Assembly (NCBI RefSeq): GCF_008807015.1
Contig: NZ_CP031700.1
Coordinates: 806,001 to 870,000 of the forward strand
DNA length: 64,000 nucleotides
Source of the DNA: Neisseria zalophi
Lineage (GTDB): Bacteria > Pseudomonadota > Gammaproteobacteria > Burkholderiales > Neisseriaceae
Direction of reading: 5' to 3'
The notes beneath the pieces were generated by a model that was not told the origin of the DNA, ran no database searches, and saw only the letters and a list, made by a program, of their open reading frames with translations. Shown one piece after another: positions 1 to 64,000 of this stretch (its first letter is position 1; every line of letters begins with the position of its first letter). Made by a program: the position numbers and the translations under genes.

Positions 1-129
1 CAAACTCTTTGGCTTGAAGCCTGACCGAATATTAAAAGAAATTTGATGATATTGTACGCAACCGGATAAGGCTGTTTCTATGACTGCCTATCTGCTGTAA
101 CCGCCTACCAACAGGCAGAAAAAAATCGT

Positions 130-837
130 ATGAGTGAAACCCTAGATTATTTGACTGAAGCGCCTACCATTTCATCGATACTTGAAGAGCGCCATGATTC
201 CGAGCTTTTCCGTGTGTATGCGGAAATTCTCGACGGTATTACCGATCATAAGCTTCGTCCCGGACACAAACTGACTGAGTCTGATTTATGTCGCCGGATG
301 ATGTGTTCCCGCAGCACGGTACGCAGTGCGCTGTCTTTATTGGCACACGATAAAATTGTGGATTTGCAGCCTAATAGAGGGGCTTTTGTGCATGTGCCCG
401 ATGCCAAAGAAACACAAGATGTGTTTAAAATGCGGGTAGCATTGGAAGAAACCATTATCAATATGCTGTTAGACGAGCCCGACTTGGAAGAGTGTACCCG
501 CCCGCTTTATGAATTGATAGAGCGGGAAGAGGCCGCCTTCAACCGTTCCGACCGTGTGAGTTGGAACCGTTTGTCTAATGCCTTTCATGTTGAATTGGCG
601 CGGTTATTGGATAACGATGTATTGTTGGGTATTGTAAACCGCTTATGCGCACGTTCGTCTTTGATTATCGCCGTGTTTGACGCACCGAAAGACCGCCTGC
701 GTCATACTTATTGCGAACACCGCGAAATTCTCGATTATTTGGTAGCGGGCAAAGGCACCAAAGCGCGTAATCTGATGCGCAAACATTTGGGGGAGTGTCA
801 GGCCAGATTGCTGCGTAAATTTGAGGATGAAATATAA
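130..837 (+). CDS. GntR-family (FCD/FadR subfamily) transcriptional regulator
   Basis: This 235-residue protein is a DNA-binding regulator of the GntR superfamily. An N-terminal winged helix (about residues 25-90) contains the typical stretch LRPGHKLTESDLCRRM, then SRSTVRSAL and a wing ending NRGAFVHV. The C-terminal all-helical FCD ligand domain (about 95-230) carries spaced histidines (AFHVEL, YCEHREIL, MRKHLGEC) that match the metal/ligand pocket of FCD proteins. Such regulators usually sense small carboxylic acids. The effector and targets cannot be read from the sequence. It stands alone, and a DUS-pair terminator separates it from the convergent rpoD. FCD regulators bind short palindromes of the TTGT-NN-ACAA type; two such sites occur near 46.8 kb, but any link is speculative. 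Family call firm, function open. Confidence 0.9.
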   Translation: MSETLDYLTEAPTISSILEERHDSELFRVYAEILDGITDHKLRPGHKLTESDLCRRMMCSRSTVRSALSLLAHDKIVDLQPNRGAFVHVPDAKETQDVFKMRVALEETIINMLLDEPDLEECTRPLYELIEREEAAFNRSDRVSWNRLSNAFHVELARLLDNDVLLGIVNRLCARSSLIIAVFDAPKDRLRHTYCEHREILDYLVAGKGTKARNLMRKHLGECQARLLRKFEDEI

Positions 838-877
838 CGGAATAATAGTTATATTTTGCATGGTTCGGATTATTAAA

Positions 878-910
878 AAAGGCCGTCTGAAATATTTTCA
901 GACGGCCTTT
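878..910. terminator. DUS inverted-pair terminator between GntR gene and rpoD
   Basis: A perfect 15-bp inverted repeat (arms 878-892 and 896-910, loop TAT) is built from two facing AGGCCGTCTGAA uptake sequences. It is flanked by A- and T-runs, so it can end transcription in both directions between two convergent genes. This is the usual dual use of DUS in Neisseriaceae. Confidence 0.85.
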
Positions 911-936
911 GATATTGCTTTAGTATGCAAACCTTA

Positions 937-2913
937 TTAGGGCTGTTTGTTTTCTTCGCTGTCTAAGAAGCTTTTCAGGCGGTCGCTTCGGGTCGGATGG
1001 CGAAGTTTGCGCAAGGCTTTGGCTTCGATTTGGCGAATACGTTCGCGGGTTACGTCGAACTGTTTGCCAACTTCCTCAAGCGTGTGGTCGGTATTCATAT
1101 CAATACCGAAGCGCATACGCAATACTTTGGCTTCACGCGGTGTTAGGCTTTCCAGCACTTCTTTGGTTACTTCGTGCAGGCTGGAATACATCGCGGCATC
1201 TGCCGGCGCAATATTGTTGAGGTCTTCGATAAAGTCGCCCAAATGCGAATCGTCGTCATCGCCGATAGGGGTTTCCATCGAAATCGGCTCTTTAGCGATT
1301 TTCATGATTTTGCGGATTTTATCTTCGGGCATTTCCATCAGTTCGGCCAATTTGGCAGAATCGGGATCCTCTCCGTTTTCTTGCAGATACTGGCGCGAAA
1401 TACGGTTCATTTTATTGATGGTTTCAATCATGTGAACCGGAATACGGATGGTACGTGCTTGGTCGGCAATCGAGCGGGTAATGGCTTGGCGTATCCACCA
1501 AGTGGCATAGGTTGAAAACTTATAGCCGCGGCGGTATTCGAATTTATCTACCGCTTTCATCAGGCCGATATTGCCTTCTTGAATCAAGTCTAGGAATTGC
1601 AGGCCGCGGTTGGTGTATTTCTTGGCAATAGAAATTACCAGACGCAGGTTGGCCTGAATCATTTCTTGTTTGGCAGCAGCGGTTTCTTTTTCGCTGATGA
1701 CCATGTTTTTATTGATTTCTTTCAGTTCTTCAATGGAAATGCGGGTTTCAGTTTCCATTTCGGCAAGTGCGGTTTGTTTTTCAACAATGGCATGGCGGAA
1801 ACGGTCGAGAGCATCGCTCCATACTTTGCCTTTGGCAATTTCTTCTTCAACCCAATTTAGATTGGTGATTTGCGGTAAGAAGTAGTGGATGAAATAGTCT
1901 CTATCCATGTGGACGCGGTCTAAGCAGATATCACGTATTTCACGCTCCATTTTGCGGATATTGTCCACTTTTTCACGCAGGCTGTTGCTCAGGCTTTCGA
2001 TTTGGCGTGTGCCGAAGCGTACTTCCAATAGTTTGGATGCAATGGCATCGCGGTATTTGAGGTAGTCTTCATGGCGGCTGTCGTGTTTGGACAGTGCGGC
2101 AATCATTTTGTCGTAGTCTGCTTGGATAAGGTCAAAGTGATCCAATACTTTTTGCCTTAATTCGGCAAGATTGGTTGCGGCGATGGCTTCGGCGCTTTCT
2201 TCTTCCTCTTCATCGTCGCTGTCATCATCGCTGTCGTCGCTATCGTCATCATCGGAAACATTGCTGTCGGCAGTTGAGGAGGACGACGCGGTTTCCAAGT
2301 GTCCTAATCCCAATTCATTCAGTAAAACTTCATTAGGATCAATAATGGCTTCGACCACTTCGTCAACCTTGATTTCATCTTCACGGATGCGTTGGATGAG
2401 TTCGAGGATTTCGGCAATTGATCCCGGGCAGGCGGAAATGGCCTGAACCATGTTTTTCAGGGCATTTTCGATTTTTTTGGCGATAATGATTTCGTCTTCG
2501 CGCGTGAGCAGGTCAACCTGTCCCATTTCGCGCATATACATACGCACGGGGTCGGTGGTGCGGCCGAATTCGCTGTCTACGCTGGATAAGGCGGCTTCGG
2601 CTTCGGCAACGGCATCGTCGTCGGTAATGGCGGCGGTGTTGTCGCTCATCAGCATTTCTTCAGCATCGGGCGCCTGTTCGGTCACTTGGATGCCCAAGCC
2701 GGCAATCATGCTGACAATATTGTCGATTTGTTCGGCATCCGACATATCGTCGGGTAAGGCATCGTTAATTTCTGAATAGGTAATATAGCCGCGCTCTTTA
2801 CCCATAATAATGAGCTGACGTAAACGGGCCCGCTGTTCTTCGAGGGTCAGCGGGCGGGAATCGTCTTGCTCTTCATATTCGTTATCGCGGTTATCAGTAT
2901 TTTGGTTAGACAT
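937..2913 (-). CDS. rpoD: RNA polymerase primary sigma factor RpoD (sigma-70)
   Basis: At 658 residues this is the length of a group 1 sigma factor. Region 1.1 is at the N terminus and region 1.2 carries [12 protein letters not shown] (about 118-130). A non-conserved region follows, with a very acidic Ser/Asp/Glu tract (about residues 210-245). The core then shows region 2 with [20 protein letters not shown] and the -10 reader [15 protein letters not shown], region 3, and region 4 with the -35 reader [18 protein letters not shown]. It directs RNA polymerase to housekeeping promoters. It lies 129 bp downstream of dnaG on the same strand, the remnant of the common rpsU-dnaG-rpoD macromolecular synthesis order. 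A DUS lies in the gap, so separate promoters are possible. Confidence 0.98.
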
Positions 2914-3042
2914 AAAAATGGATCTCGTTTGAAAACGGTTTAATGGGGGAGGCCGTCTGAAACAATAAAAGGGTATTCTGCGGAACAGTATGTGATTCTT
3001 CGCAGCAAGGTTGGGTTTTCAGACGGCACACCTTTTTAATAT

Positions 3043-4818
3043 TTAGGGTTTGGCCGGTGTTAGTAAAACCAGCAGTAGTTTTTTTTCACTTTCGCTCAGA
3101 CTACCATGCTGGTTTTTTTCTTTTAAAATTTCAATTTGGGCGTATTTTAACTCATTTAACAACTTTTTCATGCCGATTCTGAAATTTTCACAATCTTCCG
3201 CACTATCGCTCTCTAATGCCTCCGGCTCTTTCATGGCATTTTGGAAGATGCGGTTAACAGTGCTTTCATAGGGCGTACCGCGCATGTGTTCTAAAATTTG
3301 TGCACTACCCGGTATCTTCGGCTGGTTTTTAATCATTTCGGCAAGATTGGCCAAACAGGCAAAATCACCGGTTAGGGTCAGATATTCGGGTATTTCTATA
3401 TATGCTGCCCATGACGGATTTATCAAGAGGCTTCGTATCTGTCTTTCTGCCAATGTAGACATTTTCGGTTGTTTAAAGGTTTCTTTCGGCAGTTTGTAGC
3501 TTTTTTGTTTGGCTTGGCGTTTCGGTATTTCTTCACCTAATAAACGTGCCAAGTTTTCAGAATCAATGCCGACCAGTTCGCTTAATTGTTGTTTGAGCAG
3601 AAAAGCCAAAGCAGGGGCTTTGATTTGTGCCAATAAGGGGGAGCTGGTTTTGATTAATTCTGCTTTACCTTCTTGTGTGTTTAGGTTGAGGCCGTCTGAA
3701 AGAGCATCCCAAAAATAGGCTGATAAAGGCTTGCTTTGGTTTAACAGGGCATCTTCAAATTGTGCTTTGCCGTAGGCGCGTATATAGCTGTCGGGGTCGT
3801 GCTCTTCGGGTAGAAATAAAAAATGCAGGGCTTTATCGTCTTTGAGTTGGGGCAGGGAGTTTTCCAGTGCCCGCCATGCGGCTTTGCGCCCGGCACGGTC
3901 GCCGTCGAAACAGAAATAAATGCTGTCGGTTTGGCGCATCAATATTTTAACGTGATCGGCGGTGGTGGCCGTGCCGAGTGCGGCAACGCTGTATCCAATG
4001 CCGAATTGCGCCAGTGCGACCACGTCCATATAACCTTCGACCACTAAAATGCGTTGGGCGTCTTTAATGGCGGCACGGCCTTCGTGTAGGCCGTAGAGGT
4101 TTTTGCCTTTATCAAACAAGGGGGTTTCAGGTGAATTAAGGTATTTGGGCTCGCCTTTATCCAATACCCGCCCACCAAAACCGATGACTTGTCCGCGTTG
4201 GTTTCGGATAGGGAACATAATACGGTCGCGGAAACGGTCGTAATATTTGCCGTCTTTTTCAATCACCATGCCGCTTTCGACTAACGGCGTGTTGGGGTAC
4301 GGCTGGAAAACTTGTGCCAAAGGCTGCCAACTGTCGGGCGCGTAGCCCAAGCCGTAATGCTCGATAATTTCCGCACTTAATCCGCGTTTTGCCAAATATT
4401 GGTTTGCGCGTGTATCTTGTTTCAGACGGCCTGCATAGAAAACTGCGGCGGCTTCGGTGGTTTCTTCCAGTGTTTGCTGTTTCTTTTTGCGTTCCGCCCG
4501 CTCTTGCGGGTTTTCCTGTCGGCCGGCGGTACGCGGTACGGTCATGCCGACACGGTCGGCCAAATATTGTACGGCTTCGGTAAAACTCAAACCCTGATAT
4601 TCCATAATGAAACCAATAGCCGAACCGTGGGCACCGCAACCGAAACAGTGGTAAAACTGTTTTTGCGGGCTTACCGAAAAAGACGGTGACTTTTCTTTGT
4701 GAAAAGGGCAGCAAGCCATATAGTTTGCACCGCCTTTTTTGAGCGGAACATGTTCGTCGATAATATCGACGATATCGACTTTAGCCAGCAGTTCGTCTAT
4801 AAATTCACTGGGTATCAT
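3043..4818 (-). CDS. dnaG: DNA primase DnaG
   Basis: DnaG (591 residues) makes RNA primers for replication and works with the DnaB helicase at the fork. The N-terminal CHC2 zinc domain is visible as C37-x2-H40 and C58-x2-C61. The TOPRIM catalytic domain has the acidic motifs VEGYMDVVAL and FCFDGDRAGRKAA (about 258-315). The C-terminal helicase-binding part is less conserved. The start follows the usual family N terminus (MIPSEFIDELLAKVDIV). Two full DUS copies lie inside the reading frame (about 3691 and 4422), so the uptake motif is tolerated within coding sequence. It sits between yqeY and rpoD on the minus strand. Confidence 0.98.
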   Translation of the reverse strand: MIPSEFIDELLAKVDIVDIIDEHVPLKKGGANYMACCPFHKEKSPSFSVSPQKQFYHCFGCGAHGSAIGFIMEYQGLSFTEAVQYLADRVGMTVPRTAGRQENPQERAERKKKQQTLEETTEAAAVFYAGRLKQDTRANQYLAKRGLSAEIIEHYGLGYAPDSWQPLAQVFQPYPNTPLVESGMVIEKDGKYYDRFRDRIMFPIRNQRGQVIGFGGRVLDKGEPKYLNSPETPLFDKGKNLYGLHEGRAAIKDAQRILVVEGYMDVVALAQFGIGYSVAALGTATTADHVKILMRQTDSIYFCFDGDRAGRKAAWRALENSLPQLKDDKALHFLFLPEEHDPDSYIRAYGKAQFEDALLNQSKPLSAYFWDALSDGLNLNTQEGKAELIKTSSPLLAQIKAPALAFLLKQQLSELVGIDSENLARLLGEEIPKRQAKQKSYKLPKETFKQPKMSTLAERQIRSLLINPSWAAYIEIPEYLTLTGDFACLANLAEMIKNQPKIPGSAQILEHMRGTPYESTVNRIFQNAMKEPEALESDSAEDCENFRIGMKKLLNELKYAQIEILKEKNQHGSLSESEKKLLLVLLTPAKP

Positions 4819-4942
4819 GGTGTTTTACATTAGAGGCCGTCTGAAAAATCATATAGCCCTATTCCATAGTATGGCTATAAACAACAAATATAGAGCCAGT
4901 TATGGGAGTAGTAAATTTATCGGCTATTGATTCTTCAAATTA

Positions 4943-5389
4943 TCAGGCAGTTAGCACGGCTTTGAGGATTTTATTAACTTGCCCCATATCGGCTTTACCT
5001 GCCAAGCGGGTTTTGAGTAGGCCCATTACTTTGCCCATATCCGACATGCCTGAAGCGCCGGTTTCGGCTACTGCCGAAGTGACGGCGGCACGGATTTCGT
5101 CTTCCGACATCATTTGCGGCAAATAGTGTTTCAATACTTCGATTTCGGCATTTTCTTTATCCGCCAGATCGGCTCTGCCGGCTTCGGTATAAATTTTTGC
5201 GCTGTCATTCCGCTGTTTGACCATTTTGGTAATAATGGCAATCACTTTGGTGTCGTCCGCTTCGGTACGTTCGTCAACTTCAAATTGTTTGATGGCAGCA
5301 TTAATCAGGCGGATGGTGGAAAGTTTGACACTCTCTTTGGCGCGCATTGCTGCTTTCATATCTTCGGTTAATTGTGCTTTCAGGCTCAT
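4943..5389 (-). CDS. GatB/YqeY-domain protein
   Basis: This 148-residue protein matches the YqeY family (MSLKAQLTEDMKAAMRAKE at the N terminus, ending MGQVNKILKAVLTA). The family resembles the tail domain of the GatB subunit of Asp/Glu-tRNA amidotransferase, which touches tRNA. The role of free-standing YqeY is not settled. The family is commonly found between rpsU and dnaG, exactly as here (rpsU 200 bp upstream, dnaG 125 bp downstream, all minus strand). The length and the motif LPQMMSEDEIRAAV are normal. Family call strong, function unknown. Confidence 0.93.
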   Translation of the reverse strand: MSLKAQLTEDMKAAMRAKESVKLSTIRLINAAIKQFEVDERTEADDTKVIAIITKMVKQRNDSAKIYTEAGRADLADKENAEIEVLKHYLPQMMSEDEIRAAVTSAVAETGASGMSDMGKVMGLLKTRLAGKADMGQVNKILKAVLTA

Positions 5390-5588
5390 GGTGATATCGC
5401 TTTAAAAAGTGAGAGATATTATGTGAATGGTGCTATTTTGGTAAAAAACAAGCGTCAAGCTGTCTATATTGCCGGGTTTGTCAGTAATTATTTATGGGTG
5501 CTAAAACCGATTCGATTGAAAAATGCCAAAACACCGTAAAGCAATGGCTTTACGGTGCATACTGCGTCTATTTAATAAAAGTATTAAA

Positions 5589-5801
5589 TTAATAGTATTT
5601 CGGCGGCAGTTGTTGGCTGCGTAGGCGTTTTTGCAAACGTTTTACAGCAGCTGCTTTTTTACGTTTACGCTCGGTTGTTGGTTTTTCGTAAGCTTCGCGG
5701 GCACGTAATTCAGTCAACAGACCGGTTTTTTCAACAGCACGTTTGAAACGGCGCATAGCAACTTCAAAAGGTTCATTTTCTTTAACACGAATTGCAGGCA
5801 T
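5589..5801 (-). CDS. rpsU: 30S ribosomal protein S21
   Basis: S21 (70 residues) is a small basic protein of the 30S subunit, near the 3' end of 16S rRNA, and helps initiation on Shine-Dalgarno-bearing mRNAs. [20 protein letters not shown] and the basic C-terminal half are diagnostic. I chose the ATG at 5801 over the ATG 18 bp upstream because a GGAAG ribosome site lies just before it and all S21 proteins begin MPAIRV or similar. Upstream is a 375-bp gap holding a structured leader with a Shine-Dalgarno/anti-Shine-Dalgarno hairpin. The usual divergent neighbour tsaD is not here. Confidence 0.97.
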
Positions 5802-6145
5802 TGAACTTCCTTTAATCATTAAATGTATATAAATTAGGCTTCATGCCGTCTCGAAAAGCAATATGCAATATTTCAGACGGCTTCAATAGGTTTTTATTGT
5901 ATCACTGTTTGCTCTGATGGCTTGGTCGGATACCCACCGTGATGAAAACATCACCTCCTGACAAACGCGGATAAGTTTCTTTAAAATGGTTACCGCAAAA
6001 TATATTCAGCCGCATAGCTGAAAAATGAATTTTTTGATTATCTTATTCATGGCTTTTTTTGTCAACAAAACCTTCGGGTTTTTCATTGATTCGAATATTA
6101 CTTATCGAAAGCAGTGGGTAAGGTTATCGGTCTTTAGTCGAATGA
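5802..6145 (-). promoter_or_regulatory. Long rpsU upstream region with a structured SD-like hairpin
   Basis: No ORF of credible size lies between rpsU and the PpiC gene. On the minus strand the sequence AGGAGGTGAT (complement of 5950-5959) is a full-length consensus Shine-Dalgarno. It is partly hidden in the hairpin GTGATG-TTTT-CATCAC (5939-5954). The ATG directly after it is only 2 nt from the GGAGG core and would give just 22 codons, so it does not look like a translated start. Seen from the plus strand the same site reads ATCACCTCCT, the 16S rRNA 3' tail. A partial uptake-sequence pair (5844-5881) lies nearer to rpsU. This may be the rpsU leader or a small RNA. No known RNA family was recognised. 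Confidence 0.4.
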
Positions 6146-6176
6146 AAGGCCGTTTGAAAAAGTTTCAGACGGCCTT
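6146..6176 (-). terminator. DUS-pair terminator after the PpiC genes
   Basis: Arms 6146-6159 and 6163-6176 form a 14-bp stem with one mismatch (left copy GCCGTTTGAA, right copy a full DUS) and a 3-nt loop. It lies 18 bp after the stop codon of the minus-strand foldase gene and is the likely end of that operon. Confidence 0.75.
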
Positions 6177-6194
6177 ATATTATGAAGCTATATT

Positions 6195-6977
6195 TTACTG
6201 TTGAACTTCAATACCATTGTCTTTCAGCAAGGTTTCAATTTGTTGCTGTACTCTTTGCTGTTTGAGTTGTTGGGCAACTAAATCTCGAACCTGATTAAAT
6301 GGTTGTGCATCCGGGTTACGTTCTGCGGCGGCAAGTTTGAATAGATAAAATTGGCCATTCATTGCCACTGGATCGGCAGTAATTTGACCTCGTGTCATTT
6401 TATTCACAATACCAGCCAATTCAGGAGGAAGCATTTGGGGAGGAATAAACTGATCCATTTGCTGTTGGTCAGGATTCGGATAGCGTTTCATTAAATCATC
6501 AAAGGATAAGCCTTTTAATAATAATTCCTGCGCTTTACGGGCTTCATCTTGTGTTGCAAAACCTACTTGTTGGAGTTTTACGAGACGGGTCTGTTGGTCA
6601 TAAAACGTCCGCAAGTCGGCTTCACTGACTTCTGTATTGTTTTCAAGGTAACGTACATATTGTCCTGCATAAAACTCGGCTTCTGCATTTTTAAATTGGC
6701 TTTGAACTTCAGGAAGTTTTTCCAAACCTAATTTAAAAGCTTCGTTTTTTAGCATTTCAACAGTTTGAAGATGGGTAGTCACGTTTTTGCGTAATGTTTC
6801 CCCATCGGGTCTTTCGGCGGCAGGTAATGCATCCGCCCGTTGTAGTTCTTGTGCAACCATGCTGTCAATACGGGCACGATCAATTTCGGGAGGGGTTCCT
6901 GCTGCCAATAGTCCGGTAGTGGTTAAAGCAACAGCTAAAGCTGTAAATATATATGTTTTTTTCATCATAGCTAACAT
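6195..6977 (-). CDS. Periplasmic PpiC-type peptidyl-prolyl isomerase, distal copy
   Basis: This 260-residue protein has a signal peptide (KKTYIFTALAVALTTTGLLA), a helical chaperone-like N-terminal part, and a degenerate parvulin region (about 125-215; VKLQQVGFATQDEARKAQELL, then GQITADPVAMNGQFYLFKL). The C-terminal helix is rich in Gln. It should act in the periplasm on outer-membrane or secreted proteins, like SurA/PrsA/PEB4-type foldases. It starts 9 bp after the stop of a related upstream gene, so the two are co-transcribed. The canonical parvulin active-site residues are poorly preserved, so it may be mainly a chaperone. Start taken at 6977; the ATG pair at 6968/6965 is an alternative. 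Confidence 0.82.
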   Translation of the reverse strand: MLAMMKKTYIFTALAVALTTTGLLAAGTPPEIDRARIDSMVAQELQRADALPAAERPDGETLRKNVTTHLQTVEMLKNEAFKLGLEKLPEVQSQFKNAEAEFYAGQYVRYLENNTEVSEADLRTFYDQQTRLVKLQQVGFATQDEARKAQELLLKGLSFDDLMKRYPNPDQQQMDQFIPPQMLPPELAGIVNKMTRGQITADPVAMNGQFYLFKLAAAERNPDAQPFNQVRDLVAQQLKQQRVQQQIETLLKDNGIEVQQ

Positions 6978-6986
6978 TCTTTTCGC

Positions 6987-7862
6987 TTAGTTGGCTGGTT
7001 TGATATCGGCTTTACGGAGTAGTGTTTCAACAGCTTGGTCGATACGTTCAGCTTGCAATTGGTTGCCTAGTCCGTTTTTGGCAGCTTCATAAGAAGGGAT
7101 TTTTGCTGCACGTTTGTCATTAATATAAAACACACCGAATAAACCATTGCCATCTTCTAGCGGAGAAGCTGTATAACCACCTTTATTTAATTGGCGGATT
7201 GCTGCATATATGACAGGCGCGCCTTGTTCCAGATCTTTCAAATTAACATAATCTTCGTTTACGCCACCGTTTTGTTTGCTTTCCGGATCAATAGAATATT
7301 GGGTTGCAACGGTTTTGAAGCTTTTTTTGGCTTTTAAATCAGCAATGGCTTTTTCCGCATCAGAACGGCTGCGGGTAATGATTTCGCCTAATTGTACTTC
7401 ATAGCTTCCTTGATAAAATTTCTTGAAATCATTATAAGCAGTTTGAAGGTCTTTTTCGCTAATCGGATTAGTACGTAGTGTGTGTGCAATGAAAGCACGG
7501 TTAAGCATTTCATTTTCAAAACCCGCCCATTGTTGTTTGAATGTGGCTTGTTTGTCGGCCCCATCTTTTTTTGCAGCAGCGCGTGCGTCTGCTATGGCTT
7601 TTTTGTATTCGGCAGATTGGTCTAATTTTAAGCGTTTTGCTTCTTGTGCAACCACGGTTGTCATAATCTGGCGCTCAGTTAGTTCTTGACGAAGCGCAGG
7701 GCTGTCTGGAATTTGTGGGTTTTGGCTTTGTAAAATTTTGACTTGTCCGTCAATTTCGGTACTGTCGATTTTGGCACCGTTGACGGTAACTAGGGTTTTT
7801 GCCCATAAGCTGCCTGATATTAAAGTGGTTAACAAGGCTAACGCAAAATAAGATTTTTTCAT
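6987..7862 (-). CDS. Periplasmic PpiC-type peptidyl-prolyl isomerase, proximal copy
   Basis: This 291-residue exported foldase has a signal peptide cleaved around SGSLWA-KTLV, a helical N-terminal chaperone region, and a parvulin domain (about 133-235) with VQLGEIITRSRSDAEKAIADL, YSIDPESKQNGGVN and GLFGVFYIND. In Neisseria the equivalent gene next to bolA and tspA is annotated as a peptidyl-prolyl isomerase or cell-binding-factor-like protein. Here two tandem paralogues occupy that place. Its start is preceded by a GAGAAAACC-type ribosome site. It probably belongs to the yciB-yciI-bolA-ppiC operon on the minus strand. Confidence 0.9.
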   Translation of the reverse strand: MKKSYFALALLTTLISGSLWAKTLVTVNGAKIDSTEIDGQVKILQSQNPQIPDSPALRQELTERQIMTTVVAQEAKRLKLDQSAEYKKAIADARAAAKKDGADKQATFKQQWAGFENEMLNRAFIAHTLRTNPISEKDLQTAYNDFKKFYQGSYEVQLGEIITRSRSDAEKAIADLKAKKSFKTVATQYSIDPESKQNGGVNEDYVNLKDLEQGAPVIYAAIRQLNKGGYTASPLEDGNGLFGVFYINDKRAAKIPSYEAAKNGLGNQLQAERIDQAVETLLRKADIKPAN

Positions 7863-7910
7863 GGTTTTCTCAGTATAAATAAAAGGTTAGTTTGGGGATG
7901 CTAAGGTAAG

Positions 7911-8180
7911 TTAATGGAAGTATTCTTCAGGGGTGGCGGCTTTGATACTTAATGCATGTATCAGGCCGTCTGAAAATAAATCTTGAAGCATATCTTTAAT
8001 TAAACGTTGACGGTTAAGACGGCTAACGCCGTCGAATGCTTCGCTAACGATAAGTAAGGCGTAATGACCGCCTCCGGTATTGCCGGCATGACCGGCGTGA
8101 AGATGGCTGTCATCACGATATTCGAAGTGTATAGGATTGAGTTCTGCTAATCTTGCCTCAATGGTTTTTTGCATATCCAT
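7911..8180 (-). CDS. BolA-family protein
   Basis: This 89-residue BolA-like protein shows the family core: an N-terminal helix (KTIEARLAELNPIHFEYRDD), the short HAGHAGNTGGGHYALLIVSEAF segment, and RLIKDMLQDLFSDGLIHALSIKAATPEEY. BolA proteins pair with monothiol glutaredoxins through a shared iron-sulfur cluster and affect iron handling and cell shape. The conserved His in HALSIKA is present. It starts 1 bp after the yciI stop codon, so translation is probably coupled. A full DUS (about 7965) is embedded in the frame. Confidence 0.92.
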   Translation of the reverse strand: MDMQKTIEARLAELNPIHFEYRDDSHLHAGHAGNTGGGHYALLIVSEAFDGVSRLNRQRLIKDMLQDLFSDGLIHALSIKAATPEEYFH

Positions 8181-8181
8181 T

Positions 8182-8472
8182 TTACTTAAAAACCGCCTTA
8201 AAAGGTTTAATCAAAATTTCATCATAAACACCGGCATCTACATAAGGGTCTTGCTCGGCCCATGCTTGTGCATCATCTAATGATGCAAACTGGGCGATGA
8301 TTAAGCTGCCTGAAACCCGTTCAGGGTTGTCAGGTAAAGGATTGGGGCCCGCTGTTAACAAACGGCCTTCCGCCTGTAGGTTTTCTAGACGCTTGAGATG
8401 TTCAGAGCGTGCGCTCATTCGTGCTTCATGTACATCTTCGCCATCTGTGGCCAATAACATAAAATATTCCAT
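8182..8472 (-). CDS. YciI-family protein
   Basis: This 96-residue protein has the ferredoxin-like fold of the YciI family: a short beta strand (MEYFMLLATDGED), the HLKRLENLQAEGRLLTAGP segment with the conserved His and GRLL, and the C-terminal SLDDAQAWAEQDPYVDAGVYDEILIKPF. Members resemble enzymes of the muconolactone isomerase type, but no reaction is established for this group. It lies between yciB and bolA in a compact operon, the same order as in Neisseria. The family is certain, the function unknown. Confidence 0.93.
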   Translation of the reverse strand: MEYFMLLATDGEDVHEARMSARSEHLKRLENLQAEGRLLTAGPNPLPDNPERVSGSLIIAQFASLDDAQAWAEQDPYVDAGVYDEILIKPFKAVFK

Positions 8473-8479
8473 AAATAAT

Positions 8480-9013
8480 CTAATCCTTCTGGGGTAAATG
8501 GCGACTTAAATAAATACCTTGTGCCAATGCAAAAAGAATCATCAAGCCGGTTGAACCGAATAGTTTGTAATTTACCCATTGTGCTTCTGAAAGCATATAG
8601 GCCGCAGCAAGGTTGGCTAAGCCCATAAAAATTAAAAAAAGCACCCAGGCAATAGTAAGCCGGCGCCAAACATGGTCTTCAAGTTCAATTTCTTTACCCA
8701 GCATTGCTTTTAAGCCATTTTTCTTCCAAAACAAGCTACCACCTAAAGCTAATGCGCCAGCCCAAAATAGTAATGTCGGTTTCCACATGATAAAACGTTT
8801 ATCATGTAGCAATATGGTTGCCCCCCCTAAAACCGTAATCAATATAAGGCTGACCCATTGCATGGTATCTAATTTTTTGTATTTCAGCCAAATAACAGCG
8901 GCTTGAATAATACCGACAATCAAAGCCACAGCCGTGGCCCAAATAATATTTTTAGTAACCGTATAAGTAATAAAAAACAAAATAACGGCGATGAAATCAC
9001 TTAATATTTTCAT
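8480..9013 (-). CDS. yciB: Inner-membrane septation protein A (YciB/IspZ family)
   Basis: A 177-residue inner-membrane protein with about five hydrophobic segments (roughly 3-19, 24-42, 50-67, 80-95, 120-138 and 148-168). Family marks are MKILSDFIAVILFF at the start, FIMWKPTLLFWAGALAL, and WRRLTIAWVLFLIFMGLANL. YciB is linked to cell-envelope synthesis and division-site assembly. It is the first gene of the yciB-yciI-bolA-foldase cluster and diverges from tspA, with about 290 bp between the two starts. Confidence 0.95.
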   Translation of the reverse strand: MKILSDFIAVILFFITYTVTKNIIWATAVALIVGIIQAAVIWLKYKKLDTMQWVSLILITVLGGATILLHDKRFIMWKPTLLFWAGALALGGSLFWKKNGLKAMLGKEIELEDHVWRRLTIAWVLFLIFMGLANLAAAYMLSEAQWVNYKLFGSTGLMILFALAQGIYLSRHLPQKD

Positions 9014-9302
9014 CTGCGTATATTATCCCGATTATTTCTAATTGCTCAATAATACAGTGAGACGAACTCTTTTGCATCATTTATGTCAATCAACATAAAA
9101 AATAGGCAGGCTATCTTAAAAATAAGCCGATTGTCTGATTTTTTACAAAGAGGATGCCAAGAGTGGTTATAAAGTTGCAATTTCCAGCTTGTTATTTACA
9201 TAAATTAGCAGATTTGCTTGGCAGGGTAGGCTATTCGCATATATGATGCAGCCTGTATACTAAAAGGCAGTTGGACTGCAAAACTTGGACAGGGGATATA
9301 AT

Positions 9303-11861
9303 TTGAAAAACAATCATAAAATCAAACTAATCGCGGCTTCCGTAGCTTTCAGTACATCATTATCGGCCATGGGCGGTTTGGGTGGTCTGAGTGTTCAATC
9401 GAATCTTGGCGAGCCTTTTTCCGGTTCTGTTACGGTAACAGGTGAGGAAGCTCAAATATTATTGAATGGCGGCAGTGCTTCCCTTTCAAACAATAACTTG
9501 CGGACCAGTGTTAGAAAATCAGGTGATAATGCCGTTATCAGCATTCGTTCGAATGCACCAGTTAATGACCCTGTTTTGGTTTTCCAAGTCGGTGTAGGTG
9601 CACAATCACGTCAATACACCGCCATTATTGATCCGCCTGATTATTCTGCAGGGAAGGGTTCGAGTTCAAATAATACTAATACTGAAAAAGCTGTTGTTGC
9701 AGATAAAACAGGTGAACGTCCGCAAGAACAGCGTAGTTCATCTGCTCAAGCAAATTTAAGAGATAAAAAAGCACAAGAGCAAGCGAAAACTACACGTCAG
9801 AAATCAGCAGTTGTTATCCAGGCAGATAAAAAACGTAATGCTCGAAATACACAAGCTGTATCAGATAATAATCAAAAAGTATTATCTGGGGACTATACTG
9901 TTCGCCATGGCGAAACATTGACCTCTATTGCAGAGAAAGTACGCCCGAGCGGATTGAGTACTCATGACACGATTAATGCGTTGGTTGCTGCTAACCCTAA
10001 ACTCTTTCCAAATCAAAATCCTAACCTTATTAATGCCGGTAAGGTTTTAAGTATTCCTTCTGCGCAGGAATTAAAGCGCCTTGCACAACAGCCAGTAGCT
10101 ACCGGTGAAGTGAAAGAGTCTTTGCCATCTAAGCCAGAGCAGGTTGAAAAAACAGTATCTGCTTCAGCAGAAGCTACCGACCAGTCAGTAGAAACGCCTT
10201 CAGTTACCGTTGAGAATAAGACACCTAACGAAACACAAGATACAACAGTGATTGCCAGTGCGCCTGTTAATACTGCTTCAGAAGTGTCTGAGATGGCGAG
10301 TGAGGCTGTTGCAGAAGTATCTACCGAAGAGACTGCTTCGCAATCTCAACAAATAGTACCCACAGATACCGTACAGGAAGAACAGCCTGCTTCTTCTGAT
10401 GAAGATAGTGGTTGGTGGCGCTGGTTGTTATTTGCTGGTATTGCTGCTATTGCCTTATGGTTGTTATTGAAAGCGGTCGGCAAGAAAAAGCAAACACCAG
10501 ATGTGGTTTTTGCGGATGATGTGGAAGTAGAAGATGATATTGTTTTAGATAATGATATCAGCCAAGACAGTAATATTTTTACAGATACCGCCAAGAGTCA
10601 TGAAAAAGAAGTGTCTTCGGTAGGTTCTGAAGTAGCAAAAGATAATACCGGATCGGCGACCAAAGCTGCATTGGTGACAACTGCCACCGCTACTGCTGCT
10701 GATGCCACATCTAAATCGGATGACACATTGAATGTGGAAGATGATTTTGATGATGATATCTTCTTTACTGAAACCGAGGTGGTTCCGGTAGAAAAATCAG
10801 GTCAGGATTTCAATTTGGATTTGGGTGCTATTGATAAAGAGCAAGGAGCCATTGTTTCTAGTTCTTTAACCCAAGACGAAGAGACTCGAAAACGTCAAAA
10901 TGCTGACTGGGACAAAATTGAATCCACAGAAAGCGTATACGAGCCAGACCCTGAAAGTGAATATCAGCATATTGCTGTTGAGTTTGATGCGAATGCTAAC
11001 AAAGCTGATAAACCTGAATCGGGTGCCGAAGAACAAACGGATATCAATCTTGATACTGAAACAGTAGAAGCTGATTCAGTTGAAGCACCTAAAGATGGTT
11101 TACAACCATTAGTTGAGTCAGCTCAAAAACCGGTTGAACTTGAATATGAACAACCTGCTACTGAGATAAGTGGAACGACGGATACGCTTTCAGAAGATAA
11201 TACATCTGATATTACAACGGATAGAGCAGACACCACTTCATTTGCTGAAAGTAGTACGCCTATTACAGCAGATCAAGATGACAATGCACTTGAATTTGAA
11301 ATAGTAGGCGACCAAACATCTGAAAATGTGTCAGTGCAAACTGCGCAGCAGGCAGAAGAAGATGTAGAAACACCGTTGGAGTTTGATATTGCTGAAACAT
11401 CAGCAGCATCAGATAGTGCACAGATTGATAATACATTTGAAAAAGCTGATATTCATAATGAATCGATTGAAGATGCCAACTTAGCTGCTTCAACACAAGA
11501 TACCGTACAAGTGGCTAAAGATGATTTAGGTTGGACACCGGATCAGCAAGAAGAGGGCATTTCTTTCCAAGATTCTGAAGATTTAAGTAAGCCGATTGAG
11601 TTGGCTACCGCTGAGGATACAGAAACCATCGAGTGGGAAAGTATCAGCGTTGATGAGGAAGATAGCCAAAGTGATGATGGATTCATTTCCGAATCTGTAG
11701 GTATGACTGCACCGCTTGAAGCTAAATATGAATTGGCGCAAATGTATATGGAGATTGGTGATCCTGATGCAGCACGTGAAACGCTTCAAGAACTTTTAGA
11801 AGAATCAAGCGGGGATATTTTGGAAAAAACCAAAGAAATGCTTGCCGAACTGAATAAATAG
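9303..11861 (+). CDS. tspA: TspA/FimV-type LysM and TPR membrane protein
   Basis: This long, acidic protein (852 residues from the chosen start) belongs to the FimV/TspA family. FimV promotes type IV pilus function and polar organisation; Neisseria TspA is a T-cell-stimulating antigen. Order: signal peptide (KLIAASVAFSTSLSAMG), a FimV N-terminal beta domain, a LysM peptidoglycan-binding motif (about 195-250, YTVRHGETLTSIAEKV), a Ser/Thr/Glu-rich linker, one transmembrane helix (about 370-392, WWRWLLFAGIAAIALWLLL), an acidic cytoplasmic region, and the FimV C-terminal TPR (LEAKYELAQMYMEIGDPDAA). The start is a TTG at 9303 with AGGGGA 7 bp upstream. A TTG at 9285 is in frame but lacks a ribosome site. 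Confidence 0.92.
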   Translation: MKNNHKIKLIAASVAFSTSLSAMGGLGGLSVQSNLGEPFSGSVTVTGEEAQILLNGGSASLSNNNLRTSVRKSGDNAVISIRSNAPVNDPVLVFQVGVGAQSRQYTAIIDPPDYSAGKGSSSNNTNTEKAVVADKTGERPQEQRSSSAQANLRDKKAQEQAKTTRQKSAVVIQADKKRNARNTQAVSDNNQKVLSGDYTVRHGETLTSIAEKVRPSGLSTHDTINALVAANPKLFPNQNPNLINAGKVLSIPSAQELKRLAQQPVATGEVKESLPSKPEQVEKTVSASAEATDQSVETPSVTVENKTPNETQDTTVIASAPVNTASEVSEMASEAVAEVSTEETASQSQQIVPTDTVQEEQPASSDEDSGWWRWLLFAGIAAIALWLLLKAVGKKKQTPDVVFADDVEVEDDIVLDNDISQDSNIFTDTAKSHEKEVSSVGSEVAKDNTGSATKAALVTTATATAADATSKSDDTLNVEDDFDDDIFFTETEVVPVEKSGQDFNLDLGAIDKEQGAIVSSSLTQDEETRKRQNADWDKIESTESVYEPDPESEYQHIAVEFDANANKADKPESGAEEQTDINLDTETVEADSVEAPKDGLQPLVESAQKPVELEYEQPATEISGTTDTLSEDNTSDITTDRADTTSFAESSTPITADQDDNALEFEIVGDQTSENVSVQTAQQAEEDVETPLEFDIAETSAASDSAQIDNTFEKADIHNESIEDANLAASTQDTVQVAKDDLGWTPDQQEEGISFQDSEDLSKPIELATAEDTETIEWESISVDEEDSQSDDGFISESVGMTAPLEAKYELAQMYMEIGDPDAARETLQELLEESSGDILEKTKEMLAELNK

Positions 11862-11877
11862 TTTTGAGAGTGTAATA

Positions 11878-11907
11878 AAAAAATGCCGTCTGAAGACGGC
11901 ATTTTTT
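11878..11907 (+). terminator. Terminator after tspA (DUS-containing)
   Basis: AAAAAATGCCGTCT is followed at once by its complement AGACGGCATTTTTT. The stem is GC-rich with an A-run and a T-run, 17 bp after the tspA stop. The left arm plus loop contains ATGCCGTCTGAA, the AT-DUS variant. Confidence 0.9.
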
Positions 11908-11984
11908 GTTGCTCATAATAAACGGCAAATAATGAAATTTAACATTTAAGATATATTAAATTTTTGATATTTCATTTGTAAGCT

Positions 11985-12791
11985 TTATTTTTTCAACTGG
12001 CGTTTCACGGTATTAAAAAATCCCCTAAGAATATCAATATCCTCTTGTTGCGTATTGGCACTGAAAAAGAGATTTTGCATACGCCGCATTAGTCGATCAC
12101 TGTTGCGTCGGTTGAAAAAGCCGACATCATTCATCACACTTTCCATGTGGTTAACCATGCCGAGAATTTGATTGTGTGTTGCCGGATTATTTTCTTGTTC
12201 TAAATGCGTCATCGGCATATCGGTTTGACTGAATAATTCATAACATACCACTTGCACGGCTTGTGCCAGATTCAGGGAAAAGTATTCGGGGTTTCCATTA
12301 ATCGTCATCAATCTATTACAGTTTTGCACTTCTTCTATACTCAAACCAAATGTTTCGTTACCGAACACTAAAGCGACCTGATGGCCGTCTGAAGCGGCTT
12401 GAAGCAGCTCCGGAACCAATTGGTGTGGTGTTTGTAGGGGAGCGGTTAACTCACGTTTACGGCTGGTTAGTGCGCAGCTCAAAGTGGTTTCTGCCAAAGC
12501 TTCTTTTAGTGATCCGACAATACGGGCGTTTTGAAGAACGTCCGCAGCACCGGATGCCAGCACAAAGCTCTCTTCTGGCAGTTTAAATTTTTCCGGTTGT
12601 TCAGCATCAAAAACCGGTGGTTGTTCGGTCATTGGTGTGGCGATTAATTGCGGTGCGACCAGCGTTAGACGGTGTAATCCCATGGTTTTCATGGCGCGTG
12701 CAGCCGAACCAATATTGGCCGGATGGCTGGTTCGGGTTAAAACAATGTGGATGTTATCAAGATAGGCAGGTAAAGTAGGTATGGGGCTCAT
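11985..12791 (-). CDS. trmJ: tRNA (cytidine/uridine-32 2'-O) methyltransferase TrmJ
   Basis: This 268-residue SPOUT-class methyltransferase fits TrmJ, which methylates the ribose of nucleotide 32 in the anticodon loop of several tRNAs. The N-terminal SPOUT domain shows IHIVLTRTSHPANIGSAARA (about 11-30) with the conserved Arg and Asn. The knot that binds S-adenosylmethionine is VALVFGNETFGLSIEEV and YFSLNLAQAVQVVCYEL. A helical C-terminal extension (about 190-268) is typical of TrmJ rather than other SpoU members. It diverges from suhB; the 185-bp gap holds a full DUS. Confidence 0.93.
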   Translation of the reverse strand: MSPIPTLPAYLDNIHIVLTRTSHPANIGSAARAMKTMGLHRLTLVAPQLIATPMTEQPPVFDAEQPEKFKLPEESFVLASGAADVLQNARIVGSLKEALAETTLSCALTSRKRELTAPLQTPHQLVPELLQAASDGHQVALVFGNETFGLSIEEVQNCNRLMTINGNPEYFSLNLAQAVQVVCYELFSQTDMPMTHLEQENNPATHNQILGMVNHMESVMNDVGFFNRRNSDRLMRRMQNLFFSANTQQEDIDILRGFFNTVKRQLKK

Positions 12792-12976
12792 GTTTTATTT
12801 TCGTAACAAGGGTATAATAATAGCTTGATATTTTTTCAGATGACTTATTCGGATTGTGTTCGAAAAACAGCATTTAAAGCCAAAGGCCGTCTGAAAAGCT
12901 CTTTAACAACATTGGAAACAGCGTAAACACTGTGTTTTTACGTTAAGACTTATTGTACCTGATTAGAAAGAATGCC

Positions 12977-13765
12977 ATGAACCCGATTTTAAATACTGCT
13001 TTTAAAGCTGCCCGTAAAGCAGGCGATATGATGATTCGCGCCGCCAATAATCTGAATGCGGTAAAAACCGACAGCAAAGCGTTTAATGATTTTGTTTCCG
13101 ATGTTGATCGTACGGCAGAAGCCATTTTGGTTGATGCATTGAAAGAGGCTTATCCGCATCATAGAATTCTGGCTGAAGAAAGCGGCGCTCATGGTAAAAC
13201 AACAGCGGAATACGAATGGATTATTGATCCGCTGGATGGTACAACCAACTATCTGCACGGTCATCCGCAATATGCGATTTCTATGGCGCTCCGTCATAAA
13301 GGTGTTTTGCAGGAAGCATTAGTTTACGCGCCTGAGCGTAATGATTTATACATGGCTTCTCGCGGGCAGGGCGCATTGTTGAATGACCGCCGTATCCGGG
13401 TTTCTAATCGTATTGAGTTAAACCGCTGTTTGATCGGCACGGGTTTTCCAGTGGTTGATCAGAGTATGATGGATACTTATCTGGCTATTTTAAAAGATTT
13501 TTTAGCAAAAACTGCAGGCGGTCGCCGTGAGGGTGCTGCTGCTTTGGATTTGTGTGCCGTGGCCTGTGGGCGCTTGGATGGCTTTTTTGAATTTAACCTT
13601 AAGCCGTGGGATATTGCGGCGGGTGCGTTGATGGTTCAGGAAGCAGGCGGCATTGTAACGGATATGCAGGGCAATGAGCATTGGCTGGAAAGCGGCGATA
13701 TTGTTGCAGGTAATCCGAAAGTGTTGGGTCAGATGTTGCAAATTATTGCACCGCATGTGAAATAA
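12977..13765 (+). CDS. suhB: Inositol-1-monophosphatase (SuhB)
   Basis: This 262-residue enzyme of the inositol monophosphatase family carries the metal-binding motifs EESGAHG (Glu), WIIDPLDGTTNYLHG (Asp-Pro-x-Asp-Gly-Thr) and KPWDIAAGALMVQEAGG (Trp-Asp-x-Ala-Ala-Gly). SuhB hydrolyses inositol 1-phosphate; in enteric bacteria it also joins the rRNA antitermination complex. Start chosen at ATG 12977 after an AGAAAG ribosome site; the in-frame TTG at 12953 has none. Its DUS-pair terminator has been split by the IS element downstream. Confidence 0.95.
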   Translation: MNPILNTAFKAARKAGDMMIRAANNLNAVKTDSKAFNDFVSDVDRTAEAILVDALKEAYPHHRILAEESGAHGKTTAEYEWIIDPLDGTTNYLHGHPQYAISMALRHKGVLQEALVYAPERNDLYMASRGQGALLNDRRIRVSNRIELNRCLIGTGFPVVDQSMMDTYLAILKDFLAKTAGGRREGAAALDLCAVACGRLDGFFEFNLKPWDIAAGALMVQEAGGIVTDMQGNEHWLESGDIVAGNPKVLGQMLQIIAPHVK

Positions 13766-13843
13766 AATACGTATTTAAAGTTTAAAAAGGCCGTCTGAAT
13801 AATTGATCTGACCCCCAAATCTTGGACAAACATAAAAGCCTTT

Positions 13844-14665
13844 TCAGGCTGCCTTTTCGAGCTGGGTTCTGTATGCCACAGGACTCAGCTTTTTCAATTT
13901 CAAACTACATCTGTCATGATTGTAGTATCGTATATAGTCATCTATTGTCTGCATCAGCTCTGTTGTCGAAAGTTTGCCTTCTTGATAAAAGCATTCCGTC
14001 TTCAGTATCGCAAAGAAGCTTTCCATCGGTGCATTGTCCCAACAATTGCCTTTACGCGACATACTCTTCACTATGCCGTGTTCCGCCAACGTGCGGCGGT
14101 AAGCTTCCGTACGGTATAGCACACCTTGATCGGAATGCAGCAGCACTTTATCTGCCTTTGTCAGTTTGCAGACCGCATCATTCAGCATTCTTTCCACCAT
14201 CTCGCTGTTCGGGCGACGGCTCATCGCATAAGCGACGATTTCGCGGTTAAATACATCCAATATCGGTGACAGATACAGTTTACCATTGCTGCACTTGAAT
14301 TCGGTGGCATCTGTCAGCCATTTCTCATTGGGTTTTTGCGCCTCAAAGCGGCGGTTCAGAATATTATCCGACGGTTCTCCCATTGCCGGATGGCGGTAGG
14401 CTTTTTTCGGACGCACTTTGGCTTTCAATTGCAGCAGTTTCATCAAACGGGCAACCTTTTTCTTATTCCATGACAAAGTGGCGGCAATCCGCCTGTATCC
14501 GTAACGCCCTTGATGGCGGGCATAAACTTCGGCAACGGTAGCTTTGTCCTGTTCGTCCGGATCGGGTCGGCCGTGGTGGTAATAAAAGCTGCTTTTGGGC
14601 AGTGCAGCACTGTGCAGCAGGTATTTAAGCGGATGTTTTGCCCTCAGTGCTTGGACGGCTTCGCT
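13844..14665 (-). CDS. IS3-family transposase OrfB (catalytic part, reached by -1 frameshift)
   Basis: This is the catalytic DDE half of the transposase. An ATG-initiated reading starts at 14476, but the open frame runs back to the A-run at 14665-14670 in the -1 frame relative to orfA. It adds the usual OrfB N terminus (LPKSSFYYHH, then GRYGYRRIAATL). DDE residues are visible in WLTDATEF (first Asp), LLHSDQGVLY (second Asp) and the C-terminal CWDNAPMESFFAILKTE (Glu). The stop codon overlaps the foreign uptake sequence. No internal stop or deletion was seen, so the fused OrfAB protein should be catalytically complete. Confidence 0.9.
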   Translation of the reverse strand, partial: SEAVQALRAKHPLKYLLHSAALPKSSFYYHHGRPDPDEQDKATVAEVYARHQGRYGYRRIAATLSWNKKKVARLMKLLQLKAKVRPKKAYRHPAMGEPSDNILNRRFEAQKPNEKWLTDATEFKCSNGKLYLSPILDVFNREIVAYAMSRRPNSEMVERMLNDAVCKLTKADKVLLHSDQGVLYRTEAYRRTLAEHGIVKSMSRKGNCWDNAPMESFFAILKTECFYQEGKLSTTELMQTIDDYIRYYNHDRCSLKLKKLSPVAYRTQLEKAA

Positions 14666-14991
14666 TTTTTGGCGACCGCTTCTTTCTGCCTGAGGGCTTT
14701 TAATTCCTTTAGATAGTCGTTCTCCGCCCGCATATAGCGCAACTCTTCGATTAGTTCCGCCTGTGTTTTTTCGTGGTCGGGTTTATCGACGATAAAGGGG
14801 TTTTTGCGTTTGATGATCATAATGGCCTGCGGATGCTCAAGTGCGCGGATGCCGCCTTGGTTGTATGCGGCTATCCAACGGCGTAAATGGGTACGGGAAA
14901 TATTAAAGTGATCGGCAGTACGCTGTTGGCTGCGTACGCGCTGATAATATTGTACGGCTTGGTATTTAAAGTCTAATGTATATTTGCTCAT
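14644..14991 (-). CDS. IS3-family transposase OrfA (helix-turn-helix part)
   Basis: OrfA, 115 residues from ATG 14991, starts MSKYTLDFKYQAVQYYQ and has the helix-turn-helix RTADHFNISRTHLRRWIAAY that recognises the element ends. A C-terminal coiled coil follows (ELIEELRYMRAENDYLKELK). Near its end, codons AAA-AAA (14665-14670) form a slippery run. A -1 slip there reads on as SEAVQALRAKHPLKYLL into orfB. The longer frame up to 15048 runs into the terminal repeat and is not a likely start. Confidence 0.88.
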   Translation of the reverse strand: MSKYTLDFKYQAVQYYQRVRSQQRTADHFNISRTHLRRWIAAYNQGGIRALEHPQAIMIIKRKNPFIVDKPDHEKTQAELIEELRYMRAENDYLKELKALRQKEAVAKKAKPSKH

Positions 14992-15070
14992 AAGAAAACT
15001 GCACCTTAATGGGTTGGAGGAGTGTCCAACTTTTGGGGTGCAGTTCATAATATTCAGACGGCCTTTTTGT

Positions 15071-17530
15071 TTACTTTCTTTTTAATAATCTTAGAGCATT
15101 GGCAACGACGATAATCGAGCTGAAACTCATGCCGGCCGCTGCTATCCATGGTGTGACATAGCCGAAAACAGCCAAAGGCACAACGATAATATTATAGACC
15201 CCCGCCCAAACCAGATTTTGGCGGATAATCATTCGGGTACGGCGTGCCTGCTCGATCATTTTAGGCAGCACGCGCATATCTTCGTTTAATAAAATAACGT
15301 CGGCACCGTCACGGGCTACATCCGCACCGCCGGATACCGCCACCGATACATCGGCTTGTGCTAAAACTGGGGCATCGTTAATACCGTCGCCAACCATCAG
15401 AACCGTACATTGTTGGTGCTGGAGTGTGTCTACATAAGCGAGTTTGTCTTCGGGTGAAGCTTCGGCTCGATAGATATCCAATGCCAATTCTTCGGCTAAA
15501 TGCCGTACGGTTTCGGTGCGGTCACCACTGAGCAGGTGCAGGCGCATACCTTGGGATTTTAAAGCCGACAGCATTTCGGCAATACCGTCTTTCACTTCGT
15601 CTTCTAATAAAAAGGCCGTCTGAAAACCTTGGCTGTTGCCGAGATAGACAATGCTGCCGTTGTGTTGGATATCGGCCTGTTCGGGTGGATTTCCGGCAAT
15701 TTCGGCAACAAAATCGGCTTTGCCCAAGGCCCAGATATCGGTTTCGCCATGAATATTGAGTTGTGCGCGCACACCGCTGCCGACATGGTTTATCCGCTGT
15801 TCCGCTATCGGATGGGCCATCTCGTTTTCCGGCAAAATCTGTTGTGCGTAGGCTAGAATGGCCTTGGCTATCGGATGTTCCGATTGGCTTTCGAGCATTT
15901 GTGCGGCCATAACGGCATCTTCTTCGTTCAGATGGCCTAAAGAAACGGTTTGGATAACGGATAAGGTACCTTTGGTCAGCGTACCGGTTTTATCGAATAC
16001 AACATCATTGATTTGCGCTAAGGCTTCCAAACTGCCGCTACCGGATACTAAGATGCCGTCTGAAGCCAAGCTGCCGGTAGAGGCGGCTAACGCGGCGGGG
16101 GTGGCTAGGGAAAGCGCGCATGGGCAGGTGATAACCAAGAGCGAAACCGTGATCCATAATGCCGTTACCGGATCCGCATAAATGGCCCAGCCGATAAAAA
16201 CGGGAATAGCGAGTATTAACAAGCTCGAAATAAATGATGCAGCATAGCGGTCGGCCAGCTCGGCCAATTTCGGTTTTTGTGCCAGAGCACGGTCGAGCAA
16301 TTTGACGATATGTGATAAGCGGGTATTGTTGCCGATTTGTTCGGTGCGGATAATCAACGGGCTTAATGTGTTTAAGGTGCCGGCAACCACTTGATCACCT
16401 TGTTTTTTCGATACGGGCAGGCTTTCTCCGGTTAGCATGGCTTCGTTGACTTCGCTTTCCCCCGACAATACTTCTCCATCAATAGGGATTACCTCGCCCG
16501 GATAAACGGCTACGGTATCGCCGACGGCCAACTGCACAACCGCAGCTTCCCGAACCTGTTCACTTTCCGGATAATCGGGCAGACGGTGGCAGAATGCCGG
16601 TATCAGTTTTACCAGTCTTTCCGCCGCATCGCCTGCTTTATGCCGCGCCACCTGTTCCATATAACGGCCGGCCAGCAAAAAGAAGATAAACATTGCCACC
16701 GATTCGAAATACATACCTTGCCCCGAATCGCTGATTAAGCTGTACACTCCGGCAATAAAAGTGAGGGTAATCGCCAGTGCAACCGGTGTATCCATACCGG
16801 TACGGCGGTTTTTGATATCGCGCCGCATACCTTTATAAAACGGAACCGCCGAATAAAACATAGCGGGTAAGACCATTAGGAATGCGCCCCAATGTAACAG
16901 GCTTAAAAACAACGGCTCGATTTCATCGCTGTAAAGATAAGTGGGTATGGCAAACATCATGGTTTGCATCATGGATAGTCCGGCCACGGCCAAACGGATT
17001 AATGACTGCTTACGTTCCGCCTGTATCTGCTCTTCCATTTTTTGAGCATCGTAAGGAACGGCGGTATAACCAGTTTGTTGAATCAGCAGCAAAATGGAGG
17101 AAAGCGACAGTTTAACCGAGTCCCAAGCGATACGTACGCGACGGGTACTGTAATTTAAGTCGGCTCTTACTATGCCATCAGTGCGTAGCAACCGTTGTTC
17201 AATCAGCCAAACACAGGCGGCGCAAGTGATGCCGCCGAGCATCAATACCGCTTCACGCTCACCATCGGCACTTTGTTCGACAAATTCTGCCTGTACTTCG
17301 GGTAAGTCATAGAGTTTTAAACGGTCTAAAATTTCTTGCGGGGGCAGGGCGGCTTTTTCGGCATCGGCGGTACGCTGTTTATAGTAGTTTCCCAATCCCG
17401 CATCAATAATACTTTGTGCCACTGCTTGGCAGCCGGCACAACAAGTATCGTGTGATTCGTTTTCATAAATCACCGGAAAAGAAAGATTGTCGGGCACATC
17501 AAGCCCGCAATGGAAACATGTTTTTTTCAT
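15071..17530 (-). CDS. ccoI: Copper-translocating P-type ATPase of the CcoI/FixI type
   Basis: This P1B-type ATPase of about 819 residues is of the CcoI/FixI/CopA2 class, which exports copper to the periplasm for assembly of the cbb3 oxidase copper site. The N-terminal Cys-rich domain (CFHCGLDVP and [10 protein letters not shown]) precedes a heavy-metal domain with CAAC ([13 protein letters not shown]). The transport motif is [13 protein letters not shown], the phosphorylation site DKTGTLT, the nucleotide-binding motif SEHPIAKAI, and the hinge GDGINDAP. About eight membrane helices are present. Start set at ATG 17530; an in-frame TTG at 17566 is less likely. The other cbb3 genes are not in this window. 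Two DUS copies lie in the frame. Confidence 0.93.
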
Positions 17531-17821
17531 GGCAGCGATTGTACGCGCACGACTTTTAAGGGGCAACGGAAAAGAAAAGTAGTAGGCGTAAGCAGAGGAT
17601 TATACTGATCAATGGTTAAAAAATTAAATATTAATGCATACAATTTATTACGTAAATTTACAACATAATTTTACTGGAAATAATTTTAACATCAAATTTT
17701 TAAACAAAGTTCTTTTAAAAAAAAATTGATTACCATATAATATTTCCCATAATATGATTTTTTCATTAAAAAAAATTAACAAATAAAACACATTTAAAAA
17801 CGTTTTTCACTTGGAGTAAAT
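17531..17821. other. AT-rich gap between ccoI and the small membrane ORF
   Basis: About 290 bp of strongly AT-rich DNA with long A- and T-runs (17640-17800). No ORF, uptake sequence or RNA was recognised. It must hold the divergent promoters for ccoI and the small ORF at 17822, but no box was clear enough to call. Confidence 0.5.
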
Positions 17822-17992
17822 ATGATTGATCGTCTGATGCCGATTTTTGCTTTAATTGGGGTGCTTTCTACATTTTGCTATGCAGGTTTGGCGGTATGGG
17901 CTGTATATAGCAATATTAACGAACTCAAGAAAAAACGAAACCACTCAAAACATCATACGATCAAGGGCTCCCTAGATTGTTGGCTGAGATAA
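17822..17992 (+). CDS. Small single-pass membrane protein, unknown
   Basis: A 56-codon ORF with a good ribosome site (TTGGAG 7 bp before the ATG) that ends TAA. Residues 7-30 (PIFALIGVLSTFCYAGLAVW) form one hydrophobic helix. A short basic tail with NINELKKKRNH follows, so the tail is probably cytoplasmic. A strong terminator for this strand lies 160 bp downstream, supporting a real transcription unit. It diverges from ccoI. It is not CcoS or CcoQ as far as I can judge. I do not recognise the family, so the function is unknown. Confidence 0.55.
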   Translation: MIDRLMPIFALIGVLSTFCYAGLAVWAVYSNINELKKKRNHSKHHTIKGSLDCWLR

Positions 17993-18151
17993 TATCTGTT
18001 GCAGATAACTTTAAATAACTATTATTTATTTTTTAGTTAGAACAGTATTGATTTTATTGGGTTATCGGGAATCCAATGGGGGGATTGTTTCTCGGTATCA
18101 ATAATATTATCGGTATACTTATTTACGAGGCTGTATAGATGTTTGTAAATG

Positions 18152-18199
18152 AATATCGGGCGGTTATAGAAATCAATCTGTAACCGCCCGATATTTTTT
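18152..18199 (+). terminator. Strong intrinsic terminator between the small ORF and prfC
   Basis: The perfect 15-bp stem AATATCGGGCGGTTA (18152-18166) and its complement (18181-18195) encloses a 14-nt loop and is followed by a run of T. The T-run favours plus-strand transcription, though prfC also ends 17 bp away on the other strand. No uptake sequence is involved. Confidence 0.85.
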
Positions 18200-18216
18200 T
18201 CAATTAAAGGCTTCGA

Positions 18217-19815
18217 TTAGGCATTTAAGTTGACGGAGTGCTCGCGCGTTTCATGGAAAACAATATCGGGCCAGCGTTCTTGCGTTAGGCTCAGATTAAC
18301 CCGATTGGGTGCCAAATAAGCCAGATTGCCGCCGGCATCTACGGATAGGTTGTTGGCATTGGCTTTTTCAAATTCGGCCAGTTTCTTCTTATCGCTGCAG
18401 GAAACCCAACGTGCCGACCAAATGGCTGCATTGTCGAATACAGCTTCTACACCATATTCTGCTGCCAGTCGGGAGGTAACGACTTCAAATTGCAAAACAC
18501 CGACCGCACCTAAAATCAAATCCGAACCGTTGTGTGGTTTGAAAACCTGTACGGCACCTTCTTCGCCCAGTTGCTGCAAGCCTTTTTGGAGTTGTTTCAT
18601 TTTCAACGGGTTTTTAATACGCACGCTACGGAACAATTCGGGGGCAAAGAATGGAATGCCGGTAAAGGCCAGTGTTTCGCCTTCGGAGAAACTGTCGCCG
18701 ATTTGGATATTGCCATGATTCGGAATACCGATAATATCGCCGGCGTAGGCTTCTTCAACCAATTCCCGATCATGCGACATAAAAGTCACCACACTGGAAG
18801 CAGCAATTTCACGATTGATACGCAAATGTTTTATTTTCATACCGCGTTCGAATTTGCCTGAACAAACGCGTAAAAACGCGATACGGTCGCGGTGTTTCGG
18901 ATCCATATTGGCTTGAATTTTAAACACGAAGCCGCTGAACTGGTTTTCATCGGGGGAAACCATGCGCACGGTGGCATCACGGTTTTGCGGAGCAGGCGCC
19001 CAGTCGATAAGGGAATTAAGAATTTCTTGAATGCCGAAATTATTAATCGCCGAGCCGAAGAATACGGGGGTTAATTCGCCGGATAGAAATTCTTCGAGTG
19101 AAAATTCATTAGAAGCCGCCTGAACCAGTTCGATTTCCGCGCGCAGGTTTTCCATATCAAGCGGAAACAGTTCGTCTAGGCGCGGGTTATCAAGGCCTTG
19201 AATCACTTCAAATTCGTGCGGTAGTTTTTCGCCGCCGGCATCGAATAAATACACTTCGTCATTTAATATATGGTAAACACCCTTGAAGTTTTTCCCCATA
19301 CCGATCGGCCAGGTAACCGGTGCACAGCGGATATTGAGGATGTTTTCCACTTCGTCGAGCAGCTCAAGCGAATCGCGTACTTCACGGTCGTATTTATTCA
19401 TAAACGTCACAATCGGCGTATTGCGCAAACGGCAGACGTTTAATAACTTGATGGTTTGTGCTTCCACACCTTTGGCCGCGTCGATGACCATTAAGGCGCT
19501 GTCTACAGCGGTAAGCACGCGGTAGGTATCTTCGGAGAAGTCTTGGTGCCCGGGGGTGTCGAGCAGGTTGACGATATGGTCTTTATAGTCGAACTGCATC
19601 ACAGATGAGGCGACGGAAATGCCGCGTTGTTTTTCGATTTCCATCCAGTCTGATGTGGCGAACTTCCCGGTTTTTTTCCCTTTGACGGTACCGGCACTTT
19701 GAATGGCGCCGGAGAATAACAATAGTTTTTCGGTGAGCGTGGTTTTACCGGCATCGGGGTGGGAAATAATGGCAAATGTACGGCGGCGGCGTACTTCTTC
19801 TAGAATATGGGACAT
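18217..19815 (-). CDS. prfC: Peptide chain release factor 3
   Basis: RF3 (532 residues) is the translational GTPase that recycles RF1/RF2 from the ribosome after peptide release. The G domain has the P-loop [12 protein letters not shown] (about 19-30), switch residues with [28 protein letters not shown] (DTPG) and [11 protein letters not shown] (NKYD). Domains II and III follow. The length is normal. It stands alone on the minus strand with a DUS about 20 bp upstream of the start. The identity is clear; EF-G and other GTPases of this class differ in the [20 protein letters not shown] start. Confidence 0.97.
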
Positions 19816-20033
19816 AATGACTCTTCGTTGGAATAATGGTTTTCAGACGGCCTAAGCAGTATGCTATCGTTTTTACTTTGCTTGGTTCGCGGCGCTGTTG
19901 TCATGAGGATTTACAGCTTATTTTTTCATAGACCGTCTGAATAAGAAAGAGGGCGGATTGTACAAAAAAATGCTTGGTTTTTCAATGTTTAGAAAGCATT
20001 AAGGCCGTCTGAAAAAAAATTGAGCTGCCTGTT

Positions 20034-20474
20034 TCAGGCTTTCCCCTGCATATTGTGATGTTCGATTTGAAAGCCTTTTTGCCGATAGGCTTTAAAGCGT
20101 TCGCGGGCTTCGGCCAACTCTTCCAAATCGTTGCCGACAATTTCCAATACTCTGGTAGGCAAAACGGCAGCATCACACCAAAAATCGGGCGAGTAATTCA
20201 GCACAACGGTTTGTTCGGGCACTGTCGGCACCTCATTTCCGCCTGCCAACACCAAAGGCACATGCTGCGGAAAACTTTCGTTGGATAACCATATTTCATG
20301 CGCTAAAAAACTTTCTGCTTCAAATTGCCACAAAGCGGTATCGAATTGTGACACAGCTTCGGCAGATTCTACCCACAATAAAACCGGTGTACGGCCTTGT
20401 GTGGCACGGGCAGCCAAACGGCAGACGAAAGCAGCCGGGTCGGCAACATGGGTATAAAACGTGGCTTGAGGCAT
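20034..20474 (-). CDS. holC: DNA polymerase III chi subunit
   Basis: This 146-residue protein matches HolC, the chi subunit, which links the clamp loader to single-strand binding protein at the replication fork. Visible marks are ATFYTHVADPAAFVCRLAAR near the N terminus, the central TALWQFEAESFLAHEIW and the strand PEQTVVLNYSPDFWCD. It sits between serS and prfC on the minus strand, with 128 bp and 218 bp gaps that each carry a DUS. The size and motifs fit, although chi proteins diverge strongly. Confidence 0.93.
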   Translation of the reverse strand: MPQATFYTHVADPAAFVCRLAARATQGRTPVLLWVESAEAVSQFDTALWQFEAESFLAHEIWLSNESFPQHVPLVLAGGNEVPTVPEQTVVLNYSPDFWCDAAVLPTRVLEIVGNDLEELAEARERFKAYRQKGFQIEHHNMQGKA

Positions 20475-20602
20475 ATTGGTTTAGTGTGTTTGTTGGGCAG
20501 GGCGCTATGATTGGCGATTATTACGATAAACAAAAGCTGTTAAATAGCATCATAGTTTTCAGACGGCCTTATGCGATAGCACAAAGGCCGTTTGAAACAG
20601 GG

Positions 20603-21934
<1,332 letters not shown>

Positions 21935-22074
21935 CTATTGTAAACCAAAATCAGTGCTTTCAGGCCGTCTGAAAATGGATATTAAAAGGGAATATTATCG
22001 GATTATTTTTTATTGGCAGAAAACAAGATATTGCAAAAAGTATTTTGAGAGATATTAAGGTATAGCATCAGTAT

Positions 22075-22107
22075 AAAAAACGCTCCGGCTATAGCTGACC
22101 GGAGCGT
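22075..22107 (-). terminator. Terminator after lpd
   Basis: On the minus strand, ACGCTCCGG and CCGGAGCGT (22080-22088 and 22099-22107) form a GC-rich 9-bp stem with a 10-nt loop, followed by six T. It lies 25 bp past the lpd stop and ends the sdh-gltA-suc-lpd run. It contains no DUS. Confidence 0.9.
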
Positions 22108-22131
22108 ATGTTTTAGTTCGCAGCAAATAAC

Positions 22132-23562
22132 TTAGCCGTGTAAAGCACGTTTATCAACAGCTAAAGCAGCTTCATGCAAGACTTCGGATAAGGTCGGATG
22201 GGCGTGAACAATGCGGGCGATATCTTCGCTGCTCGCGCTGAACTCTAAGCTCATCACACCTTCTGCAACCAATTCGGAAACAATCGGGCCGATCATGTGA
22301 ATACCTAAAATACGGTCGGTTTTGGCGCAGGCCAATACTTTTACCGTACCTTTGGCTTTGCCCAAGCCTAAAGCGCGACCGTTGGCAGCGAAGCCTGAAG
22401 TCCCTTTTTTGTATTCCACGCCTTCGGCTTTCAATTGCTCTTCGGTTTTGCCTACCCATGCGATTTCGGGATCGGTATAAATCACAAAAGGAATGTTGTT
22501 GAAGTCTAAATGGGGTTTTTGGCCGGCAATACGTTCGGCAACGGCAACACCTTCATCACTGGCTTTGTGTGCCAACATCGGGCCGCGTACTACGTCACCG
22601 ATGGCCCATACGTTGGGCAGGTTGGTGCGGCATTCGTCATCCACTTTAATAAAGCCGCGTTCGTCTTTTTCCAAACCAACTGCTTCGGCATTCAAACCTT
22701 CGGTATTGGGGATGCGGCCGATAGAAACAATTAATTTATCGAATGTTTCCGTTTTGGTTTCGCCGCCTACTTCATAAGATACGGATACATTTTTTTTGGT
22801 GCTTTTAATTTCATTGATTTTTACACCCAACTCAATCGCCAAGCCTTGCTCTTTAGTGAAGACTTTAAAGGCTTCTTTGGCAATTTGTTGATCGGCAGCG
22901 GCCAAAAAGGTTGGTAATGCTTCAAGAATGGTGACTTCCGAACCGAGACGGTTCCATACGGAACCCATTTCCAAACCAATTACACCCGAACCGATCACAC
23001 CAAGTTTTTTCGGTACGGCAGTTAAGTTTAAAGCACCTTCGTTGTCGAGAACATTAACGTTATCAATGTCAATTAAAGGTAACGGACGTGGCACGGAACC
23101 GGTAGCAATAATCACATGCTTGGCTTCGACAACAGATTTATTACCTTTATCGTCAACTTCAACCTGCCATAAATCACCATTGCGGCCTTTAAGAGAACCT
23201 TTGCCAAACAGGCTTTCCACTTTGTTTTTTTGGAAGAGGAATTTAATACCGCCAGTTAATTTGGTTACGATAGCATCTTTACGCTCAATCATTTTTGCAG
23301 CATTGAATTTTACGCTGCCGACTGTAATACCGTGTTCGGCAAAGTCATGTTGTGCAGCGTGAAAATGTTCTGAAGATTGCAGCAATGCTTTAGAAGGAAT
23401 ACAACCTACATTCAGACAGGTACCACCGAGTGCGGGTGCATCACCAGCTTTATTAACACCTGCATCAATACAAACGGTTTTAAAACCTAATTGTGCGGCA
23501 CGGATGGCGGCAATATAACCGCCGGGGCCGGCACCGATAACGACTACGTCGAATTGTGACAT
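22132..23562 (-). CDS. lpd: Dihydrolipoyl dehydrogenase (E3 of 2-oxoglutarate dehydrogenase)
   Basis: This 476-residue flavoprotein reoxidises dihydrolipoyl groups using NAD. Visible marks are the FAD-binding GAGPGG (about 10-15), the redox disulfide GGTCLNVGC (Cys49 and Cys54), the NAD motif [13 protein letters not shown], and the C-terminal catalytic HAHPTLSE. It begins at ATG 23562 with AAAGGA upstream; the longer in-frame extension to 23616 lacks support. It follows sucA and sucB, so it probably serves 2-oxoglutarate dehydrogenase. A small lipoprotein gene and a 198-bp gap separate it from that gene, so it may have its own promoter. Confidence 0.97.
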
Positions 23563-23760
23563 TTTTAATCCTTTTCTTTGTGTTGTTTGTCCGTCAGGTA
23601 ACATGCGTGAAAACATCTGGTTTTCAAGGTTATGGACGGATAATCATTTATTTCCATTATGCATTACCAGGCATGCCGTTTGCTATTTATGATTTCAACC
23701 TTTCATAGTAGGTTGTAGGGGCAGCTCATATATATGTGTATAGCAAAGTTTTCAGACGGT

Positions 23761-24024
23761 TTACCGTTTATTACGGCATGAATATGGTTGATAATTTTTG
23801 GCCAGTTGTTTGTTTGCTTTATTATGCACTCTAATAATGGCATTAGGGTGCGTTTTGCATAAAGTATCACGAACCAGTGGAATACCGGCTTGATTACTGC
23901 CCAATTCAATACGTTTATTCAATAAACGCCCCTTTTGGTCATACGCAGAAACCAAATATTCTTCATTAGCGGTTGCTGCGCAGGCACTCAGCATACATGC
24001 TGATAAAATCAGAAAGTATTTCAT
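23761..24024 (-). CDS. Small lipoprotein of unknown function between sucB and lpd
   Basis: This 87-residue protein has a lipoprotein signal peptide (MKYFLILSACMLSACAAT) with two possible lipidation cysteines (Cys10 and Cys15; LSAC before Cys15 is the better lipobox). The mature part is short and basic, with two further Cys (TLCKTHPN and YSCRNKR) that could form a disulfide, so it is likely periplasmic and membrane-anchored. A GGGAAAAC ribosome site precedes the ATG. I do not recognise the family. Its place inside the TCA cluster is odd, and nothing links it to central metabolism. Confidence 0.75.
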   Translation of the reverse strand: MKYFLILSACMLSACAATANEEYLVSAYDQKGRLLNKRIELGSNQAGIPLVRDTLCKTHPNAIIRVHNKANKQLAKNYQPYSCRNKR

Positions 24025-24130
24025 GTTTTCCCTTATTCATTTGTATTTTTTATATGGATAATGAGTTTCAGACGGCATTCATATTCAATGAATAAACAGG
24101 CCGTCTGAAACTTTGCACTTGTCGTTTGAA

Positions 24131-25324
24131 TTATAAATCAAGAAGCAGGCGGGCAGGATCTTCAAGCAGATCTTTAATCGCAACCAATGTTAATACTGCT
24201 TCGCGACCATCAATAATACGGTGGTCGTAAGACAGTGCCAGATACATCATCGGACGCACAACAACTTGGCCGTTTTCTACAACCGCACGCTCTTTAGTAG
24301 CGTGCATGCCGAGAATGGCAGATTGAGGTGGGTTGATAATCGGGGTAGACATCATTGAGCCAAAAGTACCGCCGTTGGTGATGCTGAATGTACCGCCGGT
24401 AAGGTCTTCTAAAGCGATTTTGCCGTCTTTGGCTTTTGATGCATAATCGATAATGGCTTTTTCAATGTCGGCAATGCTCATTTGATCAGCATCACGAAGG
24501 ATGGGTACAACCAATCCGCGCGGGCTGCCGATGGCAATACCGATATCGAAATAACCGTGGTAAACGATATCGTTGCCGTCAACAGAGGCGTTCACAATCG
24601 GATATTTTTTCAGTGCGGCTACGGTAGCTTTAACAAAGAAAGACATAAAGCCCAGTTTGACACCATGCTCTTTTTCAAATTTTTCTTTGTATTTTGCACG
24701 TAAGTCCATAACCGGTTTCATGTTAACTTCGTTAAAAGTGGTTAGGATGGCGTTTTCTTGTTGTGATGCCAATAGGCGTTCGGCGACACGTGCGCGCAGG
24801 CGGCTCATCGGTACGCGTTGTTCTGGGCGTTCACCAGCAGGAATCGGTGCAGCAGGTGCGGCTGCTTTAGCTGCAGTACCGGCATTTTGTACGTCTTCTT
24901 TCAATACACGTCCGCCACGTCCTGAACCTTGAACATTATTCACATCCACGCCTTTTTCTGCAGCCAGTTTAGCGGCAGCGGGCATTGCAACACCGGCTTG
25001 GGCATTGCTGCTAGGTGCCGGAGCAGATTCTGCTTTAGGTGTTTCTGCTGGTGTTTCAGCAGGTGCTGCAGAAGCTTCGGCTTTTGCTTCGGTGTCGATT
25101 TTTGCCAGCAATTGTTCTGCAACAACGGTCTCACCATCTTGGGCAATAATTTCTACAACCACACCTGCTTGTGGTGCAGGTACTTCTAAAACAACTTTGT
25201 CTGTTTCGATATCAATCAGAATCTCATCGCGTTCTACATATTCACCGACTTTTTTGTGCCAAGACATTAATGTGCCTTCAGACACGCTTTCAGACAACAT
25301 AGGTACTTTTACTTCTATAATCAT
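24131..25324 (-). CDS. sucB: Dihydrolipoyl succinyltransferase (E2 of 2-oxoglutarate dehydrogenase)
   Basis: SucB (397 residues) forms the E2 core that moves the succinyl group to CoA. Order: lipoyl domain with the modified Lys in [11 protein letters not shown] (Lys43), an Ala/Pro/Glu-rich linker (about 78-115), a peripheral subunit-binding domain ([24 protein letters not shown]), and the acetyltransferase-type catalytic domain ending [12 protein letters not shown] with catalytic His and Asp. Start at ATG 25324 after CGGAG; the upstream in-frame codons overlap a DUS. It lies 68 bp after sucA. The linker is shorter than in some E2 proteins but normal for SucB. Confidence 0.97.
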
Positions 25325-25392
25325 TTTATTCTCCGAGTGGTTTTGGGCCGTCTGAAAATAATGCATGAAATATTCAGACGGCCTGAAGGTTG

Positions 25393-28233
25393 TTAGTTTT
25401 GGTTGAATGACATTGCATCTTCAACAAGCTGCTTCAGTTGGGCAGCGTGTTTGCTCAAATAACCAACCGCTGGTGAGGCACTGGCGGGGCGGCCTGCATA
25501 GCTGAGTTTTTGTTTGTCATCCAATATTTTTTCGATACGGTGGCGTAATTGATGGAAAGCACCTTGGTTACGCGGCTCTTCTTGAGCCCACATAATATCG
25601 TGGGCATTCGGGTATTTTGCCAATTCTGCTTGTAACTCTTCGTATGGGAACGGATACATTTGCTCCACACGAATGATGGCAATATCTTTTTCCAGCTTGC
25701 GTTCGGCTCGCCCGGCTGCCAAGTCGTAATAAACCTGACCGGCACATAAGATAACCCGTTTAACCCCCTTGCCGTTGGTTCGTTTGACCGTATCCGGAAT
25801 AACCGGGCGGAATGTAGAACCTTCGGTAAAGTTTTCCAAAGCGCTCATAGAGTCTTTGAAGCGTAATAATCGTTTAGATAAGAAGATAACCAATGGTTTA
25901 CGATAAGAACGCAATGCTTGTCTACGCAAAATATGGAAGATTTGTGATGCTTCAGACGGCATAATAATTTGCATATTTTGCTCGGAACACAATTGCAACC
26001 AACGTTCTAAACGTGCTGATGAGTGTTCCGGACCTTGGCCGTCATAACCGTGTGGCAAAATGGTAGTCAAACCACATAAACGACCCCATTTAGTCTCACC
26101 GGAAGAGATGAATTGGTCGATTACAACTTGTGCACCATTGGCGAAGTCACCAAATTGTGCTTCCCAAATAGTCAATTTGTCTGGAGCAGAACATGCATAA
26201 CCATATTCATAAGCCATAACGGCTTCTTCATTCAAAATGGAATCGATAACCAAGAAAGAAGCTTGATTTTCAGACATGTTGCGCAAAGGCACATAAGCAC
26301 CGTCATCTGATCTTTCGCGCTTTTGATCGTGCAGAACAGCATGGCGGTGTGAGAATGTACCGCGACCGGAGTCTTCACCGGAAATGCGAACACCGGTACC
26401 GTTTGTTACTAAAGCTGCATAAGCCAATGTTTCTGCCATACCCCAGTCAATAGGTTGTGAACCGGTTGCCATGGCTTTACGGGCTTCAAGTACGCGTTTG
26501 GCGGTATTGTGTAGAGCAAAGCCTTCGGGCACTGCTGTAAATTTGTCGGCCAGTCGTTTGATATCGGCAGCAGGCAAACCACTTTCTACTTGTTCGCGCC
26601 AGTCTTGGCCTTGGTATTTAGACCAATCTACGCGATGTTTGCTTTCATAATCAGTCAGACGGGTTTGTTCGACATGTTCGCCTTTATCAAGCGCATCACG
26701 GTAAGTTTGAATAAAGCCTTCAGCTTCATCTGCTTTTATAACACCTTCAGCTACCAATTGCTCTGCGTAAAGTGCACGCGCACCCGGATGTTTAGCAACT
26801 GATTTATACATCATAGGTTGTGTTAATGTGGGGTCATCGCCTTCGTTATGCCCCAATTTGCGGTAACAAACCAAATCAATCACAACGTCTTTATTAAATT
26901 GCTTACGGTAGTCCAAGGCAGCTTTTACTACGAAGCAGACGGCTTCAGGATCATCACCGTTAACGTGGAAAATAGGAGCATCCACCATTTTGGCAATATC
27001 TGTACAGTAAACAGTTGAGCGTACGTCTCGGCTATCAGATGTTGTAAAACCGATTTGGTTGTTGATAACGATATGTACGGTACCACCGGTTGAGTAACCA
27101 CGTGTTTTAGAAAGGTTGAATGTTGCTTGGTTAACACCTAAGCCGATAAATGCAGAGTCACCATGAATCAAAACAGGCAATACTTGTTCTTGTCCGTTAT
27201 CACCTCTACGGCGTTGTTTTGCACGTGTAGAGCCTTCTACAACGGGGTTAACAATTTCGAGATGAGACGGGTTAAATGCTAAAGTGACATGGATGGCACC
27301 ATCCGGCGTAGCAATATCTGAACTGAAACCCATATGGTATTTCACGTCACCGCTAGGTAGGGTTGCTGCGGCACGACCCTCAAACTCAGCAAATAAATCA
27401 CCCGGCTGTTTACCTAATGTATTAACCAATACATTCAGACGGCCACGGTGCGCCATGCCGATAATGACTTCTTCAATACCGTCTTTAGCGGCGTTTTGTA
27501 CCAGATAGTTAAGGCCGGCAATGGAGCTTTCACCACCTTCGACGGAAAAGCGTTTTTGACCGACATATTTGGTATGCAGATAACGTTCTAAAGTTTCAGC
27601 GGCTGTGAGCTGTTTGAGAATATACCGCTTTTCATCGGTACTAAATTTGGGTGTAGACAATGTACGTTCGAAATAGTCACGAATCCAACGACGTTCTTCG
27701 GTATTGGCGATATGCATATATTCGATACCGATATGTCCGCAATAGGTTTGCTTCAATTTGCTGATAATATCAGCTAATGTCAATTTTCCACTATTGGCAA
27801 AATCACCTTCACCAATGCTAAATTGAACAGCCATATCAGAAGCATCTAAACCATGGAACTGAGGATCTAATGCATCAATATTGCGTGGTGGCATGCGTTT
27901 GAGCGGATCAAGCTGTGCTGCACCTACACCTTGAATCCTATAAGCAGAGATGAGACGTAATACACCAACTTGCTTTTTAAGCATACTTTCATCTAAACCG
28001 CCTGATACTGCCGAGATCGCTCTTCGTTTTGCCAGATTGGCAAAAGATTCTTGAATAGGGTGGTGTGCAATATCTTTTTCAACGAAACCGGGTTGTGCGG
28101 CAAGTTCCGCAAAATATTGTTTCCAGTTGTCTTCAACAGAATCAGGGTTATTCAAATAACTTTCGTATAGTTCTTCAATATATGGTGCGTTGGATCCAAA
28201 TAGATACGAGAAATTAAGCTTTTCTTCCATCAT
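25393..28233 (-). CDS. sucA: 2-oxoglutarate dehydrogenase E1
   Basis: SucA (946 residues) is the thiamine-diphosphate enzyme that decarboxylates 2-oxoglutarate. Marks are the N-terminal SucB-contact segment ([20 protein letters not shown]), [18 protein letters not shown], the ThDP motif beginning [10 protein letters not shown] and continuing through [18 protein letters not shown], and the transketolase-like domain with [16 protein letters not shown] and [16 protein letters not shown]. The length is standard. It lies 212 bp after gltA; that gap holds a nested inverted repeat 27 bp before the sucA start. A DUS copy (about 25952) is inside the frame. Confidence 0.97.
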
Positions 28234-28259
28234 AGGGTTTGCCCTTTGCTTATAAAATT

Positions 28260-28331
28260 AAAGAGTAGAATTTACTATTCTCAAGACACCATTAAATGAA
28301 TGTCTTTCGAGATATGTTTATTCTACTCTTT
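28260..28331 (-). repeat. Nested inverted repeat upstream of sucA (possible structured leader)
   Basis: The outer arms AAAGAGTAGAAT (28260-28271) and ATTCTACTCTTT (28320-28331) are perfect complements over 12 bp. Between them an inner stem pairs CTC-A-AGACA with TGTCT-TTC-GAG. On the minus strand this 72-nt fold would lie 26 nt before the sucA ATG and about 115 nt past the gltA stop. It has only a weak T-rich tail, so it may be a leaky terminator, a processing site or a protein-binding leader. It is not built from DUS. Confidence 0.6.
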
Positions 28332-28445
28332 GCATTTTGAGTTCGCTAATATTTCCTAATTTGATTTTGCGAAGTAATAAAGTTACAAGCTAATCAAGTT
28401 CTGCAAATAATGTTAATTATATATTATTTGCAGAAATATTAGTTA

Positions 28446-29729
28446 TCAGCGCTTGTCTACATCTACAAAATCACGGCGTGTGGGGCCTGTATAAAGTTGA
28501 CGTGGACGGCCGATTTTTTGGTTAGGATCACTGATCATTTCATGCCAATGTGAAATCCAACCTACAGTTCTGGCTAAAGCGAAGATTACAGTGAACATAG
28601 ATACAGGAATACCCAGTGCTGATAAAACAATGCCTGAGTAGAAGTCTACATTCGGATAGAGCTTGCGTTCAACGAAATAAGGATCGTTCAAGGCAATTTT
28701 TTCCAATTCCATAGCCAGTTTGAATTGTGGATCATTTTCTAATCCCAATTCTTTCAGCACTTCATAGCAGGTTTCACGCATAATACTGGCACGAGGATCC
28801 ATATTGCGATATACACGGTGTCCGAAGCCCATTAGGCGGTATTTGCGTTCTTTTACGCCTTCCATGAAAGAGGCTACATTAGAAACATCACCGATTTCAT
28901 CTAACATTTTCAACACAGCTTCATTGGCACCACCGTGTGCGGGACCCCATAAGCTGGCAATACCAGCAGCAATACATGCAAACGGATTTGCTCCCGAAGA
29001 GCCAGCTAAGCGTACGGTTGAAGTTGAAGCATTTTGTTCGTGGTCTGCATGCAAAATGAAAATACGGTCTAATGCTTTAACCAATACTGGATTGGGTTCG
29101 TATTCTTCACAAGGCGTTGCAAACATCATGTGCATGAAATTTGCGGTGTAAGAAAGATCATTGCGCGGGAAGTTGAATGGCAAACCGTTTGAATAACGGT
29201 AGCACATAGCAGCAATAGTCGGGATTTTTGAAATCAAACGATAAACGGCTACTTTACGGTGTTCTGGATTGGTAATATCTAAACTGTCTTGATAGAAAGC
29301 AGCTAATGCGCCTACTACACCCACCATCATGGCCATGGGGTGGGCATCGCGTCGGAAGCCTCTAAAGAACCAAGTAAGTTGTTCGTGAACCATGGTATGA
29401 CGAGATACGGTGTGTTCGAACTTGGCTTTTTCTTCTGCTGTCGGCAGCTCGCCGTAAATTAACAAATAGCAGGTTTCCAGATAATCACTATTTTCTGCTA
29501 ATTGTTCAATTGGATAGCCACGGTAATAAAGTTGGCCTTTTTCACCATCAATAAACGTGATTTTTGATTCACAGCTAGCGGTTGATACAAAGCCGGGATC
29601 AAATGTAAACATTCCCGACCCTTTGGTAAAAGTACGGATGTCTACTACATCATTTCCCAAAGTACCTTCAAGTACCGGTAACTCCAATTCTTCTTTGCCT
29701 TCAATATTTAATTTTATAGTTTTAGACAT
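28446..29729 (-). CDS. gltA: Citrate synthase
   Basis: GltA (427 residues) condenses oxaloacetate and acetyl-CoA. It is the long, hexameric type (type II) of Gram-negative bacteria, with the N-terminal beta domain ([20 protein letters not shown]) that carries the NADH-sensitive part in relatives. Catalytic residues are in the helices [14 protein letters not shown] (His), [15 protein letters not shown] (His) and [13 protein letters not shown] (Asp). A strong AAAGGAGC ribosome site precedes the ATG. It lies between sdhE (88 bp upstream, with a DUS) and sucA. Confidence 0.98.
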
Positions 29730-29817
29730 CTCTTGCTCCTTTATTTTGATTTAAATAAAACCCGGCATATTCATGCTACACAAATTGCCGCAGTTGTTTT
29801 CAGACGGCTTAAATAAC

Positions 29818-30066
29818 TTAAGCACGTCTTATTTTTTCCAAAATTGGAAGAAAACGGCTATCTTTCGCTTCTTCTTTTTGGTTGACCAGAGCCAAGAACT
29901 CTTGATCAGGCAATTCTAAAATATCTACGAAGATAGATAGTTCATCATCACTAAGATTGTCAAATTCTTTGGTCATAAATCTTTTGAGTACAATGTCAAG
30001 CTCAAGCAGCCCTCGGCGTGTCTGGTAATGTATCTTGCGTTTGGCAGCATCATCAAAAACAGGCAT
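29818..30066 (-). CDS. sdhE: Succinate dehydrogenase flavinylation factor SdhE
   Basis: This 82-residue protein matches SdhE (YgfY/Sdh5), the small factor that helps attach FAD covalently to SdhA. The conserved KRKIHYQTRRGLLELDIVL contains the RGxxE motif that contacts SdhA. FDNLSDDELSIFVDILELPD follows. It begins 2 bp after the sdhB stop, so it is coupled to the sdh operon, a fitting place. The length is typical. Confidence 0.95.
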   Translation of the reverse strand: MPVFDDAAKRKIHYQTRRGLLELDIVLKRFMTKEFDNLSDDELSIFVDILELPDQEFLALVNQKEEAKDSRFLPILEKIRRA

Positions 30067-30068
30067 AT

Positions 30069-30776
30069 TTAAACCGCTCGTTTTAACATAATCTCTTTAA
30101 TCTTACCTATCGCACGGGTAGGATTCAAGTGTTTAGGGCAAACATCGACACAATTCATAATAGTGTGACAACGGAATAGTCGATACGGATCGTTTAAATC
30201 GTCTAAACGTTCGTTGGTAATAGTGTCACGGCTGTCTGCTATAAAGCGATATGCATTTAATAAACCTGAAGGGCCGACAAATTTATCAGGGTTCCACCAG
30301 AAAGAAGGACAGGCGGTTGAGCAACAAGCACATAAAATGCATTCATATAAGCCGTCCAGTTCTTTACGGTCTTCTTGTGTTTGCAAACGCTCACGACCAT
30401 CCGGAGTCGGTGCATCATTGACCATATAAGGTTTGATAGAATGATATTGCTTGAAAAACTGAGTCATGTCGACAATTAAGTCGCGAATAACCGGTAATCC
30501 GGGTAAAGGGCGTAATTTAATCGGCTGTTTTAAGCTTCGTATGTCGGTGAGACAAGCTAAGCCGTTTTTCCCATTAATATTCATACCGTCTGAACCGCAA
30601 ATACCTTCACGGCAGGAGCGTCGGAATGAAATACTGTCATCCATTGCTTTCAGTTTGACAAGCGCATCAAGTAATTTGACATCACTTGGTTCGATTTCTA
30701 ATTCGTAATCCTTCATGTAAGGCTTCGCATCTACATCAGGATTGTAGCGGTACACTTGAAAACGTATTTTTTCCAT
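30069..30776 (-). CDS. sdhB: Succinate dehydrogenase iron-sulfur subunit
   Basis: SdhB (235 residues) carries electrons from SdhA to the membrane quinone site through three clusters. The 2Fe-2S ligands are in CREGICGSDGMNINGKNGLAC. The 4Fe-4S and 3Fe-4S ligands are in CILCACCSTACPSF, CHTIMNCVDVCP and the following region. All the expected cysteines are present. It sits 21 bp after sdhA and 2 bp before sdhE. Confidence 0.98.
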   Translation of the reverse strand: MEKIRFQVYRYNPDVDAKPYMKDYELEIEPSDVKLLDALVKLKAMDDSISFRRSCREGICGSDGMNINGKNGLACLTDIRSLKQPIKLRPLPGLPVIRDLIVDMTQFFKQYHSIKPYMVNDAPTPDGRERLQTQEDRKELDGLYECILCACCSTACPSFWWNPDKFVGPSGLLNAYRFIADSRDTITNERLDDLNDPYRLFRCHTIMNCVDVCPKHLNPTRAIGKIKEIMLKRAV

Positions 30777-30797
30777 GTGTTGTGTTCCTTATATTTT

Positions 30798-32561
30798 TTA
30801 GTAAACGCGTTTGGCTGGTTCGATATAATCGACCGTCAATGGTTTTGTATGTACAGGTTTGTAGTCTAAGCTGTTGTTTGCTGTATAAAATAGGGAGTGT
30901 TTCATCCAGTTTTCATCATCACGTTCGGGATGGTCGTCGGAAGCATGTGCGCCACGGGATTCTTTGCGTGCTTCTGCTGCTATTAAAGTGGCTTTTGCTA
31001 CTTCAATCAAATTATCCAATTCCAATGCTTCGATACGTGCTGTGTTCCAAACTTGGCTCTTGTCTGCAATTTCTGTATTTTTAATACGTTCTGCAAGATT
31101 TAGAACCTTATCAACACCTTCTTTTAGAATGGCATCAGTACGGAATACACCTGCATGTAATTGGACGGTTTTTTGTAATTCTCGGCGGAGGTCATCTACA
31201 TTCTCACCGTTTGTTTGATTGTTTAAACGATCCAAACGTTGTCTAGTAAGTTCACCGGCATTGTTGGGCAGTGGTTTCCAGTCATCCTGTTGTTTTATAT
31301 ATTCAATCATACTGTCACCAGCTGATTTGCCGAATACAACTAAGTCTAATAGAGAATTGGTGCCGAGTCGGTTTGCACCATGTACAGATGCACAAGCACA
31401 CTCGCCGGCAGCATATAGGCCATTAACGACCGCCTCAGGGTTGCCATCTTTAGGTACAACGACTTCGCCGAGGTAGTTAGTTGGTATGCCACCCATCATG
31501 TAGTGAGTTGTCGGTACAACAGGAATAGGATCTTTAATAGGGTCTATACCTGCAAACTGAATAGAGATTTCGCGGATGCCAGGTAATTTCTCCATAATCT
31601 TTTCGGCACCGATATGATCGATTTTGAGCAGTACATGGTCTTTATTCTTGCCGCAGCCTCTGCCTTCATAGATTTCCATTGCCATCGCACGTGACACTAC
31701 GTCGCGTGAGGCTAAGTCTTTTACGGTAGGAGCATAACGTTCCATAAAACGTTCGCCATCACGGTTTAATAGAATACCACCTTCGCCGCGTACACCTTCG
31801 GTAATCAATACGCCTGCACCTGCAACACCTGTTGGGTGGAATTGCCAGAATTCCATATCTTCTAAAGGAATGCCTGCACGGGCACAAATACCTAGGCCGT
31901 CACCTGTATTCATAAATGCGTTGGTGGATGACGCATAAATACGGCCGGCACCACCGGTTGCAAATAAGACAGCTTTTGCATGGAAAATATAAATATCACC
32001 GGTTTCCATTTCCATTGCGGTTACACCGATTACATCTCCATTATCATCGCGAATCAGATCAAGAGCAGTCCATTCCACAAAAAATTGTGTATTTGCACGT
32101 ACGTTTTGTTGATATAAGGTGTGTAACATGGCATGACCAGTACGGTCGGCAACGGCACAAGCACGTTCTACAGCACGTTTGCCGTGTTCAGCAGTGTGAC
32201 CACCGAATGGGCGTTGATAGATTTTACCGCTTTCTACGCGGTCAAACGGCATACCCATATGTTCTAGTTCGATAACTGCCTCAGGAGCACGGCGACACAT
32301 AAATTCAATAGCATCTTGATCACCAAGCCAGTCGGAACCTTTAACTGTGTCATACATGTGCCAATCCCAGCGATCTTCTTGAACGTTGCCCAATGAAGCA
32401 GAGATTCCGCCTTGTGCCGCAACGGTATGAGAACGGGTTGGAAAAACTTTAGATAAAACAGCAGTATTTAAACCAGATTTAGATAGTTGTAATGCTGCGC
32501 GCAAACCTGCGCCACCACCGCCTACAATAACGGCATCAAACTTACGAATAGGAAAACTCAT
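30798..32561 (-). CDS. sdhA: Succinate dehydrogenase flavoprotein subunit
   Basis: SdhA (587 residues) oxidises succinate to fumarate at the cytoplasmic face. The FAD-binding [14 protein letters not shown] is near the N terminus, the flavinylated His is in [15 protein letters not shown], and the substrate-site segments [21 protein letters not shown] and the later His-x-x-x-Arg ([11 protein letters not shown]) are intact. Start at ATG 32561, overlapping the sdhD stop as ATGA. The four-codon longer version has no better ribosome site. Confidence 0.98.
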
Positions 32562-32905
32562 ACAATACCCCAAATTACTTTAACTGAATAAACCAGACAT
32601 CCTACCAACCAAACTATGGTTGCTACCTGAAGGAATAACCTTAAACCGAAAGACTTGATGTAATCCATCCACAAATCACGGATGCCTACCCAAGCATGGA
32701 GGAATAAGGCAATGAAAGTAAGTTGGGTAAGTGTTTTTACCCATGTTTGTGAAAAAAATGCTTGCCAGGATTCATAATCACCAGGTAAGGCAAGTAAAAA
32801 AATAATAAAAGCAACGGTGTAGATAAGCATGATCACCGCTGTTGCGCGTTGCATTGCCCAATCTCGCAAACCATAATGGGCACCGGCTAATTTACGGTCT
32901 ACCAT
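32558..32905 (-). CDS. sdhD: Succinate dehydrogenase membrane anchor subunit SdhD
   Basis: This 115-residue protein has three membrane helices (about 17-40, 52-75 and 85-110). SdhD with SdhC binds haem b and ubiquinone. The haem-ligand segment is [18 protein letters not shown], and the first helix is preceded by [16 protein letters not shown] prefer the ATG at 32905 to the one at 32911, because AGGAG lies 7 bp before the first and only 1 bp before the second. It overlaps the end of sdhC by a few bases. Confidence 0.94.
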
Positions 32906-33276
32906 AGCCATACTCCTATTACGACAGTCAGAACCAAAGCTATAACAAATACAATTTGAGCAGTTTTGCGTGCTGTTTGAAGCTCTAAACCTTTATGGGC
33001 ATCCAAAAGAAGGAAGCGGATACCTGCACAAGCATGGTGTAGATAAGCCCATAGTAAACCAATTAAAAGCAGTTTAACTAAAGGATTGGAGATGATTGAA
33101 CGGTAGGTCTCAAAATCAGTTTCACTGCTTAAAGTACCACCAAGGAAATACAGTAACAGCGGTAGCGTCGCAAATAAAAGGACGCCGCTGATGCGGTGGA
33201 GAATAGAAACAATCCCGGGTATCGGTAGTCTGATATTGGGGATTTCAAGGAATACAGGGCGCTGTTTCGTCTGCAT
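32899..33276 (-). CDS. sdhC: Succinate dehydrogenase cytochrome b556 subunit SdhC
   Basis: SdhC (125 residues) is the first gene of the sdh operon. It has three membrane helices. Quinone and haem motifs are RLPIPGIVSILHRISGVLLF near the N terminus (the HRxSG signature) and HHACAGIRFLLLDAHKGLEL with the haem-ligand His. Start at ATG 33276 with AGAGGAT upstream; the 11-codon longer frame has no ribosome site. Confidence 0.95.
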   Translation of the reverse strand: MQTKQRPVFLEIPNIRLPIPGIVSILHRISGVLLFATLPLLLYFLGGTLSSETDFETYRSIISNPLVKLLLIGLLWAYLHHACAGIRFLLLDAHKGLELQTARKTAQIVFVIALVLTVVIGVWLW

Positions 33277-33847
33277 TTGAATATCCTCTTTACACAATAT
33301 TTTTCTCAAAAAATTAACTCAAAACTCAAAACAAGATGATTTCATGTTTGTAAACTACAGTCGATTACATGAAATACGTCAAGGCGTAATTTACATGGTT
33401 TATAACTGATTGACCAGTCTTTTGTTATAGCTTTTTAATGAAATTTAACAAGTAGTCTGATAGTTTGAAGATAAATCCCCAGCTAGAAAAGGATTGCATG
33501 GAAGTTGTGGTTGTGTGGTTTAAAGATGGAATAGTAGTTTTTTAAAGTAGCCTACAGAGATATTATTTTTTGAGTTTTCATTGTAATACTATATTCAGCA
33601 TTTTATATATTTGAAATTTTGTCTAATTTGTCTAAAAATAAAATTAAATTCTGATAAAAATGTCGACAAAGTTCTATTGCCTGCTTTTTTAAATTTGGTA
33701 TGATATTGGGTGTCAGAGTGAATACATTTTTATTTATTTTGAATAAAATTTATTTTTAAGTTGTTGATTTTTATTGACTTAATTTTATAAATTTTTATTG
33801 ATAGTAGTTTTAATAGCTTATTAATAATCCTTCAGGAGAATTTTGGT
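33277..33847. promoter_or_regulatory. Divergent sdhC / mdh control region with a candidate mdh promoter
   Basis: This 570-bp, very AT-rich region has no ORF and no uptake sequence. On the plus strand TTGCCT (33677-33682), a 16-bp spacer and TGG-TATGAT (33699-33704) form an extended -10 promoter. It would give an mdh leader of about 135 nt. CAGGAGAA lies 9 bp before the mdh ATG. No clear sdhC promoter or operator was picked out, though the region should contain one. Confidence 0.45.
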
Positions 33848-34828
33848 ATGAAATCCCCCATTCGTGTTGCTGTAACCGGTGCTGCCGGTCAAATTGGCTA
33901 TGCATTATTATTCCGTATTGCCAGTGGAGAAATGTTAGGTAAAGATCAACCGGTTATTTTACAATTACTCGACTTACCTCAAGCGCAAAATGCTGTAAAA
34001 GGCGTGATGATGGAGTTGCAAGATTGTGCATTTCCGCTTCTTGCCGATATGTTTACGACTGATGATCCTGAAGTAGCATTTAAAGATGCGCAGATTGCTA
34101 TTTTGGTTGGTTCACGGCCACGTAGCAAAGGTATGGAGCGTGCCGATTTGTTACTTGCCAATGCTGAGATTTTCACTAAGCAAGGTGCAGCACTCAATAA
34201 AGTTGCCGACCGTAATGTGAAAGTATTGGTTGTAGGTAATCCTGCCAATACAAATGCCTATATTGCTATGAAATCTGCCCCTGATTTACCTGCTAAAAAC
34301 TTTACGGCCATGTTGCGATTAGACCATAACCGCGCGTTGAGCCAAATTGCTGAAAAAACCGGTAAGGCTGTTGCTGATATTGAAAAATTATGCGTATGGG
34401 GTAATCACTCGCCAACCATGTATGCAGATTATCGTTTTGCTACCATTAACGGCGAACGTGTTCAGGATATGATTAATGATCAACAATGGAATGCGGAAGT
34501 ATTCTTGCCGACTGTTGGTAAACGTGGTGCAGCTATTATTGAGGCTCGCGGATTGTCTTCAGCTGCGTCTGCTGCAAACGCAGCTATTGATCATATTCAT
34601 GACTGGGTATTGGGCACGAATGGTAAATGGGTAACAATGGGCATTCCTTCTGATGGTTCATACGGTATTCCCGAAGGTACTATGTTTGGTTTCCCGGTAA
34701 CATGTGAAAATGGTGAATATAAATTGGTTGAAGGCTTAGAAATTGACGACTTTAGCCAAGAACGTATTAATCTGACTTTGAAAGAGTTAGAAGAAGAGAA
34801 GGCCGGTGTTGCTCACCTCTTGTCTTAA
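33848..34828 (+). CDS. mdh: NAD-dependent malate dehydrogenase
   Basis: This 326-residue soluble Mdh oxidises malate to oxaloacetate. It is the cytosolic/beta-proteobacterial type, with the N-terminal [23 protein letters not shown], the substrate-binding [28 protein letters not shown], and the catalytic His in [20 protein letters not shown]. An Asp-His pair (LDHNRALSQ) is present. It faces away from the sdh operon and has its own terminator. Pathogenic Neisseria rely on the membrane enzyme Mqo instead, so this gene is a marker of a different lineage. Confidence 0.97.
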
Positions 34829-34878
34829 TTCTATCTTATCTTTAAATTTAGCCGTTTGATATTCTGAGAATGGCAAAC

Positions 34879-34920
34879 AAAACGACCAAAGCTCATTATT
34901 AGCTTTGGTCGTTTTATTTT
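34879..34920 (+). terminator. mdh terminator
   Basis: AAAACGACCAAAGCT (34879-34893) pairs perfectly with its complement at 34901-34915 around a 7-nt loop, then T-rich sequence. It lies between the convergent mdh and ccmI and may serve both. No uptake sequence is involved. Confidence 0.9.
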
Positions 34921-34950
34921 AAGAATAATAAGTTTTAATAAAATTCAAAG

Positions 34951-35625
34951 TTAGTTTGGGTGGGAAACTTTATTTTCAGACGGCAATGTTAACATTTTTT
35001 CTGCATCTGCTATTTGTGCTTCAACCCATTCTTTATCATTTTCTTCAAGTTTGGATAAGGGAATCTTTTTCCATAAATCAATGGCTTTTTTATATTGTTG
35101 CTTTTGATATGCGGAACCTCCTGACAACATTAAAGCATCGGGATGATTGGGCTCTATTTTCAATGCTTGAGATAGTAATTCATCCGGCTTGCCTTCAAAA
35201 CTACCATGCCATACGGCTAGTGTACCTGCAAATAAAGATAATTCCTGTGGATCATTTTTTACTCGCTCCCATGCTTTACCAAAAGCTGCTACGGATTGAT
35301 CATAGCGCCCCATTGCACGATAACTGTGTGCTAGCATAATTTGGTAATCTAAATTATTGGGATCTGCTGCTGCTTTTTTTTCTAATGTTGTCACTGCATT
35401 AACAAATTGTTCCACATCACCATTTTCAGAAAATTGCTTGCTGGGGTCAGCTCCTAGCGGATTGCCTAATAATAGATAACCACCGGTGGCTGTAGCCATA
35501 AGTAATGGGAAAATAGCCAAGCCTATATTAAGTTTACGTCCACTGGTACGGCTCCAGCTGATATAAATGATTGCTGCTACAACCAAAACAATGGCGAGCA
35601 TAATAAGTAAGGTTTTAATGTTCAT
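34951..35625 (-). CDS. ccmI: Cytochrome c biogenesis protein CcmI (short, TPR form)
   Basis: This 224-residue protein has two N-terminal membrane helices (about 4-24 and 34-54) and a periplasmic TPR domain (about 78-205; YQIMLAHSYRAMGRYDQSVAAF and QALKIEPNHPDALMLSGGSAYQ). CcmI holds apocytochrome c for haem ligation by CcmF/CcmH. At about half the usual length it resembles CcmI proteins with a reduced N-terminal part, or the C-terminal half of a split CcmH. It starts 7 bp after ccmH and is the last gene of the tor-ccm run. Confidence 0.85.
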   Translation of the reverse strand: MNIKTLLIMLAIVLVVAAIIYISWSRTSGRKLNIGLAIFPLLMATATGGYLLLGNPLGADPSKQFSENGDVEQFVNAVTTLEKKAAADPNNLDYQIMLAHSYRAMGRYDQSVAAFGKAWERVKNDPQELSLFAGTLAVWHGSFEGKPDELLSQALKIEPNHPDALMLSGGSAYQKQQYKKAIDLWKKIPLSKLEENDKEWVEAQIADAEKMLTLPSENKVSHPN

Positions 35626-35632
35626 TTATTAA

Positions 35633-36034
35633 TCAATTCTTTTCATTTGTATTAGAGGGTGCAAATCTGGCTTTTCGCCAAACAGCAAAAGCCAGAGCAA
35701 ACATGACGACAATAGGAAACAGCCATAAAATTACGGTTTTCCAATTAAATGGCGGATCATAGCTGACAAAATCTCCATAACGGCTGACAAGGTATTCGTG
35801 AATTTCTTCATTACTTTTTTGCTCTTTGATTTGAATGGCAATTTCGCGGCGTAAGTCATCTGCTAAGCCAGCGCGTGAGTCGGCAATAGATTCATTTTGA
35901 CAAACCAAACAGCGGTATTGTTGGCTTAAACGGTATAGTCTTTCTTGCTCTTCTGGTTGTAGTTCAGGCGGACTTTGTGCCAATAAACTACCGCTTAAAC
36001 TGAATAGCAAACATATTTTAAGAAGTTTATTCAT
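35633..36034 (-). CDS. ccmH: Cytochrome c maturation thioreductase CcmH
   Basis: This 133-residue protein has a signal peptide (about 1-19), the redox motif RCLVCQNESIADS (Cys42 and Cys45) and one C-terminal membrane helix (about 103-121), followed by a short tail. CcmH reduces the CXXCH cysteines of apocytochrome c before haem attachment. The family helix after the motif (LADDLRREIAIQIKEQKSNEEI) and YLVSRYGDFVSYDPPF are intact. It overlaps ccmG by 8 bp. Confidence 0.95.
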   Translation of the reverse strand: MNKLLKICLLFSLSGSLLAQSPPELQPEEQERLYRLSQQYRCLVCQNESIADSRAGLADDLRREIAIQIKEQKSNEEIHEYLVSRYGDFVSYDPPFNWKTVILWLFPIVVMFALAFAVWRKARFAPSNTNEKN

Positions 36035-36563
36035 TTTCTAATTTCTCAATAAGAGGCAGTAGTTTATTTTGATAATCTTCGGGGTTTAGAGCTCCTGTAT
36101 AGCGGTAGGCAATCTTGCCGTTTTTATCAATAATAAAAGTTTCAGGTACACCATAAATGCCTAGATCAATTCCTGTAATACCGGTTTGGTCGACTGCCGA
36201 ATATTGGTAAGGATTACCGCCCATATCAACCAGCCATTGCTGTGCGGCAACATTATTATCTTTATAGTTCAAACCAATGAGTGAGGCCGATTGATTTTTG
36301 CTCAAAGCTAAAAGCATGTCATGTTCTTGGCGGCAAGCGACACACCAAGAGGCCCAAACATTCAATAACCAAACTTTACCTTGATATTGATTGGGTGTAA
36401 TGCTTCGATTGGCGTCATGTAAATCGGGTAAATTAAATGCCGGCATAGGCTTGCCTATAAGATTGGAAGGTAATTTACGAGGGTCTTTCTGCAAGCCTAA
36501 AAAAAAGACGGCTAATAAGATTATTAATATGGCTAATGGCCAAAAACGTAAGGCTTTTTTCAT
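36027..36563 (-). CDS. ccmG: Thiol:disulfide reductase CcmG (DsbE)
   Basis: This 178-residue membrane-anchored thioredoxin-like protein has an N-terminal helix (about 7-23), GKPMPAFNLPDLHD and the active site NVWASWCVACRQEHDML (Cys74 and Cys77). The later cis-proline loop is IYGVPETFIID. It keeps haem-accepting cysteines reduced together with CcmH. Start at ATG 36563 with a GAGAAAAG site; the longer frame runs 114 bp back into ccmF and is unlikely. The gap to ccmF is 8 bp. Confidence 0.95.
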   Translation of the reverse strand: MKKALRFWPLAILIILLAVFFLGLQKDPRKLPSNLIGKPMPAFNLPDLHDANRSITPNQYQGKVWLLNVWASWCVACRQEHDMLLALSKNQSASLIGLNYKDNNVAAQQWLVDMGGNPYQYSAVDQTGITGIDLGIYGVPETFIIDKNGKIAYRYTGALNPEDYQNKLLPLIEKLENE

Positions 36564-36571
36564 ACTTTTCT

Positions 36572-38473
36572 CTATTTTTTTCGATCCAATAATACTAAGC
36601 TGCCACCTAGTACCATAAGTAGGCAGCCTGCCCACATCCAATTCATTAAAGGCTTGACATATACTCGTATCAGCCATGGGGATACCGCAGCATCACTTCC
36701 CTGCATTTCTCCCAGAGAAACATAAATATCACGTAAAAAACCATGTTGAATAGCAGCTTCGGTCATGGGCTCTCCTCCTGAAAGATATTGACGCTTTTCA
36801 GGTTTCAATACAGTGCTGTTGCCATTACTTGTGTCTAAGCGGAAATGGCCGACCATGGCGACATAGTTTTCGGCAGTTTTACCTTCTAGATGTGCAAATG
36901 TTAGTTTATGGCCGACAACTTCAATGCTGCCATGTGGCTCGATAACAATATCACGTGCTGTATCATAATAAGAAACAGCGGCTGCGCCTATAGCAAATAT
37001 TGCGACACCTATATGAGCGGCGGTCATGCCCCAGCGGCGTAACGGTTGTCGGAAGTGTCTGCGTATAAGGTCATAAATATGACTGAACATCATTGACCAC
37101 GCCGCACTCATCAATAAAAACGGTATGGTTTTCCACTCACCCAAGTTAAAGATGCAAACTGCTGATATAGAAATGCCACAGGCACAGCATATTAGCCATT
37201 CCCAACGTATTTTTTGCCAAACACTTTTTTGCCAACCAATGCGTGCGGAAGGTAGTAAAACAATTAAAAGCCCTAGCCAAATAGGTAGCATCACTTTATT
37301 GAAATAGGGCGCGCCGACAGAAAACTTGCCGATTTGGAGTACATCGGCCAAAAGTGGAAAGAGTGTGCCGAGTAAAACCGTTACACAGCCCGTGATCAAT
37401 AAAATATTATTGGCAAGTAATAAGGTTTCACGGGAAAGTAGTGTAAAACCACCTTGTCGATGCAATGTGGGTGAACGGTAACTATATACTGCTAAAGAAA
37501 AACCAAGTACTGCAGCAAGATAAACCAGCATGGCAATACCGCGCGAAGGGTCGCTGGCAAAGGCGTGTACGGAAACCAATACACCTGAGCGCACCAAAAA
37601 CATACCGACTAAGGATAAGGAAAAAGTACTGATGGCGAGCAGTACCGTCCAATGGCGAAATAGGCCGCGCTTTTCAGATACCATTAAAGAATGCAGTAAT
37701 GCAGTGCCGGCCAGCCATGGCATAAAGGAAGCATTTTCTACAGGATCCCAAAACCACCAACCACCCCAGCCCAGTTCGCTATAAGCCCACATACTGCCAA
37801 ATACGATACCCAATGTCAGGCATATCCATGCTGCTAATGTCCAACGGCGGGCAATTTTAGCCCAAAGCCCCTCGTCAAACTCATTGGCGAGTAACACCGC
37901 TAAAGTTAGTGCAAATACCACAGAGAAACCGACATAGCCTAGATATAGCATAGGCGGATGAGCGGCGAGACCAGGATGTTGTAGTAAAGGGTTCAAGTCG
38001 GCACCGTCTGCTGCGGCAGGTAAGTGCCGGATAAAGGGGTTGGATGTAAATAATACAAATAAGTTAAAACCAGAGGCGGCTGCTAGTAAAACACCTAATG
38101 TATAGCTTTGTACTTTCGTGCTTAGTTTTTTTAAATCAATTAAAAAAGCCGATAGCCAAAAATAAGATAACAGCAACCATAGCAATAAAGAACCTTCATG
38201 GCCTCCCCATACGGCGGCAACTTTATAGAACATTGGCAGTTGCCGATTACTATGTGCTGCTACATATTGCACACTGAAATCACTGGTAATAAATGCATAA
38301 ATTAAGGTGGCAAAAGCAGCTAACACCAATATTGCTGTCAGCCAGGATAGGGTTTTTACAAGCGATAATATAGCTGTATGGTTTTTATTCCCGCCATAAA
38401 AACCGCCGGCACAACCGAATAATGCGGTTAATGCAGCAAGAATAAGGCAAAAGTGGCCGATTTCTACCCACAT
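36572..38473 (-). CDS. ccmF: Haem lyase subunit CcmF
   Basis: CcmF (633 residues) is the large integral membrane protein that attaches haem to apocytochrome c. About 14 to 15 membrane helices are visible. The signature WWD domain is WGGWWFWDPVENASFMPWL (about 236-254). The haem-ligand histidines occur in AVWGGHEGSLLLW and HPPMLYLGY, and another in the C-terminal half (WGMTAAHIGVAIFAIG). It is separated from ccmE by 241 bp containing a DUS and a small hairpin, so it may have a second promoter. Confidence 0.97.
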   Translation of the reverse strand: MWVEIGHFCLILAALTALFGCAGGFYGGNKNHTAILSLVKTLSWLTAILVLAAFATLIYAFITSDFSVQYVAAHSNRQLPMFYKVAAVWGGHEGSLLLWLLLSYFWLSAFLIDLKKLSTKVQSYTLGVLLAAASGFNLFVLFTSNPFIRHLPAAADGADLNPLLQHPGLAAHPPMLYLGYVGFSVVFALTLAVLLANEFDEGLWAKIARRWTLAAWICLTLGIVFGSMWAYSELGWGGWWFWDPVENASFMPWLAGTALLHSLMVSEKRGLFRHWTVLLAISTFSLSLVGMFLVRSGVLVSVHAFASDPSRGIAMLVYLAAVLGFSLAVYSYRSPTLHRQGGFTLLSRETLLLANNILLITGCVTVLLGTLFPLLADVLQIGKFSVGAPYFNKVMLPIWLGLLIVLLPSARIGWQKSVWQKIRWEWLICCACGISISAVCIFNLGEWKTIPFLLMSAAWSMMFSHIYDLIRRHFRQPLRRWGMTAAHIGVAIFAIGAAAVSYYDTARDIVIEPHGSIEVVGHKLTFAHLEGKTAENYVAMVGHFRLDTSNGNSTVLKPEKRQYLSGGEPMTEAAIQHGFLRDIYVSLGEMQGSDAAVSPWLIRVYVKPLMNWMWAGCLLMVLGGSLVLLDRKK

Positions 38474-38498
38474 AGTGAGGTGTGTCCTTTTATAATAT

Positions 38499-38521
38499 CC
38501 TGCACAGTTTAAATGTGCAGG
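38499..38521. repeat. Hairpin in the ccmE-ccmF gap
   Basis: CCTGCACA (38499-38506) pairs with TGTGCAGG (38514-38521) across a 7-nt loop. It lies 26 bp upstream of the ccmF start on the minus strand. There is no T-run on that strand. It is the only notable structure in a 241-bp gap that also has one DUS (about 38655) and long AT-rich stretches. Confidence 0.5.
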
Positions 38522-38714
38522 TTTAGGTTGTTTAGTATTGAGGCAATAAAGAATATTGGCTCATTGCTTATTTAGTCGGATATATAGTATTAATTTGTTT
38601 AGAATATTTATTTTAAATATGTACTATTTTTTTATATTGAAATAATCTGTCTTTCAGACGGCCTATATGGATGCGATACCTATAAAGATAATCTGAATAG
38701 GCTTTATGTTGGTT

Positions 38715-39176
38715 TTATTGTTGCAAGCTCGGCATGCTCTGTGGCTCTTGGTTTGCTCCGTTAGGCATAGCCCCTTCCATTCCCGGCGGCATATAGTTTT
38801 CGTCATGTTTAGCCAGGATAGTGGTGGCATGGAATAACTTGCCATCCCAGCTGCCATCTGCTACGGCTCCCTTTCCCTCTTTAAATAAATCAGGTAGAGA
38901 GCCTTGGTAAATAACGGGTATTGTGGTTTGACCATCACTGAGATTGAAAGAGATATCAACACCATTGGTACTGCGTTTCAAACTTCCTGCTTGCACCATA
39001 CCACCGATACGTAAATGCTTTTGACCGGCTGCCGTGCCATCGGCAACTTGAGTCGTAGTATAGAAAAACACGAGATTATCGCGTAAAGCTTGAACGACAA
39101 AAAAAGCAATCAAGGCTAATACCACCAGTGACGCTGCTGCCCAAAGCATTCTTTTCTGATAAGCCCGTGCCATCAT
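38715..39176 (-). CDS. ccmE: Haem chaperone CcmE
   Basis: CcmE (153 residues) carries haem in the periplasm from CcmABCD to CcmF. It has an N-terminal membrane anchor (about 9-30) and an OB-fold domain. The haem-binding His124 lies in LAKHDENYMPPGM, with Tyr128 four residues on, as in classical CcmE. KHLRIGGMVQAGSLKR and PVIYQGSLPDLFKEGKG are family marks. Start at ATG 39176 after CGGAG, overlapping the ccmD stop. The 15-codon longer frame is less likely. Confidence 0.96.
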   Translation of the reverse strand: MMARAYQKRMLWAAASLVVLALIAFFVVQALRDNLVFFYTTTQVADGTAAGQKHLRIGGMVQAGSLKRSTNGVDISFNLSDGQTTIPVIYQGSLPDLFKEGKGAVADGSWDGKLFHATTILAKHDENYMPPGMEGAMPNGANQEPQSMPSLQQ

Positions 39177-39319
39177 TTTTCTCCGTTTTGTTTGTGCCAT
39201 AAAGCACGTAAATGCAGCCATTCAATAGCCAATGCCAACAAGGTGATACCGATACATAGCCAAACAAATAAGCCATCACCACCCATAGTGATAAAATCTT
39301 TAAATGATTGCCAATACAT
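39173..39319 (-). CDS. ccmD: CcmD, small membrane protein of haem export
   Basis: This 48-codon gene is easily missed. It begins at ATG 39319, overlapping the ccmC stop as TAATG, and ends with a TGA that overlaps the ccmE start. The product has one membrane helix (about 17-33; LFVWLCIGITLLALAIEW) and a basic C-terminal tail. N-terminal WQSFKDFITMGGDGLFVW is the usual CcmD pattern. CcmD releases haem-loaded CcmE from CcmABC. Position and overlaps on both sides make the call firm. Confidence 0.92.
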   Translation of the reverse strand: MYWQSFKDFITMGGDGLFVWLCIGITLLALAIEWLHLRALWHKQNGEK

Positions 39320-40056
39320 TAGTGAATCTCCTGTTTGGTCGCTAATAAGCCTCTATCCCGTAATAGCCAACGTGTACGCCATAAAACTATGGCAATGCAA
39401 TACAACCACAATGCGAAGGTGGCACACATTAGGGCTGCAAACATAGTTTGATGCATGCTGATACCGGAGTTAAACGAGATAGAGGCTCCTTGGTGCAGCG
39501 TATTCCACCATACGACTGAAAAATAAATAATCGGTACGTTCACTGCGCCAACTATGGCTAGTAGCGAGCCGGCTTGTGCAGCACGTTTTTCATTATCAAT
39601 ACTGCCAACTAAAGCTACATAACCGGCATATAGAAAAAACAGTAATAACATGCTGGTGAGTCTTGCATCCCAAACCCAGTAAGTACCCCATGTGGGTTTG
39701 CCCCATAATGCACCGCTCAATAAAGATAAAAAAGCCATCAACAAACCAGTGGGTGCCAATGCTTGGGTGAGTAGTGCAGAGACACGGGTTCGCCAAATTA
39801 AATATATTAGCGACCAAAAAGCCATTGCCAGATAAATAATCATAGCTAGCCAGCTGGTTGGTACATGAATATATATGATGCGGTAATGGTTGCCTTGTAC
39901 TGCGTCTGAGGGGGCGATTAGAAAGCCTAAAATAAAAGCTGCTACTGCCAGTATGGCCGCAATCATGAATAAGGGTTTAACCAATTTGGCTGCCAATGCA
40001 TCAAAGCGTGGAGGGCTGGCTAAACTGCGTAGTTTCTTGGAGCGTGGTTCATTCAT
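39319..40056 (-). CDS. ccmC: Haem export membrane protein CcmC
   Basis: CcmC (245 residues, six membrane helices) presents haem to CcmE. Its WWD-like motif is GKPTWGTYWVWDARLTSM, flanked by haem-ligand histidines in YIHVPTSWLAM and WNTLHQGASIS. These fit the family exactly. The gene lies 34 bp after ccmB, and that gap has a DUS about 9 bp before the ATG. Confidence 0.96.
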   Translation of the reverse strand: MNEPRSKKLRSLASPPRFDALAAKLVKPLFMIAAILAVAAFILGFLIAPSDAVQGNHYRIIYIHVPTSWLAMIIYLAMAFWSLIYLIWRTRVSALLTQALAPTGLLMAFLSLLSGALWGKPTWGTYWVWDARLTSMLLLFFLYAGYVALVGSIDNEKRAAQAGSLLAIVGAVNVPIIYFSVVWWNTLHQGASISFNSGISMHQTMFAALMCATFALWLYCIAIVLWRTRWLLRDRGLLATKQEIH

Positions 40057-40090
40057 TTTTTTCAGACGGCCTCAGCCATATATTATTAAG

Positions 40091-40759
40091 TTAAGACACA
40101 GACCAACGTATAGCGGCTGCGGTAACAATGGGTAGAAAAAATAAGGCGGCCAACATCACAGCTGCCAGCAAGTACCAATCAGCAGCATGGTTACGCCCCA
40201 GTGCCAGCATGGCAAAAATTAGGGCGGGCACAGCCAGAGGCAGATAAATCAAAGCTGGCAATACGTGAGCATTGCGTAGGCCTAGAGTTAATGCTGCAGA
40301 TAACGCTCCTAATGAGGATAAAACAGGTGCCAACATCAACATTGCCAATGCAGTGCGTAGTGTCATTGCGATATCAAATTGATATTGGATCGCCATAATT
40401 GGTGCGAGTAGTGCCACTAATAAGCCTGATACTGATGTATGTGCCATTACTTTGGCATAAACAAACCAAAGTGGGGAGGCGGGTAATAATAGCAAATCAA
40501 TAAGTGAGCCATCTTGATAATCATCATTAAAAAACAAGTTAAACATCAACATATTTGATAACAAGGCACAAACCGGAATCACGGCCTGACCGACAGTTTG
40601 AAGCAGTTCCGGCTCAGGATTTAAGCCCAGAGGAAACAGCGCCGTAACTTGAATAAAAAATATGGCTGTCAATATCATCGTATTACGGTTTCGTATCAAC
40701 AGTGTTATCTCTCGTCGGATTAATGACCGCCACAGTTTCCAGATGTTGATGCTTGTCAT
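40091..40759 (-). CDS. ccmB: Haem exporter membrane subunit CcmB
   Basis: CcmB (222 residues) is the permease partner of CcmA. It has about six membrane helices and the conserved N terminus LIRREITLLIRNRNTMILTA. The segment NDDYQDGSLIDLLLLPASPLW is diagnostic. The start overlaps the ccmA stop by 4 bp (ATGA), so the two are translationally coupled. Confidence 0.96.
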   Translation of the reverse strand: MTSINIWKLWRSLIRREITLLIRNRNTMILTAIFFIQVTALFPLGLNPEPELLQTVGQAVIPVCALLSNMLMFNLFFNDDYQDGSLIDLLLLPASPLWFVYAKVMAHTSVSGLLVALLAPIMAIQYQFDIAMTLRTALAMLMLAPVLSSLGALSAALTLGLRNAHVLPALIYLPLAVPALIFAMLALGRNHAADWYLLAAVMLAALFFLPIVTAAAIRWSVS

Positions 40760-41391
40760 ACCGTATTATCCAGATTGATTTCACGGTGTATCCGTAATAA
40801 TGAAGGAGGCTGGAAATGGCTGGTCAGTATTACGGATCCTCCGCTGTCAATATGGCGATTAATAGCTTGTGCCAGTAAATTTTGGGCATTGCTGTCAAGT
40901 GCATCGAAAGGCTCGTCCATCAACCATACGGGGCGATAAGGCAGTAAGCTGAGGCGAAGGAGTGCAGCACGGCGTTTTTGGCCTTGTGAAAGTGTACTTG
41001 CTTTTTGGTCAAGCATGTCTTGCAAACCCCATATTTCGGCATAATGATGCAGTTGCTCCGTTTTATAAGAGTGTTGTGCCAAAGCTAAGGCGGATTGCAA
41101 GTTTTCTTTTATGGTCCACATTTCTTTTAATGCTGTTTGATAAGCACAGTAATGCCAAAGGGTATGCAGCTCAGGGTTGCTGGTGTTTAAAGGCTGGCCA
41201 TGCCAACGTATTTCACCATCTTCCGGTGGAAGCAAACCACAAATTGTTAAGAGTAGGGAAGTTTTGCCACCGCCATTTCGACCGCGTAACCAAATACATT
41301 CGCCTTTATTTAAAGTACAGTCGAAGCCTTGATATAACTGTTTGCGACCACGCTGAACAGTTAAATTGCATACTTCTAGCACTGCTGTCAT
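40756..41391 (-). CDS. ccmA: Haem exporter ATPase CcmA
   Basis: CcmA (211 residues) is the ABC ATPase whose activity releases holo-CcmE. The Walker A motif is GRNGGGKTS (about 37-45), the signature LSQGQKRRAALLRL, Walker B PVWLMDEPFDALD, and the switch His is in VILTSHFQPP. The first ccm gene starts directly after the torD stop codon (41392-41394), which ties the maturation genes to the tor genes. Confidence 0.96.
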   Translation of the reverse strand: MTAVLEVCNLTVQRGRKQLYQGFDCTLNKGECIWLRGRNGGGKTSLLLTICGLLPPEDGEIRWHGQPLNTSNPELHTLWHYCAYQTALKEMWTIKENLQSALALAQHSYKTEQLHHYAEIWGLQDMLDQKASTLSQGQKRRAALLRLSLLPYRPVWLMDEPFDALDSNAQNLLAQAINRHIDSGGSVILTSHFQPPSLLRIHREINLDNTV

Positions 41392-42051
41392 TTATTGTTC
41401 GTCCAAGTAATTTGCATCTGCTTCAACAAATGCTACAAGCAGGGCTGCCAGTGCAGGATAAACATCAGTTTTTACCATAATTTGCTGTGTTCGTTTGGCC
41501 CATATCGGCAACCAAACCAGCAAGGCTTCCCGAATAAATAATGCCTGATTTTTAGCTTCTACTTCAGGTTGGTTGGTGGTAGCTGTTTGAGCAATCCAAT
41601 GTGATAACAACGAAAGAAAAACAGCTAAATGATCGGCAGGCTCCTTAAATTGCTTATTGAGTTGTAGGCGGTTTTCTTTTAAAAACTGTCGCATTTTCAA
41701 TTCGGCATCACCATATAGGCGTTTATTTTCTTCAAGGTACCAAGAAGCATAAGGTGTGGCACATATATCTGCTTGTAATAAGAATAGGGTGGTAAAGTCA
41801 GCAGCCAATTCCAAACGTGCATCAGGCAGTGTGAGTGCTTGAGACAAGGCCGTCTGAAAACGTTGGCTTTCTTGTTCCAAGCCGCAAGCAGCTAAGGTCT
41901 GCCACAATGTAGAGGCATTTTCTTGAGTGTAATGTTCTAAATCCTGGTTACTCCGCTCTAAGGCAAGCCAATCTGCAAACCAAGCGTAGAGTGAAGAGCG
42001 CTGAGCGGAGACGTTGGGAAATGTTGTTTTAAAATTAATTGTTGTGTCCAT
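41392..42051 (-). CDS. torD: TorA-specific chaperone TorD
   Basis: TorD (219 residues) is an all-helical chaperone that binds the Tat signal of TorA and helps insert the molybdenum cofactor before export. Family marks are RSSLYAWFADWLALE, LAADFTTLFLL, and EPADHLAVFLSLLSHWI (the conserved EPxDH-type motif). Start at ATG 42051; the ribosome site is weak. It follows torA after 164 bp holding a hairpin. A full DUS (41849-41858) lies inside the reading frame, which suggests the module is not a very recent arrival. Confidence 0.93.
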   Translation of the reverse strand: MDTTINFKTTFPNVSAQRSSLYAWFADWLALERSNQDLEHYTQENASTLWQTLAACGLEQESQRFQTALSQALTLPDARLELAADFTTLFLLQADICATPYASWYLEENKRLYGDAELKMRQFLKENRLQLNKQFKEPADHLAVFLSLLSHWIAQTATTNQPEVEAKNQALFIREALLVWLPIWAKRTQQIMVKTDVYPALAALLVAFVEADANYLDEQ

Positions 42052-42118
42052 AAAGGTTATATATCGGGTAAAAGTAAGATTTGAATACACAGAAACGGAT
42101 TTCTATGTTGTTTCTTAA

Positions 42119-42174
42119 TCAACAAAAAAGCAAAACTGCGCCTATACCGATTTTACTCCGGCATTTGCGCAGTG
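42119..42174 (-). terminator. Hairpin between torA and torD (attenuator-like)
   Basis: On the minus strand ACTGCGC (from 42174) and GCGCAGT (to 42136) close a long stem with an inner CCG/CGG pairing, followed by TTTTGCTTTTTTG. It lies 42 bp after the torA stop. It could reduce transcription into torD and the ccm genes rather than stop it fully, since no other promoter for torD was recognised. Confidence 0.55.
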
Positions 42175-42215
42175 CCTGACGATTGTTTATCTAATGCCCG
42201 TATTAATCTCCTTGA

Positions 42216-44756
42216 TTAAACCGGATTACGTTGGCGAGGGATAGGTTTTCCATCCACCGTAACTTCTTGTGGACCACCGAAAGAAGTTACCGCCGGCGCA
42301 CGTCCGGTAAACTTTTCAATTTCCACTAAACAGGTATTCGCACTTGGCCCTTGCGCAAGTTCGGATGTACGAATATCAATAGTCAATGTGTTCGGATCGC
42401 CGTAAGTATCTAATGCACCGACTTCAGGGCCGGTCGGGCCGTACCATGCACCTTCATGAATCCTGACTACATTAGGCGGGAAATTATCGGAAATATGAGC
42501 ACCCGCCAACAGTTGGCCGCGGTCATTAAATACGCGAACTAAATCACCGTGTTTGATGCCCCGTTTTTTGGCATCGGCAGGTGAAATATAAACTGGCTCT
42601 CTATCTTTGATAGTATAGGTCGCGCGCCGGCTTTCTGATTCACAGGTTTGTGAGTGTAGGCGTGTATCCGGATGGGTTGATTGCAACCATAACGGATATT
42701 TATCAGAGCCTTTACCTCCTAAGGAGCGCTCGGTTTTTTCCATCCAGATCGGATGGCCTTTACAATCGCTCAAATTAAATGATGCTAATTTACGGCTATA
42801 AATTTCAATAAATCCGGAAGGCGTACCCAAGGCATTGACTTCAGGGTCTTCTCGGAAGTCGGCATGGCGTACCCAAGGTTTACCTTTCGGAAACAGGACA
42901 TAGCCTTTTTTCCAAAACTCTGCAAATGGAGGCATCGGAAACTCTTTACGTACATTATCGGCACGGCATTCTTCATAGAGATACTCCACCCACTGCATTT
43001 CATTCATTGAGCGGCTATATTCTTCCTCACGCCCCATACGTTTACAGAAGTTGTACCAAATATCAAAGTCTGAGCGTGAATGATATAGGGGGTCAACCAG
43101 TTTTTGCATGGCAATAACGCCGCGGTTGCTATAAGAACCGTATGCATCAATATCATTGCGCTCGTAAGGTGTACATGCAGGTAGCACCAAGTCAGCGAAT
43201 CGGCAAGTTGCCGTCCAGTTGTAATCTACGGCTACCACGGTCTCAAGTTGTAAATAAGCTTCTTTCATGCGGTTACGCTGTTGATGGCGATGCCACTGAT
43301 TACAACCTGAAAATATAGCCATTTTGTAGGGTGGCAGTTTTACTTGATGGCCGTTGAAATGAATTTCTTTACCCGGTTCCAGTAGTGCATCAATAACACG
43401 GGCAACCGGCATAGTTGAGCTGTATCCCTTATAATCTGTATTGTCATAACGGGGCTTGCGACCGGTATCTAAATTTAGAGGGAATGCGCCCGGCATAGAT
43501 GCACCGCTAGAAGATACGCCGACAGAACTATAATGATGTGAATAGCTGATGCCGCCGCCAGGCAAGCCGATTTGTCCCAGCATGGAGGCTAAAATAGCTG
43601 CCATCCAATAAGGTTGCTCACCATGCTCTTGGCGTTGAATCGCCCAACCTACCATAATCTGTGTGCGGTTTTTGGCCATTAAACGGGCAAGTTCACGGAT
43701 TTTTGCTGCCGGAACGCCGCAGATTTTTTCTGCCCATTCGGGTGTTTTTTCGACTTTGTCTTCTGTTTCGCCTTTTAAATAAGGCAGAAAGTCTTCAAAG
43801 CCCAAAGTATAAGTTTGGATAAACTCTTTATCGTAGAGATTTTCTTTCCATAGAGTGTGTGCCAAGGCAAGCATTAGGGCCACATCTGTTTGCGGGTTAA
43901 CATAGAAATGCTCACATTCTAAGAAATTCTGTGTTTTGCTCTTCACCGGATCGATACAGATAACCCGTATAGATTTATCTGCTACTTTTTTCTTAAGTTC
44001 GTCCAAGTAGGCAAATGCTTCATGTGTTTCGGTATTCCAACCTACTTGTAAGTTTTTAACCGGATCGTTTGCCCACATGACAATAACTTTAGATTCATCA
44101 AGAATGTATTCCCATGATGTGCCTTGGGAATAAACCTCGGTAGAACCTAAAACATAGGGAAGGATAACTTGTCCAGCTCCTGTAGAGTAATCGCCTGCCG
44201 TGCCGACACTGCGGCCGTGCATGCCGACAGCGCGCAACATGTGGTTGCCGCAGCTGTGTACTTGCCCTACAGAGCGCCAACCCACATTGCCGGTGTGTAG
44301 TGCCCATGGTCCGTAAGTTTTTTGGATACGCTCTAGTTCTGAGTAGAGGATATCTAACGCTTCATCCCAACTTACTCTGACAAAACGGTTATCACCCCGT
44401 TCGGCTCGGTTGCTGTTTTGTTTTTTTCGATACCAATCCAAGCGTACCATTGGATAACGTACGCGCGAAGGACTGTAAATAACATCTAAGGTACCTTGTA
44501 GAATATCAGTCGGATGCTTATCAAATTCAAATGGTTTGATTTCCAATACTCTGTCTGCTTCTACACGTGCACGGAATGCACCCCAATGTGCCCCGGAGAT
44601 TTTCCAACCAGCCATGTCCTTGGCATCAGGATTTAGATTAATTTCATCGCTGGCTTGTACGATTCGGGAAGCCATTAGCCAAGCTGACGGTACGGCAACT
44701 GAAGCACCCAAAGCAGCCAGACTGCTCAAAAATTGACGTCTTGTAACGTTTGCCAT
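42216..44756 (-). CDS. torA: Trimethylamine-N-oxide reductase TorA (Mo cofactor)
   Basis: TorA (846 residues) is the periplasmic terminal reductase of the DMSO reductase family that reduces TMAO to trimethylamine. It has a Tat signal ([18 protein letters not shown]) and no N-terminal cluster Cys, as in TorA. The predicted Mo ligand is Ser191 in [14 protein letters not shown]. Cofactor-binding segments include [22 protein letters not shown] and the C-terminal [15 protein letters not shown]. The length is almost the same as E. coli TorA. A BisC/TorZ-type enzyme is possible, but the torC, torD and torE neighbours favour TorA. Confidence 0.95.
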
Positions 44757-44771
44757 AGTCGTTTTCCTTTT

Positions 44772-46004
44772 TTAATGTTCTGAGGCAGCTTTATCAACAG
44801 AATTTGAGTGGTTGCCTTTAAAGTCGGAAGAATGGGTTTGCAGATATTTCAATACCAATTTGGCGGTATCGTCGTCCATGTTGGTAAAACCTACCATGCC
44901 TGCGAATAATCCCGGCCATTGGTTTGCATCATGCCCTGATTCAGCCGGCTGGCGATGGCATACGCTACAGCTTTGAGAATAGCTGGAACGTGCCACATCC
45001 CAAATAGCTTCCGGACTGGTAACCAAATTACCTTTTTCCACCCAACCGGTAACGGTGACATGTTGCCACTCTAATCCGGTCAACTCGTCGACTTTGCTTT
45101 CTAATACTTTGACTATATTGGTATCTTTTGCTACTTCTTTATTCAGAATAGCATTGGTAATATTTAAACCGAAATTACCATATAAAACTCGTGCAAAGCC
45201 TTTGTTTTTACGCCACATTGTTAACTCAACTTGAATAGTGTCACCTTTGTTTTGTAAGACTTTTACTGGAGTGGCCATTTCGATAGAACCGATTTTTTGG
45301 GTCATGGCTTCGTCTGCAAACAAGTCTTGTGGTACTACGCTATAGTAACTTTCGCCACTGCTAGGTTTGACACCGTGGGCAACGGATATCAAAGTATCAA
45401 ATGCAGGATTACGGGCGCCTTTCATATCGGGCAGTTGGTGTGCAATACCTTTGTGGCATTCAACACAACTAACATTATTTTGAGCAGCCTGACGCATAGC
45501 CATTTGTGAGGTAACACGCATTTTAGAGAAATCCATGCTGTTGTAATCATGGCAATTTCTACACTCTTTGGAATTGTTGGCTTTAAAACGCGCCCATTCG
45601 CGCTGTGCTAATACGATACGGTGCTCCAAGAATTTTTCACGTGTACCGATAGTGCCGATAATTTGGCCAAGCACTTCTCGAGAAGCTTGCATTTTTCTGG
45701 CAACTTTATCAGTAAAATTGTGTGGAACATGGCAATCAGGGCAGCGTGCACGCACACCTGTCCGGTTCTTCCAGTGAACAGTTTTTTGCAGTTCCGGTAG
45801 TAGGTTATCGTTCATGCTATGGCATGACAGGCAGAATTCTTCTTGGTTGGTTTGTTCCATGCCATAATTAAAACTTCCCCAAAATAGTGCGCCGGCGATA
45901 AAACCACCGGTAACTAAAATACCTAAGCCTATTTTGGTTGCTGGTTGAGTGAATAAGCGGTAAAGCCAAATAAAAAAGCTTTTTATCCATTTGAAGATTT
46001 TCAT
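44772..46004 (-). CDS. torC: Pentaheme c-type cytochrome TorC
   Basis: TorC (410 residues) takes electrons from menaquinol and passes them to TorA. It has an N-terminal membrane anchor (about 25-45), a NapC/NirT-type tetraheme domain with CXXCH at 58-62, 88-92, 148-152 and 180-184, and a C-terminal domain with a fifth haem site CSVCH (346-350). This is the layout of TorC rather than NapC. Each haem must be added in the periplasm, which fits the ccm genes in the same gene run. It starts 54 bp after torE. Confidence 0.96.
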   Translation of the reverse strand: MKIFKWIKSFFIWLYRLFTQPATKIGLGILVTGGFIAGALFWGSFNYGMEQTNQEEFCLSCHSMNDNLLPELQKTVHWKNRTGVRARCPDCHVPHNFTDKVARKMQASREVLGQIIGTIGTREKFLEHRIVLAQREWARFKANNSKECRNCHDYNSMDFSKMRVTSQMAMRQAAQNNVSCVECHKGIAHQLPDMKGARNPAFDTLISVAHGVKPSSGESYYSVVPQDLFADEAMTQKIGSIEMATPVKVLQNKGDTIQVELTMWRKNKGFARVLYGNFGLNITNAILNKEVAKDTNIVKVLESKVDELTGLEWQHVTVTGWVEKGNLVTSPEAIWDVARSSYSQSCSVCHRQPAESGHDANQWPGLFAGMVGFTNMDDDTAKLVLKYLQTHSSDFKGNHSNSVDKAASEH

Positions 46005-46058
46005 TGTTATCGTCTTTGTATGAGTGGTAGCTGATAGGGTAGTGTTATATTTGTTAAA

Positions 46059-46220
46059 TTACTTTGGTGGGCCCCACCACAATATTTGACCTATCCAAAC
46101 TAAAAAACCATAAGCACAAATCATAAAAAATGCAGCGACAGGTAATCCTACGAATGCAAGCAGTAAAAAACGCTTCCATTCATTTTTGGTACCTGTTGCC
46201 GGTGGGTTAATGTTGGACAT
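46059..46220 (-). CDS. torE: TorE/NapE-family small membrane protein
   Basis: This 53-codon gene is the first of the tor run. The protein has the NapE/TorE pattern: a short polar N terminus (SNINPPATGTKNEWKRF), one membrane helix (about 18-46, LLLAFVGLPVAAFFMICAYGF) and a C-terminal WIGQILWWGPPK. The family accompanies Nap and Tor systems; its role is unknown. A GGGAAAC ribosome site precedes ATG 46220. It directly follows the FNR-type promoter. Confidence 0.9.
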   Translation of the reverse strand: MSNINPPATGTKNEWKRFLLLAFVGLPVAAFFMICAYGFLVWIGQILWWGPPK

Positions 46221-46270
46221 TTTGTTTCCCTACAGTTAGTTTAAAAAATAAACGGATGAATAATGGTGGC

Positions 46271-46313
46271 TACTATAACAAGATAGGCTGTTATATGGAT
46301 TGATGTGAATCAA
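46271..46313 (-). promoter_or_regulatory. FNR-dependent promoter of the torECAD-ccm genes
   Basis: The palindrome TTGATGTGAATCAA (46300-46313) is a perfect FNR consensus (TTGAT-N4-ATCAA). On the minus strand TATAGT (46276-46271), preceded by TG, is a good extended -10. The distance between the centres (33 bp) puts FNR near -41.5 to -42.5, the class II activator position, with the start of transcription about 40 bp before the torE ATG. No TorR-type boxes and no torS/torR/torT genes were seen. Confidence 0.82.
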
Positions 46314-46620
46314 TGTAAATTTATTTATTGACTAAGATTTTTATTTTAAAAAAATTAAAAATATGATAGATATAACTGTTTTTTATATCTTCTATGAAAT
46401 TTTTTGATAAAAAGGAAACGTGCAATTATAGCTTATATTTTATGAAATAAGTAAATTAAAATAGGTTATTTCAAAGCTTTTATTTATGCTTATCAAGTAT
46501 TGTTTTAAGTGGATGTGATAATTAAATGAAACCAAGCCTGAATTGCAGTAATTATATTTTGTCTTGGCTTTGCATTCGAGTGTAATAACAGGTTATATTA
46601 CAAAGATGTCGATTTGATCT

Positions 46621-46653
46621 ATGTTAAAAAATAACCAGTTTATTTTTTAACAT
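46621..46653. repeat. Perfect 13-bp inverted repeat
   Basis: ATGTTAAAAAATA (46621-46633) and its exact complement (46641-46653) flank a 7-nt loop. It lies about 340 bp upstream of gltB. It could be a weak terminator or a binding site. A second short pair, TGTAATA/TATTACA, is 20 bp to the left. Confidence 0.55.
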
Positions 46654-46770
46654 TAGAAAGTAAACGAATGGGTATAAAATTGTATTTATAAAAATAAATA
46701 AATAAAATCAATATATTATATAAATATTTTTTTGTAAAAGAAATATTTTTGCATACTAAAAACTTAGATG

Positions 46771-46824
46771 TTTAAACAAAATTGTCAACAATTATATTGC
46801 GAATTGTTGACAATTTTGTTTAAA
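46771..46824. promoter_or_regulatory. 23-bp perfect inverted repeat with two GntR-like operators, upstream of gltB
   Basis: Arms 46771-46793 and 46802-46824 are exact complements with an 8-bp spacer. Each arm contains AATTGTCAACAATT (or its complement AATTGTTGACAATT), which is itself a near-palindrome of the TTGT-NN-ACAA type bound by FCD GntR regulators. The arrangement suggests paired operators. It lies about 165-220 bp before gltB, and TTGACA inside it could also be a -35 box. Confidence 0.6.
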
Positions 46825-46990
46825 TAGAAGTAAAAGTTATTGTACGGCTAACGATTGAGTATATTAAACGAGTTACAGATCTGATATTTTCAAGTAATTT
46901 GTCACAATTATTATTTATCCCCATTCTATACCGTCATTTATCTAAAATTATTATCTAATTATTACAATTACATTCAGTAGGAACACTAAT

Positions 46991-49900
46991 ATGAATATGC
47001 TCTATGACCGTTCATTAGAAAAAGAAAATTGCGGCTTCGGTCTGATTGCCAATATTGATGGCATTCAAAGCCATAAAGTTGTCCGGAATGCCATTTTGGG
47101 GTTGTCGCGTATGCAACACCGTGGCGCAATTCTTTCCGATGGTAAAACCGGTGATGGTTGCGGCGTTTCTTTGCAAATGCCGGAATCATTTTTTCGCACT
47201 GTGGCAGAAGAGACAGGGATTTCATTGGCGCAAAAATTTGCCGTAGGGCAGATTTTCTTGCCGAAAGACAATGAAAAAGCACAAGAGTATATTGATATTA
47301 TCAATGAAGAGCTGACTCGTGAAACTTTAAGTATAGCAGCATGGCGTGATGTGCCGACTAATCCTTCGGTATTGGGTTCGATTGCGTTGGCGGATATGCC
47401 TCAGATTAAGCAGGTGTTGGTAAATGCGCCGAGCGGTTGGCGTACTCAGGATTTACAACGCCGTTTATTTGTAACGCGTCGCCGTATTGAAAAACGTATT
47501 GACCATCCGGATTTTTATATCTGTAGTTTATCTAATCAAACCATTGTTTATAAAGGTTTGTGTATGCCGAAAGATTTGCCTAAGTTTTATTTGGACTTGG
47601 GCGACTTGCGTATGCAATCGGCTATCTGTCTTTTTCACCAACGCTTTTCTACGAATACTCAGCCACGCTGGAAACTGGCCCAGCCTTTCCGCTATTTGGC
47701 GCATAACGGTGAAATCAATACGATTTCCGGTAACCGTGCTTGGGCGCGTGCCCGTGCTTACAAATATCATACTCCGCTGATTCCTGATTTACAGACGGCT
47801 GCACCGTTTGTGAATGAAAGCGGTTCGGATTCCAGCTCGTTGGATAATATGTTGGAAGTCTTTGTAAGCGGCGGTATGGATTTATTCCGTGCCATGCGTC
47901 TGTTGGTGCCGCCTGCATGGCAGCAAAATCCGGATATGGATGATGATTTGCGTGCATTCTATGACTTTAACTCCATGCATATGGAGCCTTGGGACGGCCC
48001 GGCCGGTATCGTGCTTTCAGACGGCCGTTATGCTGCCTGTAACTTAGACCGTAATGGTTTGCGTCCTGCGCGTTATGTCATTACTCAAGATCGTTTGATT
48101 ACAATTGCTTCGGAAGTCGGTATTTGGGATTACGCACCCGATGAGGTTGTGGAGAAAGGCCGTGTCGGTCCGGGTCAGTTATTGGTGATCGATACCAAAA
48201 ACGGCAAGTTATTACATTCTGACGAAATTAATAATGAATTACGTGCCCGCCATCCGTATCGTACATGGTTAGAGAAAAACGTTAAACGTTTGATTCCTTT
48301 TGAGCAGTTGCCGGATAACGAAGTCGGTGAAGCCTCTATGACTGCGGATATGTTAACTGTCTATCAGAAGCAGTTTCTCTATGATCGTGAGGAGTTGGAA
48401 AATATTGTGCGCGTATTGGGCGAAGACGGTCAAGAAGCGGTTGGCTCAATGGGGGATGATACATCTTTTGCCGTCTTGTCTGAGCGTTCTAGGCTGACTT
48501 TTGATTATTTCCGCCAGTATTTTGCACAGGTTACCAACCCGCCGATTGATCCTTTGCGGGAGGCGCATGTGATGAGCCTTGCGACCAGTATCGGTAGGGA
48601 AATGAGTGTGTTTTTTGAAGCGGAAGGCATGTCACATCGTGTGAATTTCAAATCTCCGATATTGCTTTATTCGGATATGCAGCAAATGCTGTCTCTGCCC
48701 CAAGAGTATTATAAACATACTGTATTAGATGCTACCTATGCACCTGAAGCGGATTTGAAAGATGCCATCGAAGCATTGTGCGATCAGGCCGAACAGGCTG
48801 CGCGTGAAGGTACGGTATTGTTGGTGGTTTCCGATAGAAATATCGCCAAAGACCGCCAGCCGATACCGTCTGCGCTTGCAGTAGGCGCAATACAGAACCG
48901 GTTGGTTAACGCTAATTTGCGTTGTGATGCCAATATTATCGTAGAAACCGCTGAAACACGGAACCCGCATCATTTTGCCGTATTGATCGGGTTGGGTGCG
49001 ACGGCCGTTTATCCTTATTTGGCTTATGAAAGCTTGGCGCACATGGTCAATACCGGTGTGATTACCAAGCCTTTGCGGGTCGTTATGTCTAATTTCCGTA
49101 ACGGCATCAATAAAGGCCTGTATAAAATCATGTCGAAAATGGGTATTTCCTGCGTATCGTCTTATCGCTGTGCGCGTCTGTTTGAAGTGGTCGGCATGAA
49201 CAGCGAAATTGTGGATATGTGTTTCCCCGGCATTACCAGCCGTGTGGAAGGTGCTTCGTTTACCGATTTGCATGAGCAAATTTCTGCTACCCGCAAACGG
49301 GCATGGCGCCGTAGCCAAGATGTTGATGCGGGCGGCTTGCTTAAATTCAAACCGCAGGGCGAATATCATGCTTACAATCCTGATGTGGTGAACACCTTAC
49401 AGGCAGCGGTGAATAGTGGGGATTATGGTAAATACCGCCTTTACCGCGATGCTGTGAATAATCGTCCGGTAACCACCATTCGCGATATGTTGCGGTTAAA
49501 AACCGAAACTGCTACACCGATTTCGATTGATCAGGTTGAGCCGTCTGAAAATCTGTATAAGCGTTTTGACAGTGCCGCTATGTCTATCGGTGCATTAAGC
49601 CCTGAAGCGCATGAGTCTTTGGCCATGGCGATGAACCGTTTGGGCGGCTATTCCAACTCTGGTGAGGGTGGGGAAGATCCTAAACGTTACGGCACCGATA
49701 AAGTATCGCGTATCAAACAGGTTGCGTCCGGCCGTTTTGGTGTCACTCCGGCTTATCTGATGAGTGCCGATGTGATTCAGATTAAAGTGGCACAAGGGGC
49801 AAAACCGGGTGAGGGCGGTCAGCTGCCCGGTGATAAAGTAACCCCGTATATTGCGCAATTGCGCTATGCGGTGCCGGGTTCTACCTTGATTTCACCGCCG

Positions 49901-51454
49901 CCGCATCATGATATTTATTCGATTGAAGATTTGGCTCAGCTGATTTTCGATTTGAAACAAATCAATCCTAAAGCCTTGATTTCGGTGAAACTGGTTTCAT
50001 TGCCCGGGGTCGGCACTATTGCTACCGGTGTGGCCAAAGCCTATGCCGATTTGATTACCATTGCCGGCTATGACGGCGGTACGGGTGCTTCGCCTTTATC
50101 TAGTGTGAAATACTGCGGTTCGCCATGGGAATTGGGTTTGGCAGAAGCGCAACAGGCATTGGTGGAAAATAACCTGCGCCATAAAGTCCGTTTACAGGTG
50201 GACGGTGGTTTAAAAACCGGCTTGGATATTGTCAAAGCCGCTATTCTCGGTGCGGAAAGCTTCGGTTTCGGTACCGGCCCGATGGTGGCATTAGGTTGCC
50301 GTTATCTGCGTATCTGCCATTTGAATAACTGCGCGACCGGTATCGCAACCCAAGATGATACCCTGCGTAGTCAGCATTATCACGGTACTGTTGATAAAGC
50401 GATGAATTATTTTAAATTTATTGCTCAAGATGTACGTGAGATTATGGCTGAACTCGGTGTGGAAAAACTCACCGACCTAATTGGCCGAACCGAACTTCTG
50501 GAAATTATCGAAGGGAAAACAAGCAAACAACGTGGTTTGGATTTAAATAAACTGTTGTATTCGCCAAAAGTACCGGATGGCAGTGCACGTTATTGTATGC
50601 AAAACAATACGCCGTTTGATAAAGGCCGTCTGAATAAAGAAATTATGCAGACCGCGCAAACAGCACTGGAGAGCGGCGATAGTGCTGATATGAGTTTTAA
50701 TATTTCAAACCTTGACCGTTCGGTTGGTGCCACCTTATCCGGATTGATTGCCAAGCAACACGGCAACCGCGGACAAGCAGGGCAGGAATTCAATATCAGC
50801 TTGAACGGCACCGCCGGACAGAGTCTCGGCGTATGGCTTGCCGGTGGGGTAACTTTGAATTTGACCGGTGATGCCAACGACTATGTAGGCAAAGGTATGG
50901 CAGGCGGTTGTATTGTTATCAAGCCGCATATCGGTGTGGCCTTTAAAGCCGAAGATGCCGCTATTGCAGGCAATACCTGTCTTTATGGTGCAACCGGCGG
51001 CGAACTCTTTGCTTCGGGTCGTGCCGGCGAACGTTTTGCTGTGAGAAATTCAGGTGCCTTGGCGGTTGTGGAAGGCATTGGTGACAATGGTTGCGAATAT
51101 ATGACCGGCGGTGTGGTAACGGTATTGGGTAAAACCGGTATTAACTTCGGTGCGGGTATGACCGGCGGCTTTGCTTATGTGTTGGATGTGGATGGTCGTT
51201 TCCAAGGCCGTATCAACGGCGAATTGGTGGAAGGCTTGAGTATTGTTGATCTGCCTACCCATCAGGAGCATTTGCGCGGTTTGATTGAACGCCATGTCGA
51301 ATTGACCCACAGCCGTCTTGGCGAGCGTATTCTTGGTGATTGGGAAAATCATGTCGGCAAATTCGTGTTGGTGAAACCCAAAGCCAACGATGTGAATGCC
51401 CTTCTAGGCCATAAACGGCGTACCGTTATGGAGCTTCGAGAAGTGACCGCATAA
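46991..51454 (+). CDS. gltB: Glutamate synthase (NADPH) large subunit
   Basis: GltB (1487 residues) transfers the amide of glutamine to 2-oxoglutarate. After removal of about 13 residues the nucleophile Cys14 ([13 protein letters not shown]) becomes the N terminus of the class II amidotransferase domain. The central and FMN-binding domains follow, with [31 protein letters not shown]-type residues near 49830 and the tunnel loop. The 3Fe-4S cysteines are in [12 protein letters not shown]. The C-terminal glutamate synthase beta helix is Gly-rich. It pairs with gltD 78 bp downstream. The length is typical. Confidence 0.98.
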   Translation: [1487 protein letters not shown]

Positions 51455-51456
51455 GT

Positions 51457-51498
51457 TTTTCAGACGGCCTGTCGGCTATGAGAGAGGCCGTCTGAAAA
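51457..51498. repeat. Inverted DUS pair in the gltB-gltD gap
   Basis: TTTTCAGACGGCCT (51457-51470) and AGGCCGTCTGAAAA (51485-51498) face each other around a 14-nt loop. This is the opposite order to the usual terminator pairs in this window. There is no T-run after it, so it probably allows read-through to gltD. Confidence 0.75.
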
Positions 51499-51514
51499 CA
51501 GAAATAAACAATAA

Positions 51515-52960
<1,446 letters not shown>

Positions 52961-53080
52961 CATGGTAGTTAGATATAACCTATGTTGAGGCCGTCTGAAA
53001 ACTTACAGCGGTTTATCATAATTCCGGCTCGTCCAATCTTATTGATTTCTCAATTGACATTTCTGATATAGGAGAAAAAA

Positions 53081-54499
53081 ATGTCTGTAAAAAATGTAGT
53101 TAAACTAATCGAAGACAACGAAATCCGTTTTGTTGATTTGCGCTTTACCGATACCAAAGGTAAACAGCATCACTTCACCATTCCGGCACGTGTTGTTTTG
53201 GACGACCCTGAAGAATGGTTTGAAAACGGTCAAGCTTTTGACGGTTCTTCTATCGGCGGCTGGAAAGGTATTCAGGCTTCCGATATGCAATTGCGCCCCG
53301 ATGCATCTACTGCCTATATCGATCCGTTTTATGATGATGCTACGGTTGTGATGACCTGTGACGTGATTGATCCTTCTAATGGCCAAGGATACGACAGAGA
53401 CCCGCGCTCTATCGCACGTCGTGCCGAAGCTTATTTGAAATCTTCCGGTATCGGCGATACGGCATTTTTCGGCCCCGAACCCGAGTTTTTCGTATTCGAC
53501 GGCATCGAATTTGAAACCCATATGCATAAAGCACGTTTTGCCATTACTTCCGAAAGCGGTGCATGGAGCAGCGGTAAACATTTGGACGGCCAAAACACCG
53601 GCCACCGTGCTACGGTTAAAGGAGGTTATTCACCGGTTGCCCCTGTTGATGCCGGTCAGGATTTGCGTTCTGCTATGTCGAGCATACTGGAAGAAATCGG
53701 CATTCCCGTTGAGGTGCATCATGGCGAAGTGGCTACCGGTTCGCAAATGGAAATCGGTACCCGTTTCAATACTTTGCTGAAACGTGCCGACTGGACGCAA
53801 GATTTGAAATATGTGGTTTTAAATGTTGCCCATAACTTCGGTAAAACCGCGACCTTTATGCCTAAACCGCTGATGGGCGACAATGGTAGCGGTATGCATG
53901 TTCACCAATCTATTTGGAAAGACGGCCAAAACCTGTTTGCCGGTGACGGCTATGCCGGTTTGTCTGATATGGCGCTTTATTACATCGGCGGTATTATCAA
54001 ACACGCCCGTGCATTGAATGCCATTACCAATCCGTCAACCAACTCATACAAACGTTTGGTTCCGCATTTCGAAGCGCCGACCAAATTGGCTTATTCTGCT
54101 AAAAACCGTTCGGCTTCTATTCGGATTCCGTTTGTGAACAGCAGCAAAGCACGCCGTATTGAAGCGCGCTTCCCCGATCCGATGGCAAACCCTTACTTGT
54201 GTTTTGCCGCCTTGTTGATGGCCGGCTTGGACGGTATTCAAAACAAAATCCATCCGGGTGATCCTGCCGATAAAAACCTGTATGACCTGCCGCCGGAAGA
54301 AGATGCTTTGGTACCGACCGTTTGTGCCTCTTTAGAAGAAGCGTTGGCCGCATTGAAAGCCGATCACGACTTCCTGACCCGTGGCGGTGTGTTCAGCCAA
54401 GATTGGGTAAACAGCTACATTGCCTTCAAAGAAGAAGATGTGAAACGTATCCGTATGGCGCCGCATCCGTTGGAATTTGAAATGTACTATTCACTGTAA
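53081..54499 (+). CDS. glnA: Glutamine synthetase, type I
   Basis: GlnA (472 residues) makes glutamine from glutamate and ammonia. The metal and ATP motifs are [11 protein letters not shown], the glutamate site [12 protein letters not shown], the ATP/glutamate part [21 protein letters not shown] and [15 protein letters not shown]. The regulatory Tyr for adenylylation lies in [10 protein letters not shown], as in the beta subtype. GGAGAAAAAA precedes the ATG. It is the last chromosomal gene before the integrated element. Confidence 0.98.
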
Positions 54500-54557
54500 T
54501 GGACAGTAAAAAGTAAAATCATAGAATCGTTTTTTTGATTTTATAATGATAAAGAAG

Positions 54558-54590
54558 CACCCCGAATATTAATGGTTCGGGGTGTTTTTT
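54558..54590 (+). terminator. glnA terminator
   Basis: CACCCCGAA (54558-54566) and TTCGGGGTG (54576-54584) form a GC-rich stem with a 9-nt loop and six T directly after. It lies 58 bp past the glnA stop and contains no uptake sequence. Confidence 0.92.
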
Positions 54591-54626
54591 ATTGAGAATC
54601 GTGCCGATAGTAGACAATAGCAAATG

Positions 54627-54664
54627 AAAAAGCAGGCATAGCTCACTGCTATGCCTGCTTTTTT
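54627..54664. terminator. Bidirectional terminator next to the tRNA 3' end
   Basis: AAAAAGCAGGCATAGC (54627-54642) and its perfect complement (54648-54663) enclose the loop TCACT, with T-runs on both sides. It lies 7 bp beyond the CCA end of the tRNA fragment on the minus strand, so it was the tRNA gene's own terminator and marks the chromosomal side of the junction. Confidence 0.88.
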
Positions 54665-54670
54665 GAATTT

Positions 54671-54719
54671 TGGTGGGTCCGGTGGGGATCGAACCCACGA
54701 CCAAGGGATTATGAGTCTT
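54671..54719 (-). tRNA. 3' half of a tRNA gene with CAU anticodon (attachment site remnant)
   Basis: Read on the minus strand this is the anticodon loop ACTCATAAT, the variable region, the T arm GTGGGTTCGATCCCCAC, the acceptor strand CGGACCCA and an encoded CCA. The 5' half (acceptor strand, D arm) is missing: upstream of it is unrelated AT-rich DNA. CAU marks tRNA-Met or tRNA-Ile2, and the body cannot separate them safely. This is the copy of the integration core left at one end when an element inserts in the tRNA 3' part; the intact gene should be at the far end. Confidence 0.88.
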
Positions 54720-54780
54720 GGTATATAAAATATAACTAATTGTTTTTAAATATAAGTGAAGCCTGCAACTACAGTCATAT

Positions 54781-54821
54781 ACAGTTTATTTTAAATATAA
54801 ACTGTCACAAATTTGTCACAA
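54781..54821. repeat. Inverted repeat plus tandem TGTCACAA repeats near the element end
   Basis: ACAGTTTAT (54781-54789) and ATAAACTGT (54797-54805) form a perfect inverted repeat with a 7-nt loop. Overlapping it, TGTCACAA occurs at 54803-54810 and again at 54814-54821, exactly 11 bp apart. The set lies 65 to 150 bp inside the element and upstream of virB1. It could be a binding site for a recombination accessory protein or a virB regulator. Confidence 0.5.
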
Positions 54822-54902
54822 TCGAAAAACGAAATCTTAAGCCTGCCTTTTCATAAGGTACGTTTAATATTTCGTTTTTTTTCTACTTAGGAAATATATC
54901 AA

Positions 54903-55508
54903 ATGAAAAAATATTTATATGTATTGCTTTTCGCTTCAACGGTAGCTAGTGCCGCTCCGTATTCCCAATATAAAGCACTTGTTGAAAAGCATGCTGCTGC
55001 ACAAGGGTTAGATGCAAACTTGGTGTGGGCCGTAATAGCCCGTGAAAGTGGAGGCAACCGTTATGCGCTATCAAAAAAAAATGCACGAGGATTAATGCAA
55101 GTTATACCACCCACAGCAGCAAGAATGGGCGTTAATCCAAAACATCTTTATAGCCCTGAACATAATATTATAGCTGGTACGCGCTACTTGAAATTTTTAA
55201 GTAACCGCTATAACGGAAATCTCGACTTGATACTTGCCGGCTATAACGCGGGTGAGGGGGCGGTTGATAAATACAAAGGAATACCTCCTTACCGTGAAAC
55301 ACAAAACTACGTCAGGTTGGTTCGTAAACGTTATGCACAGTTAAGTGGCAACTCTAATTACGCACCTTCTTCATCTGATGCAACGGCAATTCGTGCATCT
55401 TATCAAGTTAAACCTGTCGTTAAAAATAGGCTTGTGTCTGATGAACATAAAATGTCTGAAGTAACTACGAAAAAATTCGCTGAGTGGGATGTTTTTCAAG
55501 AATTTTAA
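54903..55508 (+). CDS. virB1: VirB1-type lytic transglycosylase
   Basis: This 201-residue protein has a signal peptide (about 1-18) and a soluble lytic transglycosylase domain (about 25-140). The catalytic Glu48 is in VIARESGGN, followed by ARGLMQVIPPTAAR, NIIAGTRYL and AGYNAGEGAVDKY, all standard SLT motifs. VirB1 opens peptidoglycan locally so the secretion channel can be built. TTAGGA precedes the ATG. Two terminator-like hairpins follow before virB2, so virB1 may be expressed at a different level. Confidence 0.93.
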   Translation: MKKYLYVLLFASTVASAAPYSQYKALVEKHAAAQGLDANLVWAVIARESGGNRYALSKKNARGLMQVIPPTAARMGVNPKHLYSPEHNIIAGTRYLKFLSNRYNGNLDLILAGYNAGEGAVDKYKGIPPYRETQNYVRLVRKRYAQLSGNSNYAPSSSDATAIRASYQVKPVVKNRLVSDEHKMSEVTTKKFAEWDVFQEF

Positions 55509-55530
55509 TACACCAATGTGTAATTGAGTT

Positions 55531-55552
55531 CCGGCGTAAAGCCGGTTTTTTT
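55531..55552 (+). terminator. Terminator-like hairpin 1 between virB1 and virB2
   Basis: CCGGC-GTAAA-GCCGG followed by seven T, 22 bp after the virB1 stop. It is short but GC-rich. Confidence 0.8.
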
Positions 55553-55558
55553 GTACCT

Positions 55559-55582
55559 GCCGCCGTTAAGCGGCTTTTTTTT
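55559..55582 (+). terminator. Terminator-like hairpin 2 between virB1 and virB2
   Basis: GCCGC-CGTTAA-GCGGC followed by eight T. The T-run ends directly at the AAGGA ribosome site of virB2. Confidence 0.8.
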
Positions 55583-55593
55583 AAGGAAATAAA

Positions 55594-55938
55594 ATGACTA
55601 AATCAAATCAAGTATCAGTTTCTAAAGCATTGCCATCAAATAGTATAAATAAATTTTGGTATATGCTTCCTGTTTTGATGTTCGGCTTGTTGTTTGCTAT
55701 TGATGCACAAGCGGCAGGCGGTGGATTAAGTAAATTAACGGCCGAAGGTAAGGAGTGGGATAAGGCTATTTATGGCTTTATTGGTGTATGTGCCACCATC
55801 TTCTTGCTTTTTAAAGGTGTTCAGATTTGGGCAAACAAAGGTAGCTGGGGAGACTTCGGTGAGGCCTGCCTGAAGGTTATTGTTGTGGCGGCCGTTCCTA
55901 CTTTAGCAACCTATTTGTGGTCTTTGTATGGTTCGTAA
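55594..55938 (+). CDS. virB2: VirB2-type major pilin / TrbC family
   Basis: This 114-residue protein matches the VirB2/TrbC pilin. A long leader with a hydrophobic segment (about 20-40, FWYMLPVLMFGLLFAIDAQAA) ends at an AxA cleavage site, followed by a mature pilin with two membrane helices (about 58-76 and 94-110; YGFIGVCATIFLLFKGVQIW and VIVVAAVPTLATYLW). The pilin subunits form the T4SS pilus. AAGGAAA precedes the ATG. The next gene starts 12 bp downstream. Confidence 0.88.
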   Translation: MTKSNQVSVSKALPSNSINKFWYMLPVLMFGLLFAIDAQAAGGGLSKLTAEGKEWDKAIYGFIGVCATIFLLFKGVQIWANKGSWGDFGEACLKVIVVAAVPTLATYLWSLYGS

Positions 55939-55949
55939 GAGGTGGATAT

Positions 55950-56348
55950 ATGAGTAACGACATCATAGATGTGGATGATGAGTTACCAGCATACCGGGGT
56001 CTTGAGCGAACGGCGACTTTTGCCGGTATGCCAATGGTTCCGGTTGTAATGGTAACGGCCATTCCACTCGTTGTAGCGATGATTCTGCTACCTTTCTTCA
56101 AAGTGAAAGCATTTTTAGTTTTGCTTTTTTCTTTGCCCTGTTTGGCTTTTATTTACACGCAAACGCAGCAAGACGATCAGGCCTTGCGTATTATAGGCTT
56201 GTCCACGTTAAGTGCATTACGCCGCCGTAATTATCGACTGTTTGGGAAAACCAATACGATTTTAGGCAGCAAATACGGAAGACAGAGAAATGATTATCAA
56301 CGATTATTTGAACAAAGTGTTGAAAAAACAGAGAGGACAGGAAGATAG
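55950..56348 (+). CDS. virB3: VirB3-type inner-membrane protein
   Basis: From ATG 55950 (GAGGTGG ribosome site) the protein has 132 residues with two close membrane helices (about 27-48 and 52-70), then a cytoplasmic region. VirB3 works with VirB4 in the inner-membrane platform. The N-terminal YRGLERTATFAGMPMVPVV is typical. The longer frame from 55917 runs back into virB2 and is less likely. Its last 59 bp overlap the start of virB4. Confidence 0.88.
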   Translation: MSNDIIDVDDELPAYRGLERTATFAGMPMVPVVMVTAIPLVVAMILLPFFKVKAFLVLLFSLPCLAFIYTQTQQDDQALRIIGLSTLSALRRRNYRLFGKTNTILGSKYGRQRNDYQRLFEQSVEKTERTGR

Positions 56349-58710
56349 CCTACCGCGTTATAAACAGCACATTAGTAAAAACGTTGTTTTGATGGAAAAT
56401 AACCGGGTTGCTTTTACCATCCGCCTTGAAGGGACACACTTTGAAGGTGTGGATGATTCAAGTATTGTTGTTCAATATCTAAATTTGAATAAAACATTAG
56501 CAGCTTTAGGAAAAGATAAAAGCAGCCGCCTTGGCCTTTGGTTTACTCATCATCACAAAAAAATCGACTTCGGCCGCCATTATGATTTTCGCACTACTTT
56601 CACTCGCAATTTTGCGGATAAGTATATGGATAAATTTAAAAAAACGGATTATTTTGAAAATATCTACTACATAACGGCTATCCTTCGATATGAAGATATG
56701 GATGATGCGGTAGAAGAGGCTGAAGAGTTGATTGAAAAACTAATGGAGTACCTGCAAGGATACGATCCCTATGTACTGAAAGCTTACTACAACGAATCGG
56801 GAATATTGTTCTCAGAGTTTTATGAGTTTATCGGTATGTTATCCAACGGTACCTATGAACCTATTCCTATGGGAACAGCAAATGCTTATCGCACCATTCC
56901 TTCGGCAGACCTTCACTTTGGCTCAGAACTTTTGGAAATGCGCTGTTCAGACAAAACACGTTATGCTACTTTGTATGATTTGAAAGAGTTTGGTCAGACA
57001 AAAGCAAAAATCATGGTTAATACATTAGCCTTGCCATGTGAATTCATTTTTACTCAAAGCTTGACTTATATCCGTCCTGCCAAAATGATGAAGCAAATTG
57101 ATGACCAACTAAATAAGTTGGAATCAGTAGGAGATATGGCTGAAAGCCAGCACCTTGAGTTACTCGAAGCCAAAGGGCATTTGGCTGCCGGAGATTTAAT
57201 GTTTGGAGAATATCACGGTGCTTTAGTCGTTTTTGGGGATACACCCAAAAAAGCTTACTCAAACGGGCAAACCGTAGCCGCCCGCTTCTTAAGTTCAGGC
57301 GGTTTTCGTTTTATTCGGGCATCACTTTCGGCTGAATTTACTTTTTTCAGCCAATTTCCAGGAGCAAATACCAAACCTAGACCGTTTCCTAAAGCTACAA
57401 CCAATATTGCTGCTTCATTTCCCATGTTTAATTACGAACATGGAAAAAGCCGTGGCAATCCATTAGGCGACGGATCAGCGGTGATGCCTCTTAAAACTGC
57501 AGGTGATACGCTTTACGACTTCAATTTCCACTATACAGATCCAAATGAAGCGGTGACAAAGGGAGAGTATCCAGCCGGTCATACCCTATTAATGGGGAAA
57601 ACAGGTACAGGTAAAACAACTGCCCAAACTGCCTTATTAAGTTTTGCCGAACGTTTTGATCCATATATTTTTGCGATGGATAAAGATAAAGGCATGGAGA
57701 TCTTCATTCGTGCCATTGGAGGTACTTATTTTCCTATTGATGCGGGAATTCCGACTGGTCTTAATCCATTCCAATGGCCCGACTCACCCAAATTGCGTGA
57801 TTTCTTATACGATTTAGTCGGTTCGTGTGTTCGTCAGCAAAATAAGGAAAATACAGCAGAAGAGCAGAAACAGATTCAAATGGCGGTAGATACCGTTATG
57901 AATTTGGATTTTAAACACCGGCGTATGGGCGCGTTGTTACATTCTATAGCCCCTAGTACTGAAGACAACAGCTTGTTTACTCGACTCGAAGTTTGGTGCG
58001 GAAAGGGTCGTTTTGCGTGGTGCTTAGATAATCCTCAAAATCAGTTCAATCCTGATGAGTTTTACCGTGTAGGATTTGATTTGACGGATATTTTAAAACC
58101 TGATTATCGACCAACGGAACCTATTCTCGCTTGTATGTTTTACATGAAAAACATCATGCTAGAGCGAGTAGCAAAAAATCGCGGTATTTTGGCTACCGTA
58201 ATTGAAGAGTTCTGGTTACCAGCAAAATACCCGACCACACAAGAATTTATTGTTGATGGATTGAAAACGGATCGTAAATTAGGTGGTTTCCTGGTGCTTG
58301 TAACACAATCCCCAAAGGATACTATCAATTCGCCCATTTTTGATACTGTGGTGGAGCAAACAGTTACCAAAGTTCTTTTGCCTAATCCATCTGCCGAGTA
58401 TGAAGCTAATTACCAGCGTCTTGGATTAACAGAAAAAGAATTTTACGAACTAAAACGACTAGGTGAGAAATCTAGACAGTTTTTGGTTAAACAGAACCTT
58501 TGCAGTTCGATCGCTACACTTAACCTTTCGGGGATGAGTGATGAAATCGCGGTATTGTCAGGCAATGCGGCAAACGTTCATATCATGCACAAGGCAATTA
58601 AACTTTGCGCTAGTGAACATCCTGATGTATGGCTGCCAGTGTTTCATGAAATGAGGAAGGAGGCGAAAGCCGAAAAAGAGAAACAAGATATGCAGCATCA
58701 TGCTGTATAA
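56290..58710 (+). CDS. virB4: VirB4-type T4SS ATPase
   Basis: VirB4 (806 residues) is the largest ATPase of the secretion machine and drives pilus building and substrate transfer. The Walker A motif GKTGTGKT is at about 436-443, and Walker B falls near GILATVIEEFWLPAKYP. The CagE/TrbE/VirB N-terminal domain precedes it. The final motif LVTQSPKDTINSPIFDTV is standard. GGAAG lies before ATG 56290, and the overlap with virB3 suggests coupling. The length is normal. Confidence 0.95.
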   Translation: MIINDYLNKVLKKQRGQEDSLPRYKQHISKNVVLMENNRVAFTIRLEGTHFEGVDDSSIVVQYLNLNKTLAALGKDKSSRLGLWFTHHHKKIDFGRHYDFRTTFTRNFADKYMDKFKKTDYFENIYYITAILRYEDMDDAVEEAEELIEKLMEYLQGYDPYVLKAYYNESGILFSEFYEFIGMLSNGTYEPIPMGTANAYRTIPSADLHFGSELLEMRCSDKTRYATLYDLKEFGQTKAKIMVNTLALPCEFIFTQSLTYIRPAKMMKQIDDQLNKLESVGDMAESQHLELLEAKGHLAAGDLMFGEYHGALVVFGDTPKKAYSNGQTVAARFLSSGGFRFIRASLSAEFTFFSQFPGANTKPRPFPKATTNIAASFPMFNYEHGKSRGNPLGDGSAVMPLKTAGDTLYDFNFHYTDPNEAVTKGEYPAGHTLLMGKTGTGKTTAQTALLSFAERFDPYIFAMDKDKGMEIFIRAIGGTYFPIDAGIPTGLNPFQWPDSPKLRDFLYDLVGSCVRQQNKENTAEEQKQIQMAVDTVMNLDFKHRRMGALLHSIAPSTEDNSLFTRLEVWCGKGRFAWCLDNPQNQFNPDEFYRVGFDLTDILKPDYRPTEPILACMFYMKNIMLERVAKNRGILATVIEEFWLPAKYPTTQEFIVDGLKTDRKLGGFLVLVTQSPKDTINSPIFDTVVEQTVTKVLLPNPSAEYEANYQRLGLTEKEFYELKRLGEKSRQFLVKQNLCSSIATLNLSGMSDEIAVLSGNAANVHIMHKAIKLCASEHPDVWLPVFHEMRKEAKAEKEKQDMQHHAV

Positions 58711-58720
58711 GTAAACCAAT

Positions 58721-58753
58721 GTAAGGCCGTCTGTTAATTTCAGACGGCCTTAC
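58721..58753 (+). terminator. Uptake-sequence hairpin after virB4
   Basis: GTAAGGCCGTCTG (58721-58733) pairs with its exact complement (58741-58753) around a 7-nt loop. The right arm with loop bases gives a full AG-DUS (TTCAGACGGCCT). The T-run is weak. It is the only full DUS in the element seen here. Confidence 0.75.
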
Positions 58754-58797
58754 TCTTATTTACCGTATTATGCGTTTTTTCCACAGGAGAAAATCTT

Positions 58798-59463
58798 ATG
58801 ACCTTACGCAATTTAAAAATAAAAGCTATTGCAGTTTTGGTATCTACAGGATTAATGACTGTTTCGATGCCTATGTCCATTGCCGGTGGTATCCCTGTAT
58901 TTGATGGTGCGGCAGTTGCCCAAGCCATTCAGCAAGGAGTGCAAATGGCTGAGCAAATACAAAACCAGATCAAACAACTACAAGAGCTTAAAAACCAAGT
59001 TAAAGCTTTGACTGGTAGTCGTAATTTAGGGGAGTTTGCAAAAAATACTGCCCTTGACCATGTGCCTGATGAGTGGAAAGCCGTTTACGGCGACATTAAA
59101 AATTTAGATACATCAACAATTATAGGTAAAGATCGCTATAAGCAAAGCAATGCCACTGACGCTTTAATCAACAGTTATAAACAGGCTTCAAAAGCAGTTT
59201 TTGATACTCAAAAACGTATTGATGTGATTCAAAAGTTGGCCCAACAAATCAATCTGACACAAGATGCCAAAGCAGCAGCTGATTTACAGAATCGTATTTC
59301 GATTGAGCAGTCAAGAATTGCAACAAATCAAGTCATGTTGGACATGACTATGAAGATGGCCGAGCAGCAAGAAAAAATCCAAACGGCTCAGCAACAAAAT
59401 ATAATTGCCTGTCAAATCAAAGCTAAAGGCCGTTCTGCTCAGAAAGCATGTGGTTCTATTTAA
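58798..59463 (+). CDS. virB5: VirB5-type minor pilin
   Basis: This 221-residue exported protein has a signal peptide (about 5-29, cleaved near SIAGG-IPVFD) and a long helical, Gln-rich body (QGVQMAEQIQNQIKQLQELK and following). Two C-terminal Cys (IIACQIKAKG and QKACGSI) may form a disulfide. This is the usual look of VirB5/TraC proteins that sit at the pilus tip. AGGAGAA precedes the ATG. It is separated from virB6 by another terminator-like hairpin. Confidence 0.87.
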   Translation: MTLRNLKIKAIAVLVSTGLMTVSMPMSIAGGIPVFDGAAVAQAIQQGVQMAEQIQNQIKQLQELKNQVKALTGSRNLGEFAKNTALDHVPDEWKAVYGDIKNLDTSTIIGKDRYKQSNATDALINSYKQASKAVFDTQKRIDVIQKLAQQINLTQDAKAAADLQNRISIEQSRIATNQVMLDMTMKMAEQQEKIQTAQQQNIIACQIKAKGRSAQKACGSI

Positions 59464-59481
59464 TTTTTAATAACTAAACCC

Positions 59482-59514
59482 AACCCGCTGTTTTAAACAA
59501 TCAGCGGGTTTTTT
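59482..59514 (+). terminator. Terminator-like hairpin between virB5 and virB6
   Basis: AACCCGCTG (59482-59490) and CAGCGGGTT (59502-59510) enclose an 11-nt loop, with a T-run to 59514. The AGGAAA ribosome site of virB6 starts at once after it. Confidence 0.85.
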
Positions 59515-59524
59515 AGGAAAAAAA

Positions 59525-60496
59525 ATGTCTGACGCATCTGGAAAATCAACATTTTTTGTTGATATGACACAATTTGTTACCGTGAACATGGGCACCAGTT
59601 TGTTTGAATCTGCTGGAAATTTTATTTCAAGTATAGCACCTGTTTTTTCAACGATGTTTGGTTTGTACCTTTTGATGGTGATGTTTTCATATTGGCAGGG
59701 AGGTGGTGTTGATGAAATGTTCGTTGACTTTGTAAAGCGAATGATTGTATGTTGTTTTTTAGTCATTTTAGCCTTCAATGCTACTCATTACCACGAACTT
59801 GCTAATCTTATTTATGTCTTACCTGATGATTTGGCAAAAGCATTCGGAAGTGTGGAGTACTCTGGTGGTGCATTAGATAAAATTGTGGATGATGTAAATA
59901 CAGTCACAGACGAACTTGCTTTTCAAAAGAGCAGGCTTAATATTTTAGATGTCGGCACAAGGTTCGATTACACTCTTGTTATTTACAGCATTGAAATTTT
60001 TATGGGAATTCTTCTAACTGTTGGATTTGCCTTCTATTTGCTATCAAAAATTTCTCTTGCAATGGTTCTTATGATAGGTCCGTTGTTTATCGGTTTCGGT
60101 TTATTTCCTGCTACTCGCCAATACAGCATGAACTGGGTTGGACAGTGTTTAAATTATCTATTTACTATTGTCTTATTTTCGGTGCTTGGCTCAATGATGT
60201 TAACTTTTATTAAAGATTATGTTGATATAATGGGAGCAGATAATATTGCTGCAGCATCATCGTTAGCTATGTTATTAGTTTTAATAACTATTCTTTTTAT
60301 TATTGTTTGCTTCTTTATACCTCAAATAGCATCTGCGCTGACAGGTGGGGGAGCTATACAAGGCTCTATGCGAACAATTTACAATGTAACGCGTAAAGGA
60401 TTGGCTAAGATTGATCACGGTACAAGAAAATCTGGAGTCGCTGCGAAGAATGTATGGAATAAAAATCGTAGTGGAGGAAGTATAAAAAAATCCTAA
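59525..60496 (+). CDS. virB6: VirB6/TrbL-type inner-membrane protein
   Basis: VirB6 (323 residues) is the polytopic inner-membrane component that helps form the substrate path. About six membrane helices are visible (roughly 40-62, 76-92, 152-175, 178-198, 205-228 and 242-268). The central ISLAMVLMIGPLFIGFGLFPATR is a family mark. The C-terminal tail is hydrophilic and basic (from about 285; RKGLAKIDHGTRK). The ribosome site is AGGA. The call rests on topology, the motif and the gene order. Confidence 0.88.
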   Translation: MSDASGKSTFFVDMTQFVTVNMGTSLFESAGNFISSIAPVFSTMFGLYLLMVMFSYWQGGGVDEMFVDFVKRMIVCCFLVILAFNATHYHELANLIYVLPDDLAKAFGSVEYSGGALDKIVDDVNTVTDELAFQKSRLNILDVGTRFDYTLVIYSIEIFMGILLTVGFAFYLLSKISLAMVLMIGPLFIGFGLFPATRQYSMNWVGQCLNYLFTIVLFSVLGSMMLTFIKDYVDIMGADNIAAASSLAMLLVLITILFIIVCFFIPQIASALTGGGAIQGSMRTIYNVTRKGLAKIDHGTRKSGVAAKNVWNKNRSGGSIKKS

Positions 60497-60517
60497 TATA
60501 AATGAAGGAGGTGAAAA

Positions 60518-60952
60518 ATGGATCATAACGATATAAGGAAAGGTGTCTTACAGGCTCAAGTTGTAGACCGTAATTCAGGTTTTTTGTTATTTGAAATTTT
60601 TGTTGTACCTCCTACTCTTGCTTATTTTGTTGCAACTAGTAAATTTGTTTCAGAGTACGTCGGTCAAGATTCATTAGTATTTATATTTACAGGATTTTTT
60701 CTATTTTTCTTTTTTGTTTATGGGGTATTTTTCAACACAAAATTCAGAAGATATATTGCATTATTCTTCAGTTTCCTATGGGTGTATAGCGCATGGAAAT
60801 TTGTCGGTCCTGATAAACCTTTTTCTGACTATCAAATAACGGACTACTTCATAGATGTTTTTTTTAGAAGTATTCCATGTGTAATTATATTTTTAATTAC
60901 TCTTTTCTTACATTGGCATGATTTTATATTTTTAGATGATATGCAAAATTAA
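60518..60952 (+). CDS. Unknown polytopic membrane protein between virB6 and virB7
   Basis: This 144-residue protein has about four membrane helices (roughly 22-42, 50-70, 75-95 and 115-133), with a short polar N terminus (MDHNDIRKGVLQAQVVDRN). It has an ideal ribosome site, AAGGAGGTG. It lies 21 bp after virB6 and 20 bp before a lipoprotein gene. I do not recognise the family. In related operons this place can hold an entry-exclusion gene, but nothing in the sequence proves that here. Strongly AT-rich. Confidence 0.7.
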   Translation: MDHNDIRKGVLQAQVVDRNSGFLLFEIFVVPPTLAYFVATSKFVSEYVGQDSLVFIFTGFFLFFFFVYGVFFNTKFRRYIALFFSFLWVYSAWKFVGPDKPFSDYQITDYFIDVFFRSIPCVIIFLITLFLHWHDFIFLDDMQN

Positions 60953-60972
60953 TTAATATAGGAGTAGTAAGT

Positions 60973-61434
60973 ATGAACAATAAGAAGTTGATAGTATCTC
61001 TTCTGTTTTCTATTTCAATTTGTTTGACCGGTTGTGCCGCTCTAAATGATGGTTTAGCGCAGATAAATAGCACTCTAGGAGAAATTAATGGGGGCTTATC
61101 TGGGTCATCAAGTAAGCCCATTTCTGATAAACAAACTGCCGTTTATGCTTTAAAAAATATGCAAATATCAGAAACATCCGCTTTTAATGGAACCGGTTAT
61201 GGTAAAGGGCTTCGCCTAACCGGTGAGGCATACAACAAAACAAGTAAACTGGTAAGATTGAATCTTTCTATCCCCATCTACGATAAAGGTGGATTCCGTG
61301 AAGGCTCTTTAGGTGGTGAGATTACTCTTTCACCAAAAGAGAAACAACGGTTTGAATTCGATACCCCATCAGCTATACCTGAAGGCGGAAAACTGGATTT
61401 GAATAAATTCAAAGTTTCCCAAGAAAAATTTTGA
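60973..61434 (+). CDS. Lipoprotein with a beta-rich C-terminal domain, unknown role
   Basis: This 153-residue protein has a lipoprotein signal peptide with lipobox LTGC (Cys21). A Ser/Gly-rich linker (about 38-50) leads to a domain with alternating strands (GLRLTGEAYNKTSKLVRLNLSIP, IYDKGGFREGSLGGEITLSP) that resembles FxLYD-type beta sandwiches. It is preceded by AGGAGTAG. A second, much shorter lipoprotein (virB7) follows after a terminator-like hairpin. The protein could be an exclusion lipoprotein or an accessory of the outer-membrane complex. Not identified. Confidence 0.7.
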   Translation: MNNKKLIVSLLFSISICLTGCAALNDGLAQINSTLGEINGGLSGSSSKPISDKQTAVYALKNMQISETSAFNGTGYGKGLRLTGEAYNKTSKLVRLNLSIPIYDKGGFREGSLGGEITLSPKEKQRFEFDTPSAIPEGGKLDLNKFKVSQEKF

Positions 61435-61450
61435 TATTTATAAAACGCTG

Positions 61451-61477
61451 AAACGCTTCCAAATGGAAGCGTTTTTT
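61451..61477 (+). terminator. Terminator-like hairpin before virB7
   Basis: AAACGCTTCC-AAAT-GGAAGCGTTT followed by T-rich sequence. TTGGAG of virB7 follows 3 bp later. Confidence 0.85.
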
Positions 61478-61495
61478 CTTTTGGAGATTTACATA

Positions 61496-61615
61496 ATGAA
61501 GAAACTGACATTAATACTAATAGCAATGATGATGGCCACTGCTTGCTCACATAATCCAAAGAAGCCTAGCGGTCAGCCTTTTCCGATTAACCCCACTTAT
61601 CAGGTAGGAAATTAA
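61496..61615 (+). CDS. virB7: VirB7-type small lipoprotein
   Basis: This 39-codon gene is too short for most gene callers. It has a signal peptide and lipobox (MMMATAC, Cys17) and a short Pro-rich mature part ending PINPTYQVGN. VirB7 anchors VirB9 to the outer membrane in the T4SS core. The size, lipobox and place before virB8-virB9-virB10 support the call. GGAG lies 10 bp before the ATG, and virB8 starts 1 bp after the stop. Confidence 0.85.
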   Translation: MKKLTLILIAMMMATACSHNPKKPSGQPFPINPTYQVGN

Positions 61616-61616
61616 A

Positions 61617-62354
61617 ATGGGATTATTCCGCAAAAAAGATAAAGTTAGAAAAACTAATACAAAAGAGCAAAAGCCGAAAACACCTTATAAAGAAAGTATC
61701 GACTTTATTAAGGCAGCCAAAGAGTTTGAAAAATCAGAAAACGACAACATCCGTAAACGTGAAAAAATAGCATGGGTTGTCGCCGGTGCAGCTGGATTAA
61801 TTACAGTAGCATCTGTCTTTGCTGTAGCAGCTATGCAGCCGCTTGTACGAGTTGAACCTTACATTATGCTAGTGGATATGAACACTGGTAAAACCAATGT
61901 GATTACTACATTAGATCATAAAACTTTATCCAATAATAAAGAGTTAAATAAACACTTTTTAGGTAGTTATGTGAAGAATCGTGAAGGGTATGACTGGTAT
62001 ACGATTCAGACCACTTACGATACTGTAATTGCGATGAGTGGACCACAAGAGCAAGCTCAATTTACGAAGCCTTTCCAAGATGAAGTAGGGCCTGATAAAG
62101 TTCTTGCTGATAAATATAGAGTAAAAGTAGATATTAATTCTATTTCATTTGTCGGCGAAACTGCACAGGTCCGCTTTACTAAGACAACATTACCCGTCAC
62201 TCCCTCATCGGGAGACGCCCCTGCAACACAACACTTAATCGCTACAATTGCGTATCACTATGCTAATCCACCGTTGAATGAAGAAGAACGGGAATATAAC
62301 CCAACAGGATTTATTGTTGATTCTTATCAAGTGGAAGTGGAGAACTCACAATGA
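61617..62354 (+). CDS. virB8: VirB8-type assembly protein
   Basis: VirB8 (245 residues) is a bitopic inner-membrane protein. One membrane helix is at about 50-72 (WVVAGAAGLITVASVFAVAAM) after a charged cytoplasmic tail. The periplasmic NTF2-like domain carries YDWYTIQTTYDTVIAMSG and PTGFIVDSYQVE. It is the scaffold for complex assembly. Its stop overlaps the virB9 start as ATGA. Confidence 0.93.
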   Translation: MGLFRKKDKVRKTNTKEQKPKTPYKESIDFIKAAKEFEKSENDNIRKREKIAWVVAGAAGLITVASVFAVAAMQPLVRVEPYIMLVDMNTGKTNVITTLDHKTLSNNKELNKHFLGSYVKNREGYDWYTIQTTYDTVIAMSGPQEQAQFTKPFQDEVGPDKVLADKYRVKVDINSISFVGETAQVRFTKTTLPVTPSSGDAPATQHLIATIAYHYANPPLNEEEREYNPTGFIVDSYQVEVENSQ

Positions 62355-63172
62355 TAAATAAAACTTTTTTAATTTCCGGTATTGTCGCCGGTTTTTTTTC
62401 GCTCTCCGTTCAGGCCGCAGCTATTCCTAAAGGTACGGTATATGACAAACGTATCCAGTATATAAATTACAACCCAGACAATGTGGTAGTTATTCGATCC
62501 AAAGTGGGCAGAGCTGTGTTGGTACAGTTGGCTAATGATGAGCGCCTAAGTGGCGATAGTAAAGGTTTGGCTGCTGGCAATACCGGTGCATGGGCCTTAA
62601 ACGTATCCGGAAACAATATTTTCTTTAAACCCAAAATTGCTTCTCCTCAAACAAACTTACTGATTACCACCAATAAACGAACTTACGCATTCGATTTACA
62701 GATGGCGGGTAAAAATCGGCCACCCACCTATATTCTGCGCTTCCGCTATCCGGATGAAGTAAGACAGCAGAGGGAAAAAGTAGAACGTAAACGTCGCGAA
62801 GCACGTACTCTTAATGATCTTCATCCTGAGAAAAGTTATGGTTTTCGTAACTTTGATTATTGGGGATTTGGCTCTAAAGCCCTTTCACCATCTGAAATGT
62901 GGGATGACGGTCGATTTACTTACCTCAAGTTTGATGATGCTCGTGAAATGCCTACAGTGTTTAATGTGTCCGCTGATGGCACAGAGTCCACCATAAACAG
63001 CCATATCGAAAATGATACATTGGTAATTCACGGCACTTCTGCTTTATATCACTTGCGATTAGGTAAAAAGGTGCTGGGTGTAGAAAACCGAAGCTATGAC
63101 AGTAAGGGTAAATTTAACTATCGGGGAACAACTATTCCCGGAGCAGTCCGTATGAAAAAGGAGGGCAAGTAA
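62351..63172 (+). CDS. virB9: VirB9-type outer-membrane core protein
   Basis: VirB9 (273 residues) has a signal peptide (about 1-22), an N-terminal domain (KGTVYDKRIQYINYNPDNVV, VLVQLANDERL), a linker, and the C-terminal domain with FTYLKFDDAREMPTVFNV, which in relatives binds VirB7. VirB7, VirB9 and VirB10 form the core complex that spans the two membranes. The ATG overlaps virB8, and virB10 starts immediately after the stop. Confidence 0.94.
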   Translation: MINKTFLISGIVAGFFSLSVQAAAIPKGTVYDKRIQYINYNPDNVVVIRSKVGRAVLVQLANDERLSGDSKGLAAGNTGAWALNVSGNNIFFKPKIASPQTNLLITTNKRTYAFDLQMAGKNRPPTYILRFRYPDEVRQQREKVERKRREARTLNDLHPEKSYGFRNFDYWGFGSKALSPSEMWDDGRFTYLKFDDAREMPTVFNVSADGTESTINSHIENDTLVIHGTSALYHLRLGKKVLGVENRSYDSKGKFNYRGTTIPGAVRMKKEGK

Positions 63173-64000
63173 ATGAACTTGGATCCGAACAGTATTAATC
63201 AAAATAATGAAGATGGGACAAATGCAATAGAACCATCTTCTGAGACTAACAACGGCCACTTGAATGAAACTCCGAAAGATGGAGATTTTCGTGTGCAAGA
63301 TTTGAGCGGGCAGATTAAAACACCGGAGGCCGAACGAGGCATTCCGCGTGATTTAAGTGTCCGCAAAATTTCAACCATGAAAAAGGTTGTTATTTTAGTA
63401 TTAGGCCTGTTTTCCGTTGGGCTTATTTCTGCAGGTGTAATGCGTTATGGTGCGGGGTGGTTTAAAAAAGAACCTAAAACCGAACAGACGCAAATAGCGT
63501 CTACAAGTGGAACTCGCCATGATTTCAGTAAAAGCCAGAAAGATAGTCTTTCCTCAGCTGCCGATGTTGAAATTGTGGAAGAAGTTGCATCCGAACCAGA
63601 ATCTGACATTGTATCCGAACCGCAGCCAGATATTTCTTCACAAGCTACAACAGCTACTCCAACCGTAAGTGAACCACCACCAGATTTGCGCCTGATCAGC
63701 CCGTTGATGTTCGATGATGTAGATAGTGCGGTCACAGGGGGAGAAAGTGTTGCTAGCGCAGGAGGAGCTTCAGCTTATTTAGGTAGTTCCTCTGAAAGTG
63801 ATACAGACAATAGCAAACAACAAGGGTTGGCTGCCCGATTAAATGGATCGATATTTACTCCCGCCGTTGCTCAACAACGTGGCAATTTGGATTATCTTCT
63901 TGGGCGTAGCACTGGCATTCAATGCGGTTTGTTAACCCGTATTGTGACTACTTATCCGGGTATCACCAAATGCCAAGTACTTAATGATGTATATTCGGCC
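63173..64000 (+). CDS. virB10: VirB10-type core protein, 3' end cut by the window
   Basis: The first 276 codons are present. VirB10 is anchored in the inner membrane by one helix (about 66-86; KVVILVLGLFSVGLISAGVM). A Pro/Glu/Ser-rich linker follows, then the start of the periplasmic beta-barrel domain (GNLDYLLGRSTGIQCGLLTRI, PGITKCQVLNDVYSA), where two Cys occur at family positions. It transmits energy from the ATPases to the outer channel. The ATG directly follows the virB9 TAA. The frame is open to the end of the window. Confidence 0.93.
   Translation, partial: MNLDPNSINQNNEDGTNAIEPSSETNNGHLNETPKDGDFRVQDLSGQIKTPEAERGIPRDLSVRKISTMKKVVILVLGLFSVGLISAGVMRYGAGWFKKEPKTEQTQIASTSGTRHDFSKSQKDSLSSAADVEIVEEVASEPESDIVSEPQPDISSQATTATPTVSEPPPDLRLISPLMFDDVDSAVTGGESVASAGGASAYLGSSSESDTDNSKQQGLAARLNGSIFTPAVAQQRGNLDYLLGRSTGIQCGLLTRIVTTYPGITKCQVLNDVYSA

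Follow-up and report, generated by a model that had tools for sequence, protein, structure and literature searches.

The DNA analysed here (the window, 64,000 nucleotides) corresponds to positions 806001-870000 of the 2,423,693-bp, single-contig genome of Neisseria zalophi. The features of the locus are listed in Table 1. On the chromosomal side of the junction lies glnA, homologues of which were detected in 45 of the 46 genomes of our genus sample, and it is followed by its own terminator and by a distinct terminator of opposite orientation. ARAGORN detected no complete tRNA within the window. Instead, the minus strand of 54671-54717 reads as the 3' half of a CAU tRNA with CCA, in agreement with an earlier prediction made from the window's sequence alone, and covers 47 of the 76 nucleotides, from the anticodon stem to the CCA. 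The extent of the repeated segment had to be corrected, however: it had been placed at 54671-54719, but positions 54718-54719 mismatch, and the repeat is a 49-bp segment at 54669-54717. The hairpin with a T-run on the chromosomal side starts 7 nt past the final CCA base in the tRNA direction, and a comparable hairpin of varying sequence occupies the same spot beside most unoccupied copies of this tRNA gene (tRNA-Ile2, see below) in relatives, supporting the proposal that it is the tRNA gene's own terminator. The DNA on the other side is AT-rich, as also anticipated, with a G+C content of 40.5% for the element described below versus 46.1% and 47.9% for its two flanks. Elsewhere in the window, a 1-kb segment (46000-46999) upstream of a 1487-aa ORF at 46991 has a G+C content of 26%.

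Table 1. Features from glnA to the integrase gene. Positions are those of the window unless marked as genome positions; genes without positions are given in their order along the element.
Feature	Position	Strand	Basis or remark
glnA, chromosomal flank, 472 aa	53081..54499	+	ORF; named in the original prediction; conserved through the genus
glnA terminator, chromosomal side	~54558..54591	+	Sequence; hairpins like it follow glnA in several relatives
Rho-independent terminator of the original tRNA gene, chromosomal side	54627..54663	-	Inverted repeat, -26 kcal/mol
Left att core: 3' 47 nt of tRNA-Ile2 plus 2 nt past CCA	54669..54717	-	Repeat match
Subterminal motif GTGAAGCCTGC	54756..54766 (genome 860756)	+	Motif search
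Probable arm-type integrase site ACAAATTTGTCACA	54807..54820 (genome 860807)	+	Motif search
virB1, SLT transglycosylase	54903..55508	+	PF01464 2e-27
virB2, pilin (TrbC/VirB2)	55594..55938	+	PF04956 1.7e-5, slightly below curated cut-off; position
virB3	55951..56348	+	PF05101; ATG start picked by eye (listed ORF from GTG 55917)
virB4, ATPase	56290..58710	+	PF03135 6.5e-24
virB5	58798..59463	+	PF07996 7.9e-27
virB6 (TrbL)	59525..60496	+	PF04610 2.8e-34
Two small genes within the virB operon	60518-60952, 60973-61434	+	No Pfam match
Candidate virB7, small lipoprotein-like ORF	61463..61615	+	Presumed from lipobox-like start and position ahead of virB8
virB8	61617..62354	+	PF04335 4.9e-51
virB9	62351..63172	+	PF03524 1.3e-53
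virB10	63173..64000, past window edge (end, genome 870459)	+	PF03743 1.9e-47
virB11	genome 870512
SSB			Between virB11 and coupling protein
Coupling protein (T4CP)	genome 873345
UvrD-like helicase, ArdC-like antirestriction protein, MobC			After coupling protein
MobP1-like relaxase	genome 883668		NCBIfam MobP1 model 4.8e-26, under its curated cut-off
DNA methyltransferase, then AAA_13 protein			After relaxase
PrlF/YhaV toxin-antitoxin pair, nuclease-domain protein, UmuD/UmuC-like proteins			After AAA_13 gene
PemK- and ParE-like toxins, LexA-like S24 repressor, TrbM, ParA-like protein			Before HTH_17 ORF
HTH_17 excisionase-like ORF	genome ~905095-905424		Just upstream of integrase gene, overlapping it
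Tyrosine integrase	genome 905298-906317		PF00589 4e-35; ends ~35 bp from right core

The original prediction held that the intact CAU tRNA, an integrase and the other end of the element would lie beyond the 64 kb, and all three were found there. The right core lies within a complete minus-strand tRNA of 76 nt (genome 906353-906428), which is the sole intact copy of the core-bearing tRNA and has the tyrosine integrase gene beside it. The left core is identical to genome 906351-906399 over all 49 bp (0 mismatches) in the same orientation. Exactly two core copies are present in the whole genome (genome 860669-860717 and 906351-906399), offset by 45,682 bp, and the next-best tRNA match is tRNA-Lys with merely 77% identity over 57 bp. 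A perfect 49-bp match at a distance of 45.7 kb is far beyond what chance alone could produce.

We examined the identity of the tRNA. Its best annotated matches in Escherichia coli were tRNA-Ile (84.7% over 72 bases), and its loop and variable-arm sequence (GACTCATAATC.CTTGGTCG) resembles that of tRNA-Ile2, suggesting that the target is most likely the AUA-decoding tRNA-Ile2 rather than a Met tRNA. Elongator Met, the assignment made by ARAGORN, stems from the CAU anticodon alone and was rejected in view of the E. coli tRNA-Ile matches. A pattern search for CAU tRNAs in the genome returned just the initiator and the two core copies, and did not locate an elongator Met gene. In a pattern census, nearly every genome of the genus contained one tRNA-Ile2 core copy, suggesting that tRNA-Ile2 is a single-copy gene. 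The intact gene is followed by a gene that, from its sequence, we take to be ubiD.

Two short motifs were found inside the ends of the element. In 56 kb, the sole other copy of GTGAAGCCTGC is inverted and located just before the integrase gene (genome 905265-905275), and the only other copy of ACAAATTTGTCACA is ACAAATTTGACACA, near the right core (genome 906291-906304). GTGAAGCCTGC also occurs in the left ends of the related elements in genomes G016 (exact) and G030 (one difference), and the ends of the elements in G016, G030 and G013 contain both motifs, with slightly different copies in G030. Both are likely arm-type integrase sites, and ACAAATTTGNCACA and the core at the element ends are predicted to be bound by the integrase. 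When the flanks were joined in silico with a script, the tRNA gene was restored, and the joined element ends contained no tRNA; the rebuilt gene therefore carries the tRNA 3' half supplied by the element. Behind this gene, the right end of the element provides a hairpin with a T-run (-17.5 kcal/mol). In G030, the truncated copy diverges from the tRNA directly after TTATGAG, which fits an exchange at or to the left of that point, in the anticodon loop or the 3' part of the tRNA. In line with these alignments, the crossover would probably lie in the 7-bp anticodon loop.

The genes between the two cores include a virB operon, starting with virB1 next to the left core, and the further genes listed in Table 1. 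VirB4 is 45-53% identical to plasmid-borne VirB4 proteins, and the second small gene of the virB operon (60973-61434) has a lipoprotein-like start. The closest plasmid relaxase (51%) and VirB4 (52%) are encoded by NC_017965, a conjugative plasmid of Advenella kashmirensis, which differs from the element in being a plasmid record. The AAA_13 gene (L009:8418-10844) strongly matches the PADLOC candidate defence system PDC-S06 (1058 bits) and was not found in the compared stretches of six related integrative and conjugative elements (ICEs). A 504-bp inverted repeat, 97% complementary, brackets the AAA_13 and PrlF/YhaV cargo (genome 886714-887217 and 891829-892332; L009:7714-8217 and 12829-13332), and the region inside it could undergo inversion or could have been acquired as a unit. 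The chromosomal dialect of the DNA uptake sequence, AG-DUS, occurs 11 times in the 45.6-kb element and 34 times in 63 kb of flanks. Its density in the element is roughly half that of the flanks rather than zero, so DUS content alone would be a weak sign of foreign origin.

We investigated the occupancy of tRNA-Ile2 in the 46 genomes. The core was matched in 45 of them, and two copies were found solely in G000, G030 and G016; in each of these three, the Ile2-type integrase is intact and is accompanied by virB genes and a relaxase. No second core copy was detected in the genomes of the sample that lack the element, so the truncated tRNA did not occur apart from virB genes, an association on which the original prediction depended. 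G030 (Neisseria sicca C2010005502, NZ_POXG01000002.1) contains a co-linear 40.7-kb ICE in tRNA-Ile2, with virB1 beside a 47-bp truncated copy. Its integrase is 80% identical to that of the window's ICE, whereas the relaxases are 68-69% and VirB1-B10 mostly 34-52% identical, and it lacks the AAA_13 and YhaV cargo. The left flank of the G030 element (L079) contains a remnant of the 3' end of another integrase and a right-end motif beside the truncated copy, which points to tandem integrations at one tRNA. In G016, one contig carries the truncated copy together with the virB genes and the relaxase gene, and a second carries the integrase gene and the intact tRNA. Broken integrase-like sequences were found at tRNA-Ile2 with a single core in G001, G013, G033 and G042, and G039 has a single core, a full-length integrase at tRNA-Ile2 and a degraded relaxase remnant nearby. 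We interpret this pattern as the outcome of repeated invasion and decay at tRNA-Ile2.

The comparison of glnA downstream regions that had been proposed cannot reveal an empty site, because in none of the other genomes of the genus that we checked does glnA adjoin tRNA-Ile2. The two-flank arrangement glnA-tRNA-ubiD was likewise not found in these genomes, and it is the terminator and the core, not an empty-site alignment, that support the continuity of the left flank. The chromosomal region around tRNA-Ile2 is rearranged between species: G022 and G024 have the tRNA-ubiD arrangement without an element and with different genes on the left (presumably secA and yacG, from their sequences), and in G029 glnA and tRNA-Ile2, which share one orientation, are separated by 40 kb that contain no ICE.

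We conclude, with a probability of about 96%, that the truncated tRNA is one att end of a complete 45.7-kb ICE with an MPF-T (VirB) system and a MOB-P-type relaxase, inserted in tRNA-Ile2 (CAU), and the predicted link between the truncated tRNA and a VirB-bearing element is thereby upheld. The insertion is chromosomal and bounded by directly repeated, identical 49-bp cores, its own tyrosine integrase gene lies at one att site, and it encodes a relaxase, a coupling protein and a type IV secretion system with VirB4 and a candidate VirB7. As expected for the product of a tRNA-targeting integrase, a 3' end borne by the element completes the tRNA, and the truncated copy lies at the far end. The support comes from sequence: both cores, the gene content, the subterminal sites and the co-linear relatives at the same tRNA. 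In the proposed mechanism, the tyrosine integrase would have catalysed recombination between the circular form of the element and the tRNA gene, with the 7-bp anticodon loop as the probable crossover site. The 49-bp copy of the 3' half carried by the element would have become attached to the 5' half of the tRNA, giving a functional gene at the right end, with a new hairpin and T-run supplied by the element, and the old 3' half with its terminator would have been left at the far end beside virB1. The integrase and the HTH excisionase-like protein would reverse the reaction to form a circle, which could be transferred by the relaxase, coupling protein and VirB channel; we infer excision, circle formation and transfer from these genes and sites.

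Other origins of the junction were considered. A chromosomal duplication that left a paralogous or decayed tRNA fragment unrelated to the VirB genes is scarcely credible as the source of the truncated copy. The fact that no other genome of the genus has glnA beside tRNA-Ile2 would suit such an origin, but the perfect identity over 49 bp, the integrase at the other copy, the matching subterminal motifs, the same arrangement in G030 and G016 and the single core in element-free genomes all speak against it. Alternatively, the left junction might stem from a different integration event at tRNA-Ile2, with later recombination between elements or inversion of the chromosome producing the present ends. 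Repeated use of tRNA-Ile2, the right-end remnant beside the truncated copy in G030 and the variable gene order around this tRNA among species lend this some plausibility, but the left- and right-end sites fit a single element with the same order as in G030 and G016, and the DNA to the left of the core in the window showed no integrase remnant, making such a history improbable. A third explanation accepts the junction as genuine and supposes that the ICE is immobile and decaying, so that excision no longer occurs. Decay is common at tRNA-Ile2, given the broken integrases in several relatives, and this explanation is the least improbable of the three, but we still consider it unlikely, since the cores are identical and the reading frames of the integrase, the Pfam-matched VirB proteins, the coupling protein and the relaxase are uninterrupted over their full length.

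Judged by published features, the closest known systems to the complete ICE at tRNA-Ile2 are ICEriNK and ICENmu of Neisseriaceae. ICEriNK, which occurs in Neisseria gonorrhoeae, N. meningitidis, N. lactamica and Kingella, also has MPF-T virB genes, a MOB-P relaxase, a coupling protein, a terminal integrase beside an intact tRNA, a ~50-bp duplication of the tRNA 3' end at the other boundary, and toxin-antitoxin cargo between relaxase and integrase (PMC7371117). The window's ICE shares the MPF-T and MOB-P types, as assigned by its VirB Pfam set and a MobP1 match under the curated cut-off, but it occupies a CAU tRNA, tRNA-Ile2, and spans 45.7 kb, whereas ICEriNK occupies tRNA-Asn and spans ~30 kb in WHO F (PMC7371117). 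By description, the AAA_13 candidate defence gene, PrlF/YhaV, UmuDC and ArdC further set it apart. ICENmu of N. mucosa-like commensals is likewise MPF-T and MOB-P with a terminal integrase, but it inserts outside tRNA genes at a 21-bp DUS-containing motif, whereas the core here is tRNA sequence; circle formation has been shown for ICENmu (PMC7371117). ICE-like islands at tRNA genes of N. elongata, N. iguanae and N. zoodegmatis are mentioned in the same study without being analysed (PMC7371117, Fig. S2).

Integrases of the family represented in the window's ICE adjoin tRNA-Ile2, Lys, Asn, Leu, Thr, Phe, Ser and Arg genes. Integrase and relaxase trees were built for the 21 elements having both genes; in this set, the targets of G001 (DUS, no tRNA) and G023 (contig-cut tRNA-Asn) were assigned by reading the sequence, and integrase-relaxase pairing was assumed in G031 (opposite gene orientation) and G016 (two contigs). 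The integrase tree required 9 target changes, against a mean of 13.2 in 200 shuffles, none of which gave so low a count; the relaxase tree required 14, against a mean of 13.0, and 182 of 200 shuffles were at least as low. All three Ile2 integrases fall within a single clade (100/99), and no such grouping is seen for the relaxases of these elements. About 21 kb of backbone is 93-95% identical at the DNA level between G030 and G042a, yet the two elements occupy different tRNAs. Across the 21 elements, the tRNA target thus tracks integrase rather than relaxase phylogeny, which indicates that integration modules are swapped among similar conjugation backbones. Lys and Asn targets are mixed inside one integrase clade. 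Integrases 70-71% identical to that of the window's ICE (L015-L019) adjoin tRNA-Lys or tRNA-Asn, depending on the genome, which suggests that one integrase type may accept both. At L262 (G001), a related integrase belongs to an element with a relaxase 85% identical to that of the window's ICE and, as in ICENmu, has a DUS downstream and no tRNA nearby.

Taken on its own, the element is a clean, complete but ordinary ICE, and the pattern of module exchange adds to its interest. Integration-module exchange is known in ICEs of other genera, and the principle is therefore not new. The integration specificity of Streptococcus ICEs is reportedly the subject of one study (PMC4701971). Neisseriaceae quite probably harbour a single broad pool of VirB-type ICEs whose integration modules (integrase, excisionase and att) are freely exchanged among similar backbones, so that the same backbone turns up in the genes for tRNA-Ile2, Lys, Asn, Leu, Thr or Phe, or at a DUS-like site, and tRNA-Ile2 has been the target of repeated invasion. 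Since the comparison indicates that the identity of the integrase, not of the backbone, goes with the tRNA target, target choice is testable with closely matched integrase pairs. The exact att sites and probable arm sites are now available for excision tests. A complete, apparently intact conjugative element has thus been delimited in Neisseria, a genus in which ICEs are little described and in which gene exchange between commensals and pathogens matters.
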